A stretch of DNA of 21,140 nucleotides from a virus. Made by a program: the position numbers and the translations under genes. Shown here piece after piece: positions 1-21,140 of this stretch. The DNA lies in the IMG/VR virus record IMGVR_UViG_3300032224_001348, positions 1 through 21,140 of that record. One strand, 5' to 3'. Below the pieces are notes generated by a model. The model was not told the origin of the DNA. It saw nothing but the letters and a program-made list of their open reading frames with translations, and made no database searches. Each line of letters begins with the position of its first letter. Within the stretch, counting starts at the first letter, position 1.

Positions 1-748
1 CTTCAGCTTTGGCAAGCCAGCGGTCATGTTCTTCTTGGTACTTGTCGGCTTCAAGTTTGGCCTGATCGGCCTGTTTGAGCGCCGTTTCTTGCGCCAACTT
101 GATTTCCGCTTGCCTCTCCGCATGCGCTTTATCTACATCGGTACGAAGACGCTGCTCAACGGTTGGCTCAGCAGCGGGCGCTTCAGCAGGCGCAGCAGGT
201 TCAGCGGCAGGCTCAGTCGCGGGCTTCGGTGCAACGCTTCCAAGCGCATCAAACGGCCGGTAGCGACGACGCTCAGCAGGCTCAGCGACAGGCTCAGCGA
301 CAGGCTCAGTCGCGGGAACAGGAACAACCGCAGACGGTGCAGCAGCGGGCGGCATGTCGGCCGGAAGCGGCAGGCCAGCGGCAGCGGCGTCCTCAGCGAC
401 GCGCTGCGTCTGAATCGCATCCAACGCCTCTGGCGTCGGAACGTCGGTTATAATCGGTGCCGCCTGCTCAACCCGCCTACGGTACATCTCAGTGCGAATG
501 GCAGCGGGCTGCTCGGCTTTCGGAAGCGCTATAATGTCTTCCCAAGAACGCGCAACTTGCGCTTCCTCAGGCGTCGGCGGCGCTACCGGCTCATCAGACG
601 TGCCATCAGCATACTTCCGCAGCCGTGCCTGCATCGACGGCGAAATGGCGCTCTTGGCAATCGTGATCGGATTGCCCATCGGGCTCTTGACCTTGAAGTG
701 CGTCGGGTGCTCAAAGACCTGACGAAACCGCAGCGAAGGCTTCTTCAT
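1..748 (-). CDS. Partial Pro/Ala/Glu-rich phage protein, probably virion-associated; C-terminus beyond left edge
   Basis: The first 249 codons of a minus-strand gene are present, and the reading frame is still open at base 1. The protein starts MKKPSLRFRQVFEHPTHF. Residues 1-110 are ordinary mixed sequence, residues about 130-205 are a Pro/Ala/Glu-rich linker with TEPVAEP-type repeats, and the last 45 or so visible residues are charged and likely coiled coil (KAHAERQAEIKLAQETALK). The start is supported by GAGGG six bases upstream. The stop of the upstream gene lies 2 nt before the ATG, so the two are co-translated. I do not recognise the family. As the last gene seen in the structural operon it is likely a virion or ejected protein, but that is inference from position. 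The flexible linker would fit a multi-domain protein with an enzymatic or coiled-coil C-terminus that is not in view. Confidence 0.8.
   Translation of the reverse strand, partial: MKKPSLRFRQVFEHPTHFKVKSPMGNPITIAKSAISPSMQARLRKYADGTSDEPVAPPTPEEAQVARSWEDIIALPKAEQPAAIRTEMYRRRVEQAAPIITDVPTPEALDAIQTQRVAEDAAAAGLPLPADMPPAAAPSAVVPVPATEPVAEPVAEPAERRRYRPFDALGSVAPKPATEPAAEPAAPAEAPAAEPTVEQRLRTDVDKAHAERQAEIKLAQETALKQADQAKLEADKYQEEHDRWLAKAE
208..316. repeat. Short in-frame direct repeats coding Pro-Ala-Glu linker
   Basis: CAGGCTCAGTCGCGGG occurs at 208-223 and again at 301-316. A 12-nt unit CAGGCTCAGCGA is repeated in tandem at 277-300 and continues into the second 16-mer. All lie in one coding frame and give TEPVAEP-like peptide repeats in the left-edge gene, so this is a protein-level low-complexity repeat, not an independent DNA element. 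Confidence 0.75.
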
Positions 749-750
749 GA

Positions 751-1797
751 TTATCCCTCGTCCTCGGCCTCAAGGTCGGCCAGCGCCTCCATAGCATTCA
801 TTCGCGACTCAAGCTCCTGCAATCGCGCCAGCGCCTGTGCATAGTCGCGGGCAGACGGCTTCTTCTTGGTCTTGATCGCCTCGACAAACTTCTTAGCCTT
901 GTCGGGCGCATCGTCACTCTGCGCCACGGTGCGAGGCAACACGATCTCACCAGGGCTCAGAAGCGCAGGCACCGTGTCGTTGGCGCGGGTATCGCCCTTG
1001 TATTTGGCCTTGCCGGGAACCTCAATCGCACCGCCGCGAGCACGTCCGCCTTGAAGAATGCTTTGCGCTTCGGGCGACAAGCCGGTCATGTTTGACGTGC
1101 CAGCAAATGAAGCCGCTGCCGCAGGCGTGGCCGCAGGCATGGCCGCACTCGCGCCACCAGTAAAGTAAGCACCGCCCAAGGTTCCAGCAGCGCCGACCAG
1201 CGAGCCGACCAACTGCGCGTTCCGCTGCGCCTCAAGATTGGCCTGCTGCTGAACAGCCATAGCCGCCTGCTGCCGCATCTGCGCCTCGCTCATGCCAAGG
1301 CCGCCAGCAGTGCCGTACAATCCAGCCGCAAGCTGTCCGCCAAGAAGCTCCTGCTGCCGACGCTGACCAAGCAGGTTGCCCAGAGCCGCCTGCGCCATCT
1401 GCTGCTCCTGCAAGCGCATCATCGCCGACTGACCAGCGGCCTGCTGCTGCGCCGCCGCCTGTCGCGTCATAAGCATCTGCTGCGCCTGTGCAGGGCTCAG
1501 TCCGCGCGACGATGCAAGTTGCGAGGCCGCAGCGGCCTGCGACTGATTCAACGCCTGCGCGTACTGCATTGCCGCAAGACTTGGCGCTTTGCCTTCGGCC
1601 TGAGCACGAAGAGCGCGCGCTAGGTCGGCCTGTTCCTTGCCCACTTCGCCAGACGCTCCAAGCGCTCCAAACGTAGCTTGCTCAGCGCCCTTGAATGCGG
1701 TCTGATACGCCGGTCCTTCAACGCTAACAGCCTTCAGCCGACGCTGATATTCGGGTGAGGTCGGATCTTCCGACCACGAAGGATCAAACAAGCCCAT
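751..1797 (-). CDS. Gln/Ala-rich probable internal virion (ejection) protein, 348 aa
   Basis: A 348-residue protein starting MGLFDPSWSEDPTSPEYQ. Residues about 80-190 are very rich in Gln and Ala with Met and Arg (long helical stretches). Residues about 195-235 are Gly/Ala-rich and hydrophobic enough to touch membranes. Near residues 255-295 is the segment GGAIEVPGK followed by NDTVPALLSPGEIVLPR. This SPGE(I/F)V motif recurs in C-terminal parts of phage tape-measure and internal virion proteins. The C-terminus is an acidic coiled coil (LQELESRMNAMEALADLE). AGGAG six bases upstream, fused to the previous gene's TAG stop, supports the start. It follows the nozzle gene directly. A role as an internal protein ejected with DNA is inferred from composition and position; no enzymatic motif is seen. 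Confidence 0.85.
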   Translation of the reverse strand: MGLFDPSWSEDPTSPEYQRRLKAVSVEGPAYQTAFKGAEQATFGALGASGEVGKEQADLARALRAQAEGKAPSLAAMQYAQALNQSQAAAASQLASSRGLSPAQAQQMLMTRQAAAQQQAAGQSAMMRLQEQQMAQAALGNLLGQRRQQELLGGQLAAGLYGTAGGLGMSEAQMRQQAAMAVQQQANLEAQRNAQLVGSLVGAAGTLGGAYFTGGASAAMPAATPAAAASFAGTSNMTGLSPEAQSILQGGRARGGAIEVPGKAKYKGDTRANDTVPALLSPGEIVLPRTVAQSDDAPDKAKKFVEAIKTKKKPSARDYAQALARLQELESRMNAMEALADLEAEDEG

Positions 1798-1806
1798 GTT
1801 GCTCTC

Positions 1807-4800
1807 CTAGCTAACGATCTGCGAAGCAGGAACTTTGTTAAGGCCGGTCTTGGCGCCAACCTCAAAACCAAGGGAAGTCAGACTCAGACCTTCGCCTGCC
1901 GTCGCTGCGGGCAAATCCTCAAGGATCAACTTTACCGCTTGTGTCTTCTGTCGCGCAAGGTCTACGCGCCATTGGTAAAGCTGAAACGTGCCACCATACA
2001 CCGATTCAGACCCATATGGCGAAGAACCGCCGTAGGTCGTTGGCGTCGTGGGCGTTACGGTGGTCTGTTGAACAATGGTGTCGTTGAAGTCTACGCAAAC
2101 GCTGACCAGCAAGTTGTGTGCGCTCTTCCAGGCCCCAAGGATCTGCGCTCGACGCACACGCTGGAACCCCTGCACGTTGGCAAACGACAACCAAGACGTA
2201 GCGAGCTTCAGCTTGATCGGCGATCCGGCGTCAGTGAACACGCCAGGGGTTTCCTTGAGCACGCTGCCATTCAACCGCAGCATGACCATCGTGTCCTGCC
2301 ACACAAGCGAGTCTACGGCGTACTGGTTGGTGAACGTGCCCCACTGCTGCACAAAATAGTCAAACACCAGCGTCTTGCCGCTCTCGAGCGTGAAACGGAC
2401 CTGGTTGGTCGTAGACACCAGCGTGGCCGACGTAATCGTCTCGTTGTTGTACGCCTCAACCGGCGAGCCGACGTACTGCACCGCCAGCGAGCGGTCAATC
2501 AGGTAAATGCCCTTGGCGCTCTGGAACATGATGCCAACAGGCGTGCCGACCACACTGCGCGGCTCAATGCAGCCGCAGTCGGTCGTGATCAAAATGGCGT
2601 CCGACAGGTCGTTGTTTTGATTGTTGTTGGTCGGACCTTGGCCGACAATGAAGAAAATGTGACTTTTCTTGAACACCAAAAGCTTGTCATCGACCGTTGC
2701 AAGTGCCGTCACCGGACCACCGCGCGGATCAATTTGCCTGACAAATGTGCTGTTAAACTCTACAGGGTAGCCAGCCAGAACTTCTTTGGAGTACCAAAGC
2801 TGAAGTGGGTTTGTGCTATCCACAACCCAAATCCGGTTGCGATGCAACTGCATGAACCCAGTCGGCGGCGCAGGCTGGTTGGGCACAATCGCGTCAACCG
2901 TCGTGTCAAGCGGCTGAGTGTAAAGCAAGGGATTGGTTTCAATCGACGCATCGGCCAAAGTGTCGGTGTACGTCAGCGTTGAACTTGCGCCGTTAATGAT
3001 GTTGTAGTCCGGCACCGTCAAGCTGCTGATGCGATACAGTATGGTTCCAAGTGACTGCGTTCGGTAAAAAATAATCTGCACCGGATTGCTGATCTTGGCC
3101 GTGAATTGAAGGTACGGAACAGTCAGTTGCACCGACCCAGCCGTTACGCCGCCAACAACAACATCCGGCACCAGCAGCGGATAGCTGATGTGCGGATTGC
3201 CTTGGTTATCAATCCACTCGTACGTCACCGCATAGGTGTAGGTGCCTGCCGCGATGTGACCGCCAGTTGGCGATACTGATGTGGTGCAAAAGTCTGGATA
3301 CAGGTGGAAGTTGTGTTCCACCACGCTCACGCCGTCATACATCTGCACGAAACCGCCGGTAAAGTGCAGATCTTGTCCAAGCGTAGCGTGACCGTATGAG
3401 TGCTCGGGGCTGTCAAAGTTAAACGTCAGCGCCGACACGTTGTTGGGCGTCTGAATGCCTGCGCCAGCCGTCAGCGCTTGCTCGGTGCAAGCAAACCGGA
3501 ACTCGCTCGGACTGATTTGTGTAACGCCAGCCAAAATGGGCTTTGACTGCGTGCCATAGCTAACGCTGTTTGTGCGAGCGTAACCGCCAGATACCGAAGC
3601 CAGCGCCTTGGCTGCAATGTACAAATCTTCTCGCACGATGAAGTTGGTTGGCTGAATCGTGTCGCTTGTCCAGTATGTGACCGGAACGTAAACGTTTTCG
3701 TTGTACGCAAAAACCTTTGCAATCAACACCGCCGTCTGGAGCCACGGCGAAGTCAACGTGTAGTTGTATTGCGAGTCAACAACCGCCTTGTACGTCTTGC
3801 GAGCAACGTCAGGCGTTGACGAAATAATTGACCAATACAGTTGAAATCCAACGCTTCCATTTTGAGCTGTGATGCCGGTAATAGCCCGAACCGGCTCAAC
3901 GCCAGAATCAACCGTATCGCTGTTGACCAACAAAAGCTGTGACGTAAACGCAAAGTAGTTAACGCTAGACGTATACGGCGACGATCCGTTGTCGGTAGAA
4001 AATGCAACAACAAGGCCCGTTGCACCAACCGTAACGGTCTGAGCCGGGAACACGGTAATCGCTCGCGATCGGTCAGGTTGCGAGTATTGCGTAGTTGATT
4101 CAGTGGTCGGATTGAATCCGTAGTACATGCGAACCGTAGTTCCACCGCCGGTTAGCCGGCTGTTGAATGCCACGGCAATCTGGTTGCCAACAACACACAC
4201 ATCGTAGTTAGGCGACGTAGCGTTGATTGCGTTTTCGTCAGACGCCAAGCCGGTTAGCGTAGACACGCTGGGCATGCCGTTTGGCGAGCCAACCGGCAAC
4301 TGTGCAACCTTGAGCGTCGTCGCCGACGTGTCGTACCAGTAAAACAAAAACAAGCCACTGATAGTAATCACTCGCGGCTTAATCGCATTGGACGCAAGCA
4401 GTGTTGCGGGCTGAACCATCTGTCCGGTTGCGCTATCAATGATGCAGTACCTGATGACGTTGGTGCCCGACGAGTCTTCCCAGACGTACGCCTGCAGCCC
4501 ATCAGGATGCGTCACACCATCTGGACACGCCTGATCATAACTGTCACGAATAACCGATGCGTTGGTGACGTAAACCGATTCAAATGCGCCTTTGTCGGTC
4601 CATGCGTTAGCGGCTTGATCGTAGCTGTAAATGCTTTCGCCATTTGCGAGCAGCAGCTCATTTCCGTACGTCGCAAGACCCTTTCCGGCGTCAATCGTCG
4701 TAAACGAAGCAGCGCCGTTAGTTACCTGCGTGCCCAGCGCCACGTTGCCGTCGCGCTTGCGAATAGCCTTGAGTGTGGTGAAAACACCGTTCTCAAGCTC

Positions 4801-4893
4801 AAGCAGTTTTCCAGCAACAACCTGCTTGGCGTCAGTCTTGGTATCCACGCCCTGCGCTAGCGGCATGGTGATCACCTGGCGTTCCAAAGGCAT
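1807..4893 (-). CDS. Tail nozzle / tail tubular protein B-like protein, 1028 aa
   Basis: A large, mostly beta-stranded protein starting MPLERQVITMPLAQGVDTKT. Its N-terminus (GVDTKTDAKQVVAGKLLELENG, then RKRDG) resembles proteins that form the distal tail tube, or nozzle, of short-tailed phages. Near residues 735-810 lies a conserved-looking stretch with KKSHIFFIVGQ, CGCIEPRSVVGTPVG and SAKGIYLIDRS, a pattern typical of T7 gp12-like nozzle and P22-type stabilisation proteins with a beta-propeller core. At 1028 residues it is longer than T7 gp12 (about 790), so extra domains are likely; the middle part (FHLYPDFCTTSVSPTGGHIA...) may be one. The ribosome binding site AGGGAG overlaps the TAG stop of the gene upstream. 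Assignment to the nozzle family is confident at the level of fold and position, not of exact subfamily. Confidence 0.85.
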   Translation of the reverse strand: MPLERQVITMPLAQGVDTKTDAKQVVAGKLLELENGVFTTLKAIRKRDGNVALGTQVTNGAASFTTIDAGKGLATYGNELLLANGESIYSYDQAANAWTDKGAFESVYVTNASVIRDSYDQACPDGVTHPDGLQAYVWEDSSGTNVIRYCIIDSATGQMVQPATLLASNAIKPRVITISGLFLFYWYDTSATTLKVAQLPVGSPNGMPSVSTLTGLASDENAINATSPNYDVCVVGNQIAVAFNSRLTGGGTTVRMYYGFNPTTESTTQYSQPDRSRAITVFPAQTVTVGATGLVVAFSTDNGSSPYTSSVNYFAFTSQLLLVNSDTVDSGVEPVRAITGITAQNGSVGFQLYWSIISSTPDVARKTYKAVVDSQYNYTLTSPWLQTAVLIAKVFAYNENVYVPVTYWTSDTIQPTNFIVREDLYIAAKALASVSGGYARTNSVSYGTQSKPILAGVTQISPSEFRFACTEQALTAGAGIQTPNNVSALTFNFDSPEHSYGHATLGQDLHFTGGFVQMYDGVSVVEHNFHLYPDFCTTSVSPTGGHIAAGTYTYAVTYEWIDNQGNPHISYPLLVPDVVVGGVTAGSVQLTVPYLQFTAKISNPVQIIFYRTQSLGTILYRISSLTVPDYNIINGASSTLTYTDTLADASIETNPLLYTQPLDTTVDAIVPNQPAPPTGFMQLHRNRIWVVDSTNPLQLWYSKEVLAGYPVEFNSTFVRQIDPRGGPVTALATVDDKLLVFKKSHIFFIVGQGPTNNNQNNDLSDAILITTDCGCIEPRSVVGTPVGIMFQSAKGIYLIDRSLAVQYVGSPVEAYNNETITSATLVSTTNQVRFTLESGKTLVFDYFVQQWGTFTNQYAVDSLVWQDTMVMLRLNGSVLKETPGVFTDAGSPIKLKLATSWLSFANVQGFQRVRRAQILGAWKSAHNLLVSVCVDFNDTIVQQTTVTPTTPTTYGGSSPYGSESVYGGTFQLYQWRVDLARQKTQAVKLILEDLPAATAGEGLSLTSLGFEVGAKTGLNKVPASQIVS

Positions 4894-4902
4894 GGCTACT
4901 CC

Positions 4903-6021
4903 CTAGAGCTGATACACAAGCAGCTTAGCATACGAAATTGTAGCAATACCGCCTTGATTTACCGCATACGCCGTAACGTTAGTGATGCCGGTCGCCGTAG
5001 GGACAAACACATGGCTAACCGAAGACACTGGGATGCTAAAAGACGTGGCGCCATACGGAGCAATAATCTTGCAAAATGCTCCATCTGCCGTATTTGCGCC
5101 GGAAAGGCGAATGTAAATATCAACGCGCGTATCTGTTTCAATGCAACTTGGGTTGTTGGTCACAATCCCAACACCATCGTACTGAAGACACGCCACAAGC
5201 GGCCTTGTGGTGAGCAGATTCACAGTGGTGCTTAGGTTTGTAATCGCATGCGAAAGCGAGTCGGATGGAACGCTGTAAACGCCACACGAAGACGAAAGGT
5301 TTTTAGTAACAGCAGACAGCTTAGCGCCGGTAACTGACCCATCAGCAAGATTAGCCGTTTGAATGCCAGGCGTTGCCACACCAAGAGTTGAGGACGTAAG
5401 AGTTAGCGTTGCGTCAACGGCCACATTAGACATAACGCCGTTGTTGACGCCAAACAGTCGAGCGCCGCTAACTGGAGCAGCAGGCAGCGTCAACGTCCAA
5501 TTGGTCGTGCCGCTCGCGGGCGTAATAGTCACGCCATTGGACGACGTTGACGTAAGCCGAGTGGTAATTGGACCAACATCAATCGCAGCAGACTGGTTAA
5601 CGTTTTTAGTAAAAACAAATGTTGCAGTGCCAAGGTTATAGGCAACACCGGCAGAAGTTCCAACCAAACCAGAAATGTTGCCAGGCGAACCAACTATTGC
5701 GCCAGCATTAGTGATAGGAATAGCGTTTCCGCTTCCATCACGGAAGTACATATTTCCGCTGTTGACGTACACGCCATTGATAAACGTCGGCGTGGAGCCA
5801 ATGTCAGCGTAAACGGTTCCTTTAAGGTTGATCGCCGCATGGCCGGCAAACGAAAGGTCGGCGTTAATTCCAATGCCATTAGAAGGGACAAGAGCGCCGT
5901 TGCCAGAAGTGTGATTGTGCGAATCAATCGTGGTGAGCGCCTGATTGATATCGGTAGCCCACAGCGGCCCCGGCGTGGTGGACACCACTGGCAGCGTCAG
6001 GTTCATGTTGGGCGTCGTCAT
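4903..6021 (-). CDS. Tail fibre / appendage-like protein, 372 aa
   Basis: The protein starts MTTPNMNLTLPVVSTTPGPLW and then has SHNHTSGNG followed by INADLSFAGHAAINLKG. This HNHTSG plus INADLSF...N segment is a widespread N-terminal attachment region of phage fibres and appendages. Residues about 100-370 are Ser/Thr/Gly-rich beta sequence, with GVTITPASGTTNWTLTLP as a typical fibre module and GSVTGAKL, a common trimeric-fibre linker. The C-terminal 130 residues are the probable tip domain. AGGAG, formed from the preceding TAG stop, lies six bases before the ATG. It lies between a larger fibre-like gene and the nozzle gene. It may be a second receptor-binding protein or a collar/appendage subunit; the sequence does not decide. 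Confidence 0.8.
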   Translation of the reverse strand: MTTPNMNLTLPVVSTTPGPLWATDINQALTTIDSHNHTSGNGALVPSNGIGINADLSFAGHAAINLKGTVYADIGSTPTFINGVYVNSGNMYFRDGSGNAIPITNAGAIVGSPGNISGLVGTSAGVAYNLGTATFVFTKNVNQSAAIDVGPITTRLTSTSSNGVTITPASGTTNWTLTLPAAPVSGARLFGVNNGVMSNVAVDATLTLTSSTLGVATPGIQTANLADGSVTGAKLSAVTKNLSSSCGVYSVPSDSLSHAITNLSTTVNLLTTRPLVACLQYDGVGIVTNNPSCIETDTRVDIYIRLSGANTADGAFCKIIAPYGATSFSIPVSSVSHVFVPTATGITNVTAYAVNQGGIATISYAKLLVYQL

Positions 6022-6030
6022 TGTTATCTC

Positions 6031-8880
6031 CTAGAACAGGTCAAGTTGTACCACAAGATCGGCGGCACTGTTGCTGTTTCCAAGCCCTGTTACTTGAACT
6101 GAAAAATAATCAAACTGAGCAAAGTCTACCGATGCTGAATAGTTGGTTGCCGATGTTGTCGATCCCGAGATGGTTGCAGACATCAGCGTCGGAACGCCCG
6201 ATCCAACAACGCCGGTCTTTGATGCCAGAACCGTCACCTGCACAGAGTTGCTGCCACCAGGTGCAGTGCGAAGGTTAATAAACATCCCTTGCATAACCGA
6301 TTTTTGCTGCACCCTTGAAAACACCTGAGCGGTGTCTCCTGTTGACGCAAGCGTTCCCGGCCAGCAGTACCTAACCGTGCCCGTGTTGCTAGATGCAATG
6401 CCGGCATTAAGCCCAAAAATTGAAATTGTTGGCGTAACATACGTTGTAAACGGATGCGTTGCGGCGGTCTTCGTAACCAAATCCGTTCCGGGGCCAAGCT
6501 GAATTCCGTTGGTGCCGTTTGCGGCCTGCGGAGCATTTTGCAGAATGTCTGATCCAACGTAACGCTGCACGAACGTCAGCGAGCCAGCTCCCACGTTAAT
6601 GTTGGTGGTGCATTCCCAGCCCGTGTGCGTGTAAGTGCCGCCATTACAGAACGTGTAGACGCCTAGCGCAGCAGAACCCGCAGCCATGTCGCCGGCTCGA
6701 GTCCAAGCGCCTGAAGCGACAATGTAAATGCCATTGTTAGTGCCGGATGTCTGGCCGGCAGCAAGAACTCGCATCCCGGCCGTGAGCGCGACGCCTTGCA
6801 GCGTATAAGTACCAGAAAGCGTGATGTTTGTCGTGGCCGTCACCGCCACAGGCAACTTCAATTGAACCGCAGGATAAGGAGATCCACGAATCGAAGTTGA
6901 ACGACACTGCACCTGCGAGTTGTCGTTGTCGGTGTAGATGCCAACGTAAATGCCGGTACTCGTCGCATCGGTGGGCGCGGCAACGTAGATGTTTGTATCT
7001 CGGGTTGAGATCTGATTTGCGCTTCCCGCGCCGCTAGGCATATAGAACCCAAATTTGCTACCAGCGCCGTTGGACTTGACGTTGATCGTCACGCCTCGCG
7101 TGAAGTTGAAACTGAACGTGGCATCGTTCAACGTACCCACTCCAGACGAGTAGATGCCATAAACATTGGTCGTCGTGCCAACAGCAAGGCCAGAGTTGTC
7201 TACCGTCAACACGGAAGTGCGAAACTTTGACGTAACGCTTGTCGTGCCGGGGAGTTCAATGCCGACAAGGTTTGTCGTAACATTGCTGCTGTTGAGCGTG
7301 AGCGTTAGGTCTTCAACGCGACTGTTCTCGCCCATCGTAAGCAGCGTGACAGTGCCGCCGGGGTTTGCGGCGTTCATCACAATCTTGGTCGTCTGCGTGC
7401 TCATGCCACGCAGAGCGCAACCGGTAGGCATCGTCAGGCCGGTCGTCGCCGAGGCCAGCGTATAGGTGCCCGGCATCACCCAGCAGGTGGCGGGCGAGCC
7501 AAACGCAGCAATCGCAGCGATGCCAGCCTCAACGGTCTTGAACGGCAAGCCGTTGACCGCTCCGGTACCGTCGTTGCCGTTAACCGTATCCACAACCGCC
7601 ACGTTTCCAAGCTTTGGTGACAGCGTTGTCGGCGCTGAAGGAAACGCAATCGCAGTCGGCGTCACGCCGGTCACTCGACCCTTGGTGTCCGTAGTGAACA
7701 CCGGAACCGTGGTTGAGTTGCCGTAGGTGCCTGCGGTGCCGGTCGCAATCAGCGTCGGGTTCGGATAGGTGCCGGTCAGGTCGCCGCCAGCAGGACCGAT
7801 GGGCAGCGCGTAACCTGGCACCGCACTTGGGAACGGCGCAACCGGCGGCGTGAACGCGCTGGCGTACTGAGCGATCTTCGACAACCGAAGGTCGTTCATG
7901 TAGCCGTTGTACTTGAGGTAGGTGTTCGCCGCGCGACCGTCAATCGTAGCGCCAATCGTCATGGACGAGGCGGTCAGGTTAAACGTGAACGACGTGCTGC
8001 TGTCGTACGCGCCGTTCAAGTAGATCGTCAGCGTGCCCGAGCTGCGAACCACCGTGAAGAACGTCCAAGTGTTCAGCGGGATCGTGCCAACTGACGTGAG
8101 CACCGGACCACCGCGCCACACGATCAGGTTGCCGGTTGTCGTGGTCAGCACGATGATCGCAAACGGATCGCCGCCAGCGTTCTGCGTGTCAACGATGGTG
8201 CCGCCAAGAATTGAGTAACCGCCGCCACCGTACGTGTTGAGGTAAATCCAACCCTCAATCGTGAAGTCGCCAGTGCCAAACGCATAAGCCGGATTTGACG
8301 GCGCCGTAATGTAGTCGCCGTTACCGTCAAACGACGCCGAGCCGTTGCCGTACTCGCTGGGCGACGCAACAACCTGCGTGTTGCCAAACGGCGTCAGCGT
8401 GGCTTGGATGTAGCTCGTATCGGGAAACGACGTGCTGCCAGCCGTGCCGCTGCCAGCCATAAGCAGCACAATGTTCGGGTCGCCAGCGCCGCCGCCAGCG
8501 TTGTTAAACGTGTTCCAGTCGGCCGAGCTCAACCAGCCATCGCTGGTCGGCCCTGCCTGCGTCATGGATAGGTTGGGCGTCGTGCCGCCAGTAGACGACA
8601 TGGGCGTTGTAGCCGTGACAGCCGTAACACCGCCGCCGCCACCACCGGCACCAGGTGCCCACTGGCCGTTGTTGTACACCAACGACTGCCCAGCGGTTGG
8701 CGTGGTGTTGGCTACTGGCGTGCCTTGAAGCGCCACCACGGACGGCGACTCAAGCGGCCCAGACAAGTCGCCTTTGACGTTGCGAAGAATAGGGTTCAAC
8801 GCAGCCGCAAGCTGGTCCTGCACGCGATTGAGCGAGTCGTCTTGGCTCTGAATGCGTGAGAACTGCTTGATGGTCGGCAT
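6031..8880 (-). CDS. Multidomain tail fibre / receptor-binding protein with LamG-like and beta-helix modules, 949 aa
   Basis: The N-terminal 75 residues carry the fibre motif GDLSGPLESPSVVALQGTPV, then a Gly run near residue 80. Residues about 135-350 look like a LamG/concanavalin-A-like domain (GNGSASFDGNGDYITAP, then FTIEGWIYL, then WTFFTVVRSSGTLTIYLNG). Residues about 355-415 repeat the fibre linker (GGDLTGTYPNPTLIATG, TTDTKGRVTGVTP). Residues about 420-650 look like a pectate-lyase-type beta-helix (DTVNGNDGTGAVNGLPFKTV, GCALRGMSTQTTKIVM). Residues about 670-770 match a recurrent fibre module (TNITLSGTYTLQGVALTAG ... NNGIYIVASGAWTRAGDM). The rest is the likely C-terminal tip. The start codon overlaps the adaptor stop by one base (TAATG), so translation is coupled. 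Sugar binding by the LamG-like part, and polysaccharide binding or cleavage by the helix, are family-level expectations; no catalytic residues were identified. Confidence 0.87.
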   Translation of the reverse strand: MPTIKQFSRIQSQDDSLNRVQDQLAAALNPILRNVKGDLSGPLESPSVVALQGTPVANTTPTAGQSLVYNNGQWAPGAGGGGGGVTAVTATTPMSSTGGTTPNLSMTQAGPTSDGWLSSADWNTFNNAGGGAGDPNIVLLMAGSGTAGSTSFPDTSYIQATLTPFGNTQVVASPSEYGNGSASFDGNGDYITAPSNPAYAFGTGDFTIEGWIYLNTYGGGGYSILGGTIVDTQNAGGDPFAIIVLTTTTGNLIVWRGGPVLTSVGTIPLNTWTFFTVVRSSGTLTIYLNGAYDSSTSFTFNLTASSMTIGATIDGRAANTYLKYNGYMNDLRLSKIAQYASAFTPPVAPFPSAVPGYALPIGPAGGDLTGTYPNPTLIATGTAGTYGNSTTVPVFTTDTKGRVTGVTPTAIAFPSAPTTLSPKLGNVAVVDTVNGNDGTGAVNGLPFKTVEAGIAAIAAFGSPATCWVMPGTYTLASATTGLTMPTGCALRGMSTQTTKIVMNAANPGGTVTLLTMGENSRVEDLTLTLNSSNVTTNLVGIELPGTTSVTSKFRTSVLTVDNSGLAVGTTTNVYGIYSSGVGTLNDATFSFNFTRGVTINVKSNGAGSKFGFYMPSGAGSANQISTRDTNIYVAAPTDATSTGIYVGIYTDNDNSQVQCRSTSIRGSPYPAVQLKLPVAVTATTNITLSGTYTLQGVALTAGMRVLAAGQTSGTNNGIYIVASGAWTRAGDMAAGSAALGVYTFCNGGTYTHTGWECTTNINVGAGSLTFVQRYVGSDILQNAPQAANGTNGIQLGPGTDLVTKTAATHPFTTYVTPTISIFGLNAGIASSNTGTVRYCWPGTLASTGDTAQVFSRVQQKSVMQGMFINLRTAPGGSNSVQVTVLASKTGVVGSGVPTLMSATISGSTTSATNYSASVDFAQFDYFSVQVTGLGNSNSAADLVVQLDLF

Positions 8881-10274
8881 TACGGAATACCGCCGCCACC
8901 ACCGAAGCCGTTACCAAAGGGCCACGTTCCGTTAGTCCACTGCACGTCCGCAATCGTCGCGGGCGAGCCGGCATCGCGGTTCTCGGCCGCAGCCTCAATG
9001 CGCTTGATCAGTGCCGCCTTCTGAAACTGAAGAACGGATGTATCTGACTCTTCCTTCTGAAGCATCTTGATTGCGGCATCCGTGACCACATACTCAAGCC
9101 AACCAGACACGCCATCGGCCACCGTGTTCGGCTGCTCAACCACCGGAGGCGTGATCGTGCCAGTGCCATAAAGCGTCGTCGTTACGTTGACGTTGCTGCA
9201 CGCAACGTAGAGCGGCGTTGCCGAGTAAAACGAAAGCTGCGTGCCGGAAGTCGCCTCTTGATACGGCGCCACGTACTCCGGATGCGTTGCTGCATAAGCA
9301 TCAATCGCAAGCTGAATGTTGCCAATGGTTTCGGAAATGCCAACGCCGACCTGGAACTGAACTTCCGAGGGCTCGGTGATGTTGCTAACAGCAGTAAACA
9401 GCACGCTTCCGGCCTGAACCGTGTCACCAATAGACAGGTTCGCAGCAAAATCCATTTTGCCGACAATTGGAAATGCAGAAGCGCTTTCAACCGTGAAGGC
9501 GTTGACGTTGTTGGTCGAAACGTTGAACGTCGTGGGCTGCCGAATGAACAAGACACCAAGCGAGTAGGTGGCCGTGTACGTCGTCGTCTGCGCCGCGATA
9601 GCCGCAAGCAGGTTGGCAGCGGTCGCGTCAGCGTCACCGTTAACCGCGATGAACTCGTACGCTGCCGGATTAGCGTCAACGGCCGTATAGGTGTCGCCAG
9701 CGATTACAAGCGTGTCGCCAGCAAGGACAGTGGTGTTAACGCCAACAACATCAAGAAAATCGTTTGGCAAATTGTTGTACGGAATTGGCTCTGGCTGCAC
9801 AACGTCAACCAGTTCCGCAAGGCGCGGGATGTACCAGATCCGAATGGTCTGCCCCGTCTGCGGCGACGGCGTGAACCAAAGCGTGTTGGCGCTGATGCGA
9901 TACCGCAGGTTCGTCACGCCAATCCAGGTCTGGACGTTGGCGGTCGAGTATCGATTGCGCTCGGCCAGCGTGAACGGACGCAGCGAAACGTAGCCGTCAG
10001 GGCCACCGCTGATCTGCAAATCCACGCCAAGCAACTTGAAAAAATCAGCCGGCAAGTCATACCGAGAAATGTTCCCCTGCAACTGGAACGAGTACTCGGT
10101 CATGTAGTAGTCGTTGCCGTACTTCTGCACCAACAGGTCGTACAACTCAAAGTACGAGGCGTTGATGTAGCTGTTCAACTCGGAGTCAGAAATGAACGTT
10201 GAGTTGACCATATCCGCACGCTGACGCGATGCGGTACGGAGCTGCGCGAGGGTCATCTTCGGGTAAATAGCCAA
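8880..10274 (-). CDS. Head-tail adaptor (tail tubular protein A-like) with internal insertion, 464 aa
   Basis: I place the start at TTG 10274, which begins MAIYPKMTLAQLRTASRQRA and follows AGGAGGG by three bases. A GTG at 10310 would lie inside the hairpin before the ribosome binding site, and ATG 10256 is too far from it. The N-terminal part (helical TLAQLR...DSELNSYINASYFELYDLL, then YDLPADFFKLLGVDL and IRIWYIPRL) and the C-terminal part (GWLEYVVTDAAIKMLQKEES, KRIEAAAENRDAG) match the known pattern of adaptors that sit below the portal and open the tail tube. Between them, residues about 181-373 form an extra region with two related beta modules. The end is Gly-rich. The stop overlaps the next start (TAATG). 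The family call is strong; the insertion is unusual. Confidence 0.87.
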   Translation of the reverse strand: MAIYPKMTLAQLRTASRQRADMVNSTFISDSELNSYINASYFELYDLLVQKYGNDYYMTEYSFQLQGNISRYDLPADFFKLLGVDLQISGGPDGYVSLRPFTLAERNRYSTANVQTWIGVTNLRYRISANTLWFTPSPQTGQTIRIWYIPRLAELVDVVQPEPIPYNNLPNDFLDVVGVNTTVLAGDTLVIAGDTYTAVDANPAAYEFIAVNGDADATAANLLAAIAAQTTTYTATYSLGVLFIRQPTTFNVSTNNVNAFTVESASAFPIVGKMDFAANLSIGDTVQAGSVLFTAVSNITEPSEVQFQVGVGISETIGNIQLAIDAYAATHPEYVAPYQEATSGTQLSFYSATPLYVACSNVNVTTTLYGTGTITPPVVEQPNTVADGVSGWLEYVVTDAAIKMLQKEESDTSVLQFQKAALIKRIEAAAENRDAGSPATIADVQWTNGTWPFGNGFGGGGGIP

Positions 10275-10285
10275 GCGCCCTCCTG

Positions 10286-10330
10286 ATAGGCATAGGACGC
10301 CCCGGCACACACCGAGGCGCCCTATCCTAT
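10286..10330 (-). promoter_or_regulatory. Strong RNA hairpin just before the adaptor ribosome binding site
   Basis: On the minus strand 19 base pairs form between 10312-10330 and 10286-10305, with one bulged base at 10291, two G-U pairs and a 6-nt loop (10306-10311). The hairpin ends one base before the AGGAGGG ribosome binding site at 10278-10284 and starts seven bases after the stop of the upstream gene. There is no U-run, so it is more likely an RNA processing, stability or translation-control element than a classic terminator; that function is inference. Confidence 0.6.
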
Positions 10331-10336
10331 ATCACA

Positions 10337-10597
10337 CTACTCGTAGCCGTGTTCCTGCTCTTCGCTCATGTGCTCACCTTCCTCATGCGGCATAGCGTCG
10401 CAAATGTGGAAGAAAGCCTTGAGCGCATCGGCCACGCCAGCCGCATCGTCCGCCTTGATCGCGCCGAGAAGATCCTCAGCGCAAGCATGCAGCGACTCGT
10501 CCGGGTGCATTTCGGCCTGCTCTTCGGCATCGTACGAACCCTTGGGCTTCATCTTCCCAAGAATGATCGCAACAGCAGCCTTCTCGTCGTGAACCAT
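10337..10597 (-). CDS. Small acidic protein of unknown function, 86 aa
   Basis: An acidic, His-containing 86-residue protein (MVHDEKAAVAIILGKMKPKG ... HPDESLHACAEDLLGAIKAD ... MPHEEGEHMSEEQEHGYE). The middle is a predicted amphipathic helix (CAEDLLGAIKADDAAGVADA, then LKAFFHICDAM), and the tail is almost entirely Glu/His. GGAGG five bases before the ATG supports the start. It lies 12 nt after the decoration-like gene and before the adaptor gene. Short acidic proteins in this position are common in podophage head operons, but I know of no assigned role. A structural accessory or assembly factor is a guess from position. Confidence 0.8.
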   Translation of the reverse strand: MVHDEKAAVAIILGKMKPKGSYDAEEQAEMHPDESLHACAEDLLGAIKADDAAGVADALKAFFHICDAMPHEEGEHMSEEQEHGYE

Positions 10598-10609
10598 GAC
10601 GGCCTCCGA

Positions 10610-11074
10610 TTAGTACGCCGTGGTGTTGGACAGCGTGATTTCAACGAGCAGCGTGGTTCCATCGGCCGGGAACCCAGGCGCAGGGCTGTTGCCGGTGAGA
10701 AAACAAGAAATCTCAAGAGAAGGATTGCCCGTCGCGCCGTTAACGTTATCGGCAGTCACCTGCGTAAAAAACACGTTGGCAGTCGTCAGTGCGCCAACAA
10801 CCGTGTTAGTCACGTTCAGCAATCGAACATACGGATCATACGTAGGCACGCCGCCGTTGTTTGCGCCAAGCACAAACGTAATCTTGCCGGCGCCGCCGCT
10901 GCTGATTGACTGAATGCCCTGCGACGGGTTAACCGTGATAGGGTTGGTGCTGGCGTTCAACACTTCCTGCGTCACAAGCACCGGAGCGCCAGCAACAAAA
11001 TCCACCTTGGCAAACAGCTTGATCACCTTGCGCTCAAGCGTGCCACCAAACTGATTGAAAAACCTATTGGCCAT
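10610..11074 (-). CDS. Head decoration-like protein, 154 aa
   Basis: The start is the ATG at 11074 (MANRFFNQFGGTLERKVIKLF), six bases after AAGGAG; an upstream in-frame start at 11107 would lie in the preceding hairpin. The protein is beta-rich: SGGAGKITFVLGAN, then YVRLLNVTNTV, then LEISCFLTGNSPAPGFPADG, ending in a strand (TTLLVEITLSN). The order 'MANRFFNQF...LE+KV..LFAKV ... G.ITF.L.......RLL' is what I expect of small proteins coded next to podophage capsid genes and thought to decorate the capsid. It follows the capsid gene after a 63-nt spacer with a hairpin. Decoration is inferred from family resemblance and position. Confidence 0.8.
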   Translation of the reverse strand: MANRFFNQFGGTLERKVIKLFAKVDFVAGAPVLVTQEVLNASTNPITVNPSQGIQSISSGGAGKITFVLGANNGGVPTYDPYVRLLNVTNTVVGALTTANVFFTQVTADNVNGATGNPSLEISCFLTGNSPAPGFPADGTTLLVEITLSNTTAY

Positions 11075-11090
11075 GTTGTTCTCCTTGAAC

Positions 11091-11125
11091 AAAGGGCGAC
11101 CCAGCACAATGCCGGGCCGCCCCTT
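11091..11125 (-). terminator. Terminator-like hairpin after the major capsid gene
   Basis: On the minus strand a 16-bp stem (11110-11125 with 11091-11106, three G-U pairs) closes a 3-nt loop (TTG). It lies 12 nt after the capsid stop. The stem base ends in TTT and runs into GTTC, so the U-tract is short. It probably acts as a leaky terminator or 3' end stabiliser that lets capsid mRNA outnumber downstream messages; this effect is inferred. Confidence 0.55.
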
Positions 11126-11137
11126 GCTCGTTAGGGA

Positions 11138-12460
11138 TTACGCGCCGAGCTGCACGACGGCGTTAAAGCCGGGGGCGTTGCAGCCGAGGTTCGCGTACGA
11201 AACGACGCGAAGCTCCGCGGCGTCGCTGTTGTACACGCGCAGCATCTCAAGGCCGTCAGCGTACTTGGCGATGTGCGGCGCCGGCCCAAGCGAGTACAGC
11301 TTCCAGGTGTCCATCTGGAGCAGGTACGCCGTCTTCGCGGGGCACGAACGGTCGGGGAACACCTTGATCTGACCGGCGGCGCCGTTGATCAGGATGCCGG
11401 GGAACATGATCTTCGCCGGCCCGTCGAAGCTGATGTACTGCGCCTTGGCGCCGAGCGACTTCTCAAGCGCGGCGTACGAGGCGAAGTTCATGATGCACAC
11501 GTCCGGGATGCCACCTTCGCGAGCAACCAGCAGCGAGGCGTCGATCACGGCCTCTTCGATTGACTCCGAGGAGCCGTCAAAGCGCACGCCAGCGAGGCGG
11601 GTAGGATCGGTCGAGCGGTCCACGCTGAAAAACGAGTCGCCAGTCGTCGGCGCCACGGCCGGAATCCACGCAGCCAGACCCTTCAGAGCAAAACCAGCCG
11701 AGGCGGTGCGATCACCAACCACGTTCAGCGTCGAGCCGATGGTTGCCGTCCAAGAGCCGAGGCCAGTACCAGCCGTGCCGCCCATGAGGTTGGAAATCGA
11801 AACGACGCCAGTGGAGCGGTTCACGGCCACAACGTACACGGTCGAGGCGCTGCTGCTGCCGGTAACGCCAGTGCAAAGCACGCCAGCGGTGTACGCCTCA
11901 AGCGTCATGTTAACTTCAAAGTTCACAACGTCCGAGGGGTTCGACAGCTTGATCTGGCCAGTGGTGCTGCCGGTGCCAACCACGCCAAGCGTGCCGCTGC
12001 CGTCGCGGAAGATCTGCGTGGCAAGCGAGTTAGTCAGAGCGCGGATCGCGCCGTCAATCACAACGGTCGCGCCGTTGATGAACGCCATCTTGTCCGTCTT
12101 GCTGGCGAGCATCGTCTGGTTGTCAATCTGCGCGATTGAGTAGTTCTGCACGCGCGTCAGGGCAAACGACTCCACCGTGGCGGCAGTCTGCTGCGACTGC
12201 GCGTTGCTGAACGTCGCGCTGCGGCCCTGCGAGGTGTTGATGATCAGGGGAATCGGCATGTACTTGCCGCCGAACTCCTCCATCTTGGGAACCATCGCGA
12301 GGAAGGGGTTGTTCTTGTAAACGAGGTTCGCGATCTTCTGATCGTCGTAAAGCTCCTTGAGCGCGGCGTTCGCAGCGCCAAGGTCGAACGAGAACGAGGG
12401 GCCACCGGTCTGGTTCAGAGCCGGGGTCGGGGCGGGAAACGGTCCATTGGGCCAAGACAT
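11138..12460 (-). CDS. Major capsid protein, HK97-type fold, 440 aa
   Basis: The start is the ATG at 12460 (MSWPNGPFPAPTPALNQTGG), preceded by AGGA at a suitable distance; a TTG 14 codons upstream has no such support. Residues about 25-110 contain AALKELYDDQKIANLVYKNN, PFLAMVPKMEEFGGKYMPIP and SQGRSATFSNAQSQ. Then come FALTRVQNYSIAQIDNQTML and KTDKMAFINGATVVIDGAIR, all typical of podophage HK97-fold coat proteins (N-arm, E-loop and spine-helix region). Residues about 155-260 are a Thr/Ser/Gly-rich beta segment, possibly an inserted surface domain. The C-terminal part (EEAVIDASLLVAREGGIPDV, then CIMNFASYAALEKSLG) is the axial domain. The gene lies between scaffold and decoration genes and should be the most highly expressed in the operon. 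Confidence 0.92.
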   Translation of the reverse strand: MSWPNGPFPAPTPALNQTGGPSFSFDLGAANAALKELYDDQKIANLVYKNNPFLAMVPKMEEFGGKYMPIPLIINTSQGRSATFSNAQSQQTAATVESFALTRVQNYSIAQIDNQTMLASKTDKMAFINGATVVIDGAIRALTNSLATQIFRDGSGTLGVVGTGSTTGQIKLSNPSDVVNFEVNMTLEAYTAGVLCTGVTGSSSASTVYVVAVNRSTGVVSISNLMGGTAGTGLGSWTATIGSTLNVVGDRTASAGFALKGLAAWIPAVAPTTGDSFFSVDRSTDPTRLAGVRFDGSSESIEEAVIDASLLVAREGGIPDVCIMNFASYAALEKSLGAKAQYISFDGPAKIMFPGILINGAAGQIKVFPDRSCPAKTAYLLQMDTWKLYSLGPAPHIAKYADGLEMLRVYNSDAAELRVVSYANLGCNAPGFNAVVQLGA

Positions 12461-12593
12461 GTCAGATCCTATTGCAGACAACGCTTCATGCGTATCTGCC
12501 AAGCCGTAGGGTACGCGCCATGCGTCCCAATCGGCGGGTTAGCGAACAGTTAAGTTAAAAACTTTTGCACTAGCGTCACTGCCGAACGAGTGG
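12461..12593 (-). promoter_or_regulatory. 133-nt leader between scaffold and capsid genes
   Basis: This is the longest gap inside the structural operon. It contains an AT-rich stretch (minus-strand AAAAGTTTTTAACTTAACTG, near 12547-12566) and an imperfect GTTAGC/GCTAAC inverted repeat (near 12539 and 12592). The promoter match is weak (GTGACG, 16 nt, TAACTT). A separate capsid promoter or an mRNA leader is possible, but neither is established by the sequence. Confidence 0.3.
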
Positions 12594-13490
12594 CTAACGT
12601 CCCTCAAGCCGAGCAAGCGCTGCCGCAATCCTGTCCGCATCAGAGCGCGGTCGCTGAGGATTACCGGCTACACTGGCACTCAGGTCGTTAGACAGCGTAC
12701 GTCCGATACTCGGAGCGGGAGCCGTCTGCGGAGCCTGCGGTGAGGCCACTTTCTGCTGCGTCGCTGCAAACTTCTTGGTCGCTAGAGTCTTGCGAGCCAG
12801 GTCTTCGTAGTGTTCTTCCACAAGCTTGGCCGCTTCGGGAATGGAAAGAAGCTTGCCGTCCTGCTTAAAACACTCCTCAATAACCTGAGTAATGAGATTT
12901 GCACCGTTATACAACGCTGTCAACTCATAAGTTTCGGCGTGCTGCGTAACGTATTCGCTGACCTCTTCCTGAAACTGCTGAAGGGTCTGCTGAATCTCCT
13001 GCTGCTCCATCTCGCGACGCTGCGCCAGAAGCTGCTGCTGCTCCTCGCGCTGCTGCCGCTTGAACTCTTCAAGTTCCTGCCGAACCGACATAACCTCAAG
13101 GTTGGGCGTGGGCTTGTTGTCGTTCAGAACAAAATCGGTCACCTGCTCATAGGTCAGACCAAGCGACTTCAGCGCCTCGAGCGGGTTCTGAAGCGCCTGC
13201 TGCCGCGCCGACTGGAACGCGCGGATCTCTTCTGCCTGCCGAGCAATCTCGGCCTGCTGCTGACGCACCGCCTGCGCCTTGCGAAAGACCTCGGCCTCCT
13301 TGCGAGCCAGCACCGCAAAGCGATCGGCTCGCGGCTGCTCCTTGGGCTTTTCGGCCACGGGCTCAGGGGCAGGCGCGGGGGCCTCTGCCGCAGGCTGCTG
13401 ACCAGCCAAAACATCTGCCGCAGTCGGCTGCGGAACCTCCTGCGCCACCGTACCGGTGGTCATATTCGTCATCGTACCTTCAACGGCCAT
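12594..13490 (-). CDS. Capsid scaffolding protein, 298 aa
   Basis: A highly charged, Gln-rich 298-residue protein starting MAVEGTMTNMTTGTVAQEVP. Residues 1-55 are Pro/Ala-rich and flexible. Residues about 55-100 and 135-190 are long predicted coiled coils (RKEAEVFRKAQAVRQQQAEI; ELEEFKRQQREEQQQLLAQR). Residues about 195-250 are helical (SIPEAAKLVEEHYEDLARKT), and the end is basic (RPRSDADRIAAALARLEGR), suiting contact with the capsid. AGGAG lies about six bases before the ATG, and the gene begins 14 nt after the portal stop. Placement between portal and capsid with this composition is the classic scaffold pattern. No protease domain is seen, so scaffold removal without cleavage, or by another factor, is possible. 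Confidence 0.88.
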   Translation of the reverse strand: MAVEGTMTNMTTGTVAQEVPQPTAADVLAGQQPAAEAPAPAPEPVAEKPKEQPRADRFAVLARKEAEVFRKAQAVRQQQAEIARQAEEIRAFQSARQQALQNPLEALKSLGLTYEQVTDFVLNDNKPTPNLEVMSVRQELEEFKRQQREEQQQLLAQRREMEQQEIQQTLQQFQEEVSEYVTQHAETYELTALYNGANLITQVIEECFKQDGKLLSIPEAAKLVEEHYEDLARKTLATKKFAATQQKVASPQAPQTAPAPSIGRTLSNDLSASVAGNPQRPRSDADRIAAALARLEGR

Positions 13491-13504
13491 TCGTCACTCC
13501 TCGG

Positions 13505-15397
13505 TTACTGTACCGGGACATTCGGTACAAGGTCGCTAGGCTGCATCGGCATAGGCGGTGCCAGCGGCTGACCTTCCGCGCCGGGCATCGGCATCGGAGG
13601 GGCAGGCGGGGCCATTGCCTGTTCGATCTCGCTGATCTGCTGCAAGTACCGGCGAAGCAGTTCCAGCCGGTCTTCACGAAGATTGTTGTTTTTGCCTTTG
13701 GCGTAGTACTCAAGGCAAAGCTGCTTTGCGAGCGCAAGGTCATCCAGCGGATCGGGCGAGGTGTAATCGCCGTCGTCCACAATGCGATCAAACACGCCGG
13801 TCAGGTAATCCTCTTCGGCGTTCGCCAGAGACTCGACCTGCTCCAGATCAGGGAAATCAAGCAGCCGTCGCGCCTGGCGGGGCGAAAGAAATCCGGCCTG
13901 TGCGTACTCCTGAATCGTCGCCAGACGACCCGCCGGATCGCTGGGCAGCGACGACACCGGGAAGCACTGCATGACGTAATCGTCCTCGTTCAACTTGATG
14001 TCGGCCCAATCCAGCGTCTGCACCGTCTTGGTGTTGGGAACGCGAACCTCATATCCGCCGTCGCGCTCGGCAATCATCTTGATCACTTCAATCGACAGCC
14101 GCGCCACGTCCATGAACATGTTTTCGTAGGACTTGGAAACGGTCGCAAAGCGATCGGTCTGAATGTCGTTGTACTCGCGCAGCGCTCGACCGGAGTTCAA
14201 GCCATCCGGCTTGAGCGACGACGCCGCAAGCTGCGAAATGCCCGCCTGCTCGTAGGCGCTGTTCTTGAGCGTCTGAAGGTGCGCGTACACTTCCGGTGCA
14301 ACGATGGGCGGCGTAACGTACATCGGCGGCGTGCCGGTGTAGTTGATAATGCTGCCCACGTCGTTGTTCAGGTGCTCCTTCACGATCTTGGAGCCGTTCT
14401 CAATGAACACCTTGAACGAACCCATCAGGTGCATGGAGCGCTGGATCACCCAAAGCAGCTTGTTGATCTCAAGCTGAATGTTTTGGAGCTGCTCAGCGAG
14501 GCCCTGGCCCCAGTAGCCGTACAGTCGCGGCGTCCACTGCACGCGAGCAAACGGGAACCACTGATGCGGCCACGGCTCCATCTCGCCCAGCACCGCGCCG
14601 TCGATCGTGATGCAGTGCTTGCCGTCGTCCGCTCCGGGGCCGCTCGGCAGATGCCAAGACTCGCGCACGGTCAGCATGTCGGCCACAATGCTGCGACCGG
14701 CCTCTTCCGTTCGCGAGGGCTTCGCGCCCGCGATCTTGTCGGCGTCGTCAGGAAACATGTCAAACAACACCTGGCGGTCAACCTGCTTGACGCGGTGCAT
14801 CTGACGCGGCGAGCCGTACAGCGACTCCACGTCATCTACAAAAATCTCCGACGACATCACGCGCTCATGGCAAACGCGATTGGCTTTCGCAAATACATGA
14901 ATGAAGCCATCGCCCCAGACAGCCGCATCGCGAAACACCGTGGTGCCAATCGCGTGCGTGCTGTTCTCGTAGAACACGCCATCAAGAAAGGCGTTCAGCT
15001 TCTTGGCCTCGCGCTGCTTCTTGTGATCGCCTCCGCTGGTCAGAAACAGCGGCTTCGGTCGATTGCGCGTAATGCGGGCCACCGCCGTATCAACCACGCT
15101 CTGCACCACGTTGTACGAAATACGGTCGCGAAGCGCCGGCTGGCTTGCGGCCAGCTTGCTAAACGACACGCCCGCCAGCGTCGTTGGCGCTAGGTTGCCG
15201 TACAGACGCGCGGACACGATCCACTGCGTAGCGCGAAACGACTGAGCATCGCGGATCAAGTTTAGCGTGCCGCTGATAACGTCCGCAGCGTCCTGATCCT
15301 TGAGCATCCACCAACGGCGCTCCTTGTTGTCTGGCAGCTTGCCAGGAACGCCCGAACGCTCGCCGCCAACGGTAAAGTCGCGAAATTCAATTGGCAT
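13505..15397 (-). CDS. Portal (head-tail connector) protein, 630 aa
   Basis: A 630-residue protein starting MPIEFRDFTVGGERSGVPGK. The order of features fits podophage portals that form the dodecameric DNA channel: an N-terminal helical region with RISYNVVQSVVDTAVARITR, then WGDGFIHVF and RVMSSEIFVDDVESLYGSPR, then the stem and crown region with LQNIQLEINKLLWVIQRSMH, YEQAGISQLAASSLKPDGLN and SGRALREY, and a C-terminal helical region ending in a Pro/Met-rich tail (APPAPPMPMPGAEGQPLAPP). The last part may be disordered inside the head. GGAG sits seven bases before the ATG. The gene overlaps the upstream reading frame by 11 nt, so it is translationally coupled. It is followed at once by the scaffold gene. 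Confidence 0.92.
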   Translation of the reverse strand: MPIEFRDFTVGGERSGVPGKLPDNKERRWWMLKDQDAADVISGTLNLIRDAQSFRATQWIVSARLYGNLAPTTLAGVSFSKLAASQPALRDRISYNVVQSVVDTAVARITRNRPKPLFLTSGGDHKKQREAKKLNAFLDGVFYENSTHAIGTTVFRDAAVWGDGFIHVFAKANRVCHERVMSSEIFVDDVESLYGSPRQMHRVKQVDRQVLFDMFPDDADKIAGAKPSRTEEAGRSIVADMLTVRESWHLPSGPGADDGKHCITIDGAVLGEMEPWPHQWFPFARVQWTPRLYGYWGQGLAEQLQNIQLEINKLLWVIQRSMHLMGSFKVFIENGSKIVKEHLNNDVGSIINYTGTPPMYVTPPIVAPEVYAHLQTLKNSAYEQAGISQLAASSLKPDGLNSGRALREYNDIQTDRFATVSKSYENMFMDVARLSIEVIKMIAERDGGYEVRVPNTKTVQTLDWADIKLNEDDYVMQCFPVSSLPSDPAGRLATIQEYAQAGFLSPRQARRLLDFPDLEQVESLANAEEDYLTGVFDRIVDDGDYTSPDPLDDLALAKQLCLEYYAKGKNNNLREDRLELLRRYLQQISEIEQAMAPPAPPMPMPGAEGQPLAPPMPMQPSDLVPNVPVQ

Positions 15398-15728
15398 ACT
15401 GCTTCTCCATGCGGCGGACGTGACGGTTCTTCTTTGCGCCGTACAACTTGCCCAACAGCCTGAACGCCTGCGTTTCGTTCTCGCCCGTCATTTCCGGGAA
15501 GAAATACTTGCAAACCTGTCCCATGATGAACACGCGCTCTTCGGTGGTCAGTGGCGCAAGTTCGTTGAACCACGGACGCTGATTGTTCCTGAGCGCATTC
15601 ACGATCTGCTCGCCATGAGCAAATCCAGCCCAAAGCGCCGCGCGCCAAAGGTGCTCGCGAGAGTTCACTCGCTTCTGCTCTTCTTCAGTCATAACCTCAG
15701 AGCCGGTCTTCACTTCAGGATCAGACAT
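15387..15728 (-). CDS. Unknown 113-aa protein between terminase and portal genes
   Basis: The start is the ATG at 15728 (MSDPEVKTGSEVMTEEEQKR), with AGGAG six bases upstream; the frame is open further upstream but only across another gene. The protein is charged at the N-terminus, has a Trp/aromatic-rich core (REHLWRAALWAGFAHGEQIV, NNQRPWFNELAPLTTEERVF) and ends very basic (LYGAKKNRHVRRMEKQYAN). It overlaps the previous gene by 8 nt (ATGTCTGA) and the portal gene by 11 nt, a tight three-gene coupling. I do not recognise a family. Its place between packaging ATPase and portal suggests a packaging or head-assembly accessory, as inference only. Confidence 0.8.
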   Translation of the reverse strand: MSDPEVKTGSEVMTEEEQKRVNSREHLWRAALWAGFAHGEQIVNALRNNQRPWFNELAPLTTEERVFIMGQVCKYFFPEMTGENETQAFRLLGKLYGAKKNRHVRRMEKQYAN

Positions 15729-15999
15729 TCGGCGCTCCTGCGCTGGACGAGCAGAGGTCATGCGAACAGCCGTGCAGACACCCGGAATCGCTGTGATCGG
15801 TAATCCAAGAGTGTCCGCACGCGCAAAAGGAGCCGGTGCCGTCTTCAAACACTCCCTGCGGTTCCATAGGCGGAACATTCTGTGCTGAGTAGGACGATGA
15901 AGGGGCACCGAGCTCGATTTCCAGACCGTTGACGCAAAGCCGATTCAATCCATGCTCGCGCATGAATGCGACCCAATTCTTAACGTCGTGCTGCGTCAT
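15721..15999 (-). CDS. Small Cys/His-rich (probable zinc-binding) protein, 92 aa
   Basis: A 92-residue protein with two parts. Residues 1-32 (MTQHDVKNWVAFMREHGLNR, then LCVNGLEIELGA) resemble small phage modules with a helix followed by a short strand. Residues 59-83 hold nine Cys/His residues: C59, C61, H63, H69, C74, H76, C78, H80, C83, in the pattern CxCGH...H....GCxHGCxH..C. Such a cluster could bind one or two zinc ions. GGAGG lies a few bases before the ATG, and the stop overlaps the next start by 8 nt. The gene sits 51 nt after the large terminase stop. A DNA-packaging or nucleic-acid-binding role is possible but unproven. Confidence 0.72.
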   Translation of the reverse strand: MTQHDVKNWVAFMREHGLNRLCVNGLEIELGAPSSSYSAQNVPPMEPQGVFEDGTGSFCACGHSWITDHSDSGCLHGCSHDLCSSSAGAPNV

Positions 16000-16050
16000 T
16001 CGGCCTCCGGGCGCAAACCGTATACTGTCAATCAGTTATTGGCAAGCGGG

Positions 16051-17547
16051 CTATTGCAGCGTTGCGTCATACAACGCCAATTCTGCCTCTTGCGAACGAC
16101 GCTCTTCCAATACGCGCTCCAATTCCTGCTCTGCTTGCAGCAGCATCCAATCAGCCTCGCTCTGGCCATGCCGCAAGCCATTCGGCTGCCGCAGGTCGGC
16201 CAGATACGAGTAACAGTGCCGCCAGTTATACAGCGCAGCGTCCGCGCAATGGTTTGGCGCCGCCGGATGCTCTTCGCGCCGAGGGCTGCGCTCGTCCCAA
16301 ATCAACTGACCGTACTCGTCCATCAGCGGCGTGCATCCTTTTCGGTGCAGCTTGATGTGCCCCTGAATGAAGTCGCCGTTCATGATCTCAATAAAGTCCG
16401 CCTTCCCGGCCTTCTCGGCAGGCGTTAGCGGAATGTCGTGGCGGCGCTGCATCTCCACAATCGCCTGCTTGTTTGCGTTGTCGATGATGATCCGGTCAAA
16501 CTCAAATCGGCCCATCAGTTTGCGCGTCTGGTCCGCCACCTCGGTGATGTCGCATTTCTCTTTCTTGTGGGCGCCCAACACATACAGCGTGCGGTCAAAG
16601 TCGTGATACGCCGTCACCACCCAAGCGGTCGGGTCGTTAAACCCAAGGTCGATGCCAAGGTTGTAGTGCCAGCGACCACCGGCCTTCATCACCGGCAACT
16701 CGTCAAACGTGTTCCGTTCGTAGTCGAAGCGGTACACCAGCTTGCTGTCGTCCACCGTCCACTTGCCAAGGTAGTGCTGCTGGAACAGCGGCGTTTCTTC
16801 AATCAGCGGATTGGCAAGCTTCAGATCCTCGATCTCGGCCTTCCATTTGTCCGACATGTGCGGGTTGTCAAACGCCGTCCAGCGGTGCCCTGACCAACCC
16901 ATTTTTTCCCAGCGCCCCGGTTCACCAGGCACCTGTCCCTTGGTCAACTCGTAGAACAGCCCCCGCTTCATGTTGCCGGGGGTACCGATCATCGCAATCG
17001 TGCCTCGGTAGTCGGCAGTTGCAGGCTTCAAAATACCGTAAACCATTTCGTGCAGATCAACACCGTAGCTTGCCGCCTCGTCAATCACCACCGCCTTGAA
17101 CTTCTGCCCCAGCGCCTTGTCCTTTTCCTGCTCGTCGGCGTCCATGCCCAGCAGGTAGATCATGCTGCCGTTGGGCAACGTGACCGAGAGTTCCGTTTCG
17201 TTGAACCGGCACCCGAGCCCCTGCTCACGGTCAATCGTCTTGAGCACGTCCTTCCACATGATCCGCTTGGCCGAAGCGCGGGTCAGCGCGACGTACAAGC
17301 AGGACACGTTCGCCTGCGAGTAGGCTTCTTTGAACAGCAGCAGCCCTGCGCCGTAGGACTTGCCCGAACGACGGGTGCAAAGCACCACCTTCATGCGGGC
17401 CGGATCTTCTAAGAATGCCGTCTGCCGCTCAAACAGCGGATCCTTGAACACCGGCTCCTTCTTCTCTGCCGCCACCAGCGCAAAAAACTCGCTGCGCTCA
17501 GAAGGCGTCATCTTGGAGATGATCTTGTCCAGTTCTTCCTTGGTCAA
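16051..17547 (-). CDS. terL: Terminase large subunit (packaging ATPase and nuclease), 498 aa
   Basis: The motor that cuts concatemeric DNA and pumps it into the prohead. I place the start at TTG 17547, where TTGA overlaps the upstream stop by four bases and GGGGGAG lies eight bases upstream; the frame extends 20 codons further to a GTG with poorer support. From that start, the Walker A-like motif CTRRSGKS is at residues 57-64, Walker B VVIDEA at 153-158, and the coupling motif IAMIGTPG at 184-191. The nuclease domain has GIDLGFND (298-305), IIIDNA (353-358) and NHCADA (432-437), giving the expected three acidic metal ligands. The C-terminus is a charged helix (EQELERVLEERRSQEAELAL), a likely portal contact. 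Both catalytic halves look intact. Confidence 0.94.
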   Translation of the reverse strand: MTKEELDKIISKMTPSERSEFFALVAAEKKEPVFKDPLFERQTAFLEDPARMKVVLCTRRSGKSYGAGLLLFKEAYSQANVSCLYVALTRASAKRIMWKDVLKTIDREQGLGCRFNETELSVTLPNGSMIYLLGMDADEQEKDKALGQKFKAVVIDEAASYGVDLHEMVYGILKPATADYRGTIAMIGTPGNMKRGLFYELTKGQVPGEPGRWEKMGWSGHRWTAFDNPHMSDKWKAEIEDLKLANPLIEETPLFQQHYLGKWTVDDSKLVYRFDYERNTFDELPVMKAGGRWHYNLGIDLGFNDPTAWVVTAYHDFDRTLYVLGAHKKEKCDITEVADQTRKLMGRFEFDRIIIDNANKQAIVEMQRRHDIPLTPAEKAGKADFIEIMNGDFIQGHIKLHRKGCTPLMDEYGQLIWDERSPRREEHPAAPNHCADAALYNWRHCYSYLADLRQPNGLRHGQSEADWMLLQAEQELERVLEERRSQEAELALYDATLQ

Positions 17548-17723
17548 TGCACCATCTCCCCCAGGTTTTGCCGGTTGATAAACTCCAACAACGCCTGCTG
17601 ACGCCACAGCGCCAACTGCGCCTCTTCCAGCATGACCTGCAAATACCGAACTTCGGTCACAAGGTTAACGATGTCTGCCGCATCCTTGCGGGCCTCAATT
17701 TCGGCCAGTTCGCGGTCGGTCAT
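17544..17723 (-). CDS. Small helical protein upstream of terL, 59 aa
   Basis: The start is ATG 17723 (MTDRELAEIEARKDAADIVN), seven bases after GGAGG; a second ATG six bases earlier is too close to that site. The 59 residues form almost one continuous amphipathic helix (LVTEVRYLQVMLEEAQLALW, RQQALLEFINRQNL), probably a coiled coil. It overlaps the upstream gene by four bases (ATGA) and the terL start by four bases (TTGA). I recognise no family. Short coiled-coil proteins beside terL could assist packaging, but this is inferred from position only. Confidence 0.75.
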   Translation of the reverse strand: MTDRELAEIEARKDAADIVNLVTEVRYLQVMLEEAQLALWRQQALLEFINRQNLGEMVH

Positions 17724-17929
17724 TCCCATTCCTCCGGTCTTGGCGGATTCGGGCGTGGCAACCCTTTGGAATGCTCCGCACATAGACGCAGCCAGCCGCC
17801 GGGAGCGCGATAATCACGCACGCTGTAGGTCACAGGGTTGGGACATGAATCCCAGTTGATCCATTCGTCGTACGACGTAAAAAGCTCGGCGCCAGAAGGG
17901 CGAACGCGAAGCAGGCAGCGGTCAGTCAT
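17720..17929 (-). CDS. Small protein with Cys-Cys-His pattern, 69 aa
   Basis: A 69-residue protein (MTDRCLLRVRPSGAELFTSY) with C29, C50 and H53 in the setting SCPNPV...WLRLCAEH, which resembles half of a small zinc ribbon seen in many phage proteins of unknown function. The end is Pro-rich (KGLPRPNPPRPEEWE). The ATG overlaps the previous stop by four bases (ATGA), and a GGAGG is placed upstream within the previous gene. No function can be assigned. The tight coupling to its neighbours argues that it is a real gene. Confidence 0.72.
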   Translation of the reverse strand: MTDRCLLRVRPSGAELFTSYDEWINWDSCPNPVTYSVRDYRAPGGWLRLCAEHSKGLPRPNPPRPEEWE

Positions 17930-18234
17930 TCCTGCGCCTCCCGCATCATGCGCTCGTAGTCTTCCTTCGACAGCGACCGTGACGGCATCAAATCCCCAGC
18001 CAAGGCGTCATGCTCCGCTTTGCTGATTTTCTTCGCCACGATTACCGGCACCGCCGCAGGCTTCACCCGACCGTAGCGCGTCAGCACGTCCAACGCATAT
18101 TCCACCGCTGCTACCGCGCTGCTACGCCCCGCCTGCGCCTGCTCCACCTGCCAGTAGGCGCCGTCAATGTCCGAATCAAACAACCCCTCGCGGCGCAACT
18201 CTGCTAGCTTCGCCTTTGCTTCCGCCAAGGTCAC
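17926..18234 (-). CDS. Unknown 102-aa helical protein
   Basis: The start is a GTG at 18234 that overlaps the upstream stop by four bases (GTGA), with GAGG seven bases upstream. The 102 residues begin MTLAEAKAKLAELRREGLFD and continue mainly helical (YWQVEQAQAGRSSAVAAVEY, ALDVLTRYGRVKP). A short hydrophobic strand follows (AAVPVIVAKKIS), and the end is charged (SLSKEDYERMMREAQE). I do not recognise the family. Position in the packaging end of the operon would allow a head or packaging accessory function. Confidence 0.75.
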   Translation of the reverse strand: MTLAEAKAKLAELRREGLFDSDIDGAYWQVEQAQAGRSSAVAAVEYALDVLTRYGRVKPAAVPVIVAKKISKAEHDALAGDLMPSRSLSKEDYERMMREAQE

Positions 18235-18572
18235 GAAACAACCTCATTCCCCCGCAGGGGAACGACGTTTTTTTCGTTCTCTTCCGCATACACCGGCAAC
18301 GCCGCGATCTGCTCCGCAACCTCTGCCGCCCCTGCCGCAGTCGCCACTTCCGCCGCCAGCCCACGCATCCGACGCGACGCCGCAGCCTGAAACACCGCCA
18401 CCTCGTCATCCCACAAGGCGTGATGCTCCAACTCCCGCTCTCGCAAATCTTGACTGTACCTGGCGTTCAACTGTCGCCCGATTTCCCCCTCCGGGTCCGA
18501 CAGCCGCGCCTCCAGCGACACAATGTGCGCCAGCAACTGCTTCTTCGTCCAGCCAATCCGATGCTTGCTCAT
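18231..18572 (-). CDS. First gene of the leftward operon, unknown 113-aa protein
   Basis: The start is ATG 18572 (MSKHRIGWTKKQLLAHIVSL), five bases after AGAGG; the frame runs 20 codons further upstream through the proposed promoter, without a better start. The basic N-terminus could bind nucleic acid. The middle (EARLSDPEGEIGRQLNARYS, QDLRERELEHHALWDDEVAV) is charged and helical, followed by Ala-rich helix (GLAAEVATAAGAAEVAEQIA). It is the first gene after the control region. I considered a small terminase subunit, but a better candidate for that lies at the right edge of the window, so I leave this unassigned. Confidence 0.75.
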   Translation of the reverse strand: MSKHRIGWTKKQLLAHIVSLEARLSDPEGEIGRQLNARYSQDLRERELEHHALWDDEVAVFQAAASRRMRGLAAEVATAAGAAEVAEQIAALPVYAEENEKNVVPLRGNEVVS

Positions 18573-18602
18573 GCTCACCTCTGCGGTCACTGCCGCACCG
18601 CA

Positions 18603-18632
18603 AACGTACTCCAGTTGCCGCGAATACGTCAA
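18603..18632 (-). promoter_or_regulatory. Candidate promoter of the leftward structural operon
   Basis: Minus-strand TTGACG (18627-18632), 18-nt spacer, TACGTT (18603-18608) gives a moderate sigma70-like match ending about 30 nt before the first ATG. The palindrome GTAGTGCTAC (18636-18645) lies three bases upstream of the -35 element, where an activator could bind. The -10 match is weak, so a phage-encoded or activated promoter is as likely. Confidence 0.35.
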
Positions 18633-18635
18633 CAG

Positions 18636-18827
18636 GTAGTGCTACGCCACGCAGCAGGGCTTGTACCCTCTGAGGAGGTGTATACGGGTACAGCAAATGT
18701 CAGATTTACATGGTCCTGTACCCCGTAGCGCTACGCTGTCAATATGGGGGGTTACTCTGTGGGGGGTGTATACCAATGTAGCGCTACGCCACCAAATATG
18801 GTGGGTACTCTCTGGGGGGTATATATA
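18636..18827. repeat. Three degenerate 50-bp repeats with GTAGYGCTAC palindromes
   Basis: Copies begin at 18636, 18725 and 18778. Each starts with a 10-bp palindrome (GTAGTGCTAC once, perfect GTAGCGCTAC twice) followed by GC(C/T), then about 18 bases of looser sequence, then an ACTCTSTGGGGGGTGTATAC-like segment (CCTCTGAGGAGGTGTATAC in copy 1). Copies 2 and 3 agree at about 37 of 49 aligned positions. TGTACCC (18662, 18717) and its inverse GGGTACA (18686) add further dyads, and TTGACA on the minus strand (18737-18742) lies beside the second palindrome. The array could be operators or replication iterons; see findings. Confidence 0.7.
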
Positions 18828-19133
18828 TTATAATCATTTTCCTCTGATCGATGGTCCCCTCGCGGGCGCGGGCGTGCGTGCGGGCCCGAGCGTGCGGGCG
18901 TGACGCGCGCGTGTGCGCGTGCGCGGGCGCGCTTATCACGTCGCGCTTTAACGCGCCGCGCCGTCGCGTTGCGTTAGGCGCGATGCGTTGTCGCACCTTG
19001 CGCCGACGCGCGACGACCCGACGACGGCCCGCGCAGAGCTCAAAAAAAGTTGCGCGCCCCTTGACCTGGTGCTCGCGGCACGATGCAAAACCGCTGCAAA
19101 ACAAGCCCTTTCCAGAAAAGTGTAACAAGGGTG
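18828..19133. other. Non-coding AT-rich then CG-rich control segment
   Basis: An AT-rich stretch (18820-18841, containing TATAAT at 18829-18834) borders the repeat array. It is followed by about 200 bp extremely rich in CpG, including a strictly alternating purine-pyrimidine run at 18903-18925. Then come an A7 tract near 19041 and a doubled TGCAAAAC (19084 and 19095). Open frames here are low-complexity Arg/Ala products of the base composition, with no ribosome binding sites, so I see no gene. Origin or regulatory function is possible. Confidence 0.5.
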
Positions 19134-19162
19134 TTGACATCGGATCGGAGCTGGGGCATACT
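19134..19162 (+). promoter_or_regulatory. Sigma70-type promoter for the rightward gene block
   Basis: A perfect TTGACA (19134-19139) is followed after 17 nt by CATACT (19157-19162), a good match to a bacterial housekeeping promoter. Transcription would start near 19169, at the foot of a 6-bp hairpin CGCTCG-ATGAC-CGAGCG (19170-19186), and reach the first ATG at 19200. Host RNA polymerase could therefore express this block early, which is inference. Confidence 0.7.
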
Positions 19163-19199
19163 GTGTTCACGCTCGATGACCGAGCGAGGGAGTGACCCG

Positions 19200-19421
19200 A
19201 TGGCAAAGACGAAGGACCCGCAGAATCTAGGACAAGCGTTCGTGCAGCTCGGCCGGGTGATGGATGCGTATCCGTCGATCGAGGGCCTGACGTTGCGAGA
19301 GGCACTGCACGGCCCGATGCAGTACACTCCCGAGCCTGCACGCTGGGCGCTCGGGGACGCGGCAAAATGGCTCGGCTGGGACTGGCAAATCTCCAGGACT
19401 GCATCCGCAGCGACACGCTAA
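19200..19421 (+). CDS. Unknown 73-aa protein, first gene of rightward block
   Basis: The ATG at 19200 follows GGGAG by about seven bases and lies 30-35 nt from the likely transcription start. The 73 residues (MAKTKDPQNLGQAFVQLGRV, then MDAYPSIEGLTLREALHGPM, then ARWALGDAAKWLGWDWQI) are mainly helical with a Trp-rich end. The frame is open further upstream, but only through the promoter. I recognise no family. Being first behind a strong host-type promoter suggests an early protein, for example one acting on the host or on transcription; the sequence gives no direct evidence for either. Confidence 0.7.
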   Translation: MAKTKDPQNLGQAFVQLGRVMDAYPSIEGLTLREALHGPMQYTPEPARWALGDAAKWLGWDWQISRTASAATR

Positions 19422-19465
19422 CGGTGAGGGGCCGCGCGCTACGCTGGGCGCGGTGTAACCCGGAA

Positions 19466-19503
19466 GCGCGGTCCCAACCCCGCGCACAGTGGCAGTGAGC
19501 CAC
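19466..19503 (+). other. Two small hairpins in the 95-nt gap before the membrane-protein gene
   Basis: GCGCGG (19466-19471) pairs with CCGCGC (19480-19485), and GTGGC (19489-19493) pairs with GCCAC (19499-19503) just before the GGAGG ribosome binding site at 19507. Neither is followed by a U-run. They may affect translation or mRNA ends; no function is shown. Confidence 0.35.
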
Positions 19504-19516
19504 GGTGGAGGCAGCA

Positions 19517-19660
19517 GTGGAAGAACGCACCGAAAACCTGATCGCGCTCGCGGGCGCCGCGATTTTGGCTGCCGCGCTTGTGGCGGGCATGTGCTGGCAC
19601 GCGAGCGTCGTGGATCGCGCAGTGGACGCGCACAACGTTGAAATCCGAGAGGGGCGCTAA
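19517..19660 (+). CDS. Small single-pass membrane protein, 47 aa
   Basis: A GTG start at 19517 five bases after a perfect GGAGG opens a 47-residue frame: an acidic start (MEERTEN), one hydrophobic segment (LIALAGAAILAAALVAGMCW, residues about 8-27), then a charged tail (HASVVDRAVDAHNVEIREGR). The stop is one base from the next ATG, so the two genes are coupled. The layout (short N-terminus, one transmembrane helix, charged C-terminus) would fit an inner-membrane inhibitor, a pinholin or an inner-membrane spanin, but it is too short and plain to choose among them. The coding call rests on the strong ribosome binding site and exact fit between neighbours. Confidence 0.68.
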   Translation: MEERTENLIALAGAAILAAALVAGMCWHASVVDRAVDAHNVEIREGR

Positions 19661-19661
19661 A

Positions 19662-19922
19662 ATGACGTTTGAATACGGCGGCTGGATTGTGTGGTGTGAC
19701 GGAGTGATCTACGGAACGGGCCTGACGGCAGACGGAGCGCTAGCAGACGCTCGCGAGTGGGCGCCCGACTGGGACGGCGCACACGCATTCCCCACTGGCA
19801 ATCGCGAAACGAGCAACATCATGTACATTGCCCGCGCCACAAATCGGTTGATTGACGCCGTGCGTCGGGGTCATACGGACGTGGCGCATTTCAGCGCGAA
19901 CGGCGTGCGCGACCTGCTCTAG
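19662..19922 (+). CDS. Unknown 86-aa protein of rightward block
   Basis: The start is ATG 19662 (MTFEYGGWIVWCDGVIYGTG), eight bases after GAGGGG inside the previous gene. The 86 residues have a strand-turn-strand N-terminus rich in Trp, Tyr and Gly, then TADGALADAREWAPDW (a helix of a type seen in small phage proteins that follow a short beta-sheet), then a helical end (NIMYIARATNRLIDAVRRGH). I do not recognise a named family. It is coupled to the membrane-protein gene upstream and followed by an 89-nt gap. Confidence 0.75.
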   Translation: MTFEYGGWIVWCDGVIYGTGLTADGALADAREWAPDWDGAHAFPTGNRETSNIMYIARATNRLIDAVRRGHTDVAHFSANGVRDLL

Positions 19923-20011
19923 CGAATCGGACTGCGGGCCTGCTACGGCGGGCTCGCATTCCGGCGCACTAGGGCGCTGAGCCGCCGCAGCGAGCGGCAA
20001 AAGGGGTAAGC

Positions 20012-20377
20012 ATGACGACCGGAAGAGCAGCAATCAACAGTGGTCGCCCGCTGTTTAAATTCGCCGATGCTATTGACGGCGCACGGGCAATTACGCGGGA
20101 GGAAGCGCGGGAGATCGCAAGGGTGGACCCGTCGCTGATTTATGTTAAGGAATGCGCACACCATGATTGCGAGCAACGGTGCGTCATGGTGTGGACCGTA
20201 TTCCACGCCAGCAAGGCAATTAAATCCTTTAGTTCGGTTGAAAAAGCCCGCGCATTTGCGGCGGAATCCGGTCTCGCCGTGCAGGTGGGAGACTGCGCGC
20301 TCCCCAACACAAACCCAATATATGCAGACTCATTCTGGGAAAACGGCGCTCAGGTCTACCCGCACCTGAGCGAGTAA
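20012..20377 (+). CDS. Unknown 121-aa protein, last gene of rightward block
   Basis: ATG 20012 follows AAGGGG by about six bases, and a 5-bp hairpin (19981-19998) lies just upstream. The 121 residues start MTTGRAAINSGRPLFKFADA, continue with ITREEAREIARVDPSLIYVK, and then have ECAHHDCEQRC, a cluster of three Cys and two His that might bind a metal. The C-terminal part (FSSVEKARAFAAESGLAVQV) is a helix-strand pair similar in layout to the preceding gene. No family is recognised. Its last 149 nt are overlapped on the other strand by the LuxR-type gene, and a terminator follows 19 nt after its stop. Confidence 0.78.
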   Translation: MTTGRAAINSGRPLFKFADAIDGARAITREEAREIARVDPSLIYVKECAHHDCEQRCVMVWTVFHASKAIKSFSSVEKARAFAAESGLAVQVGDCALPNTNPIYADSFWENGAQVYPHLSE

Positions 20378-20636
20378 CGCACCGCTCGCACGCATGGCGC
20401 TCCGGTCGAAAGGCCGGGGCGCTTTTGCTTGCCCAGTCAATCAGCCCGAGCCGCAGGGCCGTGGCGACGGCGTGCGTCGGCGTCCATGCCTTTAGCGCGA
20501 TGCGGAGTCGGCGCAGCCTGCCATGCGACGCCCTGGCGCTCAACCCCTCGCGCTCGCCGGCCTGTTCAACGGTCAGGCCGTCCGCAAGGTGGCGCAGGAA
20601 CGCTCGCTCGGACGCGCTCATTTCGGGCGGCTTCAT
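20229..20636 (-). CDS. LuxR/GerE-type helix-turn-helix regulator, 135 aa
   Basis: The start is ATG 20636 (MKPPEMSASERAFLRHLADG), five bases after GGGAG. Residues 6-68 follow the LuxR/GerE DNA-binding pattern: an SASERAFLRHLADGLTVEQA start, then EREGLSARASHGRLRRLRIA with the recognition helix, then the conserved closing helix HAVATALRLGLIDW. No receiver or ligand domain is present, so it is a stand-alone DNA-binding protein, as seen in several phages. The frame continues about 65 residues beyond that domain, through the terminator of the opposite gene and 149 nt into its coding end; this tail is basic and shows no known fold. It probably regulates phage genes; targets are suggested in the findings. 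True C-terminal length is uncertain. Confidence 0.72.
   Translation of the reverse strand: MKPPEMSASERAFLRHLADGLTVEQAGEREGLSARASHGRLRRLRIALKAWTPTHAVATALRLGLIDWASKSAPAFRPERHACERCVTRSGAGRPERRFPRMSLHILGLCWGARSLPPARRDRIPPQMRGLFQPN
20397..20430 (+). terminator. Intrinsic terminator of the rightward block
   Basis: GCGCTCCGG (20397-20405) pairs with CCGGGGCGC (20414-20422), nine base pairs with one G-U, around an 8-nt loop, followed by TTTTGCTT. It lies 19 nt after the stop at 20377. It ends plus-strand transcription and would limit reading into the opposing LuxR-type gene. The reverse strand has no U-run, so it is not bidirectional. Confidence 0.75.
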
Positions 20637-20744
20637 TCGCACTCCCGGTGCGGGCGAGCCGCACTTTCTAGGTCGTTTCGGCGCACTATCATGGCGCGCT
20701 TTTGTCTATCGCGCAAACCCGCGCCCAGAGCGGCCCGCAGAAAC

Positions 20745-20924
20745 TGAATGGCGCTCAGCCGCGCCCATGGCCGATTAGCGGCGTCGCACTTTTTCTTCTA
20801 TTCGCATAGTAATGTAGCACTACGCTCAAGAAAATGAATGGCGCTCAGCGGCCACCAGGGCGGACCGCAGCGATCGCACTTTTCCCTATTGACACGATTT
20901 CTGGCACACGGCATGTAGTTATAC
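20745..20924. repeat. Two 90-bp diverged tandem units
   Basis: TGAATGGCGCTCAGC is exact at 20745-20759 and 20835-20849, and TCGCACTTTT recurs at 20784 and 20874, both exactly 90 bp apart. The sequence between them is diverged. AAAGTGCG (minus-strand sense) also occurs outside the pair near 20661 and 20997, so the array may once have been longer. Confidence 0.65.
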
Positions 20925-20953
20925 GTCACCGCGCGAACTACGGACTGTCGCAT

Positions 20954-20988
20954 TGTTCCAAAGGTTCGCGTAGCGGACCGCCGGAACA
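20954..20988 (-). other. Strong stem-loop downstream of the small terminase gene
   Basis: TGTTCC (20954-20959) pairs with GGAACA (20983-20988), and inside, GGTTCGC (20963-20969) pairs with GCGGACC (20973-20979) around a 3-nt loop, with a symmetrical 3x3 internal loop (one G-U pair). It begins 25 nt after the terS stop in the direction of that transcript. No U-run follows, so it may protect or process the mRNA end, or act as a weak terminator. Confidence 0.5.
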
Positions 20989-21012
20989 CACGCCGCGCAC
21001 TTTTCGGCGCAC

Positions 21013-21140
21013 TTATTCCCGCCTCGACGCACGTTCGATCAGGATCGCAACGCGCTCCGCACGTTGCTCCGGTGACAGCGAATCCGTTTTCACCGTCAAA
21101 CGGTCCTCGAGCATCCCTAAATGCTTCGCGATGAGCTCCA
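21013..21140 (-). CDS. terS: Partial terminase small subunit, C-terminal 42 residues
   Basis: A minus-strand frame enters from the right edge and ends at TAA 21013. The visible 42 residues read ELIAKHLGMLEDRLTVKTDS, then LSPEQRAERVAILIERASRR, then E. The ELI.KHLGM...D+ motif is the hallmark C-terminal element of Terminase_2-type small subunits, which recognise phage DNA and recruit the large subunit; the N-terminal helix-turn-helix part is outside the window. It reads in the same direction as terL but is about 3.5 kb upstream, separated by the rightward block. Confidence is limited by the short length. Confidence 0.72.
   Translation of the reverse strand, partial: ELIAKHLGMLEDRLTVKTDSLSPEQRAERVAILIERASRRE

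Follow-up and report, generated by a model that had tools for sequence, protein, structure and literature searches.

Two inserted domains in a podophage neck adaptor, a putative exchangeable collar decoration

The window analysed here, a 21,140-nucleotide stretch of viral DNA (IMG/VR record IMGVR_UViG_3300032224_001348, positions 1 to 21,140), codes for a predicted neck adaptor that carries two extra modules within its sequence. We lean towards the reading that these modules are exposed, exchangeable accessory domains at a permissive loop of the adaptor, and that they form a collar-like decoration rather than a socket for fibre docking. Accessory domains are common on phage structural proteins, but the neck adaptor tends to be regarded as part of the conserved core. 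In a limited search of the open-access literature, we found no description of inserts at this site in SU10-type adaptors. Because similar or even identical cores occur with none, one or two modules at one site, the role of such decorations is open to test, and the site stands out as permissive in an adaptor family that is found in many environmental phages.

Results

The adaptor (head-to-tail connector) gene lies at 8880..10274 on the minus strand and codes for 464 residues from a TTG at 10274. The longest open reading frame is 8880..10310 on the same strand, with a GTG start at 10310 and 476 residues. AGGAGG is found directly upstream of the TTG at 10274, from which the product begins MAIYPKMTLAQLR (MAIYPKM...), a start common to its relatives; the original prediction, which assigned the insert to residues 181-373, was numbered from this TTG. 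The PF24175 SU10_adaptor profile matched the protein with E 3e-11 and 44.6 bits, above the curated cut-off of 27. A model of the whole protein (76-row alignment, mean pLDDT 71.4) showed a helix bundle and a beta fibre-dock domain, and matched the solved adaptors of Pa223, cyanophage A4, VP1, SU10 and N4 with Z of 12.1-13.3 over about 190-200 residues. According to the model and the alignment of relatives, the N-terminal core (9804..10274, minus strand) consists of two helices and the fibre-dock beta domain, and the C-terminal core (8883..9122, minus strand) of helices 3 and 4 and a C-terminal tail. Direct comparison of the core with SU10 gp11 by hhalign gave a probability of 0.3%, that is, no detectable sequence similarity, so that Pfam and fold are the grounds for relating the two. 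No named-phage relative of the whole adaptor was found by tblastn among 50,697 phage records at E 1e-5. Against the sequences of solved structures, adaptor profile A1 had no match at E 1, and profile A5 had only weak ferritin and nuclease matches (best E 0.023). Taken together, the Pfam profile and the model indicate that the product is an ordinary SU10/T7-type podophage adaptor subunit.

The insert itself proved real, but larger than the roughly 190 residues at 9156-9734 that had been predicted. Alignment with insert-free relatives gave 227 residues, 158-384 from the TTG start, at window 9123-9803. It follows the final strand of the fibre-dock beta domain and precedes helix 3, flanked by IRIWYIPRLAELVD and VADGVSGWLEYVV, and the adaptor frame, the insert and both module patterns originally quoted are all present in the window sequence. 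Module A, with a proline-rich lead-in, occupies 9483..9803 (minus strand) and is related to the single modules of relatives (hhalign probability 70%). Module B, which ends in a proline-rich linker, occupies 9123..9482 (minus strand) and is 57% identical to module B of L053, a relative from another metagenome. A frameshift or assembly artefact is unlikely: the frame is open, and L053 has the same two-module layout.

The two modules had been described as related. Profile-profile comparison of A with B (hhalign probability 59%, E 9e-5; single modules against B, 16%) and the similar order of strands and helix in their models speak for this, but in sequence the likeness is weak. Scored against a profile built from 13 single modules of relatives, A reached 8.4 bits, which 7 of 2000 shuffles matched; B reached 6.9 bits, matched by 15 of 2000, with 6.8 bits for the reversed B; the pairwise A-B score was equalled by 20 of 2000 shuffles. 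We therefore regard the modules as likely akin, though weakly so in sequence. Searches for them elsewhere gave little. By tblastn against the 50,697 phage records, neither the insert alone (E 10) nor one relative's module (E 0.01) had a match, and a scan of viral contigs for module B returned the L053 contig only. PHROGs held no match for module A, module B or the extra module of L002 (see below), and hmmsearch with the single-module profile over six-frame open reading frames of the collected loci found no convincing copy outside adaptors.

Relatives were collected in two scans of viral contigs (loci L002-L128; 80 of 274 relatives were taken from the second). After removal of duplicates and contained fragments, 86 distinct adaptors with both core parts were left; the counts leave out L132-L153, and L131 is the L108 contig, L154 the L002 contig, and several others are repeats. 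Seventy of the 86 have just 2-11 residues at the insert site, and in 13 others a single module fills it with 97-107 residues. The same two-module arrangement as in the window protein takes up 230 residues in L053; L002 has 212 residues and two modules, the second of a different kind, and the last of the 86, L108, has an unrelated insert. All inserts sit at one point, just where the fibre-dock domain gives way to helix 3. Two-module inserts are thus the exception, and most insert-bearing relatives have one module. As had been predicted, the modules are extra to the adaptor core: that they belong to the normal core is excluded by their absence from 70 of 86 distinct relatives. That all close relatives share the insert holds for the immediate clade only, and for one module only.

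Several further observations were made on these contigs. The extra module of L002 (L002:4475-4813) is of a type unlike the others, and the viral scan matched its own contig only. L108, on a distant branch, carries an unrelated insert of 111 residues at exactly the same adaptor site (L108:4520-4852), a second, independent use of the site. One module is also carried by L155, a genome contig of 45.6 kb binned as Actinomycetales, which may be a misbinned phage or a clue to the host.

We then placed the adaptors in a tree built from the core only, with the 75 of 87 rows that had N-core identity of at least 44%. The 16 module-bearing adaptors formed one clade (support 100/96), whose sister group, L076-L078, lacks inserts. 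A second module is present at no fewer than two points of the tree: in the window protein with L053, and in L002, whose core is identical to that of the one-module L014. The insert is in frame in all 16 members, and no loss of it was seen within the clade in this sample. The tree points to a single gain of the insert in the module-bearing clade, followed by divergence, expansion and partial exchange.

The modules change much faster than the core. In 13 of the 17 insert-bearing rows (L012, L108, L014 and L005 were left out), mean pairwise identity was 88.4% for the core, 39.9% for the insert, 77.0% for the N-terminal 55 residues of the fibre encoded next, and 36.3% for the rest of that fibre. 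In 13 chosen pairs, insert dN exceeded core dN in all 13 and insert dN/dS was below 1 in all 13, with several dS values saturated and high insert dS perhaps due in part to misalignment. L002 and L014 share 100% of the amino acids of the N-core and of the C-core, and 75% of those of the insert. Their dS was 0.44 in the insert as against 0.03 and 0.11 in the flanks, and their DNA is near-identical before the insert, breaks sharply in its first part, and is 88-100% identical beyond. This is the trace expected of module exchange or of recombination in place.

Modelled alone from 17 aligned modules, an alignment that presupposed homology of A, B and the single modules, module B reached a pLDDT of 84.4 and a pTM of 0.79. 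The model has strands, an 18-residue helix and more strands, in the beta-beta-beta, helix, beta-beta arrangement of solved domains. Its best match was the sheath of cyanophage A-1(L) (Z 9.3, 88 residues, rmsd 2.7), followed among tail sheaths by Sf14 (8.5), Bas63 (8.2) and Mu (7.8), with sheath matches down to 6.1. Nozzle proteins matched as well (P-SCSP1u 8.1, Kp9 7.2, T7 6.8), as did T4 gp11 (6.0), Helicobacter pylori FliD (7.3) and a flagellin (6.9); most of these Z-scores fall between 6 and 9, a range where a shared arrangement without kinship is common. By Foldseek, no PDB entry fell below E 0.001 for module B (best 0.028), and eight viral predicted structures did. Within the whole-protein model, module A was predicted with fair confidence (block-mean pLDDT 73-89 over model residues 171-240) and the region of module B mostly with low confidence; module A there matched the Kp9 nozzle (7y1c_Y) over the same stretch as module B, with Z 6.8. 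The models agree with the original view of the modules as separate folded domains.

Sequence links to known members of the fold were not significant (Milano sheath, E 0.25; Flagellin_IN, E 0.083 in one of 13 single modules). In PHROGs, one of the 13 single modules matched phrog_165, a tail sheath, at E 0.0063, and three matched phrog_28344 (best 3.9e-5). Collectively, the structural comparisons suggest that the modules have a recurrent accessory fold of phage tails and flagella. An Ig-like domain, an all-beta sandwich, is not supported, as the 18-residue helix lies in the middle of module B. Pfam searches at E up to 1 gave no Big2, I-set or FN3 match for the window protein or for the 196 residues around the insert, nor any among the matches listed for the 13 single modules.

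The gene order in the window is terminase, probable portal and scaffold, capsid protein, two small genes, adaptor, long fibre, second fibre-like protein and probable nozzle. Annotated matches were found for the terminase, and a match to SU10_MCP for the capsid protein; portal, scaffold and nozzle were named by size, sequence and order only. The gene that follows the adaptor (6031..8880, minus strand) codes for a long fibre-like protein of 949 residues with a LamG/ConA-like domain at residues 185-336 (Laminin_G_3, E 1.3e-14); residues of about 672-815 match several families of phage head-decoration and tail-fibre proteins. Its first 34 or so residues (8779-8880) are a conserved docking-type peptide, common to relatives and to short proteins of insert-free phages. 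The second fibre-like protein (4903..6021, minus strand, 372 residues) has an N-terminus of the type found directly after the adaptor in L012 and L076-L078, and by analogy with the SU10 gene order it is possibly a short tail fibre. The probable nozzle protein (1807..4893, minus strand, 1028 residues) was recognised by size and gene order, in the position of SU10 gp17, and it matches phrog_511, labelled internal virion protein, at E 8.4e-10. By eye, the capsid proteins of the window (11138-12502) and of L155 (L155:668-2029) look similar at their ends and differ in a middle stretch, possibly another variable inserted region.

Where the adaptor bears an insert, the gene at its stop codon usually specifies a long fibre-like protein that opens with a sequence like MPTIKQLSRIFSxDDSLNRLQDQLASALNPIL. 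Its counterpart in insert-free phages mostly specifies a protein of some 100 residues, with an N-terminus akin to that of the long fibres over 31 residues (hhalign 96.5%, E 8e-10); one example of this family, L100:4720-5016, had no PHROG match. The next gene was readable in 15 of the 17 insert-bearing rows (L108 and the window protein included), and 13 of these code for the dock peptide, in proteins of 187-1068 residues. The other two are L012, which has a module, and L108. The next genes of L014 and L005 were unreadable, although the start of that in L014 still matches the peptide profile. Among the 70 insert-free rows, 66 were readable, 60 had the dock peptide and 58 of these were complete: 52 proteins of 89-167 residues and six of 276-304, counts that are not independent because the peptide profiles were partly built from the same genes. 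We further found that the fibres of L002 and L014, with their different inserts, are identical in 57 of 58 N-terminal residues. L155 has a long fibre gene next to its one-module adaptor. The identities of insert and fibre N-terminus correlate over the 13 loci (Mantel r 0.43, p 0.011). The N-terminus of SU10 gp12 did not match the docking peptide.

Discussion

On the reading that we favour, a permissive surface loop, after the final strand of the fibre-dock domain and ahead of helix 3, has taken up two small accessory domains, each with the predicted beta/alpha fold of sheath outer domains, T7-like nozzles, T4 gp11, flagellin and FliD. In the usual adaptor dodecamer, up to 24 such domains per virion would ring the neck just below the head. 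The most likely function of such a decoration is to alter how the neck meets its surroundings, through weak interactions either with the host envelope or with fibre shafts that run along the neck. An outward collar, as first proposed, is plausible and is the natural reading because the modules branch off the core at the margin of the fibre-dock domain. Projection outward is suggested by the topology and by the tolerance of the site for 0-230 residues. We favour an exchangeable decoration because the modules vary and the N-terminal peptide of the fibre varies little, and because L002 and L014 have 57 of 58 fibre N-terminal residues in common although their inserts differ.

The main rival takes the modules as an enlarged fibre dock or brace that holds or orients the long fibre of the next gene, as the dock loops of SU10 do, and we consider it rather unlikely. 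The insert leaves the core at the fibre-dock domain, placed as in the SU10 and T7 docks, the dock-peptide protein is long in 13 of 15 insert rows and short in 52 of 58 complete insert-free ones, and L155 again joins one module to a long fibre. The correlation between insert and fibre N-terminus also fits a fibre role better than a free decoration. However, the tree shows one origin of the insert, which reduces its link with long fibres to what is in essence a single event, and the profiles behind the counts came partly from the counted genes. L012 has a module without a dock-peptide gene next, six insert-free phages have dock-peptide proteins of 276-304 residues, and L002 and L014 share nearly the whole fibre N-terminus despite their different inserts. 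Fibre docking, as originally suggested, thus gains weakly from the long dock-peptide fibre that nearly always comes next, and loses by L002 and L014, by L012 and by a peptide that is conserved while the modules vary.

A contact of the modules with the capsid, by analogy with the R4C adaptor, is improbable. In R4C, 12 accessory Ig-like adaptor domains are reported to touch the capsid (PMC10276861), and the SU10 adaptor is reported to interact with capsid proteins. However, such a contact would be expected to bring conservation with the capsid protein, and few of the parts examined change as fast as the modules do. Of the 86 distinct relatives, 70 manage without them, and the R4C domain is N-terminal and Ig-like, not internal and beta/alpha. 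That a mobile domain entered a permissive loop without adaptive benefit and was retained by drift is very hard to credit: one gain with later divergence, expansion and partial exchange, and the unrelated L108 insert, would suit it, but the insert is in frame in 16 of 16 clade members without a loss in this sample, and dN/dS is below 1 in the 13 pairs examined.

Returning to the exchangeable decoration, we suggest, with less assurance than for the decoration itself, that the loop joining the fibre dock to helix 3 is a fixed site of exchange. The resulting collar of 12-24 domains, variable and diversifying at about the pace of the receptor-binding fibre, might then be a second, independently evolving host contact surface.

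Known systems offer parallels to this arrangement. The gene order of the window parallels that of SU10, with the long fibre after the adaptor in both. SU10 gp11 and T7 gp11 (PF24175) share with the window adaptor the helix bundle and a fibre-dock beta domain between helices 2 and 3, with a fold match to SU10 gp11 of Z 12.3 over about 190-200 residues; the window adaptor differs by the 227 residues inserted between dock and helix 3. In the structural reports, the SU10 and T7 adaptors hold fibres through the dock domain, SU10 also through radial dock loops (PMC9509320, PMC6702177), and the P-SCSP1u adaptor is similar in its hold on fibres (PMC10575957). The R4C adaptor is likewise reported to bear an accessory domain on a dodecameric adaptor, in 12 copies round the neck, but R4C is a siphophage, and the N-terminal position, the Ig-like fold, the single copy per subunit and the capsid contact are its own (PMC10276861). 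The outer domain of contractile tail sheaths (cyanophage A-1(L), Sf14, Mu, Milano) shares the predicted fold of module B (Z 9.3-6.1); in those phages it decorates a helical sheath instead of the adaptor of a short tail. The same predicted fold is found in the T7-like nozzle domain (about residues 146-250) and in T4 gp11 (Z 8.1-6.0), which also belong to short-tail or baseplate machinery, but on a different carrier protein. Flagellin D2/D3 and FliD (IN-type) domains have a similar beta/alpha fold (FliD Z 7.3, flagellins up to 6.9), although they are bacterial and have no significant sequence match to the modules. In flagella these domains are exposed, variable parts on a conserved core.

Follow-up and report, generated by a model that had tools for sequence, protein, structure and literature searches.

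The ribbon-helix-helix (RHH) repressors, exemplified by Arc of phage P22, MetJ and CopG, are very small proteins that recognize short palindromic operators, often paired, within their own sigma-70 promoters. Proteins of the LuxR/GerE class also bind dyads, and lambda-type repressor and Cro operators are short palindromes placed over divergent sigma-70 promoters of a phage. LuxR-type regulators occur on phages as well: VqmA of phage VP882 is an autoinducer receptor, and further phage-encoded LuxR-type receptors sense autoinducers (PMC6456758). Here we compare with these systems a palindrome, GTAGYRCTAC, that an uncultured tailed phage repeats in the control region of its late genes and carries once more beside a LuxR-like gene. 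On the evidence presented below, this palindrome (family form GTRRYRYYAC) is probably the operator for a conserved regulatory protein that the phage group itself encodes; most likely this is an RHH-type protein of ~50–60 residues.

The DNA analyzed here, referred to as the window, is a 21.1-kb fragment from a virus record and represents an incomplete contig. It encodes a terminase large subunit (TerL; 16,051–17,607, minus strand; PHROG 2, 5e-39), which we used as the query to find relatives. We recovered 41 related contigs that encode a TerL relative, most at 72–87% identity and five at 37–48%. The relative C37 (G042 contig 37) is a complete genome of 45.6 kb. A search of phage isolates with the same terminase found no close relative, all matches being below 60% identity and the best among the matches listed reaching 27–28%. 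The only indication of a host from a genome bin is a single match, an Actinomycetales MAG that holds a relative and that may be a binning error. At the right end of the window lies the 3' end of the gene for the terminase small subunit, terS (21,013–21,140, minus strand), which is 83% identical over 36 residues to terS of L012, itself a match to Terminase_2 (E 9e-21). The leftward late operon opens with a gene (18,231–18,632, minus strand) that has homologues (39–52%) at the same place in relatives.

GTAGYRCTAC occurs at exactly four places in the window, where 0.01 sites are expected by chance (none of 100 dinucleotide shuffles reached four). Three of these sites belong to a late control region directly upstream of the leftward late operon (18,636–18,830, minus strand), in which degenerate repeats TATAYACCCCCCASAGAGTA (repeat families D1/D2) are followed after ~20 nt by the palindrome. 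The same element is found in relatives, where the leader TATAYACCCCCCASAGAGTA is conserved alongside the late sites. The 5' member of the array, GTAGCGCTAC at 18,778–18,787, is nearest the divergent genes and also has its counterpart in relatives, and the member nearest the late genes is GTAGTGCTAC (GTAGCACTAC on the late strand) at 18,636–18,645. Between them, a second copy of GTAGCGCTAC at 18,725–18,734 is flanked by TTGACA (18,737–18,742) and TACAGG (18,715–18,720), both on the minus strand and separated by a 16-nt spacer. This arrangement scored 9 of 12 as a promoter (P = 0.005 against shuffled flanks); over late-array sites in general the association with promoters was weak, with scores barely above chance (6.5 versus 6.0). 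The fourth site, GTAGTGCTAC/GTAGCACTAC at 20,814–20,823, lies between the 3' end of terS and the LuxR-like gene. In a matrix scan of the window, with control-region sites (its own among them) as the source of the matrix, the fourth site reached 15.8 bits and the other three 15.9–17.1, whereas no other place scored above 9.4. In the literature, no phage-regulation context for GTAGCGCTAC appeared among the mentions found, as judged by titles and abstracts. We also considered CCCCCCASAGAGTANCC, an extended form of the motif, as a wide element and rejected it; outside the group it matched only at four unrelated-looking places.

The preliminary description of this DNA had proposed that the palindrome marks a small regulon and that many copies scattered inside genes would speak against this idea. 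We counted sites in the relatives. The exact palindrome is present in 12 of the 41 related phages, and their records (~605 kb) contain 26 copies, 25 of which fall in the late/divergent control region; the exception, at 9102 in G025, lies just behind an ORF that resembles an HNH endonuclease gene. Many relatives that lack the exact form carry variants, most of which are covered by the relaxed pattern GTRRYRYYAC. With the control-region boundary set at -3300, wide enough to count the window's fourth site as control, the relaxed pattern occurs 48 times in 53 kb of control region and 6 times in 231 kb elsewhere. The whole genome of C37 contains only four relaxed sites, of which three lie in its control region, and the top three matrix matches across that genome are its control-region sites. 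The sites are thus conserved in position in many related phages and are not scattered in genes, which supports the proposed small regulon. As judged from these comparisons, the GTAG..CTAC sites are real operators common to a group of uncultured phages.

The divergent genes provide a second context for the sites. In relatives, the divergent promoters are strong sigma-70 promoters of the form TTGACA-17-TAnnnT, with the palindrome in the spacer; the site lies 2–3 or 10 nt past TTGACA, within the 17-bp spacer or across the -10 element. These promoters had a mean score of 8.9 of 12, compared to 5.8 ± 0.9 for shuffled flanks, and 12 of 14 were significant at P ≤ 0.033. Such a position relative to the promoter elements is that of an operator, and we regard these sites as operators. 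The divergent promoter of the window itself (TTGACA-17-CATACT, 19,134–19,162, plus strand), which serves the rightward genes, lacks an operator, unlike those of the relatives. An AATCGAC(A/G) element is found shortly 5' of the -35 element in the divergent promoters of L006, L008, L010, L012 and L038, and ATCGACA also occurs near a Cro-like gene in L048. A long G+C-rich stretch of largely alternating purines and pyrimidines (18,856–18,970) separates the window's late control region from its divergent genes, and similar stretches are present in relatives.

Repeated sites in an intergenic region that is A+T-rich in part and G+C-alternating in part could also be iterons of a replication origin or packaging sites rather than transcriptional operators. 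Yet the spacing of the palindromes within the window's late array is irregular (53 and 89 nt), and sites also occur one at a time, within the sigma-70 promoters of the divergent genes and near the RHH gene described below, so we consider an origin or packaging function highly improbable. The GC skew of C37 spoke neither for an origin nor against one.

A regulator gene next to the fourth site had suggested an obvious reader. The ORF as drawn spans 20,229–20,642 (minus strand) with a GTG start at 20,642, and an ATG at 20,636, preceded by GGGAG, is the likelier start; the fourth site lies 171 bp from the GTG and 177 bp from the ATG, in agreement with the earlier figure of about 180 bp upstream. 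The ORF begins with a LuxR/GerE-type helix-turn-helix (HTH) domain of 67 residues (20,436–20,636, minus strand) that is 39% identical to the product of L012 786–989. The assignment to this class is distant. A single-sequence search with the window ORF gave no match to Pfam GerE, and the L012 homologue scored 18.6 against a gathering cut-off of 23.5. A two-sequence profile nevertheless matched PDB chains of DosR (2e-4), RhlR (3e-4) and TraR (1e-3), and the predicted fold of the window HTH consists of four helices (residues 10–20, 25–31, 36–51 and 55–64) with RhlR and GerE as its best PDB matches, none below E 0.001. Profile and predicted structure thus back the original description of a stand-alone LuxR/GerE-type protein. 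It shares this DNA-binding domain with the phage-encoded receptors, but is a stand-alone HTH of ~67 residues with no visible ligand domain, in contrast to those autoinducer-sensing proteins, VqmA included. Past the HTH, the ORF continues for ~70 codons (20,229–20,435), passing a hairpin and entering an ORF that points the other way. Because the L012 homologue ends directly behind its HTH and the tail crosses this hairpin, the ORF has probably been drawn too long and the tail is probably not part of the conserved protein. The G+C-rich, terminator-like hairpin itself (20,396–20,423) stands between convergent genes, and a similar one is found 3' of the corresponding gene in relatives.

According to the preliminary description, this LuxR-like protein binds the palindromes and controls both its own gene and the late operon. 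Its DNA-binding domain, its proximity to the fourth site and the affinity of its class for dyads all fit that proposal. The distribution of the gene does not. Among the 27 other family records searched, only L012 carries it, and the viral collection yielded no further viral contig with a homologue. The exact palindrome is present in at least four non-redundant relatives (L008, L013, L015 and L018) that cover the interval from terS to TerL, the L013 contig starting inside terS, and none of the four carries the LuxR-like gene. Conversely, the L012 gene has no such site upstream, even when the relaxed pattern is allowed one mismatch. Since site-bearing relatives lack the gene and the L012 gene lacks the site, gene and site are not linked, and the proposal that this protein reads the palindromes is not supported; we consider it very unlikely. 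The obvious neighboring regulator is probably not the reader, and its gene is better seen as a possible target of the regulon.

Whether the fourth site is itself functional bears on this last suggestion. The preliminary description had noted that its similarity to the late-region copy extends beyond the palindrome. The 15-mer AATGTAGCACTACGC is indeed found at 20,811–20,825, but its partner AATGTAGCGCTACGC lies at 18,775–18,789, one base to the left of the position 18,776–18,790 given previously; the extended likeness itself holds, with 85% identity over a 20-nt alignment with the copy at 18,778–18,787. The late-region palindromes could be real operators while this copy is a chance or decayed one without function. 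We found no counterpart at the corresponding place in relatives, and no sigma-70 promoter above chance around the site (7 of 12 versus 6.1–6.6 in shuffles); in L013, a homologous-looking stretch has an AGTGCG repeat in its place. Against this interpretation, only 0.01 sites are expected by chance in the whole window and ~605 kb of relatives hold a single exact copy outside control regions; the site is also intergenic and resembles the late copy past the palindrome. We regard a chance or decayed copy as possible but unlikely, and a function for the fourth site as plausible, though putative.

The region around this site contains other repeats. Seven AGTGCG repeats on one strand, four of them in the form AAAGTGCG, make up a separate motif between terS and the HTH gene (20,638–21,013, minus strand). 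We considered these as operators of the LuxR-like protein and rejected them; phages without the gene have the same one-strand clusters after terS. More broadly, AAAAAGTGCG(A/C) repeats on one strand cluster at and after the 3' end of terS in the window (20,638–21,013, minus strand), C37 (42,940–43,427) and L012 (339–925), and all six AAAGTGCG copies in the 45.6 kb of C37 lie within ~490 bp at or after the 3' end of terS. The AAAAAGTGCG(A/C) repeats could be terminase recognition sites of the pac or cos kind. In addition, a 36-nt direct repeat (AGAAAxTGAATGGCGCTCAGC...) is present at 20,739–20,774 and 20,829–20,864, 90 bp apart. Its motif recurs in L013, and the fourth palindrome stands beside one copy.

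A different candidate reader emerged from relatives whose contigs reach far enough, which share a small gene with an RHH sequence pattern, namely a basic segment of strand-like character, KRRIVLYDL, ahead of two segments predicted to be helical. This gene is present in six records of relatives; it was not found in the window, the contig being incomplete. In the 200 bp 5' of the gene, the GTRRYRYYAC pattern, which had been defined beforehand from control regions, occurs exactly in three of six cases, against 1.0% of background windows (P = 2e-5). A pair of near-matches spaced 12 nt apart occurs in four of six, against 0.15% of background windows. These P-values are optimistic, since the genomes are relatives of one another, with three of the six genes nearly identical, and since the 12-nt pairing was noticed only afterwards. 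Five of the six genomes have either an exact site or a 12-nt pair, as illustrated by the promoters TTGACGTGGCGTTATGGGTGATGCTAC in G027 and TTGACATGACGTTACTGGTGACGCTATAAA in G032. The corresponding promoter in C37 has only one site with one mismatch and one with two mismatches. Evidence against an RHH reader comes from G032, which has the RHH gene, yet whose late region (L036) contains no GTRRYRYYAC sites.

The small protein is most likely of the RHH type, as its sequence pattern fits. Its matches to Pfam and PHROG were below threshold (RHH_5 and PHROG 3431), comparison with the PDB gave no convincing match, and an AlphaFold model of the monomer was of low confidence (pLDDT 64.5) and showed no strand. 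The candidate resembles Arc, MetJ and CopG in its very small size and its succession of strand-like and helical segments, and also in the short, paired palindromic sites in its own sigma-70 promoter. It differs in that it is assigned to the class by sequence pattern only, and in that it would also act on late and divergent promoters. The same paired-site arrangement is seen at a further gene in G027 (L051 8045). There, L051 8045–9703 contains what resemble genes of a queuosine or 7-deazaguanine pathway (transglycosylase-like, QueD-like and QueE-like) beside the RHH gene, and the transglycosylase-like gene, the first of them, has the paired operator-like site in its promoter.

The reader might instead be another protein, either a host transcription factor or a Cro-like HTH protein of the phage. 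The sites overlap host-type sigma-70 promoters, and a Cro-like gene is present in the early regions that we could see. As short palindromes over divergent sigma-70 promoters of a phage, the sites also recall lambda-type repressor and Cro operators, but, unlike these, they flank the late region and the gene of RHH type. In four genomes out of four, no GTRRYRYYAC site lies upstream of the Cro-like gene, and we rejected the Cro-like protein as the reader on this basis; sites of the paired type stand 5' of the RHH gene instead. A host factor is further disfavored by the 3-Mb genome bin that holds a relative, which contains only two exact palindromes, although the link to this host is unsure. A host or Cro-like reader is therefore unlikely, if less so than the LuxR-like protein.

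Taken together, these comparisons point to real operators and a real small regulon, with the LuxR-like protein an unlikely reader, and we favor control by the RHH-type protein. In the mechanism we propose, this regulator would repress its own sigma-70 promoter through paired sites 12 nt apart, positioned between the -35 and -10 elements or across them. Through a site in the 17-bp spacer, it would likewise repress the promoter that serves the divergent genes, and by binding the tandem array of the late control region at one to three sites it would time late transcription. In the window, the extra site may have drawn the accessory LuxR-like gene into the same regulon as a target. More tentatively, one tiny, self-limiting RHH protein might switch the phages from divergent to late genes across the whole group via GTRRYRYYAC, with individual phages recruiting accessory regulators such as a stand-alone LuxR-type protein by gaining a single operator; we hold this broader scheme to be a possibility somewhat short of even.

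These results yield a testable operator, a set of promoters and a candidate regulator for late-gene control in an uncultured phage group for which the phage collection we searched contains no close isolate. The regulation resembles a known kind of phage control, to which this operator and the candidate RHH-type regulator would add a new member.
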